NCBI GenBank assembly: GCA_030144965.1
Contig: JAMPUU010000012.1
Coordinates: forward strand, 496,001-560,000
From: Nitrospira sp. BO4
GTDB lineage: Bacteria; Nitrospirota; Nitrospiria; Nitrospirales; Nitrospiraceae
DNA: 64,000 nucleotides
Reading direction: 5' to 3'
Positions 1-64,000 of the stretch are shown piece by piece (within the stretch, counting starts at the first letter, position 1; every line of letters begins with the position of its first letter). Under the pieces are notes generated by a model. It ran no database searches. It was not told the DNA's origin and saw nothing but the letters and a program-made list of their open reading frames with translations. The translations under genes and the position numbers were made by a program.

Positions 1-1
1 C

Positions 2-832
2 CATGACTTTGACCGCGCTCTGGCCGATCTTGACCAGGTGTTGATCGTACAACCGGCCAATGCCCAGGCGTGGCTTACCAAAGCATCGATCCTCCAGGTA
101 CAGGCACGCTACGACGAGGCACGGCATGCCTGTCAACGGCTCGCACGGTTGGCGGTCTCCCATGTGCTGCTCGGATGCCTGGGGGATATCGCCGGACTGA
201 CGGGTCAATCAGCGAAGAGCTTGGAATTTCTCCGGGCAGTGCTGTGGGATTCAAGCCTCCTCGGTCGCGAGCGAATCTGGATTGCGACGATCCTGGCCGA
301 AATAGCCTCCCGCACCGGAGCGGCACAAGAAGCAGAGCGCTATTTCGCTGAAGCGTTCAAGGTCGGTATGAAAGACCAGTACTTGCTGAGCGCCTACGCG
401 GATTTTCTGCTGGACCAAGGCCGCCCTCAAAATGTGATTCCTCTTGTCCAACATGAGACGAGAGCTGATGGGTTACTCCTGCGCCTCGCGCTTGCGGAAC
501 AGGTGCTTGGGCTTCCCACGTTTCAAAGCCATGCGGCCGAACTGGCGGCCCGCTTCGCCGCCGCTCGGGAACGCGGAACGACTGCACATGTCCGGGAAGA
601 AGCGCGTTTTACATTGGCGTTGCTGCACGATGCCAAGCGAGCGCTGCCGTTGGCCCAAGCCAATTGGACTGTGCAGCGTGAACCGGCGGACGCCAGGATT
701 CTCCTGGAAAGCGCGCTCGCCGACAGGAACCGAACCGCGGCCCAGCCTGTGCTTGATTGGCTGATCACCAACCACGTGGAAGACCATCGACTGCGACAAC
801 TCGCCAAGCAGTTTGAGAAAGCGACATTTTGA
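2..832 (+). CDS. TPR-repeat protein, 3' part (5' end outside window)
   Basis: The reading frame is open from base 2, so the gene begins upstream of the window; 276 residues are visible. The visible part is helical and Ala/Leu-rich with degenerate tetratricopeptide repeats (for example a unit with LADLDQVLIVQPANAQAW and another with AERYFAEAFKVG), so it is probably a protein-protein interaction scaffold. No catalytic motif is visible. The stop codon overlaps the ATG of the next gene (TGATG), which points to translational coupling with the HupE-like membrane protein. The exact role is unknown. Confidence 0.8.
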   Translation, partial: HDFDRALADLDQVLIVQPANAQAWLTKASILQVQARYDEARHACQRLARLAVSHVLLGCLGDIAGLTGQSAKSLEFLRAVLWDSSLLGRERIWIATILAEIASRTGAAQEAERYFAEAFKVGMKDQYLLSAYADFLLDQGRPQNVIPLVQHETRADGLLLRLALAEQVLGLPTFQSHAAELAARFAAARERGTTAHVREEARFTLALLHDAKRALPLAQANWTVQREPADARILLESALADRNRTAAQPVLDWLITNHVEDHRLRQLAKQFEKATF

Positions 833-1953
833 TGCGGATCATCCTCGTTCTTGCGTGGCTGCTTCTGAGCCTTCCGGCTTGGGCGCATAAGCCCAGCGAC
901 AGCTATCTCTTATTGTCTGTCCAGACCGATCGCGTCGAAGGGCAGTGGGATATCGCCGTGCGCGATCTATCCGATGCGATCGGATTGGACGGCGACGGAA
1001 ACGGTCAACTCACCTGGGGAGAGGTTCGGAACAAGCATGGCGAGATCGGCGCCTACGCACTTTCTCATCTTGTCCTATCGGCCGACCAACAGCCTTGCAA
1101 GACTGAGTTGTTGGAGCAGCTCATCGATCATCACACCGACGGGGCCTATTCAGTTCTGCGTTTCCGTTCCGATTGCGGCAGACCCATCGAACGGCTTCAC
1201 GTCGAGTATCGGCTCCTGTTCGATATCGACGCACAGCATAAAGGACTCTTGCGTCTGACACAGGGCGGACACAACAGCACCGCCATTTTCAGCCGCGATT
1301 TATCGGTGCAGGAATTCTCCGTCGCTGAACAGTCACGTTGGATCGAGGGCATTCAGTTCATTCGCGAGGGCATCTGGCACATCTGGCTGGGGTTCGATCA
1401 TGTGTTGTTCTTGCTTGCCCTCTTGCTTCCCGCGGTGTTGATTCGAGTCGAAGATCGCTGGCAAGCGGCGGCTGACTTTTCATCGGTCTTGTGGAATGTC
1501 GTCGGCATCGTCACCGCTTTTACTGTTGCCCATTCCCTCACGCTGAGCCTGGCTGCGCTGGATGTCGTCCACTTACCATCCAGATTGGTGGAATCGACCA
1601 TCGCCGTCTCGGTTGTGCTCGCAGGACTCGGCAATCTCCATCCGCTGATGACACATCGCCGTCGGATCATTGCATTTGTATTCGGCCTTATTCATGGATT
1701 CGGATTCGCCGCGGTCCTCACGGATCTCGGACTGCCCCACCATTCATTATTGCTGAGTCTGGTCAGCTTCAATGTGGGGGTGGAGCTCGGTCAGCTCGTC
1801 ATCGTCGCTGCGTTCTTACCGCTGGCCTATCTGCTCCGCCGCTCCTGGTCATATCCGAGATTGGTGCTCACCGGCGGATCGTGGGCGGTGATTGCCATCG
1901 CGCTCGTCTGGTTCACCGAACGAGTTTTCGATCTCCAGCTGTTTCCCCTTTAG
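832..1953 (+). CDS. HupE/UreJ-like membrane protein with EF-hand-like loop
   Basis: A 373-residue protein with an N-terminal signal peptide (about residues 1-18), a periplasmic domain of about 150 residues and a C-terminal HupE/UreJ-type membrane domain from about residue 180. That domain begins with the typical WHIWLGFDHVLFLLALL and is followed by about six hydrophobic helices. HupE/UreJ proteins are nickel- or cobalt-related permease-like proteins, but this long form is uncharacterised. Residues 53-64 read DGDGNGQLTWGE, a canonical calcium EF-hand loop. I chose the ATG at 832, which overlaps the stop of the TPR gene; a TTG lies one codon upstream. The substrate is unknown. Confidence 0.8.
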   Translation: MRIILVLAWLLLSLPAWAHKPSDSYLLLSVQTDRVEGQWDIAVRDLSDAIGLDGDGNGQLTWGEVRNKHGEIGAYALSHLVLSADQQPCKTELLEQLIDHHTDGAYSVLRFRSDCGRPIERLHVEYRLLFDIDAQHKGLLRLTQGGHNSTAIFSRDLSVQEFSVAEQSRWIEGIQFIREGIWHIWLGFDHVLFLLALLLPAVLIRVEDRWQAAADFSSVLWNVVGIVTAFTVAHSLTLSLAALDVVHLPSRLVESTIAVSVVLAGLGNLHPLMTHRRRIIAFVFGLIHGFGFAAVLTDLGLPHHSLLLSLVSFNVGVELGQLVIVAAFLPLAYLLRRSWSYPRLVLTGGSWAVIAIALVWFTERVFDLQLFPL

Positions 1954-2271
1954 CCGGTTACTAAGACCCGCGGTCGTTATTCACTTCCCCACTTCAGTAG
2001 TACTGGCAACTCGATTCTTAATAAATGATGGAGCACCGACTCGCCAATAGACCCGCGCTTTAGGAAAGCTTCCTCATCGCTCTCTTCAAGCCTACTCAAC
2101 CTCATTCAGGCCAAGCCTATCCAATAGTTAGACGAGATCTCAATTTTGGCTGGGATAGGTCTGAGCGGAGTGGAGTGAGGTGGGCTTGAGCACAAGATGA
2201 GCACAATCGGCTGGGGTGAACCCCTTGGATGAGACAGTTTGGAATTACGCGTTGGCCGGGGAGTGTTTGGC
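1954..2271. other. intergenic, no gene recognised
   Basis: About 320 bases between the HupE-like gene and the convergent symporter gene. I see no RNA gene, no strong T-tract terminator and no ORF with a ribosome binding site. A weak inverted repeat (CCTATCC ... GGATAGG, about 2115-2160) is the only structure noticed. Confidence 0.5.
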
Positions 2272-3339
2272 TCATCCGTCTTCTTGAGCCCTCCTCTTCC
2301 TGTCGAGTGCTATGTGAATACTCCCGGCTACCACATGCTGCACCAAGTTATAAAAGATGATGGGAACCATGACGCGGGGGTAGGCGGCCAGCACGAGCGA
2401 GGCCAATACGAGGCCTGTTCCGTTGTTATTCATTCCCAGTCCATACATCAACGCAACGGTTTCTGACTCCTCCAATCCAAACCGACCGCTGAGCCAATAC
2501 CCGACGGCAAATGCCGTCAGACACAGACCTGTGGTAATGGCAAAGGTGACAGCGAGAAAATCCCAATCGTGTTCTGAAACTGCCTGAGGAAGGGAGACCG
2601 AGGCGTTTGAATAGTTCAATAGTAGCAACACCGCTGAATTCACGAGTTTGATGTACGGCATGATCGCCGCTAATGAGACTTCCGACGCGGTCATCCGAAT
2701 ACTGAGACCCAGGAGCGATGGAAGCACCACCCAGAGGCCCAGAAACCCTCCTGAGCCATAGGTAGAGACATTGTGTATGACAGTTTCATATTCCTCGGAG
2801 GCCATCTCGCCAAATACATAGAACGCCCACGGCGTGATAATAGGACTGAGCAGCGTTGAAAATAGGATCAACCCGAGACTTAGAGCCAGATTCCCATTCG
2901 AATTCTGCGTCCATGTCGACGAAGCGCCCGCAATGGGCATAGCTGCGACTAGCGCCAGGCCTACCAGAATGTGTTGCGCCTCCTCCGGGTTGTGCCACAA
3001 CTGCAAAACCAGGGTAATGCCAAAGATATAGGCGATCGGAATAAGGACGTTGGCGACCAACCCGGTCATCAAGAGCCATTTGTGATCAAAGAGTGCTTTC
3101 AGGTGAGCTGCTTTCAGCCCGAGCCCGGCATTGAACATGAGGATTGCAAGGAGAACCAAGAGAACCGAGATGGGGGTCCCCGTTCCGGAGAATGAAAGGG
3201 TGCCAAAAGAGATCTGTCTGATCGCAAGCCCGGGCCTGGGATAGACCGCAGCCAGCGCATAGACACCGAGGAGGAACCAGAGGAGGTGATGATGTACGAG
3301 CTGAGACAGGCCAAGAAATGTAAATTTCCGCGCTTCCAT
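2272..3339 (-). CDS. bile acid:sodium symporter (BASS) family transporter
   Basis: A 355-residue, very hydrophobic protein with about ten transmembrane segments. It has typical SBF/BASS stretches: FNAGLGLKAAHLKAL after the first helices, and YGLGMNNNGTGLVLASLV in the conserved substrate/sodium region near the C-terminus. Members import organic anions with sodium or move arsenite-like ions; the substrate cannot be told here. I prefer the ATG at 3339 because the only longer start is a TTG at 3369 with no Shine-Dalgarno. The gene is monocistronic and convergent with the HupE-like gene. Confidence 0.8.
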   Translation of the reverse strand: MEARKFTFLGLSQLVHHHLLWFLLGVYALAAVYPRPGLAIRQISFGTLSFSGTGTPISVLLVLLAILMFNAGLGLKAAHLKALFDHKWLLMTGLVANVLIPIAYIFGITLVLQLWHNPEEAQHILVGLALVAAMPIAGASSTWTQNSNGNLALSLGLILFSTLLSPIITPWAFYVFGEMASEEYETVIHNVSTYGSGGFLGLWVVLPSLLGLSIRMTASEVSLAAIMPYIKLVNSAVLLLLNYSNASVSLPQAVSEHDWDFLAVTFAITTGLCLTAFAVGYWLSGRFGLEESETVALMYGLGMNNNGTGLVLASLVLAAYPRVMVPIIFYNLVQHVVAGSIHIALDRKRRAQEDG

Positions 3340-3656
3340 CTCCTCATGCCCCTGACATCGAAGTTTCAATGAGGATGCCGATCATGGCAAGAGATATCGA
3401 AAAGAAGTTTTTTAGACTCAATTTTCAATCTGCAAGGGTGAATCCAAAAACCTCTGCTATGCCTGTCATCGTGAAAGCACTAAATATTGAGGCTGTGATG
3501 GTTTATAGAAGTGGCTCAAGAACAACTGATTTGGGACTATGCCAGATAATCTAAAGGAAGATCGAGCTGAAATAGCTACATAGCAAGTGCAGACTTTTCT
3601 CCAGGGTCAAGGGCCGGCGGCTGTTGGCTCGAGCGCGGTGGGAGGCGTCTTGCCGC
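3340..3656. other. intergenic, no gene recognised
   Basis: About 315 bases between two minus-strand genes. It is more AT-rich than its surroundings (about 3370-3590). Short ORFs exist, but none has a ribosome binding site or a recognisable protein. It probably contains the promoter of the symporter gene; I cannot place it with confidence. Confidence 0.45.
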
Positions 3657-4277
3657 TCATCGAGCCGGCGACCACCGGAAACGGAAATACATGAACCGCT
3701 GTTCGGATTCCCACGGCGTAAGATGTGTCTCTCGCCGAACCTCCTGCAGAGTGAACTCTGACCCCAACTCCATGATGAGGGTTTGCTCATCGTAGCGCAT
3801 GACAGCGAGGTCACTGCATTGTGGTGGCCCATCCACCGCAAAGGTGGCAACAATAACCGTGCCGCCCGGCTGCAAGGTGCGCCGCAATGCCGCAACGTAT
3901 CCGCGCCGATCTTCCGGAGCCATCAGAAAATGGAATACTGCCCGGTCGTGCCAGAGGCCAAAGCGATGCGGAGGCTCGAACGTGGTCACGTCAGTTTCAA
4001 ACCACTCCACATCAGCGGCTCGGGCCCCGAGGCGAGCGCGGGTCTGAGTCAGCACGACTCCGGACACATCGAGCACAGCGAGCTGGGTGTACCCGGCATC
4101 AAGCAGGCAGTCAATGAGTATGGATGCCCCACCGCCAACATCGATAACTCCGGCATCCTTGCGCAACCCTGACGCGGTGATGAGCGCCAGTGAAAGCTCA
4201 GGGCGGCGCTGATACCAGCTTACATCCTGCGCCCCCTTAGTCTGATAAACGTGGTTCCAGTGTTGTTGACGGTTCAT
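3657..4277 (-). CDS. class I SAM-dependent methyltransferase
   Basis: A 206-residue cytosolic protein. Residues 43-52 read VIDVGGGASI, the glycine-rich SAM-binding motif I, followed by an acidic residue at the end of strand 2 (AVLDVSG). Motif II/III is seen in LWHDRAVFHFL and in LRRTLQPGGTVIVATF. The opening MNRQQHWNHVYQTKG and WYQ are typical of small methyltransferases related to the thiopurine/tellurite type. The natural substrate is unknown. It is monocistronic; neighbours give no pathway. Confidence 0.85.
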   Translation of the reverse strand: MNRQQHWNHVYQTKGAQDVSWYQRRPELSLALITASGLRKDAGVIDVGGGASILIDCLLDAGYTQLAVLDVSGVVLTQTRARLGARAADVEWFETDVTTFEPPHRFGLWHDRAVFHFLMAPEDRRGYVAALRRTLQPGGTVIVATFAVDGPPQCSDLAVMRYDEQTLIMELGSEFTLQEVRRETHLTPWESEQRFMYFRFRWSPAR

Positions 4278-4417
4278 GTGCGTGCCAAAAGCGTTACTGT
4301 TTGAATCCTAAGAGACTGATCGATAGTCACAGAGAAATCAAGATGAAGGGTTGGGATTACCTGGAGGGATTATGGATGCTGCCTCAAGTGGCTCTGTAAG
4401 CTTCCTATTCGTAACGA

Positions 4418-4735
4418 TCATTGCTTCACATCGGGCTTTCCGAATAGTTTGCGCAGCTCATCTTTAGCCTCTTGGAGCTGCGCTGTTTGCTTGACGCTCA
4501 GGTTTGTCCCGGCTCGGTTGATGTAGAAATTGAGCATGGACATCGCTGATTGGAACGGCGTGCCTTTCCGGCGCGTGCTGCGCAGGGAGGAGCGTTTGAG
4601 TGAAGCGGCAATTTCTCGAGGATTCGACTTGGTGAAGACGCCTAGCTCCAAGTCCAAAGCATCGCTGCGCTTCATGACATCAGCCGACCACTTGCGGGGA
4701 TTTTTCGGACGCAGCTTCTTGGTTTTCTGAGCCAT
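4418..4735 (-). CDS. DUF3175 family protein
   Basis: A 105-residue, basic, soluble protein. The core KWSADVMKRSDALDLE, then PREIAASLKRS and SAMSMLNFYINRAG, is the hallmark of the DUF3175 family, whose function is unknown. I chose the ATG at 4735 (protein starts MAQKTKK) because residues encoded further upstream (to 4801) are not family-like. The N-terminus is Lys/Arg-rich, which would allow nucleic-acid contact, but that is only inference. Confidence 0.8.
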   Translation of the reverse strand: MAQKTKKLRPKNPRKWSADVMKRSDALDLELGVFTKSNPREIAASLKRSSLRSTRRKGTPFQSAMSMLNFYINRAGTNLSVKQTAQLQEAKDELRKLFGKPDVKQ

Positions 4736-4893
4736 CAGAATCTCCGTCCGACTCGCGACGGTGCAGCAGAACTTGCGAACAGCACATCGGCTAACTGCCA
4801 CGATATCCCCTGAGAGCCCGCAAGGGTACGGACGAATTCCCTAGCTGAGTTCCCGTTGTACCGATTTCTTGATGACAGAGACAAGCAGGACGA

Positions 4894-6306
4894 TTACTCG
4901 CCATGTATGGGAATGTACATGACGTTCCCTTGTCGATTCACGAGCAGGAGGGCGAGATCGGTAGGTTTCAGTGGATCGGCAAGACGCTGAAAGATCGCGA
5001 AGTTGTTGACAGGTTGCCGGTTGAGCTCCAACACGACATCGCCGGGTTGCAGTCCCGAGGTTTCGGCCAAGCTGCCCTCCTCGATGTCCGTCACAACCAC
5101 CCCGCTATTCACCGGTAAATCCATCTGTCGTGCCAGAGGAGGAGTCACGTCATCGAAGACCACTCCGGAGAGCGGATGGACCGTCGATACGGCGGCTGAG
5201 GCAGCCTGGCTTTTCTTTGCGCGTTCACGCGGCGCTTCCTGAATGACCAAATCGGCCTGATATTGCTTCCCGTCACGAATGAGATCCAAGCGATGCTTGC
5301 TGCCGATGGGTGATTGAGCCACCAGGTTCCGCAGCTGGCCGCTGTCCATAATGTCTCGCCCATCGAAGCGCACCACCACATCGCCTCGTTTCAGACCGGC
5401 TCGCTCGGCAGAGCCCTTGGAGTGCACATCGGTCACGATCGCGCCCTTGACATCCGGAAGGCGAAACAGTTTCCCAAGCGACGGGCTGACGTCTTGTGTC
5501 GAAGCTCCCAGAAATCCGCGCACTACACGGCCCGTCTTGATGAGGCTCTGCATGGCGGCACGGGCCATGTTACTAGGGATCGCAAACCCGACCCCCACGC
5601 TTCCACCGGTCGGACTCGCGATCGCCGTATTGATGCCGATCAGTTCGCCGTGGATGTTGACCAAGGCTCCGCCGGAATTCCCAGGGTTGATCGGCGCATC
5701 TGTTTGGATGAAATCTTCGAAGTCCGCCACTCCCACATCCGCGCGGCCGACCGCGCTCACGATGCCGAAGGTGACGGTACGGCTCAACCCCAGCGGGTTC
5801 CCGATGGCGAGCACGAAGTCGCCGACAGCGAGATGACTCGAGTCTCCCCAGACCGCCGATGGAAGATTCGAGGCTTGAATCTTGACGACCGCGACGTCGG
5901 TCTTCGGATCGGTCGCGACGACTTTTCCTTTATATTGACGCCGATCCGCCAGAATCACTTCCACATCGACGGCATCGGCCACCACATGGTTGTTCGTCAC
6001 GATGTACCCATCCGGCGAGACGATCACACCCGACCCCTGCCCATACTGCCGGCGGGTCGGAGGCTCTTTGAACAGCCCGAACGGCAACGCTTCATCGCTG
6101 AAGGCTTGGTCGCGCACCATGACGGTCGACGCGATGCTCACCACCGCCGGAATAACCTTACTGGCCGTGCCTTTGACTTGGCTCTGTAAGTCATGTCCGT
6201 TCGCCACAGGAATCTGTTGGGTGGCGGCAAGGCCCAAACCCGGAACCACCAGACTGACCAGAAATCCCCAGACGGCAAGCGGCATCACAAACCCACTGTT
6301 TCTCAC
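4894..6306 (-). CDS. degP: DegP/HtrA-type periplasmic serine protease with two PDZ domains
   Basis: A 470-residue protein. It has an N-terminal signal segment (MPLAVWGFLVSLVVPGLGLAA), then a trypsin-like domain with the full catalytic triad: His near residue 106 (TNNHVVADA), Asp near 137 (KTDVAVVKI) and Ser near 209 (NPGNSGGAL). Two PDZ domains follow, near residues 260-345 and 380-470. This is the normal layout of DegP/DegQ proteases and chaperones of the periplasm. I chose GTG at 6306 because AGAGG lies about 7 bases upstream and the signal peptide starts there; the frame stays open to 6450. The gene is divergent from the secreted protein gene at 6617. Confidence 0.93.
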   Translation of the reverse strand: MRNSGFVMPLAVWGFLVSLVVPGLGLAATQQIPVANGHDLQSQVKGTASKVIPAVVSIASTVMVRDQAFSDEALPFGLFKEPPTRRQYGQGSGVIVSPDGYIVTNNHVVADAVDVEVILADRRQYKGKVVATDPKTDVAVVKIQASNLPSAVWGDSSHLAVGDFVLAIGNPLGLSRTVTFGIVSAVGRADVGVADFEDFIQTDAPINPGNSGGALVNIHGELIGINTAIASPTGGSVGVGFAIPSNMARAAMQSLIKTGRVVRGFLGASTQDVSPSLGKLFRLPDVKGAIVTDVHSKGSAERAGLKRGDVVVRFDGRDIMDSGQLRNLVAQSPIGSKHRLDLIRDGKQYQADLVIQEAPRERAKKSQAASAAVSTVHPLSGVVFDDVTPPLARQMDLPVNSGVVVTDIEEGSLAETSGLQPGDVVLELNRQPVNNFAIFQRLADPLKPTDLALLLVNRQGNVMYIPIHGE

Positions 6307-6545
6307 CAAAGTGCCTCTCTTGTTCGGGCGTGTGTTCTGAGCTTTTGGAGATGCCCTGCGCCAGCCTATCATGCAGACCATGCCCGCGCATTCATATTCG
6401 ATATGACATCTTGCAGATGAATGCCTTCTCGCCGACGCATGGTATGCCACCCCACTGACAAGATAGTACCCAGCGTCAGGCAGCCTGTAAATACTGCGCG
6501 AGTCTTTGCGCTAACAGCAGCCGTTTCGACATTGCCAGGTGTCAC

Positions 6546-6574
6546 TTGGACGGTTGTGTTACGATGATTACAGT
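6546..6574 (+). promoter_or_regulatory. predicted sigma70-like promoter for the 6617 gene
   Basis: TTGGAC (6546-6551) and TACAGT (6569-6574) are separated by 17 bases in the divergent interval between degP and the secreted protein gene, 43 bases before its ATG. The rest of this 310-base interval (6307-6616) holds no gene. The prediction comes from sequence only. Confidence 0.35.
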
Positions 6575-6616
6575 CTCTAGTTCTCTTTAGAATTGCTGTT
6601 CCCCACGAGGTACACA

Positions 6617-7357
6617 ATGACACGTCTCGCCGCGAACTTCATGACCCTCACTCTGCTGATAGCAGCGTCAGGAATTCTTGTCTCACCTGGGCATACCGAA
6701 GAAGGCAAATTCGGAACCCCGAAGGGGGATGAAGGCACCAGGATTTTCAAAGCCATGGAGCACCCTCATTATACGGGGGAGTTTCGCATCAAAGGCGATC
6801 GGGCGACCCTCATCGGAAGCATGAACGATACTGCGCCGTGGGACCATCTCGATTATGCAGGCAAGCATCTGAATCCTGTGAAAGGGACGATCGAGATCGA
6901 GGTAAACGAACACACCAACACAGGTCGGGTGGTGGCCGAATTCGTCGAAGGCAGTGATCGATATCGCATCGTCTTTGATCGATTTGCCGCGAGAGCACCG
7001 TTTCAGGATGGAGGCATTGCTACCCGAATCTACGAACATGGGGATTCGAACCATGGCGATCCGTTATACCCGAAAACCTGGTTGTACTTGGGAGGATGGG
7101 GCACGGGGACGATGTATAAGAACGATCAAGTGCTCTACCAGGACTATGACGCGCACTTCATGGTGATGGAACGCTCTCGCGATCCCAAGACCCATGAAGT
7201 CCGATACCCGATCAAGCGGACCTTACCCGGCGGCGAAACCGATCCTGCTGGGATGGAGATCGACCTCTGGGTGCGGTCTAAAGAGCAAAACACGAATAAT
7301 TTTCCTCCCTTCGAGACCTTTGTCCATCTCTGCTGGGAAGAAGTGACTTGGCGATAA
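6617..7357 (+). CDS. secreted protein of unknown function
   Basis: A 246-residue protein with a signal peptide (about residues 1-26, ending near SPGHTEEG). The mature part is rich in Asp, His, Trp and Tyr, with phrases such as ATLIGSMNDTAPWDHLDY and YPKTWLYLGGWGTGTMY, suggesting a beta-rich extracytoplasmic fold. I recognise no family or catalytic motif. CGAGG lies six bases before the chosen ATG. It ends three bases before the next gene, so the two are probably co-transcribed and may work together. Confidence 0.65.
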   Translation: MTRLAANFMTLTLLIAASGILVSPGHTEEGKFGTPKGDEGTRIFKAMEHPHYTGEFRIKGDRATLIGSMNDTAPWDHLDYAGKHLNPVKGTIEIEVNEHTNTGRVVAEFVEGSDRYRIVFDRFAARAPFQDGGIATRIYEHGDSNHGDPLYPKTWLYLGGWGTGTMYKNDQVLYQDYDAHFMVMERSRDPKTHEVRYPIKRTLPGGETDPAGMEIDLWVRSKEQNTNNFPPFETFVHLCWEEVTWR

Positions 7358-7360
7358 GCC

Positions 7361-8026
7361 GTGAGCATATCTCTCCAACGCCTTCTCTTGCTTTCCATCC
7401 TGATGATAGCCGTCCCGGCGATTGGGTCGCCGCCTGATGACCCAACGCGTCTGTGGACATTTGACAACGATCCACCGCAAGCACTTCCCACTGAGTTTCA
7501 GGTAGGTACCTTGTTTGATGGAAGACCCGCCGGTGAGTGGAAGGTCCTTGAAACTGATCGCGCTCCAAGTCCCTCTCACGTCCTGGCTCAACTTATGGGA
7601 AAGGGCGCAGAGCACGCGTATAAAACGGTGCTCCTCAATGGGATCGCGGCATCCGACATCGACCTGGCAGTCTCGTTCTTGCCGATTTCCGGCAAAGCCG
7701 ATATGGGAGGCGGACTGATCTGGCGGGCCACCGATGATCGCAACTACTACCTGACGAGAGCGAATCCACTAGAGCAAAATATTCGCGTCTATCGGGTCGT
7801 CAAGGGTGTCAGGCATGTGCTCAGGAACTTCGATCAGATCATTGACATCCGACAGTGGCATTCGCTTCGCGTCGTCACGAAAGGATGCCAGGTCCAAGTG
7901 TTCTTCGATGAGAAGCCGGTCTTTGATCTGTGTGATCAGACGTTCACCTCCGGCCATATCGGACTCTGGACGAAATCCGATGCCATCACCTATTTCGACG
8001 ATCTTAAACTCCAGATTGTGCGCTGA
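7361..8026 (+). CDS. secreted jelly-roll (DUF1080/LamG-like) protein
   Basis: A 221-residue protein starting at GTG, with a signal peptide (about residues 1-22). The mature region has the pattern of a concanavalin-like jelly roll: DLAVSFLPISG, GGGLIWRATDDRNYYLTRAN, WHSLRVVTKG, and the ending HIGLWTKSDAITYFDDL. Such modules are found in DUF1080/3-keto-disaccharide-hydrolase and LamG-type proteins and usually bind or process sugars. No catalytic residue can be named. It lies three bases after the previous secreted protein gene in the same operon. Confidence 0.7.
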   Translation: MSISLQRLLLLSILMIAVPAIGSPPDDPTRLWTFDNDPPQALPTEFQVGTLFDGRPAGEWKVLETDRAPSPSHVLAQLMGKGAEHAYKTVLLNGIAASDIDLAVSFLPISGKADMGGGLIWRATDDRNYYLTRANPLEQNIRVYRVVKGVRHVLRNFDQIIDIRQWHSLRVVTKGCQVQVFFDEKPVFDLCDQTFTSGHIGLWTKSDAITYFDDLKLQIVR

Positions 8027-8063
8027 GCATGCCCATGTGGGTAACGGCCAGGAGAGATCGCTT

Positions 8064-8399
8064 TTAGACAGTCGTACGAGGGGCATACATGATGACGGCC
8101 ATGCCCACAAAACACACGATGCCTCCAATAATGTCGAATCGGTCCGGACGAGCGCCGTCGACGGCCCAACCCCAGAGTAAGGACAACAAGATAAACATTC
8201 CACCGTATGCCGCGTAGACTCGTCCGAAGTGTGCCGGCTGTAAGGTTGGAATCACGCCATATAGAATCAGAATGGCAGCGCCCGCCGCGCCGTAGCTCCA
8301 ATGCTTGCCCTCTCTCATCGCGAGCCAGACCAAGTATCCGCCGCCGATCTCACACAAGCCGGCGAGCACAAACAGTCCTAACGAACTAAAAACGGACAT
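8064..8399 (-). CDS. ynfA: YnfA/UPF0060 family small membrane protein
   Basis: A 111-residue protein with four predicted membrane helices. Its motifs ([59 protein letters not shown]) are those of YnfA, a small-multidrug-resistance-like family. AAGGA lies eight bases before the ATG at 8399. It is the last gene of a minus-strand run that starts with the czc leader protein, 56 bases after the MFS gene. Its substrate in this organism is unknown. Confidence 0.9.
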
Positions 8400-8455
8400 T
8401 CTTGCATCCTTTCCGAGTGGCCTGACACTCACGATGGCTTTTATTGCAGGACCAT

Positions 8456-9652
8456 TCAGGCACGTGACGACCGGCCCTCCTTAAAGGCCACCAGCGCGAT
8501 TGCACAAACACCAAACGTCGCCCCCACATAGAATGTGAACGGCGCGCCGAATTGTTCCCACATGATGCCCGCGAGCGCGCTTGCGGCGAGCAGAGCCACC
8601 CCGCAGGCCAGATTGAAGAAGCCGTATGCGGTCCCGCGTAGATCCGCGGGTGAGGCACCGGCAATCATAGCGGCGAGCAACCCTTGCGTCATCCCCATAT
8701 GTACACCCCACAAGACAACGCCCACCAGCACCACACCCCAGTGATTGTTGACGGCTAATACCACATCGGCGGCTATCAGAACGATCAGGCCTAATACCAG
8801 CAGCTTCGTATGGCTCATCGTATCGGAGAGCTTGCCAAACGGATACGCCGATAATGCATAGATCAGATTCATTGCGACCATGATCAAAGGAACGAGAGCG
8901 ATGGGCATTCCCCCTTGCTGGGCGCGGAGGACAAGAAAGGCCTCACTGAAGCGAGCCAGCGTGAACACTGATCCGATTCCCATCACCCACCAATAGGCGG
9001 AGTCGAGCCGCCGGAGATTATCCCTTCGAATCGGGTTGGTCCTTGTCTCGGTTTGACGGCATGCAGGCTCCTGAACCCCGAAAGCCAGGAGTACCACGGC
9101 CATCACGCCTGGGATAACGGCCACCCAGAAGACTGCCCGAAAGTCATTGGCCCAAAGAAGCATCAATCCGACGGCCACCAATGGGCCAACGAACGCGCCG
9201 ACAGTATCCAGCGACTGCCGCAAACCGAACGCTGCGCCTCGGAGGTGCGGCGGTGCGATGTCCGCCACCAATGCATCGCGCGGTGCCCCCCGCACTCCCT
9301 TTCCGACTCGATCCAGCAATCGTGCGGTTAATACCATGCCCACCCCCGGAGCGAGCGCAAAGAGGGGTTTCGTGATTGCGGACAAGGCATAGCCAAACAC
9401 GGCCAGTGCCTTACGTTTTCCAAGATAGTCGCTCAGCGTACCGGAAAATACTTTGACGACCAGAGCAAGAGATTCGGCTAATCCTTCGACAAGACCGACA
9501 GCAATGGTGCTTGCGCCAAGGGTTGTGACCATGAACAACGGCAACAGGCTATGAATCATTTCCGATGAGATGTCCATCAGCATGCTGACGAAGCCCAGCG
9601 CCCAGACACCGGATGGGATGTGACTTTGTGGACGGTTCATCTGTGACTGCAT
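8456..9652 (-). CDS. MFS transporter
   Basis: A 398-residue, 12-helix major facilitator. The cytoplasmic loop 2-3 shows the MFS signature in degenerate form ([19 protein letters not shown]), and [21 protein letters not shown] is typical of a drug/metal-efflux-like MFS clade. It lies 64 bases after the czcA stop and on the same strand, so it may belong to the metal-efflux transcript. An internal ATG at 9640 is an alternative start. The substrate is not evident. Confidence 0.88.
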
Positions 9653-9716
9653 CCAAGTTGAAGACCCGAACGGAGAAGCCGAACAAACATCATGCCCGTA
9701 ACCATTCCGGAACCTT

Positions 9717-12700
9717 TCATGAAGTAAGACAATCCTTAGGCTCTGGAGCGAGTGTGGAAGACTGCGTCTCCCGTCGTTGAACGATCCTTTCTTCCATCCA
9801 CCGATAGAGCACCGGCAACACCACCAGAGTCAACGCTGTCGACGAAATCAATCCACCGATCACGACCGTCGCGAGCGGCTGTTGGATTTCGGAGCCTGGT
9901 CCCGTCACGAGGAGTAATGGGGTAAGCCCAAGCGCCGCCACGAACGCGGTCATCAATACCGGGCGAAGCCGTAAGACCATACCGGTCAAGACCGCCTCGT
10001 CAAGCGACATCCCCTGCTGTCGTAATTGGTTAATGTAGGCAATCTTTACCATCCCATTGAGCACTGCGACTCCGAACAGGGCGATGAAACCGACGGACGC
10101 CGGAACGGAGAGATAGAGTCCTCCAATCAGCAACGCCGCGAGGCCGCCGACCATGGCAAATGGAATGGCCAGAAGAATCAGAGCGGCCTGCCGGAGGTTT
10201 CCGAACGTAAAGAACAAAAGGATGAAAATGAGTCCGATGACCAACGGGACAACGATGGTGAGGCGAGCCATGGCACTCTGCTGATTTTGAAACTGCCCGC
10301 CCCAGGTTACATAGTAACCAGACGGGAGCTGTACCAGTTCGGAGACTGCCGATTGCGCCTCCTGGACCGCGCCGACCAGGTCCCTCCCGACGACGTTCGC
10401 CTCAATGACAATCCTGCGGCTGGCATGTTCCCGGCTGATTTGCGCCGGTCCCTCGACAATTCGAATGTCGGCAAGTTCTCTCAGCGGGATGCGGGAGCCG
10501 TCCGGCGCCGTCACCCATAGCGCCGCGATTGATTCGACATCACCCCGACGATCATCCGGAAATCGCACCATGATGGGAAACCTCCACTGCCCTTCGAAGA
10601 CTTCCCCGGCGCCGATCCCGGCACCGATGGCCTCGATGACTTCCGTGATATCGGCCACATTGATGCCGTGACGCGCAACCATGGATCGGTTGATGTCGAG
10701 TGTTAAATAGTACAAACCCGCGACTTGCTCCACTCGAAGGTCGGACATGCCGGGGACCTGCCGCATCACTCGGGCGATCTCTTCTCCTTTGGTCCATAGA
10801 ATGTCGAGGTCGTCGCCGAACAGTTTGACCGCGACCTGTGACCGGACTCCCGACACCAATTCATCCACACGCATCGAGATCGGCTGAGATAACCCGAATG
10901 CAATGCCGGGCATCTGACTCAGCCGGCTGCGGATTTGGGCTTCGATGGCACGCTTGCTACGGACTTTCCACTCGGATTCAGGCTTGAGCAAGACATACAT
11001 GTCGCTGAGTTCCATCCCCATGGGATCCGTCCCCAATTCGTTCGCGCCGGTACGCGACACCACGGAACGCACGTCCGGGATCTCCAGCAACAGACGTTCG
11101 ACCTGTCCCGCTATCTTGAGTGATTCGTTGAGGCTGATGCTTGGCAGCCGTACCAGATTCACCACAATCGACCCTTCGTCCATAACGGGCACGAACTCTC
11201 GCCCGATATAAGGGATCAGCGCGAAGCCTCCTACCAAGACTCCAACCGCGGTCACGACCACAAGCCGCGTTCGGCGAATAGCACTCTCCAAGAACTGCCG
11301 ATAACGCCTGCGCACCATCGTTAACCCGCGTCCTCCGTCTGCCGCCTTGCTCGGCCGCATGAGCAGAACGGCCAGTACGGGAACCACGGTCATGGAGAGA
11401 ATGAGGGAACTCAGTAAGACGATCACCACGGTCAAAGCCAATGGCACGAACATCTTGCCTTCCAGACCTTGCAGAGTCAGGAGCGGGGCAAAGGTCAGCG
11501 CGATGATCAACTCCCCGAATAGACTCGGTCGCCGCACTTCCAGCACGGCGCGCAAAACCACGGGCAGCCGTTCTGACACGGTCGTCAGAGGGGCTCGGCC
11601 TTCTGATTGCTCACTCAAGTGACGCTCCACGTTTTCTACTTGCACGATCGCGGCATCGACGATCATCCCGAGCGAAATCGCTAGCCCGCCTAACGACATC
11701 AAATTGGCCGAAAGACCCGTGCGTTGCATAATCAGGAAGGTGGCCAACGCAGCCAGCGGCAACATGAAGGAGACCACGACCGCGCCGCGCACATTCCGTA
11801 GGAACACATAGAGCACCAAGACCACAACCGCGGCCCCCTCTAACAAGGCGCGCTCGACCGTATCGAGCGCCCGAGTCACGAGCTCGATGCGATCATAGAA
11901 CGGTATCACCGTCACACCGGCCGGCAATACACGATTGATCAGCACAACCTTGTCCTTGACCGCGGATACCACCTCTCGGCTGTTTCCTCCGCGCAGCATC
12001 ACGGCGATTCCTTCGAGCACCTCCCCCTCTCCATCTCGCGTGACGCCGCCTAACCGGACGGCATGCCCTTGGCGAACTTGCGCCACGTCTCGGAGGTACA
12101 CCGGCGTCCCCTTATGCGCCGCGACGACGATGCGCTCCAGATCCTCTGAGGATCGAGCCAGTCCTTGTCCGGTGACGACCAGTTTGTCGCCGCCCTTCTC
12201 GATATAACTCCCGCCGGCATTCTGGTTATTCTCCGTGACGGCCATTTGAACTTGACGCAGGGTGAGCCCCAGACTCGTAAGTTTGTTCGGTTCCACCAAG
12301 ACCTCGTACTGCTTCACCAACCCACCCAAGGTGTCGACATCCGCCAGCCCCGGCACCGACCGCAACATGGGCCGGACCACCCAGTCTTGAAGCGTGCGCA
12401 AATCCCGGAGATCGCGCGATGGCCCTTCCACGAGATACATGAATACTTCGCTGAGGCCCGTACTCACCGGGCCGAGCATCGGGTCAGCTCCTCGCGGGAG
12501 CTTGGATCGCGCCTGGAGCAGCCGCTCCAGAATGAGCTGCCGGGCGAAATAGATGTCGACCGCATCATCGAATACGACCGTAATCACCGAGAGCCCGAAG
12601 CGCGAGACCGACCGCAACTCTGTCTTGCCTGGGAGGTTGGTCAATTCGATTTCGAGCGGAAAGGTCACGAGTCGCTCGATCTCCGGGGGGGCAAGCGCAG

Positions 12701-12860
12701 GGATACGGGTGATGACTTGGACTTGGACAGGCGTGACGTCCGGAAACGCATCGATGGGCAAACGGCTGAACGAGGCAACGCCAGCCAGGATCAACGCCGC
12801 AACCGCAAGAAGCACGATCAGTCGCTGTTCCAGCGAGATTCGGATCAGCCGTTCCATCAT
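9717..12860 (-). CDS. czcA: CzcA-type heavy-metal efflux RND transporter
   Basis: A 1047-residue inner-membrane RND pump, full length for the HME family. It begins MMERLIRISLEQRLIVLL and has the paired periplasmic porter domains and 12 helices. The fourth-helix region near residues 395-410 reads SLGMIVDAAIVQVENVER, holding the conserved Asp of the proton relay. This differs from the MVDAAIVMVDNAHK form of the second pump in the window, so the two probably export different cations (Co/Zn/Cd/Ni versus Cu/Ag; inference). Its ATG overlaps the czcB stop by four bases (ATGA). Confidence 0.93.
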   Translation of the reverse strand: MMERLIRISLEQRLIVLLAVAALILAGVASFSRLPIDAFPDVTPVQVQVITRIPALAPPEIERLVTFPLEIELTNLPGKTELRSVSRFGLSVITVVFDDAVDIYFARQLILERLLQARSKLPRGADPMLGPVSTGLSEVFMYLVEGPSRDLRDLRTLQDWVVRPMLRSVPGLADVDTLGGLVKQYEVLVEPNKLTSLGLTLRQVQMAVTENNQNAGGSYIEKGGDKLVVTGQGLARSSEDLERIVVAAHKGTPVYLRDVAQVRQGHAVRLGGVTRDGEGEVLEGIAVMLRGGNSREVVSAVKDKVVLINRVLPAGVTVIPFYDRIELVTRALDTVERALLEGAAVVVLVLYVFLRNVRGAVVVSFMLPLAALATFLIMQRTGLSANLMSLGGLAISLGMIVDAAIVQVENVERHLSEQSEGRAPLTTVSERLPVVLRAVLEVRRPSLFGELIIALTFAPLLTLQGLEGKMFVPLALTVVIVLLSSLILSMTVVPVLAVLLMRPSKAADGGRGLTMVRRRYRQFLESAIRRTRLVVVTAVGVLVGGFALIPYIGREFVPVMDEGSIVVNLVRLPSISLNESLKIAGQVERLLLEIPDVRSVVSRTGANELGTDPMGMELSDMYVLLKPESEWKVRSKRAIEAQIRSRLSQMPGIAFGLSQPISMRVDELVSGVRSQVAVKLFGDDLDILWTKGEEIARVMRQVPGMSDLRVEQVAGLYYLTLDINRSMVARHGINVADITEVIEAIGAGIGAGEVFEGQWRFPIMVRFPDDRRGDVESIAALWVTAPDGSRIPLRELADIRIVEGPAQISREHASRRIVIEANVVGRDLVGAVQEAQSAVSELVQLPSGYYVTWGGQFQNQQSAMARLTIVVPLVIGLIFILLFFTFGNLRQAALILLAIPFAMVGGLAALLIGGLYLSVPASVGFIALFGVAVLNGMVKIAYINQLRQQGMSLDEAVLTGMVLRLRPVLMTAFVAALGLTPLLLVTGPGSEIQQPLATVVIGGLISSTALTLVVLPVLYRWMEERIVQRRETQSSTLAPEPKDCLTS

Positions 12861-14077
12861 AGCGGGCCTCCCACCTGGATTTGCTCGCGGAGGGCCTCGG
12901 ACTTCAGGGCATAGCTTCCCTGAGTCACCACCTCGTCACCTTCCGTCACACCGCTCTTGACTTCGATATGATGTTGCGAAGACTCTCCGACCTTTACTTC
13001 GCGCAATTCGAACCGGCGGGGGCCTTGCACGACAAACACCACCGTCCGGCTGCCGACCTGCTGGACGGCCGCATGGGGCAGGGCCAAGACCGATTGGTCC
13101 GGCGTGAGCAACGTCACGTCGGCGAACATTTCCGGACGCAGGCGTCGGTCCGGGTTGGGAATATCCGAACGCGCCATGACCGTGCGAGTCGCCGGATCGA
13201 CCATGGCGCCCACATAACTAATGGCGCCGTGAAAGACGGCATCGGGATAGGCCGCCACACGCACCTCCACGCCAAGTCCGGTCTGCAATCGCCCGGCCTG
13301 TTGTTCCGGAAAATCCGCGCGGACCCATACGGTCGAGAGGTCCGCAACGGCGAACAGCATCTTATTGGGATCGACAACTTCTCCGACCGTCGCATTCCGT
13401 TCGACCACTTCACCGGAGAACGGCGCTCGCAGAAATACTTGCGCGACCTCGGCATGCGGCAATTTCTCAGTCCCCAGCCGCTCAATCTCCCGCTCCGTCA
13501 TGCCAAGAAGATGCAGTTTCTCTTCGGCTTCGTAGAGATCGGCTTTGGCGTTTTCGGAGTCGGCCTCGCGCCGTTGATACTCACCGGCCCCGATGGCACC
13601 TCGATCTAAGAGAGCACGAGCGCGCTCGAGCGCCTTTTCCGTCACCCGCACCGCCGTTCTGGTCTTACGATATTCCAATTGCGCCTCTCCGAACGCGGGG
13701 CTATCGAGCAGGAGCAGACGGTCGCCGGATTTCACTCGATCGCCCAGGTTGGCATACACGGCCACGATCCGCCCTGGGACACGGGCACTGAGATGGGCAA
13801 GCCGATTTTCGTTGGGGAGAATCTTTCCCGCTTGTGCCTTCAAGGACGTCCGGATGGAATGGACTCCCACTCGCTCCGTCTGAAGCTCTGTCAGCGTCGA
13901 ACTCCCTTCCTGCAATTCGATCACACCGGACTGAGCCGATGGCTTGGCCGGTGAAGCAGCCGGCTTCACGGCTTCCTCTTGTTTGGACTGACAAGCCGCT
14001 AGCGCGATCGCCATCATCACGATCGCGACCAGGTGTCGCAGAGCCTCGGATGAGAAGAGCCCCTGACTATGCGTCAT
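12857..14077 (-). CDS. czcB: RND periplasmic adaptor lipoprotein (CzcB-like)
   Basis: A 406-residue membrane-fusion protein that links the RND pump to the outer-membrane channel. A lipobox is visible (ALAACQSK, about residues 26-33), so it is probably anchored to the inner membrane. The barrel-sandwich/lipoyl half-motifs (ARVPGRIVAVYANLGDRVKSG and FLRAPFSGEVVERNATVGEVV) flank a helical hairpin of about 100 residues. The first ATG overlaps the stop of czcC by four bases. The next gene is czcA, giving a standard CBA order. Confidence 0.92.
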   Translation of the reverse strand: MTHSQGLFSSEALRHLVAIVMMAIALAACQSKQEEAVKPAASPAKPSAQSGVIELQEGSSTLTELQTERVGVHSIRTSLKAQAGKILPNENRLAHLSARVPGRIVAVYANLGDRVKSGDRLLLLDSPAFGEAQLEYRKTRTAVRVTEKALERARALLDRGAIGAGEYQRREADSENAKADLYEAEEKLHLLGMTEREIERLGTEKLPHAEVAQVFLRAPFSGEVVERNATVGEVVDPNKMLFAVADLSTVWVRADFPEQQAGRLQTGLGVEVRVAAYPDAVFHGAISYVGAMVDPATRTVMARSDIPNPDRRLRPEMFADVTLLTPDQSVLALPHAAVQQVGSRTVVFVVQGPRRFELREVKVGESSQHHIEVKSGVTEGDEVVTQGSYALKSEALREQIQVGGPL

Positions 14078-15327
14078 GGCAATCCTCCTACCGCCTGTTC
14101 CAGCTTTGCCAATGCGAGAGAGTAAGAGGCTCTGGCCTGGGCAAACTCAAGGAGCGTCTGGCGGTGGACGCGCTGTGCATCGATCACTTCGAGCAGGCTC
14201 GCTACGCCGTTCCGAAAACTGAATTGCGCGATGTCGAGGGCCTCTTTCGCTTGATAGAGAAGCCCCTTTTCAAAGACCTGGATTTGCCGCTGAGCAGTCT
14301 GCATCTCCTGGAAAGATTGGGTCACTGCCTGTTCCAACTCATACTGGATTCGGGTACGTTCAGCTTGCGCACGATGGTGCATTCCCATGGCTGTACCGAT
14401 TTCTCCTTGTCGCCGATACCAAATGGGGACCGGCACACTCAGTCCCGCCATGACGGATTCATCACCGGCTTCCCGATGGTACTGCCCGATCACCGACACG
14501 TTTGGCATGCGCGCCGCGCGTTCCTGCTCCAGTGCAAATTGGGCCTGCTCCACCGCTTTCTCCTGTCGGCGAAGCGTGGGATGGCGAGCCATGGCCTGCT
14601 CCATCAAGATGCGGAGATTGAGATCCGACCTCGGCACCTCAAACTCCCCTTGAACGACAAATTGCTCCCCGAGCGCCTTTCCCGAGATCTTGTTGAGATT
14701 GGCACGTGAAACCAGCAACGTGTTTTCCGCTCGCGCCAGATCCTTATCGGCCTTTTGCAGTTCCACCGTCGCTTTGACGAGCTCGAATTTCGGCGATTCC
14801 TTCGTCTCAACCCGGACCCGAATGAGCTCGACAAATTCCTCGACGGTCCTGAGATTCTCTTTGGCCAACTGCACATCTTGCTGGGCAAACAGCAATTGAT
14901 AGAATGCGGCCTTGACCTCCGCCGAGACGGCCACTTTGGCCTCTTCTATTCCGGCGAGCGCGCCGGAGAGTCCTGCATCAGCGGCTCGTTGCCGAGCCAT
15001 CCGCTTTCCCGGCCATTCCAGCGGCTGCTCGACCGTGATCGTCCGTTCCGCAATCGAGACGCCGGTACGCGGATCTCGAATCGAACCCCGGCCGGCCGCG
15101 CCGCTCACGGTAGGATTGAGATACGCACCGGCCGCGATCTGTCTGCCTTGACTTTCTTCCAGCGCCGCCGCTACCCCGGTCATCGCCGGGCTGTGCTTGA
15201 GCGCGAGGGCCAGGATTTCGGACAGTGAATAGGGTGTGGGACGGGAGTCGTCCGCTCTCGCGTGGCCACTCAAGGCGTGAAGGAGGCAATAGACGACGAA
15301 CGCAATGGCGATCCTATGCAGAATCAT
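14074..15327 (-). CDS. czcC: TolC-family outer-membrane efflux protein (CzcC-like)
   Basis: A 417-residue outer-membrane channel protein with signal peptide (about residues 1-25) and the two repeated long helical hairpins of TolC proteins (for example SLSEILALALKHSPAMTGV near the start and GVASLLEVIDAQRVHRQTL near the end). GAGGAG lies seven bases before the ATG. It is the first structural gene of czcCBA. That ribosome binding site can pair with the 3' end of the preceding leader ORF (see the element at 15332-15444). Confidence 0.92.
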   Translation of the reverse strand: MILHRIAIAFVVYCLLHALSGHARADDSRPTPYSLSEILALALKHSPAMTGVAAALEESQGRQIAAGAYLNPTVSGAAGRGSIRDPRTGVSIAERTITVEQPLEWPGKRMARQRAADAGLSGALAGIEEAKVAVSAEVKAAFYQLLFAQQDVQLAKENLRTVEEFVELIRVRVETKESPKFELVKATVELQKADKDLARAENTLLVSRANLNKISGKALGEQFVVQGEFEVPRSDLNLRILMEQAMARHPTLRRQEKAVEQAQFALEQERAARMPNVSVIGQYHREAGDESVMAGLSVPVPIWYRRQGEIGTAMGMHHRAQAERTRIQYELEQAVTQSFQEMQTAQRQIQVFEKGLLYQAKEALDIAQFSFRNGVASLLEVIDAQRVHRQTLLEFAQARASYSLALAKLEQAVGGLP

Positions 15328-15331
15328 AGCG

Positions 15332-15444
15332 AGTCTCCTCGATAGACACCTGCTCCCGGTGGCTCCTGAGAGACGGATCCACCATCCGGTGTCTATAACG
15401 GCACGATGTGGTGTGAACGAGTACGGGGCTTAGACGAAGAGACT
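15332..15444 (-). promoter_or_regulatory. predicted leader-RNA stem that sequesters the czcC ribosome binding site
   Basis: Read on the minus strand, AGTCTCTTCG (15444-15435) encodes the residues just after RAPP of the leader protein. It is complementary, with one G-U pair, to CGAGGAGACT (15341-15332), which contains the czcC Shine-Dalgarno GAGGAG. Nested directly inside is a second perfect 9-bp stem, ATAGACACC (15396-15388) with GGTGTCTAT (15350-15342). A ribosome halted on RAPP would cover the first strand and free the start site. The sequence complementarity is seen directly; the regulatory role is inferred. Confidence 0.5.
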
Positions 15445-15912
15445 GGGCGGCGCACGAGAGGAAATCGCATCAACAAAAGGCATCGGCGGTAAGACGATGC
15501 CAGGACTTTTCTGCATCCGGACATACTGCTGTGCACCTAGTGCTACGACAGTCGAAGAACCGAGAACCGGCACCCAAAATGGCTTGAGCGATTTTCGATC
15601 GGTTGAATCGCTCAGGAGCGACAAGCTGAACTCCGTATGCCTGTCGCCTACGTGCGAGAGCTGTGCAAACTGGCCGACACCTTCCTGTGCGGATTCTTCG
15701 ATTCGATCGACTTGCCGGTGGCCGTCGTACTCGCAGTCGAGGTCCGGCGACCACGCCATGTGAACCGTCCCGCCGTGGACATGTCCTTTTACTCCATGCT
15801 GATGATCCGCTTCGGGATGAACATGGAACAAAGGCGCTGCAAGCATCCAAAGCGATGCCCAGACGAGGACAGCCACTCGACACCAAGAATATGCTCGACG
15901 CCTTGGTCGCAT
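15430..15912 (-). CDS. His-rich small leader protein with C-terminal RAPP (CruR/DUF2946-like)
   Basis: A 160-residue protein with an N-terminal hydrophobic segment (AVLVWASLWMLAAPLF) followed by a histidine cluster (FHVHPEADHQHG then HVHGGTVH). The last residues are SSRAPPSLFV. DUF2946 proteins named CruR are copper-responsive upstream ORFs whose translation arrests at a C-terminal RAPP. This protein has the position (102 bases before czcC) and the ending, but no CxxC; the histidines may sense a different metal such as Zn, Co or Ni (inference). It heads the czcCBA transcript. Confidence 0.65.
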   Translation of the reverse strand: MRPRRRAYSWCRVAVLVWASLWMLAAPLFHVHPEADHQHGVKGHVHGGTVHMAWSPDLDCEYDGHRQVDRIEESAQEGVGQFAQLSHVGDRHTEFSLSLLSDSTDRKSLKPFWVPVLGSSTVVALGAQQYVRMQKSPGIVLPPMPFVDAISSRAPPSLFV

Positions 15913-16015
15913 TTCAGATCAGCGTAGCACGAATCTCCAGGACCATCAATCGCATGCCCTCCTCGTTCCGCCCAACGCTTCAGCAGGTTTTACCTGGTGC
16001 AAGCAAGTGTGCCGG

Positions 16016-16217
16016 CTAAAACCACATTCGCAACCCAACCACGAATCGGATCTGGCTCGGATCTCCGCCCTGTTGGCGCACCAGCGTGGCGGTTCCATCC
16101 GAAGTTTCGATTGGATGACATGCCCCTATAGATGGCATCATCAAGTCAGGTAACATTCCTTCTTGTTCCGTCACTTCGCTAACTGGATGGCTCTCCTTGA
16201 TCCACTCACGTGACGCA
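16016..16217 (-). pseudogene. possible 3' relic of an outer-membrane beta-barrel gene
   Basis: On the minus strand a frame is open from about 16217 to a TAG at 16018-16016. It ends with GGDPSQIRFVVGLRMWF, an alternating final strand ending in Phe, which is the C-terminal signature of outer-membrane barrels. No start, signal peptide or upstream coding sequence is present. It lies in the 552-base gap (15913-16464) between the divergent czc and cus operons, which otherwise holds no recognised gene. The best guess is a remnant of a lost gene; a chance ORF is possible. Confidence 0.35.
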
Positions 16218-16464
16218 ATTCGCCACGGTTACGAACTACGCAACTGTCCAGAAACGCCTCACCACTTGCATGGAAAGAAATCGACATCATCGACTGGAGG
16301 TCGTCGCAATCTCTTGGAATCATGATTCCTATTCCATGAGGCTCCTCGAATTGGCTTGCTGGCATTATTGATGCTCCCGTAGGAAGTTTGCCGGACTTGA
16401 GGGACCTGCTCGAATGAGCATAGACTGATCGCACTAACGTGGGTAAGGTCGGCCTTATTTTATA

Positions 16465-16818
16465 ATGCGTGTCCAAGCTACCATACGGTTCATGGTTCTG
16501 GTCTTTGTATTCTGCCAGATCGTCGGAATAATGTGTTCGGTGCCGGATGTATCGTTGGCTAACGACGTGGCACAGGTGGCTGAAGAAATGAACGATATGG
16601 CCTGTCCAATGGACGGGGCCATCATGTGCCCTCCCTCATTGACCGCCTCTCCTGAGCGTCAGATAAAAAACAGCGTAGTGGTGATTGATCCTGTTCCGTC
16701 TCTACTCAATCATACCGAAGCTCCCGCCGGTGTCTCTGGTGAGATGATAAGGTCTTGGAGTAGCGCGTATTCCATTGTTCCGCTCTCTATAAGCTCTTCC
16801 TCGGTTCTCCGAATCTGA
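16465..16818 (+). CDS. small secreted Met/Cys leader protein of the cus operon
   Basis: A 117-residue protein with a hydrophobic signal segment (about residues 8-26) and a Met/Cys motif near residues 43-57 (MNDMACPMDGAIMCPPS), typical of soft-metal (Cu/Ag) ligands. It ends SISSSSVLRI, not RAPP. It lies 84 bases upstream of cusC on the same strand. Just past its stop, CACCTCC is complementary to the cusC Shine-Dalgarno, so it may be a regulatory leader ORF. The start is uncertain: no good Shine-Dalgarno precedes the ATG, and a later ATG at 16492 is possible. I do not recognise a named family. Confidence 0.55.
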   Translation: MRVQATIRFMVLVFVFCQIVGIMCSVPDVSLANDVAQVAEEMNDMACPMDGAIMCPPSLTASPERQIKNSVVVIDPVPSLLNHTEAPAGVSGEMIRSWSSAYSIVPLSISSSSVLRI

Positions 16819-16823
16819 TTGCA

Positions 16824-16897
16824 CACCTCCGGTTTCGTTGTCTCCTGCTTGGCTGTTGACGCCGAGCGGCAATGATCCCATTTCCCCCCGGGAGGTG
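16824..16897 (+). promoter_or_regulatory. anti-Shine-Dalgarno pair before cusC
   Basis: CACCTCC (16824-16830), starting five bases after the leader ORF stop, is perfectly complementary to GGAGGTG (16891-16897), which is the cusC Shine-Dalgarno seven bases before its GTG. Flanking GG and CC can extend the stem with one bulged G. A ribosome on the last leader codons would cover the first arm. The pairing is seen in the sequence; the regulatory role is inferred. Confidence 0.45.
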
Positions 16898-16902
16898 CTG
16901 TT

Positions 16903-18198
16903 GTGAAACAAATTGCTGTGCTCCATCACGTGTGGGCTGGGTGGCTGATTACCCTAACGCTCCTGCTTCTCCCCTGGCCGGTCGGCGCGGCCGACGAAAC
17001 AGCCGAACCCCGCTTGGATCTGTCCGGTCTCATTCGAGAACTCGAAGCTGTAAATCCTGAAATCAAGGCGGCCCGCCAACGCTGGCAAGCCGCCCAGGCG
17101 ATCGTGCCTCAAGTGCAAACCTTGCCCGATCCGCGTCTCCAGCTTGGGTATCAGCGCATGCCGATGGTGCCTCCAGTCGTGGAAGGAGTGATGTACGGAG
17201 TCGGACAAGAGATCCCTTTTCCCGGAAAACTCAAGCTGAAGGGTGATGTGGCGCAACGTGATGCCGAACGTGTCGAGCAAGAATACATCGCCACCAGACT
17301 GAGGATGCTGGCCACGCTCAAGCAGATCTATTACGACCTGCACTTCGTCCATAAAAGCATCGACATCGTGGAAAGGAACAAGACCTTACTGATGCAATTC
17401 GAGAAAACAGCCAAAGCTCGATACAGCGTGGGACAAGCCGCGCAGCAGGACGTGTTTCGCGCCCAGGTTGAAATTTCACGCGTCCTCGATCGGCTGGCCG
17501 TTCTCGACCAGCAGAAAGAGAGCCTTCACGCGGCCATTAACCGGCTCTTGAATCGTCCACCGGACGGTGCCTTGGGCAACCCGGAAGAAGTGCACAGTAC
17601 CCTCCTGACTGTTCCTCTTCAGGAACTGAATCAGCGGGCGCTCGAATTCTCACCTGCGCTGATGGCGACGGCGAAAAGCATCGATCGTTCAGAACAGGCC
17701 GTCTCGCTTGCGCGGCGGCAGTATTATCCGGACTTCGATGTCACAGCTCTCGGCATCCGCAACGACAAGATTAATGATAACGGCTACCAGGTCATGGTGG
17801 GCATTAAGATACCGCTGTTTTACGAAACGAAACAGAAGCAAGGCGTGCATGAGGCCCTGGCGAATCTCGAAGGCGCTCGCGAAGACTTTACCGCCGCCAG
17901 ACAGGATCTTCTGTTCCAAGTCAAAGACGGCTTCGTCCAGGCGCAGCGAGCCGAGCGGCTGATCACCATCCTTCGCGATGCCATCATTCCGCAAGCGACG
18001 CTCGGTTTGCAGTCGGCTCAAGCAGGTTATGCCGTGGGTAAAGTGGATTTTCTGACGCTGCTGAACAGTCTTTTGACTCTGCAGGACAGCCAGCTCGAAT
18101 TGCACAGCGAGATGGTCAATCACGAAAAAGCACTGGCCAGGCTTGAGGCCGTTACCGGTCGAGCGTTGGATGGGTCGGAAAGGAACCCGAGATCATGA
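16903..18198 (+). CDS. cusC: TolC-family outer-membrane efflux protein (CusC-like)
   Basis: A 431-residue TolC-type channel protein starting at GTG with GGGAGG seven bases upstream. The signal peptide is about residues 1-28 (ending GAADE). Conserved features include the first helical hairpin with LIRELEAVNPEIKAARQRW, the copper-type phrase PDPRLQLGYQRMPMVPP, and QEIPFPGKLKLKGDVA. It is the first structural gene of a cusCBA operon; its stop overlaps the next ATG by four bases. Confidence 0.92.
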   Translation: MKQIAVLHHVWAGWLITLTLLLLPWPVGAADETAEPRLDLSGLIRELEAVNPEIKAARQRWQAAQAIVPQVQTLPDPRLQLGYQRMPMVPPVVEGVMYGVGQEIPFPGKLKLKGDVAQRDAERVEQEYIATRLRMLATLKQIYYDLHFVHKSIDIVERNKTLLMQFEKTAKARYSVGQAAQQDVFRAQVEISRVLDRLAVLDQQKESLHAAINRLLNRPPDGALGNPEEVHSTLLTVPLQELNQRALEFSPALMATAKSIDRSEQAVSLARRQYYPDFDVTALGIRNDKINDNGYQVMVGIKIPLFYETKQKQGVHEALANLEGAREDFTAARQDLLFQVKDGFVQAQRAERLITILRDAIIPQATLGLQSAQAGYAVGKVDFLTLLNSLLTLQDSQLELHSEMVNHEKALARLEAVTGRALDGSERNPRS

Positions 18199-19445
18199 GT
18201 GGCCGCAATCATATCCGAACAGGTTCAATCCTTATCATCGCGATAGCCGGGCTGTCGTGGCTGACATCGCAGCCAGCGATGCTCCTATCGGCGGAGTCCA
18301 AACAGGATGAAATGGCTGGAATGCAGATGCCGGGGATGAAGAAGGAAGAGAAGAAATCGGCTCCGGCGGAAAAATCTGTCCGAGCCGAGTTTGCCCGCGA
18401 ATCGCAAAGCGTTCCCGGCGTCGTGACCATTCCGCCGGAGCGGCTGCAAACGATCGGGGTGAAGTACGGGACAGTGACTCGCCTCCCTATAGAGAAAACC
18501 ATTCGCACCGTGGGCCGCGTGGCCGTGGATGAGCGGAGACTCGCCAAGGTCACGATTAAGTTTCACGGGTGGATTGAACAGCTCTTTGTCAGCGCATTGG
18601 GTGATCATGTCAAAAAAGGTCACGAGCTCTTCACCATTTATAGTCCGGATTTGGTTGCAACTCAGGAAGAGTATTTGCTTGCGCTTCAGGGACGAAAGCA
18701 ACTGGGTGAGAGTGAATTTCCAGAGGTTGCTCAAAGTTCTCAAGACTTACTGGAGGCCACACGGCACCGTCTGCACCTTTGGGATATCAGTGAGGGGCAC
18801 ATTCGAGAGTTGGAACGCACGAAGCACGTGTTAAAGACATTGCCCATTCACTCACCGATCACTGGCACGGTGATTCGCAAAGAGGTGGTGCAAGGCGCCC
18901 ACGTCGAACCAGGCCAGGAACTGTATACCATTGCTGATTTATCCCGCGTGTGGATCCTAGCGGATATTTACGAATATGAACTGTCTTTCGTAAAGGTCGG
19001 ACAAACGGCAACCGTCTCCCTTTCGTACGATCCGGGTACGACGCTTACCGCTCGTGTGGGATTCATCTATCCCACCTTGGACCCTAAGACCCGAACGGCG
19101 AAGGTGCGGTTCGAACTAGGCAATTCCAATGAGAAGCTCAAACCGGAAATGTATGCCAATGTCGAGTTGCAGGTCCATCTAGGAACCAAGCTTGCGATCC
19201 CGCAAGAAGCCATCATCGAATCGGGACAAAAGCAAATCGTCTTTCTCCATCTAGGCGGCGGGAAGCTCGAGCCGCGCCTGATCAAAACCGGAGTCAAGAC
19301 CGGCGAATGGTCAGAAGTGCTGACGGGTCTGAAAGAAGGAGAGCATATTGTCACCTCAGCTAACTTCTTAATTGACAGCGAAAGCCGGCTTAAGTCGGTC
19401 GTCGAGAATATGGGTGGAATGCCCGGCATGAAGATGAGTGAGTGA
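18195..19445 (+). CDS. cusB: RND periplasmic adaptor (CusB-like)
   Basis: A 416-residue membrane-fusion protein. After the signal/anchor segment comes a Met-rich stretch (EMAGMQMPGMKKEEKK) of the type that binds Cu(I)/Ag(I) in CusB, and the protein ends NMGGMPGMKMSE, a second Met-rich tail. The central part shows the CusB-type phrases KFHGWIEQLFVSALGDHVKKG and PIHSPITGTVIRKEVVQG. The Met-rich ends support a monovalent copper or silver substrate. It overlaps cusC by four bases, and cusA follows after six bases. Confidence 0.93.
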   Translation: MSGRNHIRTGSILIIAIAGLSWLTSQPAMLLSAESKQDEMAGMQMPGMKKEEKKSAPAEKSVRAEFARESQSVPGVVTIPPERLQTIGVKYGTVTRLPIEKTIRTVGRVAVDERRLAKVTIKFHGWIEQLFVSALGDHVKKGHELFTIYSPDLVATQEEYLLALQGRKQLGESEFPEVAQSSQDLLEATRHRLHLWDISEGHIRELERTKHVLKTLPIHSPITGTVIRKEVVQGAHVEPGQELYTIADLSRVWILADIYEYELSFVKVGQTATVSLSYDPGTTLTARVGFIYPTLDPKTRTAKVRFELGNSNEKLKPEMYANVELQVHLGTKLAIPQEAIIESGQKQIVFLHLGGGKLEPRLIKTGVKTGEWSEVLTGLKEGEHIVTSANFLIDSESRLKSVVENMGGMPGMKMSE

Positions 19446-19451
19446 CCGATC

Positions 19452-22400
19452 ATGGTTGAACGGATTATCGAATATAGTGCAAGACACCGCTTCATCGTCT
19501 TCCTGTTAGTTTTCTCGCTGTCTGCCGTGGGGCTCTGGGCTATGTGGCAGACACCCATCGACGCGCTGCCCGATATCTCCGATACACAAGTCATCGTCTA
19601 TACGACCTGGCAGGGCAGATCGCCGGATCTGGTCGAAGACCAAATTACCTATCCCATCGTCACAGCACTCCTGTCGGCTCCCAACGTGACGGTCGTCCGG
19701 GGCTTCTCCGATTTCGGCTATTCCTATGTCTACATTCTGTTTAAAGACGGCACAGACATCTATTGGGCACGGTCGCGAGTGCTTGAGCGTCTCAATCAGC
19801 TGTCAGGGCGGATGCCTGAAGGTGTCACGCCGCAGCTCGGTCCGGACGCGACCGGCGTCGGCTGGGTCTTTCAATATGCCTTGGTCGATGAATCAGGCCA
19901 GCAAGATCTCGCGTCGCTGCGCAGTTTCCAAGACTGGTATCTCCAGTATTGGCTGCGGGCCGTCGAAGGCGTTGCCGAGGTGGCGAGCATCGGAGGCTTC
20001 GTCCGGCAGTATCAGGTCAATTTGGATCCGACCAAAGTGCTGGCCTATCGGCTGTCGCTGCCTTCCATCATCGAAACGATCCGCGAAAGTAACAACGATG
20101 TCGGTGGGCGAGTCGTGGAATTTTCCGGCATCGAGTACGTCGTCCGAGGGCGTGGCTACCTGAAAAAGGCGGAAGACATCGAAAAAATCGCGGTTGGTGT
20201 CAATGAGAACGGGACGCCGATTCTCTTGCGGGATGTGGCAACGGTACGGTTAGGACCCGATATGAGGCGAGGATTGGCTGAGTTGAATGGCCAAGGGGAA
20301 GTAGCGGGAGGCATCGTCGTGATGCGGTTCGGCGAAAACGCGCTCTCGGTTATCGAACGTGTCAAGGCCAAGCTCAAGGAACTGGAGCCCTCCTTGCCGA
20401 AGGGGGTGAAGGTCGTTCCGGTCTATGACCGCAGTGACTTGATTCATGAATCCATCGCCACGGCCAATGAAAGTCTCCTGGAAGAATTGCTCGTGACCGG
20501 AGTGTTGATTGTTGCATTCTTGCTCCATGTCAGATCGGCGATCGTGCCCATACTCACGTTACCGTTGGCTGTGTTGCTCGCCTTCATTCCCATGTATCTC
20601 ATGAATATCGGTATCAACATCATGTCGCTCGGCGGCATTATCGTCGCCATAGGCGATATGGTGGATGCGGCGATTGTGATGGTGGACAACGCCCACAAGC
20701 GGTTGGAGGAGTGGGAACGGGATGGGCGAGTGGGGGAGCGTCTTCAGGTCCTCATCGATTCGGCCAAGGAAGTGGGCCCGCCGATTTTCGCGTCCGTCCT
20801 GGTGATCGCGATCTCCTTCATTCCGGTCTTTGTGCTTGAGGCGCAGGAAGGCCGGATGTTCAAGCCCCTCGCCTGGACTAACAATCTCGCCATTGCCATG
20901 TGCGCCGTCTTGGCCATCACATTGGTCCCAGCTTGCCTCCCGACGTTCATCCGGGGAAAGATCTTTCCGGAACAGAAACATCCCGTCAGTCGTTCGCTTC
21001 AGTGGCTTTATGCGCCGGTCCTGCGGCTCGCCCTCCACTACAGAAAGGCGGTCGTGGTCGGAGCCATCGGGCTGATGTTCAGCATCGTCCCGCTCTATCA
21101 ACAGATGGGATCGGAATTCATGCCGCCGCTTTACGAAGGGACGATTCTCTACATGCCGACGACCTTGCCAGGACTGTCCATCACTGAAGCGGGGCGTCTG
21201 CTCCAGATCATGGACCAGAAACTCAGTTCTTTTCCCGAAGTGGACCATGTGTTCGGCAAAGCCGGACGAGCCGAAACCTCTACCGATCCCGCACCCTTCA
21301 GCATGATCGAAGTCATTGTTGAACTGAAACCGAAAGATCGGTGGAGGCCTGGCCTCAGCTATGAGGGATTGATCGATGAGATGGATCGTGCGCTCCAGTT
21401 CCCCGGCGTGACGAACGCCTGGACCATGCCGATCAAGGCAAGGATCGACATGCTCACGACCGGCGTCCGCACCCCCGTGGGGATCAAGATCTTCGGACCA
21501 GACCTGAGGCAAATCGAAGAGATCGGGAAACATTTGGAAATGGTCTTGAAGGATGTGCCCGGCACCAGGAGCGCCTATGCGGAACGAGTGTCCGGCGGGT
21601 ACTTCCTCGATTTCGATATCAATCGCGAGGAGATTGCCCGCTACGGACTGAAACTCATGGACGTCGGCAGGGTTATCGAATCGGCCATCGGGGGGGAGAA
21701 CATCGCGACGACGATCGAAGGTCGTGAGCGCTACCCGATCAATGTGCGCTATCTGCGGGAATTGCGGGACGATCCGCAGAAACTCCAACGAGTCATCGTG
21801 GATACGCCGACCGGTGCCCAAGTACCGCTGGCTCAACTCGCGACGCTGCGATTCACCACCGGGCCACCTATGATCCGTGATGAAAACGGCTTGCTCGCCG
21901 GCTATGTGTTTCTCGATATGACAGGCCGTGATATCGGGAGCTATGTGGAGGATCTCAAGAAGGCCGTGGCGGAAAAGGTTCAGCTGCCGACTGGTTATAC
22001 CCTCGTCTGGTCCGGTCAATACGAATTCATGCAGCGGGTGAAGGAACGGCTGAAATTGGTTGTGCCGCTGACGCTCGTGATCATCTTTGTCACATTTTAC
22101 TTCTCCTTCGAGTCGGTGGCGAAAACCGTCATGGTGATGGTGGGGGTGCCGCTCTCATTAGTCGGGGCCGTCTGGTACCTCTCGATCCTTGGCTACAACA
22201 TGAGCATTGCCGTGTGGGTGGGACTGATCACTGTTGTGGGGACCGCGGCGGAAACCAGCGCGGTCATGCTGGCCTATTTGGATGAAGCCTGCGCTCGGCG
22301 CAAGGCGGCGGGCGGGCTCACGACACTACAAGATCTGATCGATACCGTTCAGCTAGGCGCAGTCGAGCGCATCAGGCCCATGGCGATGATCGGCTTGGTC

Positions 22401-22619
22401 GATGTCATCGGCTTGATCCCGGTGATGTGGGCCACGGGAACCGGCGCAGATGTGATGAAACGCATTGCCGCTCCACAGGTCGGGGGGGTGTTCTCCGCAA
22501 TGGTCCTGACGTTGTTTGTGATTCCGCCCATCTACGTCATGTGGCGGTGGTGGAGCGAGAGCAAGCGAGAACACATAAGGGAGACGAGACAAGAAGCAAG
22601 TGGAGCATGGAACCCATGA
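19452..22619 (+). CDS. cusA: CusA-type heavy-metal efflux RND transporter
   Basis: A 1055-residue RND pump, full length for the HME family. The helix-4 proton-relay region near residues 402-418 reads GDMVDAAIVMVDNAHK, close to the form usual for Cu(I)/Ag(I) pumps. Periplasmic porter subdomains contain QYQVNLDPTKVLAYRLSL and the usual LGPDATGVGWVFQYAL. It forms the inner-membrane part of the CusCBA complex. Its 3' end overlaps a 40-codon ORF in another frame (22600-22722) that could encode a single-pass membrane peptide. Confidence 0.94.
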   Translation: MVERIIEYSARHRFIVFLLVFSLSAVGLWAMWQTPIDALPDISDTQVIVYTTWQGRSPDLVEDQITYPIVTALLSAPNVTVVRGFSDFGYSYVYILFKDGTDIYWARSRVLERLNQLSGRMPEGVTPQLGPDATGVGWVFQYALVDESGQQDLASLRSFQDWYLQYWLRAVEGVAEVASIGGFVRQYQVNLDPTKVLAYRLSLPSIIETIRESNNDVGGRVVEFSGIEYVVRGRGYLKKAEDIEKIAVGVNENGTPILLRDVATVRLGPDMRRGLAELNGQGEVAGGIVVMRFGENALSVIERVKAKLKELEPSLPKGVKVVPVYDRSDLIHESIATANESLLEELLVTGVLIVAFLLHVRSAIVPILTLPLAVLLAFIPMYLMNIGINIMSLGGIIVAIGDMVDAAIVMVDNAHKRLEEWERDGRVGERLQVLIDSAKEVGPPIFASVLVIAISFIPVFVLEAQEGRMFKPLAWTNNLAIAMCAVLAITLVPACLPTFIRGKIFPEQKHPVSRSLQWLYAPVLRLALHYRKAVVVGAIGLMFSIVPLYQQMGSEFMPPLYEGTILYMPTTLPGLSITEAGRLLQIMDQKLSSFPEVDHVFGKAGRAETSTDPAPFSMIEVIVELKPKDRWRPGLSYEGLIDEMDRALQFPGVTNAWTMPIKARIDMLTTGVRTPVGIKIFGPDLRQIEEIGKHLEMVLKDVPGTRSAYAERVSGGYFLDFDINREEIARYGLKLMDVGRVIESAIGGENIATTIEGRERYPINVRYLRELRDDPQKLQRVIVDTPTGAQVPLAQLATLRFTTGPPMIRDENGLLAGYVFLDMTGRDIGSYVEDLKKAVAEKVQLPTGYTLVWSGQYEFMQRVKERLKLVVPLTLVIIFVTFYFSFESVAKTVMVMVGVPLSLVGAVWYLSILGYNMSIAVWVGLITVVGTAAETSAVMLAYLDEACARRKAAGGLTTLQDLIDTVQLGAVERIRPMAMIGLVDVIGLIPVMWATGTGADVMKRIAAPQVGGVFSAMVLTLFVIPPIYVMWRWWSESKREHIRETRQEASGAWNP

Positions 22620-22722
22620 CGTTCTCGACGACAACATCGTGTGGGCTATTCTGGTTGCAGCATCTGTCATCGTTGCAGTTGCGTTGTTGCTATGGGAAGG
22701 TCCGGATCGCGACGAAGCCTGA
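22600..22722 (+). CDS. possible 40-residue single-pass membrane miniprotein
   Basis: A GTG at 22600 opens a 40-codon frame: a short polar start containing two His residues (MEHGTHDVLDD), one hydrophobic helix (NIVWAILVAASVIVAVALLL) and an acidic end WEGPDRDEA. The frame overlaps the last 20 bases of cusA. AAGGGAG lies about 16 bases upstream, farther than ideal. The clean membrane helix with polar ends is unlike a random frame. It would be an accessory of the Cus pump or a phospholipase-D-nuclease-like short tail; this is unproven. Confidence 0.45.
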   Translation: MEHGTHDVLDDNIVWAILVAASVIVAVALLLWEGPDRDEA

Positions 22723-22869
22723 TAGTCTTATGAGCTTGTCTCCTTTCCATCGTCTTCTCACGAGTCCTTGCGATTGTAGAACAGTGGCGGTGGCGTGGAC
22801 TTGCTTTGGGATCATCTATCGCGAAGTTATGTTCTTAAACCAGTGGAGAGTGTCCCAGGTGCTTCCAGA

Positions 22870-24723
22870 ATGAATGCTGTGAAAGATCCAGTCTGTGGAA
22901 TGATGGTGCCGGTCGGGAGTGGACTTTCGACCATCTATCATGGAAGAGAGTTCCGGTTTTGCTCCGATCTCTGTCAGCGAAGCTTCTTGGCCGATCCAGA
23001 ACGTTATGCGGCTTCCTCGTCAGAGGTGGTTCTAGGCTCGGCGAACAACACGAGGCGCATAGCGTACTTTTCGATGGAAGTCGCTGTGGGCCCTCTTATG
23101 CCGACCTACAGTGGTGGTCTCGGTGTACTCGCGGGCGACACGCTTCGATCCTGTGCCGATCTCAAGATCCCCGTTGTTGGTATCAGTTTGCTGTACCGGC
23201 AAGGCTATTTTGATCAGTCGCTGGACGAATGGGGCAACCAGCACGAGCGGCCAGTGACGTGGGATCCAACTATATCATTGCGCGAGTTGCCGACCACCGT
23301 GCAGGTCATTTTTGAAAATTACCCCCTGACGATCCGCGCTTGGCAATTCGAGATTATTGGAAACACAGGCTTTGTCGTGCCTTTACTGTTTCTCGACACG
23401 AACCTGCCTGAGAATACGGCACGCGACCGAGAGCTTACTTCATGGCTATATGGCGGGGGGAATCGCGAGAGACTGGCACAGGAAGTCATCCTAGGCATCG
23501 GAGGTATCAGGATGCTTCAAGCACTCGGTTATACCCACATAGAACGGTTTCATATGAACGAAGGCCATGCCGCCTTGCTTGCCATTGAACTGCTGCGCGC
23601 CACAAACCCTACTGCAACGTTGGAATGGGACTTCAACATTGTCAGAAGCCGATGCGTCTTCACCACCCATACGCCGGTACCGGCAGGTCATGATCGGTTT
23701 CCTTACGACCTGGTGAAAAGCGGCCTAGGAGACATTCTGCCTCTTGATGTGATGAAGATGTTAGGGGGACACGAGGAGCTGAATATGACGTTGTTGGCAT
23801 TGAACTTAAGCCATTACGTGAACGGTGTGGCCAAGCGTCACGGTCAGGTCTCACAGGAAATGTTTCCCGGATATGCCATCGCTTCGATTACGAACGGCGT
23901 GCATTCACTGACCTGGACGTGTGAGAGCTTCAGGGCCTTATATGATCGGCACATCCCTGGCTGGTTCAATGATCCGTTCTCCCTTCGCTACGCTATCAGT
24001 ATTCCAAACAACGAAATCTGGGCGGCTCATGTCGAAGCCAAGGAGCGCTTACTTCACGAAGTTCGTACCCGAACGGGAATACGACTGAGCCACAACGTAT
24101 TCACGATAGGCTTCGCACGCCGTGCGACATTGTATAAGCGGGCAGACTTACTCCTGACAGATCCCAATCAACTGCGAGACATCGCCAAGCATGTAGGTCC
24201 AATCCAGCTGATCTTTGCGGGCAAGGCACATCCGAAGGACGATCCAGGAAAAGAGATGATCAAACGAGTGCTGCAAGTGGCGAAGCAATTGGAGAACGAA
24301 GTGACGATTCTCTATTTGGAAAACTATGACATCTACTTGGCCCAGCTTCTGACGGCCGGGGTTGATCTGTGGTTGAACACGCCATTACGGCCCTTGGAGG
24401 CGTCGGGTACCTCTGGGATGAAAGCCGCCCATAACGGCGTTCCAAGCTTGAGTGTCTTAGACGGATGGTGGATTGAGGGCCATATCGAAGGTGTAACTGG
24501 TTGGTCGATCGGACCGGGACCAGCTGAAAGTTCTCAGGACAGTGATGTAAATGCCCGAGATAGTGCTGAGTTGTACCAGAAATTGCGATGGGTCATTGCA
24601 CCGCTCTTCTTCCATCATCAGGAACAGTGGATCGAAGTAATGCGACACACGATCGCCTTCAACGCTTCGTTTTTTAACAGCCATCGGATGGTCCAGCAAT
24701 ATGCCGCCAATGCTTATATGTAA
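22870..24723 (+). CDS. YHS-domain/alpha-glucan phosphorylase fusion
   Basis: A 617-residue protein. Residues 4-45 form a YHS-type metal-binding domain (DPVCGMMVPVGSG, then FRFCSDLCQRSFLADPERY). From about residue 60 it is an alpha-glucan phosphorylase of the short (TIGR02094-like) type: RIAYFSMEVAVGPLMPTYSG, HMNEGHAALLAIE, and the pyridoxal-phosphate region with LEASGTSGMKAAHNG near residues 510-524. It would release glucose-1-phosphate from glycogen or maltodextrin in the cytoplasm. I chose the ATG directly before the YHS domain. The YHS part is like those in CopA nearby, so metal may control it (inference). Confidence 0.88.
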   Translation: MNAVKDPVCGMMVPVGSGLSTIYHGREFRFCSDLCQRSFLADPERYAASSSEVVLGSANNTRRIAYFSMEVAVGPLMPTYSGGLGVLAGDTLRSCADLKIPVVGISLLYRQGYFDQSLDEWGNQHERPVTWDPTISLRELPTTVQVIFENYPLTIRAWQFEIIGNTGFVVPLLFLDTNLPENTARDRELTSWLYGGGNRERLAQEVILGIGGIRMLQALGYTHIERFHMNEGHAALLAIELLRATNPTATLEWDFNIVRSRCVFTTHTPVPAGHDRFPYDLVKSGLGDILPLDVMKMLGGHEELNMTLLALNLSHYVNGVAKRHGQVSQEMFPGYAIASITNGVHSLTWTCESFRALYDRHIPGWFNDPFSLRYAISIPNNEIWAAHVEAKERLLHEVRTRTGIRLSHNVFTIGFARRATLYKRADLLLTDPNQLRDIAKHVGPIQLIFAGKAHPKDDPGKEMIKRVLQVAKQLENEVTILYLENYDIYLAQLLTAGVDLWLNTPLRPLEASGTSGMKAAHNGVPSLSVLDGWWIEGHIEGVTGWSIGPGPAESSQDSDVNARDSAELYQKLRWVIAPLFFHHQEQWIEVMRHTIAFNASFFNSHRMVQQYAANAYM

Positions 24724-25073
24724 TGCACAGCGCAAGCCGATCATCCTGTCGTCAGATCAATCAGACCGCTGCTCAGCCCAGTGACGAAATTCAGGCGGAC
24801 AAGAAAGACGAACACTGCCGGAGCGTTTAACGGAACGGCTGACGATGACACAGCCTCTTGGGAAGTGTGGACGAAATGAACAGTAACAATCACTGTCCGC
24901 ATGAACTGCCCGAAGCTCCTCCTCCATCACCACTGACGATCCTTTTCACGTCGCAGCATGCTCTTTATGAGCACTGTCGGGGTCTCTGGGAAAGGGCACG
25001 AGTTGACAGCCGCCGAGCACAGACCGAACAGGGACAAATCGCGGTGATGATTCACCGGTATGTCCCGGACTTG
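24724..25073. other. intergenic region with a possible broken ORF
   Basis: About 350 bases between the phosphorylase and the convergent copA. From an ATG at 24894 (frame open from 24858) the plus strand reads MNSNNHCPHELPEAPPPS and later [14 protein letters not shown], which looks protein-like. After 25073 the frame runs antisense through copA and is no longer credible. It could be a truncated gene whose 3' end was lost when copA arrived. A short hairpin (CGGTGA TGAT TCACCG, 25042-25057) lies just past the copA stop. Confidence 0.3.
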
Positions 25074-27806
25074 CTACAGAGCAAGCCGGCGCAGACGGAG
25101 CGCGTTCGCGATGACCGACACGGAACTGAACGTCATTGCGGCGCTTGCGATCATTGGGCTCAAGAGAACCCCAACAAACGGATAGAGTATGCCGGCGGCC
25201 ACGGGAACACCGAGCATATTGTAGATGAACGCAAAGAAGAGATTCTGCCGGATGTTCTTCATCGTCCCGCGGCTCAACCGGCGCGCGCGTGCGATGGCTC
25301 GGAGATCTCCCTTGACCAGGGTAACCCCCGCGCTTTCCATTGCAACGTCAGCTCCCGTCCCCATGGCGATGCCGACCTGCGCCTGTGCCAAGGCCGGCGC
25401 ATCGTTGATCCCGTCGCCTGCCATGGCCACGACGTGACCTTCCGATTGGAGCCGCTTGATGACCGCCGCCTTTTGCTCGGGCAAGACTTCGGCCTGTACC
25501 TCGTCGATCTGGAGCCGACGCGCCACCGCCTCCGCGGTTGTTCGGTTGTCGCCGGTCAGCATCACGAGCCGCAGCCCTTCGCGATGCAACAAAGCGATCG
25601 CCTCCGGTGTGGATGACTTGACTGGATCAGCCACGCCCAACATCCCTGCCGGTTTCCCGTCGATTGCGGTGAACATCACCGTCTGGCCCTCCCGCCTTAG
25701 CGGTTCAGCCTGGGCCAATAGCGACTCAGTCTCGACGTTCAATTCGTTGAGAAACTGCACCGTGCCCACGGCGACCCTATGATCCTCTACCGTACCCGTA
25801 ACTCCTTTTCCGGTAACTGAACGAAAATCCTGCGCCTTGGCCGGAACAACACCCTTCTCCCGAGCACCGGACACGATGGCCGCCGCCAAGGGATGCTCGC
25901 TGCTTTGCTCCAACCCGGCCGCGAGCCGAAGAAGATCGGCCTCAGTGAAACCAGGCGCCGGAGCGACAGTCAATAAGCGCGGTTTACCTTCCGTCAACGT
26001 GCCGGTCTTATCCACAACCAGCACGTCCACCTTCGCCAAGGTTTCCAGTGCCTCCGCGTTACGGATCAGCACACCGGCCGTTGCGCCGCGGCCTGTTCCC
26101 ACCATGATCGACATGGGCGTCGCGAGTCCCAAGGCACAGGGGCAGGCGATGATCAAGACGGCGACCGCGTTGAGCAGGGCATACGCCATGCGAGGTTCCG
26201 GACCATAGAGGGCCCAGACGAGAAACGTGATGGCAGCGACCAAAATCACAATCGGCACGAAATACGCGGCCACGACATCGGCCAACCGTTGAATCGGAGC
26301 CCGCGTGCGCTGTGCCTCACTGACCATACGGACGATTTGCGATAGCAGCGTCTCCCGACCGATTCGCTCCGCCCGCATCACGAAGCTGCCTGTTCCATTG
26401 ACCGTCGCCCCGACGACTTTGTGGCCGGGCTGCTTCTCCACGGGAAGCGATTCACCGGTGACCATGGATTCGTCTACGGCACTGGTCCCTTCTATGACCA
26501 CGCCATCCACGGGAATTTTTTCGCCAGGCCGGACTCGTAACCGATCACCGATCTGCACTTGCTCCAAGGGAATGTCGTCTTCACGGCTATCGGAGCGAAC
26601 TACTCGCGCCGTTTTCGGCGCGAGCCCCAACAGCGCCTTGAGCGCACTGCTGGTCCGGCTGCGGGCACGTAGTTCCAACACTTGCCCCAATAGAACCAGG
26701 GCTACGATGGCGACCGCCGGCTCGAAATAGACGGCAAGCTCACCGCCATGGACGCGGAATGAGTCGGGGAACAGTCCAGGCACCAGTGTGGCGGCAATGC
26801 TGTACACATAGGCGGCGCCGGTGCCGAGACCGATCAGCGTAAACATGTTGAGGTGGCGATTGACGATCGAAGCCCACGCGCGCTCGAACAACGGCGAGCC
26901 GGTCCAGAGCACAACCGGAGTGGCCAGCACGAACTGGAACCAGACCAAGGCTCTACTCGAAGCAAGTTGCTGCAACGGATGGCCCGGCAACATGTCGGAA
27001 ATCATCAGCGCGAGAATGGGTGAGCCCAGGATCACGCTCTGCCAAAACCGGCGGGTCATGTCGACCAGCTCAGGATTAACCTCCTCTGCGACCACCGTGC
27101 GCGGCTCCAACGCCATCCCGCAGATCGGACAGCTGCCGGGCTCGGTTTGCACAATCTCCGGATGCATGGGGCACGTATATTCGGTTCTGGTTGGCCGAAC
27201 GGTTACGTCGGCCGGCTCCAGCGCCATCCCGCATATGGGACAGGCACCTGGCTTGGTTTCCAAAACCTCGGGGTCCATTGGACAGACGTACTTGGCGCCG
27301 GCCTCGGCCGTAATGGGCACCGGCTTTGGAATTCGCTGTTCGGGAGGAGTGAGGTAATACTCAGGATCGGTTTTGAACTTTTCGAGACATCTGGTCGCGC
27401 AGAAGTAGTACTTCTTGCCGTGATACTCATATGAGCCTGCCGCCGAAGCCGGCTGAACCGTCATCCCGCACACGGGATCGATTTCACCCTGCGGAGCCTG
27501 ACTCATCATGGGAAGCGATTTCCGCGGAGTGGGCATCGTGATCAGATTCAGCGGTTTTTTGCTGAGCGCTGCTTCGGGATCTGCACGGAATCGTTCCAAG
27601 CAAGACACGGCACAGAAATAATAGGTCGTCCCCTTATACTCATAGCGGCCTGCCGCCGTGGCCGGATCGACCCTCATTCCGCAGATCGGGTCGATCTCAG
27701 ACGCCGCGCGATCGTGCCCAGGCGCATGGGGTCTTAAGATATGCTCGCTCATGCGGTTGCCTTTTGCATGCGTCGTTCCGCAACAGCCGCTCGATGGTCC
27801 AATCAT
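25074..27806 (-). CDS. copA: copper-translocating P1B-type ATPase with two YHS and two CPxCGM modules
   Basis: A 910-residue ATPase. Instead of HMA domains, the N-terminus has two YHS domains ([16 protein letters not shown] and [16 protein letters not shown], each with a later FCA..CLE pair) and two heavy-metal-binding modules (CPMDPEV...[10 protein letters not shown] and CPMHPEI...[10 protein letters not shown]). The core has TGES, the CPC metal site ([12 protein letters not shown]), the phosphorylated Asp ([10 protein letters not shown]), [10 protein letters not shown] and [10 protein letters not shown]. The YN in helix 7 and MTFSS in helix 8 fit Cu(I). I chose ATG 27806 because AAAGGAG lies eight bases upstream. 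It lies downstream of the ECF sigma gene. Confidence 0.95.
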
Positions 27807-27968
27807 GTGTCCGACTCCTTTCATCTTATCCGGTATGGTCCCGTAATGTCCCGTTCAGAATGACAGACGGAGACGGCACCGAAATATTACAGCGGGATCA
27901 AGAGATGGGAATAACGCTTTGAAAAAGTGCGGGAAGTCAGGTGGAGGATATAGAAAGAGACTGGATGA

Positions 27969-28535
27969 CTAGCCGCAGACGCAGTTCAGGCAGCCATGCC
28001 GACTGCAGATGCCGCAAGCATCCTCGAGAGAGGTACGCAGCGCTTGGCGTGCCCTGTGCAAACGAACCGTGAGATTGTTCCGCGATATCTTTAACTCCTT
28101 TGCGACACGTGCCGGCGATTCGCCATCGAGATCGATGCGTTTGATCAGCTCTGCATAGTTCCCACGAAGACTCGGAAGGAGACCGTGAAGACAGGCACAA
28201 GCGGTTGCCTTGACTTCATCCGGTGGCGGTTCCTGATGAGTGCCCAGAACGATCGATTCCTGCAGTAGGGCCTGGTTACGGCGAACCTCAGCTCCCTGGG
28301 CACGATAGTAATCGACGATCGTGTGGCGAAGGATGCGGTAGAACCAGGCCAGCACACTTTCCTCGTTGTGTAATGAGCGGTAATGCTCGACGGCTCGGGT
28401 GAGACTTTGCTGGAGGATATCTTCCGCGACACCTTGATCGCCGACTCGACTCCGGACAAACTGCTTGAAAGCCGACTCGTGCTCAAGCAGTCGCTCAATG
28501 ACTCCGCTCTTTCTTGCCTCATCCATCGCAATCAC
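27969..28535 (-). CDS. CorE-like ECF sigma factor with Cys-rich C-terminus
   Basis: A 188-residue RNA polymerase sigma factor. Sigma2 is near residues 20-90 (VRSRVGDQGVAEDILQQSL, then LAWFYRILRHTIVDYYRAQG) and sigma4 near 120-172 (GESPARVAKELKISRNNLTV). The linker carries a CxC (TACACL) and the tail ends CGICSRHGCLNCVCG, with five cysteines. CorE-type (ECF44) sigma factors are activated by metal bound to such a tail without an anti-sigma factor. Here copA lies 160 bases downstream on the same strand, a likely target. The start is GTG with GGTGG six bases upstream; ATG 28526 is possible. Confidence 0.9.
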   Translation of the reverse strand: MIAMDEARKSGVIERLLEHESAFKQFVRSRVGDQGVAEDILQQSLTRAVEHYRSLHNEESVLAWFYRILRHTIVDYYRAQGAEVRRNQALLQESIVLGTHQEPPPDEVKATACACLHGLLPSLRGNYAELIKRIDLDGESPARVAKELKISRNNLTVRLHRARQALRTSLEDACGICSRHGCLNCVCG

Positions 28536-28549
28536 AATTCACCACCACA

Positions 28550-29206
28550 TCACTTCTTCGAGTCTGCTTCGAGAATGCTGCGGATGATCGTGACGACATT
28601 CTCGGGAACCATATTGGTGCCATCAACTTTGATATTCCCATCCAGCAGGAGCGACGGCGTAGACGACACTTTGATCCGTTCGCCCCATCGGCGCCCGTCT
28701 TCAAACAGCTTGGCAGGCTTTCCGCTTTCCAGCCCGGCTTCGAATGTCTCAATGTCGAGGCCGACCTCTTTGATCAGCAGTGAACGAATTGAACGATCCA
28801 GAACACCATCAAGCTTGTCCTTGTGAATAGTGCGAAACAGAACGGCTTTCATGCGGTCTCCCTTGCCCATCAGCTTCGCTTGCTCGTACATGTCAAAAGC
28901 GGTAGGAAGCTTCCCAGGAATGACGGGGAACCCGACCATTGTGACTTCGACTTTGTTCCCGAATTCTTTGAGAAGCAAAGGCACTCCTGTTTCCTCGAAG
29001 TGATGGCAATGCGGGCAGTAGAAGTCGGCAAACTCAACCACTTTCACTTTGCCCGGCTGGTGAGTCGAGGGTTCGTCATTGAGGACTTCGAACTTGCCCT
29101 TCAGCTCCGGCTTGGCGGCTTGCGCACCGAACGGGACAGTGAACAGCCCGATCGCTCCCACCATCACACATGCAAGCTTCCACATCGACGTCGTACGACC
29201 GTTCAT
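28550..29206 (-). CDS. periplasmic DsbA-like thiol:disulfide oxidoreductase
   Basis: A 218-residue protein with signal peptide (about residues 1-30) and a thioredoxin fold. The active site reads FADFYCPHCHHF near residues 62-73, with the CPHC pair of DsbA, and the cis-Pro region is STPSLLLDG near residue 182. AAAGGAG stands seven bases before the ATG. It ends 14 bases before the ECF sigma gene, so the two are probably co-transcribed and may connect copper stress with disulfide repair (inference). Confidence 0.9.
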   Translation of the reverse strand: MNGRTTSMWKLACVMVGAIGLFTVPFGAQAAKPELKGKFEVLNDEPSTHQPGKVKVVEFADFYCPHCHHFEETGVPLLLKEFGNKVEVTMVGFPVIPGKLPTAFDMYEQAKLMGKGDRMKAVLFRTIHKDKLDGVLDRSIRSLLIKEVGLDIETFEAGLESGKPAKLFEDGRRWGERIKVSSTPSLLLDGNIKVDGTNMVPENVVTIIRSILEADSKK

Positions 29207-29272
29207 CTCATACTCCTTTCACAGGTAAGCGTCCGGCGTTCATTATAGCGGATGGAGCCTACACTTGCGCTT

Positions 29273-29281
29273 TGTTATAAT
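29273..29281 (+). promoter_or_regulatory. extended -10 promoter, predicted leaderless transcript
   Basis: TGTTATAAT is a perfect extended -10 element (TGn plus TATAAT at 29276-29281). The ATG of the Slp-like gene is at 29288, seven bases past the -10, exactly where transcription would start. There is no Shine-Dalgarno and no good -35 sequence. The message is therefore predicted to be leaderless. Confidence 0.5.
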
Positions 29282-29287
29282 TGCGAC

Positions 29288-29839
29288 ATGAGAAGGTCAA
29301 GATATGTGTGTGCCGTCTTCGCATTTGCAATCCTTTCCGGCTGTGCCTTGACCGGTAATCAAGGGGATACTCTACCCTCAGGAACGCCTCGGATTAGTTA
29401 CGCCCAGGTTAAATCGACTCCGGAATCATACGATGGACAACCGGTGACATTCGGAGGAAAAGTGTTGGCTGCGAGGAGGCTCAAGGAGGGGACTAGAATT
29501 GAAATCCTGCAATTGCCGCTGACTGCTTCCCTCCAACCGACTATGGATCTCAGCAAGTCCGAAGGCCGTTTTGTAGCCATGCAGAAGGACTTTTTGGATC
29601 CTGCGACGGTGCCACCAGGCACGTTTCTCACTGTTACCGGAGAAATGGCCGGCTCGGTCACCTTACCGCTCGACGAAATGCAATACAGCTACCCGGTCGT
29701 ACGCATCAACAACCTGCGCGTCTGGAACGACAACGAAGATGAAGCACCTCGCATTCGCCCCCATCCCTATATGGGCTACCGCCCTTATTGGGGCCCCTAT
29801 TGGTCTCCCTACTGGAGTCCCTGGCCTTACTATTGGTAA
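29288..29839 (+). CDS. Slp-family outer-membrane lipoprotein
   Basis: A 183-residue lipoprotein with a lipobox (AILSGCALTG, Cys near residue 19). The body matches the Slp fold by pattern: PRISYAQVKSTPESYDGQ, VTFGGKVLAARR and PPGTFLTVTGEMAGS. It ends with an unusual Pro/Trp/Tyr-rich tail (residues about 159-183, repeats of PYW). Slp proteins are stress- or starvation-induced surface lipoproteins of unclear role. The start choice follows the leaderless promoter just upstream; the longer frame to 29252 has no ribosome site. Confidence 0.8.
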   Translation: MRRSRYVCAVFAFAILSGCALTGNQGDTLPSGTPRISYAQVKSTPESYDGQPVTFGGKVLAARRLKEGTRIEILQLPLTASLQPTMDLSKSEGRFVAMQKDFLDPATVPPGTFLTVTGEMAGSVTLPLDEMQYSYPVVRINNLRVWNDNEDEAPRIRPHPYMGYRPYWGPYWSPYWSPWPYYW

Positions 29840-29935
29840 AACAGGCGGCCTCCTTGGTCGAGTCTCCTCCCACCTCTCTTAACGCCCGATATTTTCCTTC
29901 CCGTTGCAGTGCGCACGAACAGGAATACAAGTAGA

Positions 29936-29965
29936 TTGCACTTGGTACGCTAGATTGTATACAAT
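29936..29965 (+). promoter_or_regulatory. gntR promoter with overlapping ATTGTATACAAT operator
   Basis: A perfect 12-base palindrome ATTGTATACAAT lies at 29954-29965. It overlaps the likely -10 (TATACA, 29958-29963), which is 16 bases from TTGCAC (29936-29941). FCD-type GntR regulators often bind NTNGTATACNAN-like palindromes, so this is probably the autoregulatory site. The same palindrome stands before fdrA. Confidence 0.65.
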
Positions 29966-30037
29966 CCGAGGGTCCTGTCTACCGGAATCAGCAAGCCTGA
30001 ACACCGTCGTACTCTTGATCGATTGGATACTGAAACC

Positions 30038-30751
30038 ATGGGAACATCGAACAGTCGGATGAGAGAACGAGAACGCTCCAACCTTAGCGCATCGATCGTG
30101 GCCGCGCTGAAGGAACAAATCATCCATTGGCACTACCCTCCGGAACATCGATTGACCGAGGCCGAACTCTGCAAGGAGTTCGGCGTGAGCCGAAGTCCGG
30201 TGCGTGAAGCGCTCCGCATGCTGGCATCCGAAGGATTTGTAAGAAAATTGCCGAATCGGGCCTATGTCGTCCGACAGTACAGTCTCGGTGAGATCGAGGA
30301 GCTCTACGAGCTTCGCTTGGCGTTGGAACTCTATACCGTCGAACGCTTAGCGACAAAAGGTCCACTCCACAGAAACGATCAGGAGGATATCAACAAACTC
30401 AAGAACACATGGACCGAGTTGTTGAACGGATCCGCCAAGAAGGCCGATGAACTCGCCAGACTGGACACTCTGTTTCACGAGACACTCGCCCATGCCTTGG
30501 GAAACAAGCCTCTCTTGCAGCACCTCCGCACTATCAATGAGCGGTTGATGCTTTTTCGGATGATCGATTTCGACAAGTCGGACCGAACGCAAAGCACGTG
30601 CCGTCAGCATCTCAGAATCCTGAAATGCATAGGATCCAAGGATCCTCAGGGAGCACGGGCGGCGATGCAACGCAACATCGAGGAAGGACGGAACAATGTT
30701 CACACCGCGATTAAGGACGCGCTGGCCAAAGCGTATTCGTTGAGAACGTAA
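30038..30751 (+). CDS. GntR-family (FCD) transcriptional regulator
   Basis: A 237-residue regulator. The N-terminal winged helix-turn-helix (about residues 15-80) contains EHRLTEAELCKEFGVSRSPV and REALRMLASEGFVRKLPNRA, the GntR signature. The C-terminal FCD helical domain (about 90-225) begins IEELYELRLALELYTVERLA and has the Asp/His metal-ligand pattern (LDTLFHETLAHALGN). It is divergent from nothing and heads the ureide locus. Its promoter overlaps a palindrome that recurs before fdrA, so it is probably a repressor released by a ureide ligand (inference). ATG 30038 is chosen over a TTG at 30023. Confidence 0.92.
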   Translation: MGTSNSRMRERERSNLSASIVAALKEQIIHWHYPPEHRLTEAELCKEFGVSRSPVREALRMLASEGFVRKLPNRAYVVRQYSLGEIEELYELRLALELYTVERLATKGPLHRNDQEDINKLKNTWTELLNGSAKKADELARLDTLFHETLAHALGNKPLLQHLRTINERLMLFRMIDFDKSDRTQSTCRQHLRILKCIGSKDPQGARAAMQRNIEEGRNNVHTAIKDALAKAYSLRT

Positions 30752-30791
30752 CGAACGTATTCTCATCTCGCCGGGCAATGGAGTGCCACTC

Positions 30792-31742
30792 ATGCATGTC
30801 CACGCCCTCTCCGTCGGTATTCAGGTCCCGACCCGTCATTTCAGCGGGATCGTGCATAGCGTCTTCCACCAGGCCTGCAACATACGACTCGAGCCACACG
30901 GCCTGCTGACTCTTCTCCCTTCCATGAAAGACAATGTCCCTCAAGGTATCCGCTTGAATACCTCGTCTCAGCGTGTCTTCTCGGACCTTCTCCGAGTCGG
31001 CCAACCGGTCGCCTGCCGGGGAGGTATTCTCCGCGCCGGTGGGCCTGATTTTTCCGTTGACCTGCGACCCGCACGTCCTTGGCATATCGATCTCCAAGGG
31101 TTGCGCATTGATCTTCGTCACCACGCCCAAGCCCACTCCTGGGCGATCGCCTGGTCGGAATTGCAGCGCTCAGGGCATAGAAGCGGCCTATCGAAGATTG
31201 TGAGACCCGTTTCTCCCTTAAAGGAGCAGTCGGACACTCCGGCCGCCACAGAGATGCTTCTGCACCCATCGCCTCACGCGATTCCTACCCTGCTGCACGC
31301 AACAAGAGATTTTCAGCTGGAAGATGCCAAGGCTTCCATCATGTCATTGATCGGACTGGGGCCAGGCTTAACTCCATCCGGCGATGATTTTCTCGTGGGC
31401 TATTTGGCCGGCTTGTGGGCCACGGCGGGTCACAGCCCATCGCGGACGCAATTCGTGGGCGCCCTCGGTGCTGAGATATCCGCAGCCGCGCGAAACACCA
31501 ATGAGATCAGCGGCGCCTATCTCCGATCAGCAGCCACCGGCCATGTCTCTGAACCCATCGCGAAATTGGCCCAGCAGCTGAAACAGGCGAACGACATGAG
31601 GAATGTCAGGGCGGCCACACAAGCCGCGTTGCAAGTCGGCCATACGTCCGGTACCGACGGGGTGTTGGGGCTGCTGTTGGGCTGCCTCGCCTGGCAATGC
31701 CCGGCACCCCCTCTTCTTTATCCGTCTGTGTTCTTTGATTGA
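30792..31742 (+). CDS. allH: AllH-like DUF2877 protein (carbamoyltransferase component)
   Basis: A 316-residue cytosolic protein. The signature LIGLGPGLTPSGDDFLVGYL (near residues 195-215) is diagnostic for DUF2877. In Escherichia coli the DUF2877 protein AllH, with AllF (FdrA) and AllG (DUF1116), forms an oxamate carbamoyltransferase of anaerobic allantoin breakdown. GGAG lies eight bases before the ATG at 30792. It directly follows gntR and precedes the operator and promoter of fdrA, so it is probably transcribed with the regulator. Confidence 0.8.
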   Translation: MHVHALSVGIQVPTRHFSGIVHSVFHQACNIRLEPHGLLTLLPSMKDNVPQGIRLNTSSQRVFSDLLRVGQPVACRGGILRAGGPDFSVDLRPARPWHIDLQGLRIDLRHHAQAHSWAIAWSELQRSGHRSGLSKIVRPVSPLKEQSDTPAATEMLLHPSPHAIPTLLHATRDFQLEDAKASIMSLIGLGPGLTPSGDDFLVGYLAGLWATAGHSPSRTQFVGALGAEISAAARNTNEISGAYLRSAATGHVSEPIAKLAQQLKQANDMRNVRAATQAALQVGHTSGTDGVLGLLLGCLAWQCPAPPLLYPSVFFD

Positions 31743-31837
31743 TCCGTCCGCCATGAAACGCGGCCCGAACGATGAAGGAGCGATGAGACCCGATCCACGA
31801 ATTGATTTGCCGTATGGCTCGCGCTCCAGATTTGCTC

Positions 31838-31854
31838 TTGACATTGTATACAAT
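31838..31854 (+). promoter_or_regulatory. fdrA operon promoter (-35) with ATTGTATACAAT operator
   Basis: A consensus -35 TTGACA (31838-31843) shares its last base with the palindrome ATTGTATACAAT (31843-31854), identical to the one before gntR. The -10 would fall near 31860-31866 and is not well conserved. A repressor on the palindrome would block the promoter of the fdrA-allG-carbamate kinase-transporter-hydrolase run. Nothing else is seen in the 157-base gap between allH and fdrA. Confidence 0.65.
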
Positions 31855-31899
31855 ATTGTGTTCCATTTGGGCCCGTAGCTCTCACCAAGGACCGACCAC

Positions 31900-33459
31900 A
31901 TGGCCACGGCCACAAAAGTACTCAAAAATTTCTATCGTGACTCCGTCTCGCTGATGCAACTCTCCTCCACGTTCGCCAAGCTGCCGGGCGTGGAACAAGC
32001 CTCGGCCATCATGGCTTCCCCCAACAATATGAGCTTGCTCCGGGAAGCCGGATTGCTGACCGAATCCGTCGACGCCAGCGCCAACGACTTGCTGATTGCG
32101 CTGCAAGGCGACGCCGATGCACTGGAATCAGCGTTGGCAGCCGCGGAGTCGGCATTGAAACAGCCTCCTCCATCGTCTTCGGGAGGCGGATCGTCACGCG
32201 GTCTCCCTCCACGAAGCATCGAAATGGGGCTGGGGAATATGGTCGGCGCGAACCTTGTCCTGATCTCCACTCCCGGCGAGTACGCGGCATCGGAGGCCTT
32301 CAAGGCATTGAGTCTCGGCCTCAACGTGATGCTGTTCAGTGACAACGTCGAGTTGAAAGACGAAATCGCGCTCAAACGTTTCGCCCAATCCCGCGACCTC
32401 ATCGTGATGGGCCCGGATTGCGGAACGGCCATTATCAACGGCATCCCGCTCGCCTTCGCCAACGTGGTGCGCCGCGGAGTCATCGGTGCCGTCGGAGCAT
32501 CCGGGACGGGCTTACAGCAGGTCACCTGCCTGGTCGATCGATGGGGGGGCGGCATTTCACAAGCGATCGGCACCGGCGGGCACGATTTGCATCGAGACGT
32601 CGGCGGCATTTCCATGCTTCAGGGGCTGAAAGCCCTCATTGCCGACGCCTCCACCTCGGTCATCGTGCTGATCTCCAAGCCTCCATCTCCGGAAGTGGCC
32701 GGACATGTGCTGCAAGCCGCGGAACGCGCCGGCAAGCCGGTCGTGGTGAATTTTCTCGGCGCCGATCCTGCGCGCGTCAGGCGCGGCAATGTGTTCGCCG
32801 CCACAACTCTGGAGGATGCCGCAGCGGCAGCGGTGGCTCTCGCTGAAGGCCGAAACCCTGACGATGCCAAGCCGAAATGCCCACCTGTCTCCATTCCGTC
32901 CAAACTGTCCCCCGGACAGCAATACATCCGTGGCCTGTACAGTGGAGGGACCTTTTGTTACGAAGCGACCCTCTTGCTGAAGAAGGAATTAGGACAAGTC
33001 TCTTCCAACACGCCGGTGGAGCCCGGAGACCGTTTAGGCGATGTCTGGACGAGTCGGGCACACACCGTCATCGATTTGGGGGACGATCTGTTCACTCGCG
33101 GACGTCCACATCCGATGATCGATCATCGACTGAGGAATGAACGCCTCATCAAAGAGGCTACCGATCCTGAAACGGCAGTCATCCTGCTGGACGTGGTCCT
33201 TGGATATGGGTCTCATGCCGATCCCGCCGGTGAAATCGTGCCGGTCGTTCAAAAGGCGCGCGAGGTGGCGGGCAAGGCCGGAAGAGACCTGGTGATCGTA
33301 GGCTTCGTGTGCGGGACTGCCGGAGATCCACAGAATCTTGCTCGGCAGGAAGCGGCCTTGCGAGAGGCCGGCGTCATCCTTGCCGAGAGCAACGCTCAAG
33401 CGGTGCGCATGGCAACCGCCGTGGCAGTAGGAGCAGGCGCTGTCGGAGGGCGATTATGA
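31900..33459 (+). CDS. fdrA: FdrA (AllF)-like carbamoyltransferase subunit
   Basis: A 519-residue protein of the FdrA/succinyl-CoA-synthetase-like superfamily. Residues near 165-230 show DLIVMGPDCGTAIINGIPLA, VVRRGVIGAVGASGTGLQQV and GTGGHDLHRDVGG, the phosphohistidine-type region. AAGGA lies eight bases before the ATG. In E. coli FdrA is AllF of the oxamate carbamoyltransferase, which uses phosphate to give carbamoyl phosphate. Its 3' end overlaps the next gene (ATGA), which encodes the partner AllG, in the same order as in known all loci. Confidence 0.88.
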   Translation: MATATKVLKNFYRDSVSLMQLSSTFAKLPGVEQASAIMASPNNMSLLREAGLLTESVDASANDLLIALQGDADALESALAAAESALKQPPPSSSGGGSSRGLPPRSIEMGLGNMVGANLVLISTPGEYAASEAFKALSLGLNVMLFSDNVELKDEIALKRFAQSRDLIVMGPDCGTAIINGIPLAFANVVRRGVIGAVGASGTGLQQVTCLVDRWGGGISQAIGTGGHDLHRDVGGISMLQGLKALIADASTSVIVLISKPPSPEVAGHVLQAAERAGKPVVVNFLGADPARVRRGNVFAATTLEDAAAAAVALAEGRNPDDAKPKCPPVSIPSKLSPGQQYIRGLYSGGTFCYEATLLLKKELGQVSSNTPVEPGDRLGDVWTSRAHTVIDLGDDLFTRGRPHPMIDHRLRNERLIKEATDPETAVILLDVVLGYGSHADPAGEIVPVVQKAREVAGKAGRDLVIVGFVCGTAGDPQNLARQEAALREAGVILAESNAQAVRMATAVAVGAGAVGGRL

Positions 33460-34871
33460 TGCAGGCCATGCTCCAAGAGAAGCTTCAAGTATTAAACGTC
33501 GGGCTTTCTTCCTTCGCTGATTCCATCGTCATGGCAGGCGGTTCAGCTCTCCAAATCGAATGGGCTCCGCCCGCACAGGGACAGGCGGAGGTGGGCCGCG
33601 ACCTGGCCCGACTGGTCAACCTTTCCGTGGTTGAAACAGCGAACCGAACAGCCTTCGACGCCTACCAATCGGCCCAGCCGGTGCTTCGCGGAGTCGGCAT
33701 TGCGGGTCGCGTCATTCCCAACATGGCGGAGCGCATGATCCTCCACAGTGGTCCTCCCATTGCCTGGAACGACATGTGTGGTCCGATGAAAGGGGCGATT
33801 GTCGGCGCCATTCTTTACGAAGGATGGGCCGAGGATCTGGCCAAAGCGGAGTCGCTTGCTTCCCGTGGCGAGATTGTCTTCGAGGCATGCCATCATCATC
33901 GCGCAGTCGGCCCCATGGCCGGCATCATCAGCCCCTCCATGCCGGTCTGGATCGTGGACAATACCACCCAGGGCAACCAGTCGTTCTGCAATTTTAACGA
34001 GGGAATCGGAAAGGCGCTTCGATTCGGCGCCAATAGCCAGGAAGTGATCAACCGTCTCAAGTGGATGGGCGAGGTCCTCGCCCCGGCGTTACGGGCAGGC
34101 ATCGAGACATTGGGGGGGCTCGAGCTGAAGACCTTGATGGCGCAGGCGCTGCACATGGGAGATGAAATCCACAATCGTAATGTCGCGGCGTCTTCGCTGT
34201 TTCTGAAGCGGCTGGTCCCCGCGCTCCTGAAGACACGCACGCCGTCTAACGAGATCGCCGCGGTCGTCGACTTTATCGCCGGCAACGATCACTTCTTCCT
34301 CAATCTTTCCATGGCTGCTTGTAAAGCGATGCTCGATGCCGCGCACGGCGTGTCCGGCAGCAGCATGGTCACGGCCATGGCGCGCAACGGCGTCGAGTTC
34401 GGTATTCGCGTCAGCGGGACCGGCGAGCAATGGTTTACGGCGCCAGCGCCGATCGTCGAGGGGCTTCTCTTCCCAGGATATGCTCCGTCGGATGCGGCGC
34501 CCGATTTGGGCGACAGCGCGATCACGGAGACCGCCGGTGTAGGCGGCTTTGCGATGGCAACCTCCCCGGCCATCGTCAAGTTCGTAGGAGGCACTCCGCA
34601 GGACGCGATCGACAACACAATGTCCATGACCCATATCACGCTCGGTCGAAATAACGCATTTACACTGCCGCCGATGAACTTTGCCGGTTCACCGGCAGGC
34701 ATTGATATTCGGAAAGTCGTCGATACCGGCATTCAACCGATCATCAATACGGGGATCGCCCACCGCGAGGCCGGAGTCGGTCAAATCGGAGCCGGCATTA
34801 CGCGCGCCCCGCTGGCCTGTTTCACACAGGCGGTGTCCGCGCTGGCTCGCGCCGTAGAACGGAGCGAGTAA
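33456..34871 (+). CDS. allG: AllG-like DUF1116 protein (carbamoyltransferase subunit)
   Basis: A 471-residue protein of the DUF1116 (YlbE) family. Diagnostic stretches are VIPNMAERMILHSGPPIAW, FEACHHHRAVGPMAGIISPS and VGQIGAGITRAPLACF. The family is the partner of FdrA in the AllFGH oxamate carbamoyltransferase. The start overlaps the fdrA stop (ATGATG; the first ATG is at 33456, the second at 33459), with GGAGG five to eight bases upstream. Carbamate kinase follows 12 bases after the stop. Confidence 0.88.
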   Translation: MMQAMLQEKLQVLNVGLSSFADSIVMAGGSALQIEWAPPAQGQAEVGRDLARLVNLSVVETANRTAFDAYQSAQPVLRGVGIAGRVIPNMAERMILHSGPPIAWNDMCGPMKGAIVGAILYEGWAEDLAKAESLASRGEIVFEACHHHRAVGPMAGIISPSMPVWIVDNTTQGNQSFCNFNEGIGKALRFGANSQEVINRLKWMGEVLAPALRAGIETLGGLELKTLMAQALHMGDEIHNRNVAASSLFLKRLVPALLKTRTPSNEIAAVVDFIAGNDHFFLNLSMAACKAMLDAAHGVSGSSMVTAMARNGVEFGIRVSGTGEQWFTAPAPIVEGLLFPGYAPSDAAPDLGDSAITETAGVGGFAMATSPAIVKFVGGTPQDAIDNTMSMTHITLGRNNAFTLPPMNFAGSPAGIDIRKVVDTGIQPIINTGIAHREAGVGQIGAGITRAPLACFTQAVSALARAVERSE

Positions 34872-34883
34872 GGAGGCCGCGTC

Positions 34884-35834
34884 ATGAGCGCAACGAACAA
34901 ACTGGCGGTAGTGGCGGTGGGCGGCAATGCCTTGATCAGAGACAAGCATCACGAATCGATCCCCGATCAGAACCGGGAAGCAGCTCTCACCTCGCACCAC
35001 ATCGCCGACATGATTGCGGCCGGATGGAATGTGGTCATCACGCATGGGACCGGTCCTCAAGTCGGGTTCATCATGCGCCGTTCCGAGTTGGCGCTGGAAG
35101 AAGTCCCGCCCGTTCCGATGGACTATGCCGATGCCGACCTACAGGGAGGCATCGGCTACATGTTCCTCAAAGCGCTGCACAACGAATTTCAGCAGCGCCG
35201 GCTGGATCGAAAGGCCGTGGCCATCATCACGCAGACGCTGGTGGATCGCAACGATCCCGCCTTTGCCGATCCGTCCAAACCGATCGGGTCTCATATGGAC
35301 GAGCAGACGGCGCAGCGACTCGCTCGCCGTCAGGGTTGGATCGTGAAGGAGGATGCGGGACGCGGATGGCGACGCGTGGTGCCCTCTCCTCTGCCGAAGA
35401 CCATCGTCGAGTTGGCGGCGATCAAGACATTGGCTCACGCAGGGTTTGTCGTGATTGCATGCGGCGGAGGAGGAATCCCGGTGGTGGAAGATGACGGAGG
35501 GAATCTGAACGGAGTCGAGGCTGTCATCGACAAGGACCTGGCCTCGAGCCTGCTGGCCCGCGGCATCGGCGCCGATCTGTTGATGGTCTCTACCGGTGTG
35601 GAGAAGGTGGCGATCGACTTCAATAAGCCTACCCAACGATGGCTGGATCGCATGACGGTGGCCGAAGCGAAGCTCTACTATGCGGACGATCAATTCGATA
35701 AAGGCAGCATGGGGCCGAAGATCCAAGCCCTGATCGAATTCATAGAAGGAGGTGGACAAACCGGGTTGATCACCAATCCTGAGAATATCGGTCGCGCCTT
35801 GGCCGGTAAAACGGGAACGTTCATCGTGAAGTAA
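34884..35834 (+). CDS. arcC: carbamate kinase
   Basis: A 316-residue amino-acid-kinase-fold enzyme. It begins KLAVVAVGGNALI with the phosphate-binding loop, then THGTGPQVGFIMRRSELA, IACGGGGIPVVED and the ending NPENIGRALAGKTGTFI, all carbamate-kinase hallmarks. It makes ATP from carbamoyl phosphate and ADP, releasing carbamate, which breaks down to ammonia and CO2. GGAGG stands before the ATG. Its place after the AllFGH homologues (as AllK in E. coli) fits an energy-yielding ureide route. Confidence 0.94.
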   Translation: MSATNKLAVVAVGGNALIRDKHHESIPDQNREAALTSHHIADMIAAGWNVVITHGTGPQVGFIMRRSELALEEVPPVPMDYADADLQGGIGYMFLKALHNEFQQRRLDRKAVAIITQTLVDRNDPAFADPSKPIGSHMDEQTAQRLARRQGWIVKEDAGRGWRRVVPSPLPKTIVELAAIKTLAHAGFVVIACGGGGIPVVEDDGGNLNGVEAVIDKDLASSLLARGIGADLLMVSTGVEKVAIDFNKPTQRWLDRMTVAEAKLYYADDQFDKGSMGPKIQALIEFIEGGGQTGLITNPENIGRALAGKTGTFIVK

Positions 35835-35873
35835 CGCATGCAGCCACACACATCTTAGCCGTAGGGAGGACAT

Positions 35874-37010
35874 ATGTCCGAATCACGCAAACTGACCAGA
35901 CGCCAAGTGTTACAAGGGACCGCAGCTGCCGGGGCGTTGAGCATGTTGGGGAACTTGGAGTGGATCGGCGAAGCCTGGGGCGCCTCGGACAAGGTCAAGA
36001 TGGGGTTTATCTTCGTGGGACCACGAGATGACTATGGATACAATCAGGCACATTTTGAAGGAAAAGCGGCGGTTGCCAAGCTTGATTGGGTCAAAGCCTT
36101 TGACGAAGAAAAAGTCCCGGAGACGATCGAAGTCCAAAAAACCATGGAAAGCATGGTCAAGCTTGACGGAGCGCAAGTGCTGTTTCCCACTTCGTTCGGA
36201 TATTTTGATCCTCATATTCTCAAGGTCGCACCCCAATTTCCTAATATTCAGTTCTTACACTGCGGAGGACTGTATCAGGAAGGCAAACACCCCAAGAACG
36301 TGGGCAGCTATTTCGGCTATATCGACGAATCGCAATATGTGGCCGGGATTGTCGCCGGAGGGATGAGCAAGAGCGGGAAACTGGGATTCGTGGCGGCCAA
36401 GCCGATTCCGCAAGTCTTGCGCAATATCAACAACTATACACTCGGTGCCCGCAGCGTCAGACCGAACTGTACAACCAACGTGATTTTTACCGGCGACTGG
36501 TCGCTGCCGGTCCGTGAAGCGGAAGCGACGAACAGCTTGGTCGACCAAGGCATCGATGTCATTACCTGCCACGTCGACAGCCCCAAGGTCGTCGTCACGA
36601 CTGCTGAAAAACGGGGCATCTATTGCACCGGGTATCACTGTAACCAATCGAAGCTGGCCCCGAAAGGGTATCTCACGGGAGCGGAATGGAACTGGGCCAA
36701 GGTCTACATGGATTATGCCGAAATGATTCGAAAAGGGCAGACCGTTCCTCATCTCGTGCGTGGCGGACTGAAGGAAGGCATCGTCAAGGTATCGGACTAT
36801 AACCAGGTGGTGACGGAAGCCGTTCGCAAGCAAGCCGACGCAGCCAAAGACAAATTCATGAGCGGTGGGATGGTCGTGTACAAGGGCCCGATCAAAGACA
36901 ATACCGGCCGTGTCGTCATTGCCGGAGGAACGGAACATGTCCAGACCGATATCTGGCTGGAAAGCATGGATTGGCTGGTGGAAGGAGTCATCGGTTCAAC
37001 GAAGTCGTGA
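35874..37010 (+). CDS. BMP-family ABC transporter substrate-binding protein
   Basis: A 378-residue exported binding protein. The N-terminus (SRKLTRRQVLQGTAAAGAL) has a twin-arginine-like signal. The mature part shows the basic-membrane-protein (PnrA/Med-like) fold: KMGFIFVGPRDDYGYNQAHF, QVLFPTSFGYFDPHI and KSGKLGFVAAKPIPQVLRN. Relatives bind nucleosides or other N-rich small molecules. GGGAGG lies before the ATG. The next two genes are the matching permeases, so it delivers the substrate of this ureide locus; the ligand is unknown. Confidence 0.9.
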   Translation: MSESRKLTRRQVLQGTAAAGALSMLGNLEWIGEAWGASDKVKMGFIFVGPRDDYGYNQAHFEGKAAVAKLDWVKAFDEEKVPETIEVQKTMESMVKLDGAQVLFPTSFGYFDPHILKVAPQFPNIQFLHCGGLYQEGKHPKNVGSYFGYIDESQYVAGIVAGGMSKSGKLGFVAAKPIPQVLRNINNYTLGARSVRPNCTTNVIFTGDWSLPVREAEATNSLVDQGIDVITCHVDSPKVVVTTAEKRGIYCTGYHCNQSKLAPKGYLTGAEWNWAKVYMDYAEMIRKGQTVPHLVRGGLKEGIVKVSDYNQVVTEAVRKQADAAKDKFMSGGMVVYKGPIKDNTGRVVIAGGTEHVQTDIWLESMDWLVEGVIGSTKS

Positions 37011-38068
37011 GCAGAGCCGTGCCGCAAACGCTGAACAAAGCGCTGGAACCATTCTTCATCATCGTCGGATCCTTGATGGTCTCGATGGTGTTGTTCGGCA
37101 TCTTTGTGGCTTCGGCCGGAGCAGATCCGATCGAGGTGTATCAGACCATGTATCGCGCCGCCTTCGGCACCTCGTTTTCCTGGCAGAATACGCTGATCCG
37201 AGCCGCGCCGTTAATGCTGACGGCGCTCTGCACCGCGCTGCCTGGGTATCTCGGCTTGATTATTATCGGGGGAGAGGGGGCAGTGGTCATGGGCGGCCTC
37301 TTCGCAGCGATTGCGGCGCTCGCCATACCGACGGCTCCTCCCATGGTCGTTCTGACCACGATGGCGGTCGTGGGCATGGTGGGAGGCGGGCTGTGGCTTA
37401 CCATCGGAGGAGCCCTGCGGCATTATCGCGCCGTCAATGAAACCATCAGCAGTCTGTTGCTGAACTATATCGCCATTGCAATATTGAACCATCTCGTCAC
37501 CAGCACCTTTCGCGATCCGGAAAGTCTCAATCATCCCTCGACGCATCATATCGGTGAAGCCAATATGATCGGTGTTATTCCGGGAACGGACCTCCACTGG
37601 GGATTAGTGTTCGGAGTCGTGGCGTGCGTCATCGCATGGTTTCTCATGCATCACACCGTGTTTGGCTTTGCATCCCAAATTGCCGGAGGCAATGTTCGGG
37701 CGGCTCAAATCGCCGGCTTGCCGGTCGGGAGGCTGATCTTGATCATCTGTTTCGTGGCGGGCGCGGCCGGTGGACTGGCCGGCATGGTGGAGGTGGCGGC
37801 CATCCATGGCCGGGCCAATGACACCCTCAATGCCAATTACGGATATGCCGGTATTCTCGTGGCTTTTGTGGCCCGCAATAATCCCTTGGCCATCATTCCT
37901 GTGGCCATCTTGCTGGGCGGCATCCGCGCAAGCAGCGGATTACTGCAACGCGCGCACGAGCTGCCCGATGCGACCGTGCTCGTGATGCAGGGCATTATTT
38001 TTCTCGTCATCCTCTTCAGTGAAACCCTGTACGGCCGCTTTTCAAAACTTCAAAATCGAGGAGGGTGA
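37007..38068 (+). CDS. ABC transporter permease (BMP-type importer, subunit 1)
   Basis: A 353-residue, 8-to-10-helix permease of the branched-chain/sugar/nucleoside type. It has the characteristic RAAPLMLTALCTALPGYLGL and the phrase ETISSLLLNYIAIAIL. I chose GTG 37007, which overlaps the stop of the binding protein (GTGA), because upstream residues lie inside the previous gene. The next permease overlaps its stop (TGATG). Confidence 0.9.
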   Translation: MSRAVPQTLNKALEPFFIIVGSLMVSMVLFGIFVASAGADPIEVYQTMYRAAFGTSFSWQNTLIRAAPLMLTALCTALPGYLGLIIIGGEGAVVMGGLFAAIAALAIPTAPPMVVLTTMAVVGMVGGGLWLTIGGALRHYRAVNETISSLLLNYIAIAILNHLVTSTFRDPESLNHPSTHHIGEANMIGVIPGTDLHWGLVFGVVACVIAWFLMHHTVFGFASQIAGGNVRAAQIAGLPVGRLILIICFVAGAAGGLAGMVEVAAIHGRANDTLNANYGYAGILVAFVARNNPLAIIPVAILLGGIRASSGLLQRAHELPDATVLVMQGIIFLVILFSETLYGRFSKLQNRGG

Positions 38069-38985
38069 TGGAAGTCGGATGGTGGGGAGTCCTCATCGCC
38101 GTTTTAGGCGGCGCGATTCGAATCGGCACGCCGTTTCTCTTTGTCTCGCTGGGCGAGTGTTTGACCGAGAAAAGCGGTCGCATCAATTTGGGCCTGGAAG
38201 GCACGCTGGTCATGGGTGCGATGACAGGCTATGCCGTCTCGCTGCACAGCGGGTCTCCCTGGCTGGGAGTCCTGTGCGCCGGATTGGCCGGCATGATGCT
38301 CGGCGCCCTGCACAGCTGGCTCTGCAGTTTCCGACGAGTCAACGATATCGCCGTGGGGATCGCGATGATGCTGTTCGGCACGGGATTGGCCTTCTTTCTG
38401 GGGAAGCCGTACATCCAGCCATCTGCGCCCCGGCTGCCCTCGATCGACCTCGGCGCATGGAGTGATATCCCGCAACTGAAGGCGGCTCTGCAGATCAATG
38501 CACTGTTTCTCATGGGAATCGTCGTGGCTATTGCGCTCGCATGGATGCTGAAGAATACGGCATGGGGGTTAAAAGTACGAGTCGTCGGCGAAAGCGCGGA
38601 TGCGGCCCGCGCCCTGGGATTACCGGTCGATCGCATACGGATCCTCAGCACGGCTCAAGGAGGATTCTTGGCAGGGATCGGAGGGTCATATCTATCCCTC
38701 TACTATCCGTTCAACTGGAGTGAAGGCCTATCGAGCGGACAGGGACTGATGGCGGTGGCCTTGGTGATTTTCGCTCGTTGGCATCCGGTAGGCTGCCTCT
38801 GGGTCTCGCTTTTGTGGGGAGGAGCCGCCGCGTTAGGACCTTCCTTGCAGTCCGTCGGCATCACAGGCGGATACTACATCTTCAACGCGATCCCTTACAT
38901 CATGACCTTGGCGGTCATGATCATCACCTGTTCTCCCAAACGCACGCTTGTAGGAGTGCCCCATGAACTCACAGTAACTCGTTAG
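38068..38985 (+). CDS. ABC transporter permease (BMP-type importer, subunit 2)
   Basis: A 305-residue permease partner with the typical opening GTPFLFVSLGECLTEKSGRINLG and an inner motif LKVRVVGESADAARALG that meets the ATPase. GAGGAGG precedes the ATG, which overlaps the stop of subunit 1. About 55 non-coding bases separate it from the first amidohydrolase gene. Confidence 0.9.
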   Translation: MEVGWWGVLIAVLGGAIRIGTPFLFVSLGECLTEKSGRINLGLEGTLVMGAMTGYAVSLHSGSPWLGVLCAGLAGMMLGALHSWLCSFRRVNDIAVGIAMMLFGTGLAFFLGKPYIQPSAPRLPSIDLGAWSDIPQLKAALQINALFLMGIVVAIALAWMLKNTAWGLKVRVVGESADAARALGLPVDRIRILSTAQGGFLAGIGGSYLSLYYPFNWSEGLSSGQGLMAVALVIFARWHPVGCLWVSLLWGGAAALGPSLQSVGITGGYYIFNAIPYIMTLAVMIITCSPKRTLVGVPHELTVTR

Positions 38986-39040
38986 TCGATACAGGATGAC
39001 TCGAACGAACCCTAACCCAGACATCCAGGAGAGGTGAGCC

Positions 39041-39721
39041 ATGAGTCGATACGTGACATCCGACCCCTATCCTTATCCCTATAACGGCGATCTCCGGCCG
39101 GACAATTCGGTCTTTCTGATCATCGATATGCAGACGGACTTTTGCGGCAAAGGCGGCTATGTCGACAAAATGGGCTATGACATTTCCCTCACTCGCGCGC
39201 CGATCGCGCATATCCTCAAAGTGCTGTCGAAAGCCCGAACCATCGGCATGCATGTGTTCCACACCCGAGAAGGACACAGGCCCGACCTGTCGGATTTACC
39301 CGCGAACAAGCGCTGGCGGAGCCGCCGCATCGGAGCCGGCATCGGCGACCCGGGTCCCTGCGGCAAGATTCTGGTGCGGGGCGAGCCCGGCTGGGACATC
39401 ATTCCTGAATTGGCTCCGAAGGAGGGCGAACCGATCATCGACAAGCCCGGCAAGGGCTCGTTCTGGGCGACCGATCTGGAGATGTTGTTGCGGCTCCGCG
39501 GTATCCAGAATGTGATCTTGGCAGGAATCACCACCGATGTCTGTGTCCACACCACTATGCGGGAAGCCAACGATCGAGGCTTCGAATGTCTCCTGCTGGA
39601 AGACTGTTGCGGGGCAACCGATTACACGAACCATCAGGCCGCGCTCAAGATGGTCAAAATGCAGGGCGGAGTGTTCGGCGCCGTAGCAAAATCGGACGCC
39701 TTACTGGAAGCATTGTCATGA
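39041..39721 (+). CDS. isochorismatase-fold amidohydrolase, biuret-hydrolase-like
   Basis: A 226-residue cysteine hydrolase with the Asp-Lys-Cys triad: Asp in [16 protein letters not shown], Lys in [14 protein letters not shown] and Cys in [15 protein letters not shown]. The stretches [20 protein letters not shown] and [13 protein letters not shown] are, from memory, very like biuret hydrolase (BiuH) and its triuret/guanylurea relatives, which cut terminal amides of ureides and release ammonia. AGGAG is before the ATG. The gene sits between permease and ATPase genes, so the hydrolase acts on the imported compound. The substrate is not proven. Confidence 0.85.
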
Positions 39722-41241
39722 CCAACGGAGTTCCTCCGGATCTGCAAGCGTTGGGGATTACCAAACGCTTCGGTCCGCTCACCGCCTTGAAGGATGTGAA
39801 TCTTCAATTGCGGTCCGGCCAGTTTCATGCCCTGCTCGGCGAGAACGGCGCCGGCAAGAGCACTTTGGTCAAATGCATCATGGGGTATTACCACCCGGAT
39901 GAGGGGAAAATTTCGTTGAATCAGGAGCAGGTCACAATTCGCAGCCCTCGTGACGCGCAGACGTTCGGCATCGGGATGGTCTATCAGCAATTTACGCTGA
40001 TCCCCAACATGACGGTGCTGGAGAACCTGGTGATCTCCAAGGCGAGATTGGACTCGCTCATCGATTGGAAAAAAGAAGAGCGTCAATTGTCAGAGTTCAT
40101 GGACAAGATGCCGTTCAAGGTGTCGCTTACCGCTCGGGTCAGCTCGCTCGCCGCGGGTGAAAAACAAAAAGTGGAAATCCTCAAGCAACTCGCGCTGCAG
40201 AACCGCATCCTTATTCTGGACGAACCGACTTCCGTTCTGACCCCACAAGAAGCCGACGAAATGCTGGGGCACCTCAGAGCCATGACGCTGGCGCAACAAT
40301 TGAGCGTCCTGATCATTACCCACAAACTTCGAGAAGTCGCGGCTTTCGCGGACGAAGTGACGGTGTTACGCAAGGGACAATTCGTAGGGTCCGGGAAAGT
40401 CTCAGAGCTGACCATCCCGAAGATGGCGGAGATGATGGTGGGATCTGAAGTCACGGCGAAGCCGAAACAACGAAACATGCGATCGACCAAAGTCCCAAAG
40501 CTGGTGCTACATGATATCCGAGTCAAGGATGAGAGCGGCGTGGAAGTCGTGCGGGGTCTGCACCTCGCCATCCATGAGGGCGAGATCGTCGGGGTAGCCG
40601 GGGTATCGGGGAACGGACAACGAGAACTCGTCGAGGTGTTGGCAGGGCAGCGTCAGGCCGCTGCAGGCACGATCCAGGCACATGATCAACCCTATCAACC
40701 GACCCGAGAACAGATCACGCACCACAAAATGTTCTGTCTTCCCGAAGAACCGCTCCAGAACACGTGTGTCGGGCGGATGAGCGTGGCGGACAACCTGGCG
40801 TTTCGCAACTTCGATGTCGAGCCCCACGCAGTGGGTGGTTGGCTCATCAGCCGTCCTGCGCTGCGTCGCAGCGCGCACGAACTGATTCAACGCTACAACA
40901 TCAAACCGCCTTTTCCCGATACGCCCATTCAGTCGCTTTCGGGAGGCAATGTCCAGCGCGCGGTCTTGGCGCGTGAGCTGTCGGGGGATGTCGAGATCTT
41001 GATCATCGCCAACCCCTGCTTCGGGCTGGACTTTCTGGCCATGGAGGAAATTCGGATGCAGATCGTCGCCGCACGCAATCGCGGAACGGCGGTGCTGCTG
41101 GTCAGCGAAGACCTCGATGAAATCTTGGAACTATCCGACCGTGTGGTGGTGATGTTCAACGGCCAACTCGTATACGAAACCACGTCGTCCGACGCCGATC
41201 TCGGCATCATCGGACGGCAAATGACAGGACATTCAACATGA
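39718..41241 (+). CDS. ABC transporter ATP-binding protein with two ABC domains
   Basis: A 507-residue double ATPase for the BMP-type importer. The first domain has Walker [10 protein letters not shown], a signature-like [13 protein letters not shown] and Walker [13 protein letters not shown]. The second domain has a changed Walker A ([10 protein letters not shown]) and [16 protein letters not shown]. Asymmetric double domains are normal in sugar and nucleoside importers. The ATG at 39718 overlaps the stop of the hydrolase gene (ATGA), and its own stop overlaps the next ATG. Confidence 0.92.
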
Positions 41242-41924
41242 ATACCGTACCGGCCTCTCCTTATCCCTATCCATTGCCGTCGCGAGCCTCGGGCGAAAAG
41301 GTTGCGCTGGTCATCATCGACATGCAGCGCGATTTCGTGGAACCGGGCGGCTTCGGCGCTGCGCTGGGCAACAAGGTTGAACTCCTGCAAAAGATCGTGC
41401 CGACAGTCTCGAAACTCCTCAAGACGTTTCGGGAATTGGGATTGCCCGTGATTCATACACGAGAAGGCCATCGACCCGATCTGTCGGACTGCCCGCCGGC
41501 CAAGAGGCGGCGCGGCGATTCCACGCTTCGCATCGGCGACCCAGGCCCCATGGGGCGCATCCTGGTATTGGGCGAGCCGGGAAATGACATCGTCCCGGAA
41601 CTGCGGCCTGAGGCAGGCGAACTTGTCATCGACAAGCCAGGGAAAGGCGCATTCTATGCCACCGCCTTACAGGAACGTCTCAAAGAGCTCGGCATCACCC
41701 ATCTGGTCTTTACGGGAGTCACCACCGAGGTCTGTGTGCAAACCAGCATGAGAGAAGCCAACGACCGCGGTTATGACTGCCTCCTGGTCGAAGACGGGAC
41801 CGAAAGCTATTTCCCCGAGTTTAAACAAGCGACGGTCCGCATGATCCAATCGCAGGGCGGGATCGTCGGCTGGGTGACGACGGCAGATCGCCTAACCGAT
41901 GCTCTCCGTAATACCTACGGGTGA
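41238..41924 (+). CDS. second isochorismatase-fold amidohydrolase
   Basis: A 228-residue paralogue of the hydrolase at 39041, sharing the N-terminal [17 protein letters not shown] and the triad ([36 protein letters not shown]). It lacks the CCGATDY stretch and has [13 protein letters not shown] instead, so its substrate pocket must differ. It may take the next intermediate of the same pathway or a related ureide. Its ATG overlaps the ATPase gene by four bases. Confidence 0.85.
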
Positions 41925-41982
41925 TGAATTGGAGAAGTGAATCAAGGCCGACTTCAAGATTGGAATGTTCTGAGGAAAAGAA

Positions 41983-42120
41983 ATGGAGGAATCGTTACAG
42001 ACATGGTCTCTTCAACACGGCAGTGTTCGACACCCTACCCTTCAGCAACAGCACGACAAAGAAGCATTGCGTCCACTCATCAAGGCAGTCTATCAGATAA
42101 TCACGGGGAGTCTCGCGTGA
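41983..42120 (+). CDS. new 45-residue protein in the ureide operon
   Basis: A 45-codon ORF beginning MEESLQTWSLQHGS and ending LRPLIKAVYQIITGSLA. GAGGAAAA lies six bases before the ATG. The stop overlaps the GTG of the next gene by four bases (GTGA), strong evidence of translation. It is soluble, with a likely amphipathic C-terminal helix. I recognise no family. By analogy with AtzG, a small partner of amidase-type ureide hydrolases, it might be a small subunit, but the sequence is not AtzG-like. Confidence 0.6.
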   Translation: MEESLQTWSLQHGSVRHPTLQQQHDKEALRPLIKAVYQIITGSLA

Positions 42121-42518
42121 ACCAGAGCGAAGTGCTGCTCGCAGTAAACGGCACGCTGATGCGGGGACTCGAGCTCAACCCCAACATGGTGGCCGCCAAG
42201 GCCACGTTCGTCCGTGAGGCGATGACCGAACCCACGTACCGTCTCTGGACGATCAACGATGAACATCCAGCGATGTTGCGTGTCACCGATGGGACAGGCG
42301 TCAAAGTGGCAGTCGAAGTCTGGGCAGTGCCTGCGGAAGGGTTAGCCGGAATCCTGCTGAATGAGCCTCCCGGTCTGTGCATCGGAAAGGTGCGGCTGGA
42401 AGACGGGTCCGTCGTCCTGGGGGTGTTAGGCGAACCCGCGCTCGTCGAAAAGCACCGAGAGATCACCGCATACGGTGGCTGGCGCAGTTATATGGCACAG
42501 CGTCCTACCGCGCCATGA
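42117..42518 (+). CDS. stand-alone allophanate-hydrolase C-terminal-like domain
   Basis: A 133-residue protein resembling the C-terminal domain of allophanate hydrolase (AtzF): a start LLAVNGTLMRGLELN, then PTYRLWTINDEHPAML, VKVAVEVWAVPAEGLAGIL, GKVRLEDGSVVLGVLGEP and ITAYGGWRSYM. In AtzF this domain acts after the amidase domain, and a decarboxylation step has been proposed for it; here no amidase domain is fused or nearby. I chose GTG 42117, with GGGGAG before it and a four-base overlap with the 45-codon ORF; the frame is open to 41937. Last gene of the operon. Confidence 0.8.
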   Translation: MNQSEVLLAVNGTLMRGLELNPNMVAAKATFVREAMTEPTYRLWTINDEHPAMLRVTDGTGVKVAVEVWAVPAEGLAGILLNEPPGLCIGKVRLEDGSVVLGVLGEPALVEKHREITAYGGWRSYMAQRPTAP

Positions 42519-42545
42519 TGTGAATTAGATCGTTTTTGGATAATT

Positions 42546-42617
42546 GCGGGGCGGGAGGCCAAGGGAGGCGCGCCTCCACTCCGCAGTGGTCCGAGCCAGA
42601 TGGTCACCCGCTCGGAC
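42546..42617 (-). repeat. double-hairpin element, copy 1 (after tonB)
   Basis: Two adjacent hairpins: one with arms GCGGGGCGGGAGGC (42546-42559) and GCCTCCACTCCGC (42572-42584), and one with GTCCGAGC (42589-42596) and GCTCGGAC (42610-42617). Copy 2 at 43804-43872 has the same two hairpins and shares GCCTCCCTTG and GTCCGAGC on the minus strand, with changes in the arms that keep pairing. It lies downstream of tonB and convergent to the ureide operon. The rest of the 282-base gap (42519-42800) shows nothing recognisable. Confidence 0.6.
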
Positions 42618-42800
42618 TATACTCACCGTGGTTGTGGATAGAGGCAATCAGACCAAACAAATACGAGCTTATAGAACCAAGTCTACCCCGTATGACTTAT
42701 CCGAGCCCGAGGGGGATGGCTGTTCTCATCGCATTCAATCCTAACCGATAATGGAGTCGTAAGGGATTGGCGACATTCCCTTCGCCCCCAACCGACCCAT

Positions 42801-43742
42801 CTAATTTGCCAGGCTATACACAATCGGAAGGCTTACTACAATTTGCGCCTTCCCGAGGGCCTGCTTCATATAGAGCGGACAGGCTAGTTTCACCGCCTCG
42901 ATCGCTGCGGCGTCAAGCGCACTGTATCCTGAACTTTTCTGGACAAATACATCGGCCAAATGCCCATCGGATCGAATGACCGCTTTCAAGACCACTTTCC
43001 CTTCCTGGCCGTTCATACGGGCTGAATTCGGATAGCGTTTGAGTTCTGCGACTCTTCGCCACAGCGACTCCGCCAGCCATCGATGATCCTCTTTTCCTTC
43101 CGTGGCAGGCGATGAAGTCTTGGCCGCCTGGACCGGAGCGACATCCACGGGGCTGTCAGGCGCAGACACCGGCGCAATAACTTCTTGTGGGACAGGACTT
43201 TGAGGGGAAAATGTAGGAGCTGATGCGACCGCGACCGGCCCATCTTGAACAGGTTGGGAATCGATCATCGGTTCAGGAGCGACCGCAGTCATGGCTGGCG
43301 CAGACTCCTTGGCCTCAACAACCGGTTCAGTTTTTGACTCAGCAACCTTGGCTATCCGTTGTTCAACCGGCTCATCACGCAGTTGCGGAATTTCCACCTT
43401 CTGCTCAGTCGGTCGTACCGGCTCGATCGTCGGTGAAAGCGGTTCGACCTGCTGCGTCACCGGTCTTACCGCCTGATACGTCTCCGGCACTCGTTTCATT
43501 CGTGACGGAGGCACGATCCTCGCTGGTGGCTGTTCCGGTGTCACGGCCGATTGGACTTGTTCCGGTCTGGATTCGGATTCCGCCGTTTCCACCAAGGCCA
43601 CGTTCCACTTGTGTACGTCCTCCGGCAAAACAGGTTTGACTTGTGCGAGGAGGGCGAACGCCAAGCCAAGGACGACTCCATGCAGTGTCAGCGAAGCGCC
43701 CCAGGCGGGGAGAAAGAATCGATTTTTATCTGTTGATGCCAC
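42801..43742 (-). CDS. tonB: TonB-family energy transducer
   Basis: A 313-residue protein with an N-terminal membrane anchor (WGASLTLHGVVLGLAFALLA), a long Pro/Val/Glu-rich periplasm-spanning region (about residues 45-215) and a C-terminal TonB domain (residues about 225-310). That domain has RRVAELKRYPNSARMNGQEG, KVVLKAVIRSDGHLADVFV and SSGYSALDAAAIEAV. It transmits proton-motive force to outer-membrane receptors. The start is GTG. It follows the beta-propeller lipoprotein and its terminator-like hairpins. No TonB-dependent receptor with a plug is encoded in this cluster. Confidence 0.92.
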   Translation of the reverse strand: MASTDKNRFFLPAWGASLTLHGVVLGLAFALLAQVKPVLPEDVHKWNVALVETAESESRPEQVQSAVTPEQPPARIVPPSRMKRVPETYQAVRPVTQQVEPLSPTIEPVRPTEQKVEIPQLRDEPVEQRIAKVAESKTEPVVEAKESAPAMTAVAPEPMIDSQPVQDGPVAVASAPTFSPQSPVPQEVIAPVSAPDSPVDVAPVQAAKTSSPATEGKEDHRWLAESLWRRVAELKRYPNSARMNGQEGKVVLKAVIRSDGHLADVFVQKSSGYSALDAAAIEAVKLACPLYMKQALGKAQIVVSLPIVYSLAN

Positions 43743-43796
43743 GTTTCACTATGACTCTTTGCTTGCCGATAAGCAATCCTCCCAATCACCGCTTAG

Positions 43797-43872
43797 AAAA
43801 AGTGCGGGGCGGAGGTCAAGGGAGGCAACCCTCGCCCCGCGCTGGTCCGAGCGGGAGGCAGCTCGCTCGGAC
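43797..43872 (-). terminator. double-hairpin element, copy 2, with T-tract (terminator-like)
   Basis: On the minus strand the hairpin GTCCGAGC/GCTCGGAC (43872-43865 and 43852-43845) is followed by the GC-rich hairpin GCGGGGCGAGG/CCTCCGCCCCGC (43840-43830 and 43815-43804) and then by ACTTTTT (43803-43797), a typical intrinsic terminator. It lies between the propeller lipoprotein gene and tonB. It is similar to copy 1 at 42546-42617, which lacks the T-tract. Confidence 0.6.
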
Positions 43873-43917
43873 AGAACCCAGTCTACGGATCACTCGCCAG
43901 CTCGTTTCCAGCCGATC

Positions 43918-43956
43918 GGCAGTCCATCGGAGGCTCTTCCGTTCCGATGGACTGCC
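43918..43956 (-). repeat. perfect 14-bp inverted repeat after the propeller lipoprotein gene
   Basis: GGCAGTCCATCGGA (43918-43931) and TCCGATGGACTGCC (43943-43956) are perfect complements with an 11-base loop, 16 bases past the stop of the minus-strand lipoprotein gene. No T-tract follows on either strand, so it may stabilise the 3' end of the message or act with the terminator at 43797-43872. Confidence 0.55.
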
Positions 43957-43971
43957 CTCTCCCAGCATGAA

Positions 43972-45453
43972 CTAATTGGTCGCCTGGTTACCTGCTTGTG
44001 CAAATCCAGACTCGAAAACGATCACTCCTGTGGGGTTTGGCCCGACAGTCACGTCCTGCTTCTTCAGATTGTCGGTAGCATTGATAATCGAGACCGAATT
44101 GTCTACGCCGTTAGATACAACCAGATACTTCGCTTCGCCTGTTCCCCGGGCCAACACATCGAAGCTGTGCGCACCGGTCGACACCAATGGGATTTCCCTC
44201 AGCAGCGTCAGTGTCGGAGGTGCCAGCGTCGTCCAGTCATACGCAAACAACCGGTCTTTCTTCGTCGCTGTGGCCCCATTCCCCGCCAGAATGTAGAACC
44301 GCTTCGAGTCCGGAGAGAACTTGAATGCTCCCGCTGAGGTTCCATCGAGATCCGGTGTGGTCAAATCCGCGATGGCCGGCACCGCAGCGCTCAGATCGAT
44401 CACCCCCAGTTTGGTCGCTTGTGGGGCGGTCGTTTCCCCGCGCAGCAGGAGATATTTGCCGTCGGCAGAAATCCCGTACGAGGTGTATGGGGTTCCTGCC
44501 AAGTCAAAAGTCTTGGTAATTGCAAATGTCGTCGGATCGATCTCCGCGATTTGTCCGTATCCTTCTTGAATGCTGTACACCTTTTTTGTGAACTTGGACC
44601 ACCGAATCCCGTGTGGACCGGCGGCATTCGGTGTAAATGCGGTCGTGGGTGACGTTGCAGACTCATCATTGCAAGGTGTCGTTTCCTTGGACGAATTGCA
44701 CAGATCAATTCGTGCAATAATGGTGAGATAATTGGCAGAGGCCTCGTCATCGTCGATGACTGCTATTTCACCGCCGACTTCGCTCGAGACAAATGCACGC
44801 TTCGGCACTCCATCTCCGGAGAAAGCCGTAACTTTATGACCATCAGCCAAGAGACAAATGGTTTTTACTACTTTGGGAATGGTCCCCCCCGGCCCGAGAT
44901 GGGAGTTGTGAATCACGGTCACTGATCCCCCACCCTGAACCGCACAGTTGATCAAATCATCACCCGGAGTCGTGGTCGCCGGGGCATTGTCGCCATCATT
45001 CATAATCCAAACAATCTCTCCATCGTTTCTATCACGATAAAGATGGACTGGTCTGGTCCCGGCAGGAAGGTTAACTTCATGAACCGGAGTTGCGCCAGTC
45101 AACGGATCGATTGTCGCAACCTTATTCGCTGCCGCAAGAGTCATAAATAGCCAGTCTTCGTTCGAAAACTGCATATCCCCCAAGGCGACATTTTCGAATT
45201 TCGCTGCATCGATCGTATTGATCACGGCATTGCCTGAATCACCTCTGATGGCCACACTGGTCAACGTCTTGTCACCGGTGTTGTTGATAAATGCGATCGG
45301 TCCGCTAAGGCCGGCGCTGCCGCCGGACGCCGGTAGCCCTGTGGTGGGAGTGGACTCTCCCGAATTGCAGGCTGCCAGGCTCATCAGTGCAAGTCCAAGC
45401 ACACCCGTTTTGGTATAGGATAACAAAAGTCGTTTCTTCGTGTTGGCTTCCAT
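43972..45453 (-). CDS. YVTN/LVIVD-type beta-propeller lipoprotein
   Basis: A 493-residue lipoprotein with lipobox (LMSLAACNSGE, Cys near residue 28). The rest has repeated beta-propeller blades in the YVTN/LVIVD style: KLGVIDLSAAVPAIADL, SPDSKRFYILAGNGAT, KYLVVSNGVDNSVSIINAT. Such surface or periplasmic propellers are found beside metal and nitrogen-redox systems, but no haem motif is present here. GGAAGG precedes the ATG; the frame is open to 45516. A small RGPP leader ORF ends 66 bases upstream. Confidence 0.8.
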   Translation of the reverse strand: MEANTKKRLLLSYTKTGVLGLALMSLAACNSGESTPTTGLPASGGSAGLSGPIAFINNTGDKTLTSVAIRGDSGNAVINTIDAAKFENVALGDMQFSNEDWLFMTLAAANKVATIDPLTGATPVHEVNLPAGTRPVHLYRDRNDGEIVWIMNDGDNAPATTTPGDDLINCAVQGGGSVTVIHNSHLGPGGTIPKVVKTICLLADGHKVTAFSGDGVPKRAFVSSEVGGEIAVIDDDEASANYLTIIARIDLCNSSKETTPCNDESATSPTTAFTPNAAGPHGIRWSKFTKKVYSIQEGYGQIAEIDPTTFAITKTFDLAGTPYTSYGISADGKYLLLRGETTAPQATKLGVIDLSAAVPAIADLTTPDLDGTSAGAFKFSPDSKRFYILAGNGATATKKDRLFAYDWTTLAPPTLTLLREIPLVSTGAHSFDVLARGTGEAKYLVVSNGVDNSVSIINATDNLKKQDVTVGPNPTGVIVFESGFAQAGNQATN

Positions 45454-45480
45454 GGATCGTTCCTTCCTCGTTAGCTGTCG

Positions 45481-45540
45481 CTCTCGTACCGGGGAGCGCT
45501 GCCGGTTTCCTTGCATGAGTTATGTCACACGGTATGAGAG
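45481..45540 (-). promoter_or_regulatory. leader-RNA pairing before the propeller lipoprotein gene
   Basis: On the minus strand CTCTCATACCG (45540-45530), which encodes the residues just after RGPP of the leader protein, pairs in 10 of 11 positions with CGGTACGAGAG (45491-45481) in the untranslated leader, about 30 bases before the lipoprotein ATG. It does not cover the Shine-Dalgarno itself. The complementarity is seen in the sequence; the regulatory role is inferred by analogy with the czcC leader. Confidence 0.35.
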
Positions 45541-45888
45541 TGGTGGCCCTCGAGGAACGATCTCCGCATGAAACAGACCGACAAGCAGGGTATCGGCGCC
45601 GAGATTCCAGACTTGCCCGATGAGAACATCGATCGAGGCTCCGCCCCGACCGTTGGAACCTTCGGCATCGATGCCGCCACAGTGCCAAATGCAATGACTC
45701 GCGCCATGATGGGTGCTCGGCGTTTGTCCTTGCGGACAATGCGGCGTGGTCCATTGCGCCGTGAGGTTCCCTTGTGTAACGGACAGAGAACCGGCGAGCC
45801 AAAGGGCGATACAGCAGCCCGCCATCGCGCGAACGAACAACGTTCTATGCCTTACACTCCACATTCGTGATCCACAATCCATCATCAT
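45520..45888 (-). CDS. small secreted leader protein, CxWxC and RGPP (CruR-like)
   Basis: A protein of about 122 residues with a hydrophobic export segment (AMAGCCIALWLAGSLSV), a His/Cys sensor stretch (STHHGASHCIWHCGG, after an earlier HCPQGQ) and the ending VPRGPPLSYRVT. It is related by motif to the leaders at 47083 and 49222 and lies directly before the propeller lipoprotein gene. DUF2946/CruR proteins have CxxC and RAPP; here the spacing is CxWxC. The start is one of three consecutive ATGs (45888-45880) or a later Met; no good Shine-Dalgarno is seen. Confidence 0.6.
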   Translation of the reverse strand: MMMDCGSRMWSVRHRTLFVRAMAGCCIALWLAGSLSVTQGNLTAQWTTPHCPQGQTPSTHHGASHCIWHCGGIDAEGSNGRGGASIDVLIGQVWNLGADTLLVGLFHAEIVPRGPPLSYRVT

Positions 45889-45910
45889 CCGATCGCTGCC
45901 CTGTCTTCCC

Positions 45911-46984
45911 CTAGGACGACCCGCCAAAGAGTTGAAATGACTTGGTCATCCCAAAGATGTAGCTGATCTGTTGTTCCAGATTGCCGTTGAAATCCCGGTG
46001 AATAGGGATTTGGGCGATGAAATAGAACGAGGCAAAGTTAAATGCATTCAACATAATTCCCGGTGAATACGCGACATAGGTCGAGCCGGTGGTCGGTACC
46101 GCCCGAAACTTGATGGCTGGATCGAGCAAGATCGCCGAGCCGGTCCCTGGATTGAACTGGAAAAGCGCCGCGTCCATGGCATCGTTCTGCATATATCGAA
46201 AATTGAACTGCTGCATCAGCACCAGCCAGGGAGTCTGCTCGAGGGGGATGATATTGACCCCGAGGCTCGCGTTCACTTCATCGCCGAACTGATAGCCGTC
46301 GCTGTTTTTGAACGTGTGCCGATAACTTGCCGAGGCAAATTGATTGACCCGATGGGGAATCAGCTCATACGTTTGATAGATCATCGGGATCACACCGAAG
46401 TTTCCCCGTCCGATTTGAAGCGTCGATTCGGCCAAGGTGGTTCCCTGAGCAAACCGGCCGTAGCTACCCGTCGGAAAATCGACACCCACTCCCAAGACGA
46501 CCATGCTGCGAAGAGTGGGCAACACGTTGTACTTCAGCGTCGCGCGAATATCGCCGAGACCTCGCTCGCTGTAGGGAACCGGCGTGAGGCCGCCGATCTG
46601 CGCATTTGACTCTACATGCTTGTATGGGATGGCCACTTGGATGCCGAGACGATCCGTCAGTCCGTAGTTGAGATCAAGGGTCGCGGTGCGGGTCGTGGTC
46701 TCGATTCTGTTAACGTTCAAATTTGCTAACGTGAGAGTCCGTTCACCCTGATTGGCAAAGGGGATGCGCCCGCCATCACCCGGTGCGGCCTCCATCGGCG
46801 TATAGTTGTAGATGGCATTGATGGTCAACAGACCTTTCATCGGCACTTGCTGTTGAGAGCCGATGACCACAAAGCAACTGACGGACCCACAGGACGCCGC
46901 GACGTGGGAAGGCCAGAGCATCGAGACGGTCATTGCGACGACACCACAGACTGCAAAGGCACAGCACCAGAGCTTGCGCGTCAT
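45911..46984 (-). CDS. outer-membrane beta-barrel protein, paralogue 2
   Basis: A 357-residue exported protein. Right after the signal peptide (about residues 1-30) comes SCGSVSCFVVIGSQQQV, a two-Cys motif shared with the paralogue at 47986. The rest is a barrel of about 12 to 14 strands: TATLDLNYGLTDRLGIQVAI, RATLKYNVLPTLRSMVVLGV, NQFASASYRHTF. This resembles transporter/phenol-degradation meta-pathway-type barrels. It has no TonB plug domain. Its leader ORF at 47083 ends 98 bases upstream. A surface channel for a metal-related ligand is inference. Confidence 0.75.
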   Translation of the reverse strand: MTRKLWCCAFAVCGVVAMTVSMLWPSHVAASCGSVSCFVVIGSQQQVPMKGLLTINAIYNYTPMEAAPGDGGRIPFANQGERTLTLANLNVNRIETTTRTATLDLNYGLTDRLGIQVAIPYKHVESNAQIGGLTPVPYSERGLGDIRATLKYNVLPTLRSMVVLGVGVDFPTGSYGRFAQGTTLAESTLQIGRGNFGVIPMIYQTYELIPHRVNQFASASYRHTFKNSDGYQFGDEVNASLGVNIIPLEQTPWLVLMQQFNFRYMQNDAMDAALFQFNPGTGSAILLDPAIKFRAVPTTGSTYVAYSPGIMLNAFNFASFYFIAQIPIHRDFNGNLEQQISYIFGMTKSFQLFGGSS

Positions 46985-46995
46985 GATTCCACGAT

Positions 46996-47094
46996 CTTTC
47001 TGTTTGTCATACGATAGAATCCGCGCATCGGATCCCACCGTAAGACAGGGTTGTTAAGAAAAAGGTCTGCCGACTATGGACGCTAGACAGAAAG
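46996..47094 (-). promoter_or_regulatory. leader-RNA pairing before barrel paralogue 2
   Basis: On the minus strand CTTTCTGT (47094-47087), the codons right after RGPP of the leader protein, is perfectly complementary to ACAGAAAG (47003-46996), which lies 12 to 19 bases before the ATG of the barrel gene. The pairing would cover the start region unless a ribosome is held at RGPP. The complementarity is seen in the sequence; the function is inferred. Confidence 0.4.
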
Positions 47095-47391
47095 GCTGGG
47101 AGGCCCGCGGAAGAAGTACGAGAGGGAGATCACACTGAGGACTGCGTTGAAGGGAGGAATGCTTACCCATTCAAGAAGTTGAAGCCCTGATGTGAACTGC
47201 ACGACGGACGATTCGATCCCCACGCCGCCGGCGCACAGCCACGCACAGATGCCGGTGGAATGAGTTGCCGCCTGATGGCCGGCATGGTGTTCGGCATGGC
47301 TGACACTCGGTGCAGCCATGAGCCCGTTCATCAATACGATGACGAGCAGCAATGCCCAGACTAATACCGGCTGTTTTACGGTCACCGTCAT
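47083..47391 (-). CDS. small secreted leader protein, CxWxC and RGPP (CruR-like)
   Basis: A 102-residue protein with signal peptide (about residues 8-28), a His-rich stretch leading into the Cys motif (AEHHAGHQAATHSTGICAW, then LCAGG) and the C-terminus YFFRGPPSLSV. It starts 10 bases after the tlpA-like stop and ends 98 bases before barrel paralogue 2. The pattern is very close to the leader at 49222. By analogy with CruR it would sense copper while being made and arrest on its RGPP. Confidence 0.65.
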   Translation of the reverse strand: MTVTVKQPVLVWALLLVIVLMNGLMAAPSVSHAEHHAGHQAATHSTGICAWLCAGGVGIESSVVQFTSGLQLLEWVSIPPFNAVLSVISLSYFFRGPPSLSV

Positions 47392-47401
47392 AACTGATCG
47401 C

Positions 47402-47956
47402 CTAGTGCAAAGATGCGGCCTTCACCGGTTCTTGTTTCTGAATGCGGGCAACCACATCCAGAATGACTTGCTCGGTCAAGAGTCCGCCCTTGATATATTC
47501 TTGAACCACGCCCTTCTCATCGATGAACACGCTCACAGGCAACCCGAAGACCCCAAACTGGTTGGCGACTTTGTTATCCCGATCCATAAGCACCGGGAAC
47601 GTATGGCCATATTGCTTGATGTGCTCGCGCACCTTGGCATCGTCTTCCAGCTCATTGATGGCCAACACCACAAATCGCTTATCCCGAAGTTTGTCGTACG
47701 TGGCCTGCATCGCGGGCATTTCCGTCGTGCACGGCTTGCACCAGGTCGCCCAGAAATTCACGAGCACGACCTTGCCGCGATATTGGCTCAAACTCTGCGA
47801 CTTACCTTCCAAATCGACTAAACGAAAATCTTCGGCAGCCGTGCCCACCGCCGGAACTCGTGAGCCCATACCCCACCCGTCTAAGGCGGGCAATGCCACC
47901 AATACCGAAAGCAGCAGGATTCCCACGGATACGATTTTGAACTCTCTTGATCTCAT
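47402..47956 (-). CDS. TlpA/ResA-like thioredoxin
   Basis: A 184-residue membrane-anchored or periplasmic thioredoxin-fold protein with N-terminal hydrophobic segment (about residues 10-28) and redox motif NFWATWCKPCTTEMPAM near residues 70-86. AAGGAGG stands before the ATG. TlpA/ResA proteins reduce periplasmic thiols, for example for cytochrome c or the copper sites of oxidases. It stands between the two barrel genes and might keep their Cys pair (CGSVxC) or the copper sites reduced (inference). Confidence 0.92.
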   Translation of the reverse strand: MRSREFKIVSVGILLLSVLVALPALDGWGMGSRVPAVGTAAEDFRLVDLEGKSQSLSQYRGKVVLVNFWATWCKPCTTEMPAMQATYDKLRDKRFVVLAINELEDDAKVREHIKQYGHTFPVLMDRDNKVANQFGVFGLPVSVFIDEKGVVQEYIKGGLLTEQVILDVVARIQKQEPVKAASLH

Positions 47957-47985
47957 ATGAGCCTCCTTCGATTGAACCGTTGCAT

Positions 47986-49116
47986 TTATGATAGGCTCAG
48001 AACCTGAAACACCCTCGTCAAACCAAACACAAAGCTCGTTCCTTGAGCCAGATTCCCATTGAAATCGCGATAGACCGGTATCTGCGCATAGAAGTACACC
48101 GACGTATTTTCAGTCAGCGGCGTCTTAATAAGCTCTCCCAGGCTCAGTTGGAAACCTGGTGTATAGGCAAAGTACGTGGATCCGGTTGTCGGAACCGATC
48201 GGCTCCTGATGTTCTCATCCAATACGATCACCTCGTCCGGAAACGTGGGGTCGCTTGGAGTCTGTGATCGAGCCAGCGATCCGCGAAAATGATCGCGCTG
48301 CATGTAGCGGAAATTGAACTGATTGGTCAACACGAGCCAGGGGACGGTTACAAGATTTGCGCCGGCCGAAAAATCAAATTGATCCCCGAATTGGTAGCCA
48401 AAGTTGTTACGAAACGTGTGGCGGTAACTGCCGGAGGTGAACTGGTTCAAACGATGCGGAATAATCTCATAGGTTTGATAGAACGACGCCTGAACACCGA
48501 CTTGACCGCGCCCAAGCTGGGCCGTCGGTTCCATCGTCTCAGCCGGTTCCCCCGAGAGTCCTGCAGTCGTTTGGTTATGATCACCTGTTGGAACGTACAC
48601 CCCGAAGCCCGTCACTACGAGACTCCGCAGGGACGGCAACACGTTGTATTTGGCATTGATGAAGATGTCACCGAAGCCGTTATCCGAAAACCGTGTTTCT
48701 TCTCCGGCTCCGCCGTTCGCCTCTCCTAATCCATCAATATGCCGATGCCTGATCTTCTTATAGGGGATGGCGACTTCCAAGCCGAACCGATCGGTGACCC
48801 CGTAGTTGAGATCCAGCGTATACATTTGCGTGATGGTCCGAATCTCTTTGTGGTGCCCCAGAATGAGTTGCCGGTTGTCCAGATCGACAGCGGGAATGAC
48901 CCCATCGGTCCCACTGAGCAACGTCCCTTGCGGTGTGTAGTTGTAGAAGCCGTTAACGGTGAGCAGACCCTTTGGTGAAACCTGTTGCTGAGATCCGATG
49001 ACGACAAAACACGTCACAGATCCACAAGATCCATGCGCAGTCTGGACGACAGGCCAGGCCAATGAGAACAGACTCAACCCCAGCAACAACGAAAATAGGT
49101 AACGCGCGACTGCCAT
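47986..49116 (-). CDS. outer-membrane beta-barrel protein, paralogue 1
   Basis: A 376-residue exported barrel protein. After the signal peptide it has SCGSVTCFVVIGSQQQVS, then KGLLTVNGFYNYTPQG, YTLDLNYGVTDRFGLEVAIP, NQFTSGSYRHTFRNNFGYQF and the ending AQGTSFVFGLTRVFQVLSLS. It is clearly a paralogue of the 45911 gene, sharing the two-Cys start and the strand phrases. It lies 105 bases after the leader ORF at 49222 and 29 bases before tlpA. It has no TonB plug. The ligand is unknown. Confidence 0.75.
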   Translation of the reverse strand: MAVARYLFSLLLGLSLFSLAWPVVQTAHGSCGSVTCFVVIGSQQQVSPKGLLTVNGFYNYTPQGTLLSGTDGVIPAVDLDNRQLILGHHKEIRTITQMYTLDLNYGVTDRFGLEVAIPYKKIRHRHIDGLGEANGGAGEETRFSDNGFGDIFINAKYNVLPSLRSLVVTGFGVYVPTGDHNQTTAGLSGEPAETMEPTAQLGRGQVGVQASFYQTYEIIPHRLNQFTSGSYRHTFRNNFGYQFGDQFDFSAGANLVTVPWLVLTNQFNFRYMQRDHFRGSLARSQTPSDPTFPDEVIVLDENIRSRSVPTTGSTYFAYTPGFQLSLGELIKTPLTENTSVYFYAQIPVYRDFNGNLAQGTSFVFGLTRVFQVLSLS

Positions 49117-49221
49117 GATAAAGGGCTCTTTCCCCCAAAGAACGACCGCCTGACCACCTGCAGCAGGACCTCATACGAGATCACATGCGGCAAGGCGACT
49201 CTGACGAAATGGCGTAGAGGT

Positions 49222-49527
49222 TTATGTGCTGAAGGATGGAGGAGCGCGGCTGGAGAAAATGGGAGACGGTTCAGAAATCGAATCGTTTGAATGAAGAATT
49301 GGAATGAGCGCGACGGGGCCGTATTCGGTCGGAATCAGGAACACCTCGGTATCGAGCACGGTGCCGGCAGCACACATCCACGAGCAAAGCACGGTTCCGT
49401 GCGTGGCTGTTTGATGCTGAGCGTGGTGTCCGGCATGTTCCGCGGATTGAGCTTGAGCCAATCCGCCGACGGCGAGGACACAGAGGACAAGTGAAATTGA
49501 AAGAAACTTACGGAGAGCGTTATTCAT
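49222..49527 (-). CDS. small secreted leader protein, CxWxC and RAPP (CruR-like)
   Basis: A protein of about 101 residues (from ATG 49527; GTG 49536 is possible) with signal peptide, the sensor stretch HAGHHAQHQTATHG followed by TVLCSWMCAAG, and the ending SSRAPPSFST. It is the first gene of the minus-strand envelope cluster and is divergent from secA. Unlike the other leaders, I find no strong pairing between its last codons and the ribosome site of the next gene; only CCTCC within the RAPP codons matches the GGGGG there. Confidence 0.65.
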   Translation of the reverse strand: MNNALRKFLSISLVLCVLAVGGLAQAQSAEHAGHHAQHQTATHGTVLCSWMCAAGTVLDTEVFLIPTEYGPVALIPILHSNDSISEPSPIFSSRAPPSFST

Positions 49528-49742
49528 CGAAGGCACTACTCACATAAACCCAGGTACAACTGAACCGCCAAATACCACTGACACAGTAACTCAAATATTA
49601 GGTGACTAGGACAATATCTGTCAAGCCGCCGTTATGCCACAGACAGTCGAGTAGGATTCATTGGAGAGATGCTGTATACTGCCAACCCTATTTCTATGGT
49701 AGGAATCCACTCTCACTAAAGGGCGACACGTATCTTTATCCT

Positions 49743-52463
<2,721 letters not shown>

Positions 52464-52877
52464 GAGCTGAGCTCGGTAGTGGAGCCGGACCTCGAACCTC
52501 GTCATGATGCGACAGATCCCCACCGCTGTTGACCGTTCTAGCCTTGCCCGCACACGACTCTAAGGCTGCGCCGAAGCGCGAAGCTGGCGTGTGCAGATAT
52601 CAGTAGCCAATTGATTCAACAGCCGCCATGCCGAAGTCCAGCTCCACTATCGACCAAATAAAGAAGGGGGAGAAGGCGTGCTACGAAGAGTGAATGGGCC
52701 CGACAGAACAGGCGCCTTATTTGAGAGGGACGCTGCAATTCTGCTTTATTTCACCTTGACTTATGCGGGTTCCGAACGCTACTCTATGTACCTTTCGACA
52801 CCTGAAGATGGGCAGGCGCTGCCCATAGGCTAGGGGTGTCGCTTTTTTCTATTGTGAACGGTGAATTGGAGTTCTCC
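52464..52877 (+). promoter_or_regulatory. secA-nuo intergenic region with predicted promoter
   Basis: About 410 bases without a gene. TTGACT (52756-52761) and TACTCT (52780-52785) with an 18-base spacer form a likely sigma70 promoter for the methyltransferase-nuo operon; transcription would start near 52792. Inverted repeats are seen at CGCACACG ... CGTGTGC (about 52545-52595) and GGGCAGGCGCTGCCC (about 52810-52825), the latter within the predicted 5' leader. No terminator with a clear T-tract follows secA. Confidence 0.4.
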
Positions 52878-54047
52878 GTGAGCACAGGGCATCCGGAATT
52901 GGTTGCTGCCATTGCCTCTGAGATCGCCGCTTTTGGTCCGATTCCATTTGTTCGCTTCATGGAGTTGGCCCTCTACCACCCACAGTTCGGCTACTACATG
53001 CGCGCGCCGGAACACACGACGGAACGGATTGGTTGGCGTGGCGATTTCTACACGAGTTCGGACGTGCACCCGATCCTTGGACAAGCTCTGGCAAAGCAAG
53101 CCGAGCAGATGCACCGGTTGCTCGGCCAACCGGGCCAGTTTACCGTCATTGAAATGGGACCCGGCAAAGGGTTGCTGGCGAAACACTTCCTATCGGCTTG
53201 CCAGCGTAACTTCAACTCATTGTTCCGGCAGCTTCGGTATGTCCTGATTGAACGAAGCCCCGCCATGCGGGAGGTGCAGCGCAAAAACCTCGATTCCTGG
53301 ATCGATCAACCGGATCTTCTGACCTGGAAGGAAGATCTTGAAAGTCTCGCGCCTGTCACCGGACTGTTCTTCAGTAATGAACTCGTCGATTCGTTTCCGG
53401 TGCACCGAGTTCAAGTGACTTCGAAAGGGATAGAAGAGCTCTGGGTAGACCATCGGGACGGTCGGTTCGTGGAATGCCTGAAACCGTTGTCGTCGGACGC
53501 GCTCGCCTCTCACCTCCGCCGCGTGAGGACTGATTGGCCGGAAAGCTATCGTTCCGAGATCAACCTCCATGCGTTGGCCTGGATGGACCAAGTGGCTCGG
53601 CATCTGGACCGTGGATTCGTGCTCACCATCGATTACGGTCACACGATGCAGGATCTCTATCAGTCCGACCGAACGGACGGGACGTTCCTCTGTTACTCGC
53701 GACACTCCACCCATGAGGATCCATTCACGCGTGTGGGTGACCAAGACATGACCGCCCATGTGGACTTCTCAAGTCTGGCTGCCGCAGGCGAGGAGCGGGG
53801 ACTTCGGACGAGCGGTTTTACGAATCAACTGAGTTTTCTCATGGGACTCGGTGTCGAACAGATGATGGAGGAGCTGGAACCGGATAGCGGGGAGTTCCAC
53901 GCGGCGATTCATCTCTTGAAACCGAACGGCATGGGCACCACATTCAAAGTCCTCGTCCAGCACAAGGGAATCCTTGATCCTGAACTCGATGGCCTGAAGT
54001 ACAAACCGTTCTTTCGTTCGGCGCTCATAGCGCAATCAGCTGCATGA
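52878..54047 (+). CDS. MidA/NDUFAF7-like SAM-dependent methyltransferase
   Basis: A 389-residue class I methyltransferase of the PF02636 type. Features are FVRFMELALYHPQFGYYM, RGDFYTSSDVHPILGQALA, the SAM motif TVIEMGPGKGLLAKHFL and ELVDSFPVHRV. Its eukaryotic relatives NDUFAF7/MidA methylate an Arg of complex I subunit NDUFS2 during assembly. Here it stands 75 bases before nuoA, and NuoCD below keeps the LHRG arginine context, so the same role is likely (inference). I chose GTG 52878 because GGAG lies six bases upstream; the frame is open to 52836. Confidence 0.85.
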   Translation: MSTGHPELVAAIASEIAAFGPIPFVRFMELALYHPQFGYYMRAPEHTTERIGWRGDFYTSSDVHPILGQALAKQAEQMHRLLGQPGQFTVIEMGPGKGLLAKHFLSACQRNFNSLFRQLRYVLIERSPAMREVQRKNLDSWIDQPDLLTWKEDLESLAPVTGLFFSNELVDSFPVHRVQVTSKGIEELWVDHRDGRFVECLKPLSSDALASHLRRVRTDWPESYRSEINLHALAWMDQVARHLDRGFVLTIDYGHTMQDLYQSDRTDGTFLCYSRHSTHEDPFTRVGDQDMTAHVDFSSLAAAGEERGLRTSGFTNQLSFLMGLGVEQMMEELEPDSGEFHAAIHLLKPNGMGTTFKVLVQHKGILDPELDGLKYKPFFRSALIAQSAA

Positions 54048-54122
54048 AGGCTCTGGAATGATGGCGTCTAGAACGTTCGGCGACGTTTCACATTTCACGT
54101 TTTGCGTTTTCACGGTGTCCCC

Positions 54123-54494
54123 ATGAGTAATCCTGGTGTTCCGGAAAACTATTTGCCGATCCTCCTTTTTATCGGTGTGGGCATTGCCCTTGGGACGATC
54201 ACCCTCTTGGTCGGACGCTTTGTCCGTCCCAACCAGCCCTATCAGGCCAAGTTATCGCCATATGAAAGCGGAAGTCCGCTCTTTCAGGACGCCCGTGTCC
54301 AGTTTCCGATTCGGTACTACATCATCGCGATGCTCTTTGTGATTTTCGATATCGAGATCGTCTTCATGTTTCCCTGGGCCGTTGCATTCAAGAGTCTTGG
54401 GCTGGTTGGATTGGTAGAGATGGTCCTGTTCATCGCCATTCTAGTGGTCGGGTTTTGGTACGCATGGAAGAAAGGAGCGCTCGAATGGGACTGA
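54123..54494 (+). CDS. nuoA: NADH-quinone oxidoreductase subunit A
   Basis: A 123-residue membrane subunit of complex I with three helices. The family signature is KLSPYESGSPLFQDAR, followed by PIRYYIIAMLFVIFDIEIV and the helix AILVVGFWYAWKKGALEW. The ATG has a weak ribosome site. The 136-base gap to nuoB (54495-54630) contains GC-rich short inverted repeats but no gene. Confidence 0.96.
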   Translation: MSNPGVPENYLPILLFIGVGIALGTITLLVGRFVRPNQPYQAKLSPYESGSPLFQDARVQFPIRYYIIAMLFVIFDIEIVFMFPWAVAFKSLGLVGLVEMVLFIAILVVGFWYAWKKGALEWD

Positions 54495-54630
54495 GCGGGT
54501 CCTGTCGTCGGCCGACCCATTCGTCCTCGCTCCACCCATCCCCCGGTGGGACCCTTTCGCTGCGGGCGACTGGGTCCTGGTGCCGACGCCACCCGCTCAC
54601 CATTCTCGCTAAGAGGAAGGCAAGAAGAGG

Positions 54631-55110
54631 ATGAGTCTGCTGGAGCGACAATTTGATGCCAACGTCCTGACGACGAATCTGGACGCCGTCGTCAATTGGG
54701 CCAGAAAGTCGGCGCTTTGGCCCATGACCTTCGGATTGGCCTGCTGCGCGATCGAAATGATCGCCAGCGTCTCCTCCCGGTACGATCTTGATCGTTTCGG
54801 CGCCGGCGTCTTTCGAGCGTCGCCCAGGCAATCGGACCTCATGATTGTCGCAGGAACGGTCTCGCGCAAGATGGCCCCGGTCATTCGACGAATCTACGAT
54901 CAAATGCCCGAGCCTCGATACGTCATCTGCATGGGCTCGTGCGCGACGTCGGGCAATCATTACAACAGCTACGCCGTCGTACAGGGCGTGGATCAAATCG
55001 TACCGGTGGATGTTTACGTCCCCGGCTGCCCGCCGAGACCAGAGGCATTACTGGACGGGCTTTTAAAATTACAGGAAAAGATCCAACGCGAGAAAGTATT
55101 CGTGAAGTAG
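54631..55110 (+). CDS. nuoB: NADH-quinone oxidoreductase subunit B
   Basis: A 159-residue peripheral subunit carrying cluster N2. The conserved cysteines are visible in [19 protein letters not shown] and [23 protein letters not shown] and AAGAGG precede the ATG. It is full length for NuoB and lies between nuoA and the nuoCD fusion. Confidence 0.97.
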
Positions 55111-55177
55111 CGATGTGGCGCGTCACTCGGAAAACGAGTGGGCATCATTTGAATGACGCCTGACACTTGGCGAACTC

Positions 55178-56929
55178 ATGGAATCTCTCATCGAAACCTT
55201 ACTCAAGAAGTTCCCGGAAGCGGTGCTGTCCGTCGATGTCGACACGGCTCGGTCGGAAACAACGGTCCACGTCGCCGCACCCCGAATCTTGGAAGTCGCT
55301 CGTTTTCTTCATGACGATCCCGAAGCGTGCTTCGACCACATCACCGATATCTGTTCCGCCGACTATCCGACCGATCAGCAACGGTTTGAAGTCATCTATC
55401 AGCTGCTCTCGCTTCCACACGGCAGACGTATTCGTCTGAAGGCCAGGGTCACCGAAGACAACCCGACTCTCGAGTCGGTGACAAGCGTATGGCGTGGTGC
55501 AGCATTCTTGGAACGCGAAGTCTACGACATGATGGGAATCCGATTTTCCGGCCACCCGGATCTGCGTCGTATCCTCCTGCCTGAAGACTATGCCGAAGGA
55601 TATCCGCTCCGAAAGGATTTTCCGACGGAGGGCCGCGGCTGGCGCAGTCAGTTCGATTTTATCCCGCGGCTCGATGAACCGCCGATTGAGCAGAGTGAAG
55701 GCGAGGTTCCCGCTGAAGAGAGGAAGGTGTTCCTTTCCGAGCCGAACGCATCCTCAACGGGCCGACGGGAAGAATTACTGTTGAACATGGGTCCACAGCA
55801 TCCAAGCACGCACGGCGTGGTACGGGTGGTGCTGGAGTTGGACGGAGAGCGGATCATCAAAGCGACGCCGGACCTCGGTTATCTACATCGGGGAGTCGAG
55901 AAACTAGCCGAAGGCCTCGCTTATATGCAGATCATCCCGCATACCGATCGGCTCGACTATGTCTGCGCGATGGCAAACAACTACGCCTATGTGCGGGCCG
56001 TTGAAAAACTGCTCGGCATCACCGTGCCGGAGCGGGCCGAGTATATCCGCACCATCGTCGCGGAGATGCAGCGTATTCTCGGACATCTGTTCTGGCTTGG
56101 CGCGCAAGCTTTGGATATCGGAGCGATGACGATCTTCTTTTGGACGTTTCGCGAGCGGGAAATCTTGCTCGACATGTTCGAAAAGCTCTGCGGGGCCCGG
56201 CTGACTTTGAATTATTATCGGATCGGCGGGGTGGACAGCGACTTCACTCCGGAGTTGGTGGGCCATCTCAAAGCATTCCTGGAAACATTCCCGCAGAAGG
56301 TCAATGAGTACGACTCCCTGCTCGCAGGTAATCGGATTTGGCTGGGACGAACAAAACATATCGCCGTGATATCCGCGGAAGATGCCATCAATTTCGGCCT
56401 CACCGGTCCGGCGTTGCGGGGGTCCGGGGTGGCCTATGACGTCCGTAAACTCGAACCCTATGGGGTGTACCATAAGGTGGACTGGGAAGTGCCGGTGGGG
56501 AAAAGCGGCGACACCTACGATCGCTATTGGATTCGCGTCGAAGAGATGCGTCAGAGCGCCAGGATCATTTCGCAATGCCTCGACCAGTTGCCGCCGGGCC
56601 CGATTATCGCCGATATACCGCAATACATTCCGCCGCCGAAACAGCAAGTCATGCGCGACATGGAGAGCTTGATTCATCATTTCATCATCTTCACGCAAGG
56701 ATTCAAACCACCGAAGGGAGAAACCTATTGCGCGACCGAAGCCCCGAAGGGCGAGTTGGGATTTTTCATCATCAGTGACGGAAGCCCCCGTCCCTATCGG
56801 CTGAAGATTCGCTCTCCCTCTTTCATCCATATGGGCGCCTTCGACCATATGGCGCGGGGCTACTTGATCTCCGACATCATCACGATTTTCGGCACCTACG
56901 ATGTGGTCATGGGAGAGTGCGACCGGTGA
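55178..56929 (+). CDS. nuoCD: NADH-quinone oxidoreductase fused subunits C and D
   Basis: A 583-residue fusion. NuoC (residues about 1-170) contains RIRLKARVTEDNPTLESV, FLEREVYDMMGIRFSGHPD and RILLPEDYAEGYPLRKDFP. A linker of about 25 residues leads to NuoD (from about residue 198), with NMGPQHPSTHGVVRVVLELD, YLHRGVEKLAEG (Arg about residue 238), the quinone-site region and the ending DIITIFGTYDVVMGECDR. Fusion of C and D is known in enterics and several other groups. The arginine in LHRG corresponds, to my knowledge, to the one methylated in mitochondrial NDUFS2. Confidence 0.96.
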   Translation: MESLIETLLKKFPEAVLSVDVDTARSETTVHVAAPRILEVARFLHDDPEACFDHITDICSADYPTDQQRFEVIYQLLSLPHGRRIRLKARVTEDNPTLESVTSVWRGAAFLEREVYDMMGIRFSGHPDLRRILLPEDYAEGYPLRKDFPTEGRGWRSQFDFIPRLDEPPIEQSEGEVPAEERKVFLSEPNASSTGRREELLLNMGPQHPSTHGVVRVVLELDGERIIKATPDLGYLHRGVEKLAEGLAYMQIIPHTDRLDYVCAMANNYAYVRAVEKLLGITVPERAEYIRTIVAEMQRILGHLFWLGAQALDIGAMTIFFWTFREREILLDMFEKLCGARLTLNYYRIGGVDSDFTPELVGHLKAFLETFPQKVNEYDSLLAGNRIWLGRTKHIAVISAEDAINFGLTGPALRGSGVAYDVRKLEPYGVYHKVDWEVPVGKSGDTYDRYWIRVEEMRQSARIISQCLDQLPPGPIIADIPQYIPPPKQQVMRDMESLIHHFIIFTQGFKPPKGETYCATEAPKGELGFFIISDGSPRPYRLKIRSPSFIHMGAFDHMARGYLISDIITIFGTYDVVMGECDR

Positions 56930-57027
56930 ACGAATCGCGAAGCGCGTCAACCGTCATACAGCAAGCCGGGGAGAGTGATCTCCTCGCGCGATTGACGCTT
57001 GTCGAATGACATTGAACGAACACGGCC

Positions 57028-57567
57028 ATGACTTTTTCAGAAAAATATAAAGACGAAATCGCCGAGATCTTATCGCGCTATCCGGTCAAGCGCTCCGCCC
57101 TGATCCCACTGCTCTACGTCGCCCAGCGGGACCAGGGCTATGTGACCGAGTCGGCCATGAAGGACATCGCACAGATTCTCAAACTGACCCCCCCGCAGGT
57201 CTACGAGACGATCACGTTTTACACGATGTTTAACCTGAAGCCGGTGGGCAAGTACCACCTTCAAGTCTGCAAATCCCTCATGTGTGCCCTCGTCGGGTCG
57301 GATACGGTGATCGAATGGATTAAGACGAGGCTGGGGATTGCGCCGGGCGAATCGACGGCCGACGGACTGTTTAGCCTCAGCGTGGTGGAATGTTTAGCGG
57401 CTTGCGGGACCGGTCCTATGATGCAGGTCAATGAAGATTATTATGAGCAACTGACGGAAGAAAAACTGGACCGGATTTTGTCCGATCTTCGCTCGACCGG
57501 GACCAGTCCGCTCAAGAGCGGCCCCTTCATGTGGCCGGAACCGGCGTCCGCGGAGCAGGGCGTGTGA
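57028..57567 (+). CDS. nuoE: NADH-quinone oxidoreductase subunit E
   Basis: A 179-residue thioredoxin-fold subunit with the [2Fe-2S] cluster N1a. The Cys ligands are seen in HLQVCKSLMCALVGS and VVECLAACGTGPMMQVN. The helical N-terminus (LSRYPVKRSALIPLLYVAQR) is typical. It is 99 bases from nuoCD, and nuoF follows after about 70 bases. Confidence 0.95.
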   Translation: MTFSEKYKDEIAEILSRYPVKRSALIPLLYVAQRDQGYVTESAMKDIAQILKLTPPQVYETITFYTMFNLKPVGKYHLQVCKSLMCALVGSDTVIEWIKTRLGIAPGESTADGLFSLSVVECLAACGTGPMMQVNEDYYEQLTEEKLDRILSDLRSTGTSPLKSGPFMWPEPASAEQGV

Positions 57568-57636
57568 CGTATGAGTGGTTTCCCGTCGCCGGCAAGAAAG
57601 AGTGTGAAGTGGCCTGACGCTTCACGAGGATGAGTG

Positions 57637-58938
57637 ATGCCCAAACACGAGCTCATTCTGCTGAAAAACATGATGCAACCCGGCTATACCGGGTCGCTGG
57701 CGGACTATGAAAAAACGGGGGGCTATCAAGCCTTGCGCATGTCGCTCGGCAAGATCGTCCCGACAGATGTGACCACGATGGTCCGAAAGTCTGGGCTGCG
57801 TGGTCGCGGCGGTGCAGGTTTTCCGACCGGGGTAAAATGGGGGTTTCTGCCAAAAGATTATCAAGGTCCCCGTTATCTCTGCTGCAACGCCGACGAGAGC
57901 GAGCCCGGCACGTTTAAGGACCGTCAACTCATGGAACGAGACCCTCACCAGGTCTTGGAAGGCATCGTGTTGGCCTGTTATGCCATCGGCGCGGAAACCG
58001 GCTACATTTACATTCGCGGCGAAATGGTCTTGGCTTCGAAGATTCTTGAACGAGCCATCGATGAAGCGCGGGCGGCGGGCTACATCGGGAAGAATATTCT
58101 CGGCACGGGCGTCAATGCGGACGTGTGGGTGCATCGGGGAGCGGGCGCGTACATTTGCGGGGAAGAAACCGCTCTTCTGGAATCGCTTGAGGGCAAACGT
58201 GGACTTCCCCGAATCAAGCCGCCGTTTCCGGCTACGCACGGGCTGTATAACAAGCCGACCGTCGTCAACAACGTCGAGACGCTGGCAAACCTCCCGCATA
58301 TCATCAACCGAGGCCCCGAATGGTTTGCGGCGATCGGTTCTCCGCCGAAGAGCACCGGCACCAGGGTGTTCTGTGTCAGCGGACATGTGAAACGACCGGG
58401 CAATTATGAAGTTCCAATGGGGATGACGGTCCGAGAATTGGTGTATGAGTATGCCGGTGGCATGCGGTCCGATAAGCCGTTGAAAGCTATTATTCCCGGC
58501 GGAGCGTCGGCGCCTTTTCTCACACCGGCCCATCTCGACGTGAAACTGGATTTTGAACACGTTGCGGCGGCGGGCTCCATGTTGGGATCCGGCGGCGTGA
58601 CCGTGATGGAAGAAGGCACCAGCATGGTCTGGGCGGCGCTTAGGCTGATGGAATTTTTCTATCATGAGTCCTGCGGGAAATGTAGTCCCTGCCGAGAAGG
58701 CAGTTCGTGGCTCGTCCAGACGCTCCGTAGAATTCTGGCGAAGCGCGGCCGGATGGAGGACCTTGAAACCTTGTTGGATCTATGCAAAAACATCGCAGGC
58801 CGCACCGTCTGCGCCTTCGGCGATGCGGAGGTCGCTCCGATCCAGAGCACGCTGAAGCACTGGCGGCAGGAGTATGTCGAGCTCATTAACGAAGCGGAAG
58901 CAGCGAATCTCATCAGACCTGAACCGGTGAGACATTAA
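57637..58938 (+). CDS. nuoF: NADH-quinone oxidoreductase subunit F
   Basis: A 433-residue NADH-binding subunit. The FMN site is GRGGAGFPTGVKWGF, the NADH site includes GAGAYICGEETALLESLEGK, and the [4Fe-4S] N3 ligands are in SCGKCSPCREGSSWL plus a later Cys in GRTVCAFGDAEVAP. GAGGA lies six bases before the ATG at 57637; a GTG directly precedes it. Full length. Confidence 0.97.
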   Translation: MPKHELILLKNMMQPGYTGSLADYEKTGGYQALRMSLGKIVPTDVTTMVRKSGLRGRGGAGFPTGVKWGFLPKDYQGPRYLCCNADESEPGTFKDRQLMERDPHQVLEGIVLACYAIGAETGYIYIRGEMVLASKILERAIDEARAAGYIGKNILGTGVNADVWVHRGAGAYICGEETALLESLEGKRGLPRIKPPFPATHGLYNKPTVVNNVETLANLPHIINRGPEWFAAIGSPPKSTGTRVFCVSGHVKRPGNYEVPMGMTVRELVYEYAGGMRSDKPLKAIIPGGASAPFLTPAHLDVKLDFEHVAAAGSMLGSGGVTVMEEGTSMVWAALRLMEFFYHESCGKCSPCREGSSWLVQTLRRILAKRGRMEDLETLLDLCKNIAGRTVCAFGDAEVAPIQSTLKHWRQEYVELINEAEAANLIRPEPVRH

Positions 58939-58956
58939 TCGTCTCTGTATACAACC

Positions 58957-61623
58957 ATGCCTGAGACCACGACACAGATGGTTCGAATGACGATCGATGG
59001 GATGACGGTCAACGTCCCGAAAGGGACCTTAGTAATCGAAGCGGCCCGCCGTGTCGGCGTCATGATTCCGCATTTCTGCTATCACCCGAAGCTCAAACCG
59101 GACGCCAATTGCCGCATGTGCCTGGTCGAAATCGAAAAGATGCCCAAACTTCAAACGGCCTGCAGCACGCCGGTCGACGAAGGGATGAGCGTGCGCACCG
59201 CCACGACCGTCGTCAACGATGCCCATCGATCGGTGCTCGAGTTCATCCTTGCCAACCATCCGCTCGATTGTCCGGTCTGCGATCAAGGAGGAAAGTGCGA
59301 CCTTCAGGACTTTTCCCACCAGTACACAGCGACCAGCCGGTTCGTCGAAACCAAACGCATCTTCCAAAAGGAGTATTTCAGTCCGCTCATCGAGACCCAG
59401 ATGAATCGCTGCGTGCAGTGTCTCCGCTGCGTTCGATACTGCGATGAAGTGATGGACGTCAAAGCGCTGGCGCCGGTCGGTCGCGGCACCATGACCGAAA
59501 TCAAGTCCTTCGGCCCGCACCCGTTGGATTGCGAGTTCTGCGGCGGCTGCGTGCAGATCTGCCCGGTGGGAGCGATTACCAGCCGGCTGTCCATGTATGA
59601 ATATCGGCCCTGGATGCTGAAACGAGCCGAGAGCATTTGCGGATACTGTGGAGACGGCTGTCAGATTACCGTCCAGACAAAGGGGCAGGAATTAGTAGAA
59701 GTGAATTCGGCGCATGGGGCGGGACGAAACAATGGGGACTTGTGCGCTCGGGGATTTTTCGGGTTCCATGCCGCCAGCAATCCGGATCGCCTGACTCACC
59801 CACTCATTCGGCGCGATGGCATACTCGTACAAGCTACATGGGAAGAAGCCCTGGAATACGTCGCGGGTCGTGTCAGCGAGATTAAAGCGGCTCATGGAGG
59901 ACAGAGTTTCGGAGGGTTAATCTCGGGCCGATGCACCAACGAAGAGTTGTATCTTTTTCAGAAATTTCTCCGTGTGGCGGTCGGCACCAACAACATCGAC
60001 AGCAGCGCCCGCTACGGCCACATCAACGGTCTCCAAGCTATGCGACTTGTACAGGGTACCTATCGATGGACCGTCACCTTCGACGACATCCTGGAAGCCG
60101 ATGTCCTCCTACTCGTCGGCACGAACATCACTGAAACCAATCCCATCACGGGCCTCAAGGTCAAAGAGGCGGTCAAGAAACGCCATGCGACGTTGATCAC
60201 GATTGAATCGCTGGAACCGGTCATCGACACGATCAGTAATATCGCCAATCTTTCGCACCATCATTTCCGTATTCCGCCCAGCGACATGCCACATGCGATT
60301 CTTGGCCTTCTGAAGGCCGTGGCGGAGCAGGACCTGATACAGCCTGACGTCGCGCAACGTTACCCTACCTTTGTCGATGCCGTCACGAAAGCCGTGCGCG
60401 CATTCTCCTGGCAGGATCTTCACGCAGCGACCGGTGTGGAGTCTGACTCATTCGTCAAGGCCGCCAAGGCACTCGCAGCCGGACGGCGAGTAATCGTACT
60501 GACCGGACAACTCCTGTTGCGCAGCGAGCGTGGATACGGCGCATCCTTGACCCTTCTTGATCTGCTTCTTCTTACAGGAAAACTGGATCAGCCTGGATGC
60601 GGTTTTGCGCCGCTCGCAGAAGAAAATAATGACCAGGGTGCCGTCGAAATGGGGGCTGTGGCCGAGTTCCTCCCCGGTGCCTGCTCCGTGACCAGCAGCG
60701 CGGACCGCGATCGGATCATGAGGCAATGGAACGGGGACCTTCCGCTCACCGTTGGAGCGTCTCTCGTCGAAATGTTGGATCGCGCCAAGGCCGGATCCCT
60801 CAAAGCCATGTTCATCGTCGGGGAAAATCCCGTGGGAAGCCTTCCGGCGCCGGTGCGTGCGGAGGAATCCTTGCGCAAGTTGGATTTGCTGGTCTGTCAG
60901 GAGCTGTTTTTGACGGAAACGGCCTCCGTAGCCCACGTCGTGTTGCCGGCCGCTTCTTCCATGGAAAAGAGCGGGACCTTTACAAACACCGAAGGGCATG
61001 TTCAAGCCGTTCGTCCGTCCATTGAGCCCATTGGAGAAAGCCGCCCTGACTGGGAAGTCTTCTCTGCCCTTTCCATTCTGTTGGACTCACCGATGGAATA
61101 CGCCGAGAGCAAAGACATCCTCAAAGAAATTCGGAGCCTCATTCCCGGCTATGGCTCGCTGGGACCGGCACCGTTGCCCCCAAAAGTCGATCAGAGAGCC
61201 ATGGAACGTTATCTCACTGAAAGCTATCAGCCTGATCTCGCAACGCGGTATCGATTCGTGGCGCCGAAATCCAGGCCGGACGGAACCGTCCGGTTAGAGT
61301 TAGTGCAGAGCTTGTTTCACTCCGGGAAGCTGTCCACACGCGCGAAAGGGTTGTTACAAGTGGAGGGCAGCGGCCGGCTCCGTATCAATCCGCATGACGC
61401 GGCGCGCTTTGCGCTGGTCGATGGCGATCGAGTCCGCCTATCCAGCACATCCGGAGAAATGACGACCGAGGTAAAAGTTGTGGAGCGGGTTCCACAAGGA
61501 ACGGCATGGTTTCCAGATCACTTCGGCCAAGCCGCCGTCGGGTTGTTTGAATGCGCCATCGATCCGATCACCCATGTTCCCTCGTTCCAGACAGCGACGG
61601 TGTCCATGATGAAGGTCGCATGA
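58957..61623 (+). CDS. nuoG: NADH-quinone oxidoreductase subunit G
   Basis: An 888-residue iron-sulfur subunit. The [2Fe-2S] domain (residues about 5-80) has FCYHPKLKPDANCRMCLVE and ACST. Then come the His/Cys cluster (PLDCPVCDQGGKCDLQDF) and two [4Fe-4S] pairs (RCVQCLRCVRYC and CEFCGGCVQICPVGAI), then the N7-like CGYCGDGCQITVQ and a molybdopterin-oxidoreductase-like domain (residues about 230-880) as in long NuoG forms. The cluster set is complete. Confidence 0.96.
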   Translation: MPETTTQMVRMTIDGMTVNVPKGTLVIEAARRVGVMIPHFCYHPKLKPDANCRMCLVEIEKMPKLQTACSTPVDEGMSVRTATTVVNDAHRSVLEFILANHPLDCPVCDQGGKCDLQDFSHQYTATSRFVETKRIFQKEYFSPLIETQMNRCVQCLRCVRYCDEVMDVKALAPVGRGTMTEIKSFGPHPLDCEFCGGCVQICPVGAITSRLSMYEYRPWMLKRAESICGYCGDGCQITVQTKGQELVEVNSAHGAGRNNGDLCARGFFGFHAASNPDRLTHPLIRRDGILVQATWEEALEYVAGRVSEIKAAHGGQSFGGLISGRCTNEELYLFQKFLRVAVGTNNIDSSARYGHINGLQAMRLVQGTYRWTVTFDDILEADVLLLVGTNITETNPITGLKVKEAVKKRHATLITIESLEPVIDTISNIANLSHHHFRIPPSDMPHAILGLLKAVAEQDLIQPDVAQRYPTFVDAVTKAVRAFSWQDLHAATGVESDSFVKAAKALAAGRRVIVLTGQLLLRSERGYGASLTLLDLLLLTGKLDQPGCGFAPLAEENNDQGAVEMGAVAEFLPGACSVTSSADRDRIMRQWNGDLPLTVGASLVEMLDRAKAGSLKAMFIVGENPVGSLPAPVRAEESLRKLDLLVCQELFLTETASVAHVVLPAASSMEKSGTFTNTEGHVQAVRPSIEPIGESRPDWEVFSALSILLDSPMEYAESKDILKEIRSLIPGYGSLGPAPLPPKVDQRAMERYLTESYQPDLATRYRFVAPKSRPDGTVRLELVQSLFHSGKLSTRAKGLLQVEGSGRLRINPHDAARFALVDGDRVRLSSTSGEMTTEVKVVERVPQGTAWFPDHFGQAAVGLFECAIDPITHVPSFQTATVSMMKVA

Positions 61624-61668
61624 TGAACCTTGTGCTGATGATGACCATGCTAATCCAGGAGTCTTGCT

Positions 61669-62745
61669 GTGAGTGAATTCGGGTTACGCCTTGCCATCTC
61701 CCTTACTCAGATCGCCGCGGTCATGGGCATCGTGATCGTGACGGTTCTCATCCTGACCCTTGCGGAGCGCAAAGTCTTGGGATGGATGCAGGACCGCATG
61801 GGCCCGATGGAAGTCGGCCCCTACGGCATTCTCCAACCGTTTGCCGATGCCATCAAGCTGTTTTTCAAGGAGGACATCGTCCCCGCCGGCGCGAACAAGC
61901 TCCTCTTCACGATGGCACCGATTCTGTGTTTGATTCCCGCATTCATCGGGTTTGCCGTGATTCCGTGGGGACCGAACTGGAAGTTCGAGGTCAACGGCAT
62001 CTCCGTGACGCCGTTCGTGATCAGCGATATCAACATCGGAATTCTCTACATCTTGGCCTTCGCCTCGCTCGGCGCCTATGGCATCATCCTGGGCGGGTGG
62101 GCATCCAACAGCAAATACTCGTTGCTTGGAGGCCTGCGGTCAGCCGCACAGATCATCAGCTATGAACTCAACGTCGGACTATCCATTGTCGGGGTGCTGC
62201 TTCTGGCCGGCTCGCTCAGCCTTGTGAAAATCACCGATGCCCAAGCCGGAGGGTTTTGGAATTGGTACCTGTTCGCGTTGCCGGCCCCACAAATTTTTGC
62301 GTTCGTCGTATACGTGATCTCCTCCGTGGCCGAAACCAACCGCGTCCCGTTCGATTTACCGGAAGCGGAAAGCGAACTTGTTGCCGGGTTCTTTACCGAG
62401 TACAGCGGCCTCCGATTCGCATTCTTCTTCCTCGCCGAGTACGCAAATATGGTCCTGGTGTCCTGTGTGGCTGCTGCGCTGTTTCTCGGCGGTTGGAATG
62501 CTCCGTACCCAGGAACTATTATGGCGCTCCTCGGCGCCCCATCCTTGGCATGGGCGGAGAACACGATGTGGTTTGCGGTCAAGACGTACTCGTTCTTGTT
62601 CCTCTTTTTCTGGCTCAGAGCCACGTTGCCACGGCTGCGATACGATCAACTGATGAGATTCGGCTGGAAGGTGATGCTGCCCATCGCATTGGGCAATATC
62701 GTTGTGACGTCCCTGGCCGTGTTTTTCTACAACCAGATGAAGTAG
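61669..62745 (+). CDS. nuoH: NADH-quinone oxidoreductase subunit H
   Basis: A 358-residue membrane subunit of about eight helices next to the quinone chamber. Signatures are LTLAERKVLGWMQDRMGPM, GPYGILQPFADAIKLFFKED, ETNRVPFDLPEAESELVAGF and EYSGLRFAFFFLAEYANM. The start is GTG, 45 bases after nuoG. Confidence 0.96.
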   Translation: MSEFGLRLAISLTQIAAVMGIVIVTVLILTLAERKVLGWMQDRMGPMEVGPYGILQPFADAIKLFFKEDIVPAGANKLLFTMAPILCLIPAFIGFAVIPWGPNWKFEVNGISVTPFVISDINIGILYILAFASLGAYGIILGGWASNSKYSLLGGLRSAAQIISYELNVGLSIVGVLLLAGSLSLVKITDAQAGGFWNWYLFALPAPQIFAFVVYVISSVAETNRVPFDLPEAESELVAGFFTEYSGLRFAFFFLAEYANMVLVSCVAAALFLGGWNAPYPGTIMALLGAPSLAWAENTMWFAVKTYSFLFLFFWLRATLPRLRYDQLMRFGWKVMLPIALGNIVVTSLAVFFYNQMK

Positions 62746-62760
62746 GGCACGAGACCCGAT

Positions 62761-63327
62761 ATGGCCACTACCCCAACCAGCAAGCGCTTGAGCCTGTCCG
62801 AGTGGTTCAAGACCGTCACGTTCTACGAGATTCTCGTCGGCATGAAGGCGACACTGTCCCATCTCCTCAATTACCGTCCCGTAACGTTGCAATATCCCCA
62901 TGAAAAACGCACATTGCCTGACAACTATCGCGGCATGCTCGCGCTGCTCCGATACGACGACGGGACGGAGAAATGCGTGGGCTGTGATCTGTGTGAAGCG
63001 GCGTGCCCGTCGCGTGTCATCCGGGTCGTCAGCGCCGAGGTGCCGGACGAACCGACCAAGCGCTATTCGAAAGAATATTACATGGATATGACCCGTTGCT
63101 TATTCTGCGGGATGTGTGTGGATGCCTGTCCCGTCGACGCGCTGGGCATGACGAGGGAATTTGAATGGGCGGTGTACGACAAGCGACAACTCCATCTGAA
63201 TAAACAACAGTTGCTCGCGATCGGTGACCGCTCGTTTCCGGTCCGCGAGAAACGCTTGGAACTTCAGCATCCAAACGTCGCGTTTTTCAACGTGGCATTC
63301 AAGCACGTGCCACCGAAACCGAACTGA
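62761..63327 (+). CDS. nuoI: NADH-quinone oxidoreductase subunit I
   Basis: A 188-residue subunit with two ferredoxin-type [4Fe-4S] motifs (KCVGCDLCEAACPSRVI and RCLFCGMCVDACPVDALG) that hold clusters N6a and N6b. The N-terminal region (about residues 10-60) holds an amphipathic membrane-binding helix. It lies 15 bases after nuoH. Confidence 0.96.
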   Translation: MATTPTSKRLSLSEWFKTVTFYEILVGMKATLSHLLNYRPVTLQYPHEKRTLPDNYRGMLALLRYDDGTEKCVGCDLCEAACPSRVIRVVSAEVPDEPTKRYSKEYYMDMTRCLFCGMCVDACPVDALGMTREFEWAVYDKRQLHLNKQQLLAIGDRSFPVREKRLELQHPNVAFFNVAFKHVPPKPN

Positions 63328-63415
63328 CCCCGAAGGATCACTCATCGAGAGTCCGATGACTGCAACACCGTTGTCTTAATCTGATCCGGTCGACCTCTAG
63401 CTCAGGAACCGTCTC

Positions 63416-63940
63416 ATGGCGCACCTGTTTTTTGGATACTTTGCGGGAATGATTGCCATAACCTCCATTCTAGTGGTGGTATTGAGAAACCCCGTCTATA
63501 GCGCGCTTTCCTTGCTCGTCATGTTTTTCCATGTCGCCGGACTCTTCATCACGCTCCATGCCGAATTCCTGGCGGCTGTGCAGATCATCGTGTATGCCGG
63601 GGCCATTCTGGTACTGTATTTGTTCGTCGTGATGTTGCTCAACGTAAAGCAAGACGACCGGTACCACAGCCAATGGCGGATCGCCGCGTGTGTCTGCATT
63701 CCGTTGTTGATTGAGACCATCGTGCTGCTCTCCGGCGGGACCGGAGCGACCGACGCCGGCCGTCGCGCGCTCCAGTCGGAACCGCATGCCGCCATCGCTG
63801 TCGAAAACACGTTGGCCATCGGTGAAACCCTATACTCGACCTATTTGTTCCCCTTCGAGGTGGCCTCCTTGGTGCTCCTTGTGGCGATGATCGGCGCCAT
63901 CGTCCTTGCGAAACGGGACATCGGCGGCAATGAAACATAA
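63416..63940 (+). CDS. nuoJ: NADH-quinone oxidoreductase subunit J
   Basis: A 174-residue membrane subunit of five helices, with NPVYSALSLLVMFFHVAG and the pi-bulge helix region VQIIVYAGAILVLYLFVVML, typical of NuoJ. It ends 26 bases before nuoK. Confidence 0.95.
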   Translation: MAHLFFGYFAGMIAITSILVVVLRNPVYSALSLLVMFFHVAGLFITLHAEFLAAVQIIVYAGAILVLYLFVVMLLNVKQDDRYHSQWRIAACVCIPLLIETIVLLSGGTGATDAGRRALQSEPHAAIAVENTLAIGETLYSTYLFPFEVASLVLLVAMIGAIVLAKRDIGGNET

Positions 63941-63966
63941 TCCATGGCCCGGATGACGGTTGACGA

Positions 63967-64000
63967 ATGACAGTTCCGATTTCCTACTATCTCATCCTCA
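63967..64000 (+). CDS. nuoK: NADH-quinone oxidoreductase subunit K, 5' end (truncated by window)
   Basis: From the ATG the first eleven residues read MTVPISYYLIL, which matches the start of NuoK, and the order after nuoJ agrees. The rest lies beyond the window, so this is only the first 34 bases. Confidence 0.8.
   Translation, partial: MTVPISYYLIL

Follow-up and report, generated by a model that had tools for sequence, protein, structure and literature searches.

The analysed window, a stretch of 64,000 nucleotides from Nitrospira sp. BO4, contained a short leader ORF on the forward strand (16465..16818) immediately before genes for a metal efflux system. The leader begins with ATG, encodes 117 amino acids (MRVQATIRFMVLVFVFCQIVGIMCSVPDVSLANDVAQVAEEMNDMACPMDGAIMCPPSLTASPERQIKNSVVVIDPVPSLLNHTEAPAGVSGEMIRSWSSAYSIVPLSISSSSVLRI) and ends in SSSSVLRI-TGA. 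It is followed on the same strand by cusC (16903..18198), coding an outer membrane efflux protein or OEP (PF02321, E 8.7e-48), cusB (18195..19445), coding a periplasmic adaptor of the CusB/CzcB type (TIGR00999 and CusB profiles), and cusA (19452..22619), coding a heavy-metal RND pump of the CusA/CzcA family (TIGR00914 above its cut-off). An OEP, an adaptor and a CusA/CzcA pump in this order mark a heavy-metal RND operon, for which the metal specificity is putative.

The leader protein is composed of a hydrophobic export-like signal with a CQxxGxxC motif (16489..16557), a sensor-like segment MACPMDGAIMCPPS (16597..16638) with a CPMDGxxMCPPS site resembling metal ligands, a variable linker, and the last 12 codons up to the stop codon, PLSISSSSVLRI (16780..16815), which are the candidate arrest sequence. 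The stop codon TGA (16816-16818) is followed by a T, and this four-base context (16816..16819) is considered below. Hydropathy analysis gave one strong hydrophobic stretch with its maximum at residues 9-24, a putative Sec signal peptide. The C, Q, G and C of the N-terminal motif were invariant in the alignment of homologues, as were the C-P-M and M-C-P of the sensor-like segment. A preliminary description of this DNA had reported Met/Cys ligands and an ending in SSSSVLRI rather than RxPP, and both are present in the ORF. Profile searches with the leader and its homologues gave no Pfam or NCBIfam family match for the window leader, and no relative was found among the solved structures searched. 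The PF11162 (DUF2946) profile had no match to the window leader at E<=10 or to 23 homologues at E<=1, and a search of the same genome with it gave weak matches elsewhere only. A promoter scan did not report the TATAAT that overlaps the leader ATG. A TTGAC-containing stretch recurs upstream of most of the leaders ending in VLRI (L064, L078 and L094, for example) and may be the -35 region of a promoter that they share.

Homologues with strong scores were found in 27 of the 147 genomes of the first set searched and more were found in further genera of the same family, the sources including Nitrospira records and among them N. moscoviensis. All VLRI homologues found were from the Nitrospiraceae and counts of these leaders are therefore not independent of one another. 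Fifty-two distinct leaders carried the CPM..MC site and fifty of these ended in VLRI-stop. The other two, a frameshifted copy and a copy without a stop codon, were both located beside a broken or truncated cusC, and beside a third broken cusC the leader was shortened at its N-terminus, such that the leader was damaged in each of the three genomes with a broken or truncated cusC. The preliminary description had suggested a search for leaders with this ending before cusC genes, and most VLRI leaders do precede cusC. Viewed from the target gene, a leader was directly upstream in 11 of 12 cusC matches within the genus (at least 73% identity, near full length), and a cusC orthologue in one genome (G013) was without a leader. 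The genome of the window itself has a second intact leader copy before another cusC (53% identity) plus a scrambled remnant. Viral contigs contained no leader relatives. On plasmids the VLRI query had a single weak match (E 0.8), to a Streptomyces mvaD gene, and a query ending in FRI, a related ending described below, had no match. A single scan of a sequence collection yielded relatives from Nitrospira only.

Conservation was concentrated at the end of the protein. The preliminary reading depended on a conserved C-terminus, and V, L, R and I were each present in 50 of 50 distinct leaders, as was a Ser at position -10 from the end, with intact homologues ending exactly in SVLRI or PVLRI before the stop. 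The codons used for these four residues varied synonymously (GTC, GTT or GTG; CTC, CTT or CTG; CGA, CGG, AGG or CGC; ATC or ATT), and selection therefore acts on the peptide. The ratio pN/pS was 0.22 for the last 12 codons and 0.23 for the Cys/Met segment, while it was 0.71 for the linker. Despite this drift in the linker, the distance from the last Cys to the C-terminus was nearly fixed at 62, 63, 64 and 65 residues in 3, 41, 5 and 1 of the 50 leaders, respectively. The stop codon TAG was used in 0 of 78 leaders versus 43 of 255 background ORFs, and the base after the stop was T in 57 of 57 VLRI leaders versus 49 of 255 in the background, two counts that are weakened by the relatedness of the sequences. 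PP was absent from the last 15 residues of all 57 VLRI leaders. Conservation of this kind argues strongly that the leader is functional. The general form of the ending, S-[VTI]-[FL]-R-I, may resemble SIFVI, the arrest segment of ErmCL. No relevant paper came up in a literature search on the endings SVLRI, LSTFRI and FSVFLN.

The spacer of 84 nt between the leader and cusC has the features of an RNA switch. TTGCA separates the TGA from CACCTCC (16824..16830), a candidate anti-Shine-Dalgarno (anti-SD) which is the perfect complement of the cusC Shine-Dalgarno (SD) GGAGGTG (16891..16897), located 5 nt before the GTG start at 16903. This pairing, as well as its position five bases past the stop, had been described beforehand and is exact to the base. 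The two strands would form a helix, P1, that encloses an inner hairpin, P2 (16835..16875), which is an addition to the preliminary description, as are the second target class and the sister leaders with other endings described below. The window has 17 co-directional gene pairs separated by 40-200 nt, and the post-stop/SD duplex was strongest for the leader and cusC (-17.2 kcal/mol, z -2.2). In thirty-six cusC-type spacers the best anti-SD register began at +5 after the stop in 34 and at +4 in two, and at least 8 of 9 P1 pairs were formed in 27 of them (9/9 in 17 and 8/9 in 10). In the clade of the Nitrospira defluvii type the strand reads CACCGCC and is mismatched to the SD at one position. 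Pairing was found in 95.6% of P1 cells and 89.7% of P2 cells, and the combined pairing fell from 92% to 39-52% when the partners were slid against each other. Cells with changes on both sides numbered 19 in P1 and P2 together versus 6.6 after shuffling, and none of 500 shuffles reached 19. Nearly all of this covariation was in P2, where 6 of 10 pairs had changed on both sides, whereas the P1 core hardly covaries because the SD is fixed. Arm swaps between sequences at the flanking P1 pairs 8-9 were not significant (303 of 5000 permutations), and single-sequence folding was modest in some species. The case for P1 is based on conservation, on position and on a sister family with a different strand pair. 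No match was found for 4227 Rfam families in positions 15300-17100 of the window, and no intrinsic terminator was found. In toe-print geometry, a ribosome with its P site on a codon reaches about 15 nt downstream. A P site on the last codon (16813-16815) would reach to about 16828 and would therefore overlap the 5' strand of P1, so that the geometry of the earlier proposal, in which a ribosome on the last codon or the stop covers the anti-SD, holds.

A few cases of copper control through leaders acting as nascent exported chains are known, and they are tied to proline-rich arrest motifs. In the cutFOG operon of Rhodobacter capsulatus, Cu on the exported nascent chain of CutF prolongs a stalling-like state, which opens a stem-loop over the cutO SD (Ozturk et al. 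2023, PMC9973294). From sequence and comparative evidence it is likely that the region 16465-16897 is a translational switch for cusCBA of the same type, a nascent metal sensor whose arrest at the stop codon opens cusC. The leader would be a short exported protein that is read out during its own synthesis, with the N-terminus taking the nascent chain to the Sec translocon. A ribosome at the stop codon is separated from the Cys/Met site by 62-65 residues, roughly what the ribosomal tunnel and the translocon together would span, and the site may therefore just be emerging in the periplasm. The invariant ending ISxSSSVLRI-stop would arrest the ribosome at termination. By analogy with CutF this arrest would last longer with metal bound, Cu(I) or Ag(I) being the likeliest, because the chain could then not be pulled through. 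A ribosome held on the stop codon would cover CACCTCC such that P1 could not form, GGAGGTG would be free and cusC would be translated. With no metal bound the peptide would be released, P1 would close around P2 and cusC would be shut. The comparison establishes that the peptide ending is conserved, that the Cys-to-stop spacing is fixed, that the anti-SD is conserved in position and pairing, that P2 covaries and that metal-efflux or oxidase genes are present downstream. We infer the arrest and the sign of the response, and gene context together with the ligand residues points to copper as the probable signal.

Plain translational coupling would be a simpler arrangement, in which any ribosome finishing the leader briefly opens P1 and the output of cusC follows leader translation, with no arrest, no sensing and only a minor role for the leader as a secreted protein. 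An anti-SD 5 nt past the stop and a short spacer would suffice for this. Coupling does not explain why VLRI is conserved to the residue while its codons are free, why the Cys-to-stop spacing is fixed across a drifting linker, why TAG stops are absent or why the peptide ending is kept where the anti-SD has been lost, and we regard it as unlikely.

The loss of the anti-SD was seen in a second class of targets. Nine VLRI leaders (L007, L009, L013, L014, L025, L035, L037, L038 and L093) are followed by a small membrane protein (MMGMRWTNWLGF...) and then, where the sequence was readable, by a multicopper-oxidase-like protein, recognised by eye from sequence rather than by family search. The VLRI ending was kept in these multicopper oxidase (MCO) type leaders and was still more constrained, with a pN/pS of 0.08. 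The anti-SD was weak or lost and there was no start codon after the SD-like site; GGAGGTGTCATTACACC was kept in most of these loci, where GGTGT/ACACC forms an inverted repeat without a start codon. Two genomes had tandem leaders, the first followed by a short cusC remnant only and the second being of the MCO type. The reading of the post-stop strand as a mask over the SD thus stands for the cusC-type loci, where the anti-SD is conserved, and does not extend to every homologue, since in the MCO branch the anti-SD has for the most part disappeared. The retention of the peptide and not the anti-SD in this branch would fit attenuation by Rho, in which the main effect of a stalled ribosome is to conceal a Rho site and not to free the SD, as happens with CruR (PMC9426467) and TnaC (PMC8429421). 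This could be the sole mechanism in the MCO branch and is in keeping with the absence of a detected intrinsic terminator. It would not need P1, which masks the SD and is conserved at cusC-type loci, and as the general explanation it seems improbable, somewhat more so than coupling.

In other Nitrospirota genera cusC homologues were preceded by leaders of the same plan with different endings. These included SPSIQVLRI-stop (L114 and L115), LSTFRI-stop, LSVFRI-stop or LSIFRM-stop at seven loci (FRI leaders), FLLFSSLLI-stop, and PLLFLLFSVFLN-stop and its variants in about a dozen, summarised as SVFLN-stop (FLN leaders). A penultimate Arg was present in every VLRI and FRI leader, and PP was found within the last 15 residues of 6 of the 7 FRI leaders. 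In all of the sister leaders the hydrophobic N-terminus contained two Cys spaced by about 7 residues, and a further Cys was placed 60-65 residues before the C-terminus; their linkers and endings were unrelated. When the profiles of the VLRI and FLN families were compared, only weak similarity (probability 16%) was seen, in the N-terminal half, and their common descent is therefore likely and not proved. Some FLN leaders stand before multicopper oxidases, as judged by eye. Three FLN leaders ending in FSVLLN-stop or FSSLLN-stop (L211, L212 and L213) were located upstream of ORFs that, again by eye, resemble ECF sigma factors.

At the cusC-type FLN loci the post-stop sequence TTTCCCTAACA pairs with TGTTAGGGGG, which includes the SD, and the duplex was -20.5 kcal/mol with its own SD arms versus -7.6 with the arms of other families. 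The FRI leaders L130, L139 and L144 had pairs of their own (TTCCCTT/AAGGGAG and TCTCTTC/GAAGAGG), and 3 of the 7 FRI leaders (L131-L133) had no convincing anti-SD. No other result argues as strongly that the post-stop strand exists to mask the SD as does the change of both strands in different branches. The same coupling of a different ending with a different anti-SD in a sister family is hard to reconcile with the idea that the leader is a periplasmic copper-binding protein in its own right (a chaperone or a replacement for CusF), with a C-terminus kept for binding CusC or CusB or for stability and with an RNA hairpin that is incidental. The export-like N-terminus, the Cys/Met motif and the shared operon with cusCBA suit such a protein; a conserved ending exactly at the stop, a linker almost unconstrained in sequence and yet fixed in length, and the lack of a relative among solved structures do not, and this explanation is very unlikely. 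A metal-responsive riboswitch in the spacer, a pure RNA element to which the ORF is irrelevant, is least credible of all, since it would fit the conserved and covarying P1/P2 structure but not the very variable P2 sequence, a peptide ending that is invariant at the protein level with synonymous change, or the absence of an Rfam match.

The proposed switch has several points of comparison with characterised leaders, of which CutF is the closest. Both would be short Sec-exported nascent Cu sensors with a Cys site and a conserved C-terminal ending, export and sensing being putative for the VLRI leader, and in both a stem-loop right after the ORF masks the SD of the next gene, as the fold, pairing and covariation indicate for the cusC-type loci. 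The targets of CutF include a multicopper oxidase, and CusC-type OEPs are targets for CutF-like proteins. At 117 amino acids with cusC 84 nt downstream on the same strand, the VLRI leader falls within the CutF-like filters of under 150 amino acids and a next gene within 1000 nt. A further filter for CutF-like proteins required PP among the final 15 residues (PMC9973294). CutF, as described, ends in a proline-rich motif, whereas the VLRI motif ends at the stop codon without PP. The claim of the preliminary description that this is an independent copper-leader solution was too strong, as the architecture is that of CutF and the relatives in Nitrospirota have a range of endings on one plan.

CruR (DUF2946, PF11162) of Bordetella pertussis has a CXXC and a RAPP motif at a 45-residue spacing and acts through Rho, with Cu relieving the stall (PMC9426467). 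It is likewise an upstream ORF that senses metal, has an arrest-type C-terminus and precedes metal-homeostasis genes, features that would be shared by the VLRI leader. It is more distant than CutF, as the VLRI leader has CPMDGxxMC and SVLRI-stop in place of CXXC and RAPP and is not matched by PF11162. CzcI of Cupriavidus metallidurans, a proposed metal-sensing regulator cited in PMC9973294, is similar by description in being a small protein linked to metals that is encoded before an RND operon and, as far as that description goes, without a C-terminal proline motif. In the TnaC peptide of E. coli the terminal Arg23-Pro24 block RF2, with a clash expected between the penultimate Arg23 and the catalytic loop of that factor (PMC8429421). 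The penultimate Arg is shared with TnaC, and candidate features in common are arrest at the stop codon and a block of RF2, which reads UGA and UAA. TnaC differs in being a cytosolic peptide of 24 amino acids that senses tryptophan with a Rho readout, and has no sequence relation to the VLRI leader. We favour termination at the stop codon as the arrest point because the ending at the stop, the penultimate Arg, the lack of TAG and the T after the stop all recall TnaC. The RAPP/RGPP peptides are also leaders encoded before metal genes with an arrest site at the C-terminus, and in these the ribosome is arrested at the final Pro codons of RxPP, which are sense codons (PMC12992588). By working principle the VLRI leader belongs with the nascent-chain metal-sensor leaders, apart from DUF2946 and outside the published CutF-like definition.

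It is possible, and we advance this with less than even confidence, that the Nitrospirota have a proline-free class of metal-sensing leaders that arrest at the stop codon by blocking RF2. In this class a Cys-to-stop spacing of 60-65 residues would bring the sensor to the mouth of the translocon on the periplasmic side, the endings SVLRI-stop, STFRI-stop and SVFLN-stop would have diversified, and in several branches the post-stop anti-SD would have changed together with its SD. The copper-leader principle is already known from CutF and CruR, and the proline-free ending is what would be new. If correct, nascent-leader copper control extends to Nitrospira, nitrifiers to which the supply and the toxicity of copper are important, and the different ending probably entails a different arrest point, at termination and not during elongation. 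The sister leaders with their different endings would be a natural set of candidate arrest sequences. A fixed sensor-to-stop spacing would also be a simple rule for where the metal is read, the distance from the last Cys being 62-65 residues when measured to the stop of VLRI leaders and 41-42 residues when measured to RxPP in three of the four RxPP-ending ORFs of the window.

Elsewhere in the same genome a leader-like ORF (L160, G000:C24:12323-12595) ends in SRAPPRL and matched DUF2946 weakly, with an E of 0.023 that did not reach the cut-off. Within the window, a His-rich ORF of 160 amino acids on the reverse strand (15430-15912) looks exported, has no Pfam match and ends in ISSRAPPSLFV. It is of the RxPP type, faces away from the VLRI leader and is located directly before a divergent RND operon whose first gene is OEP-like (14074-15327, reverse strand). 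Three further short ORFs on the reverse strand (45520-45927, 47083-47391 and 49222-49536) end in RGPP or RAPP plus 4-6 residues, with a CxxxC 41-42 residues before the RxPP. Each is followed closely by a larger ORF in the same orientation, and together with the 160-residue ORF they make a cluster of RxPP leaders in this one window.
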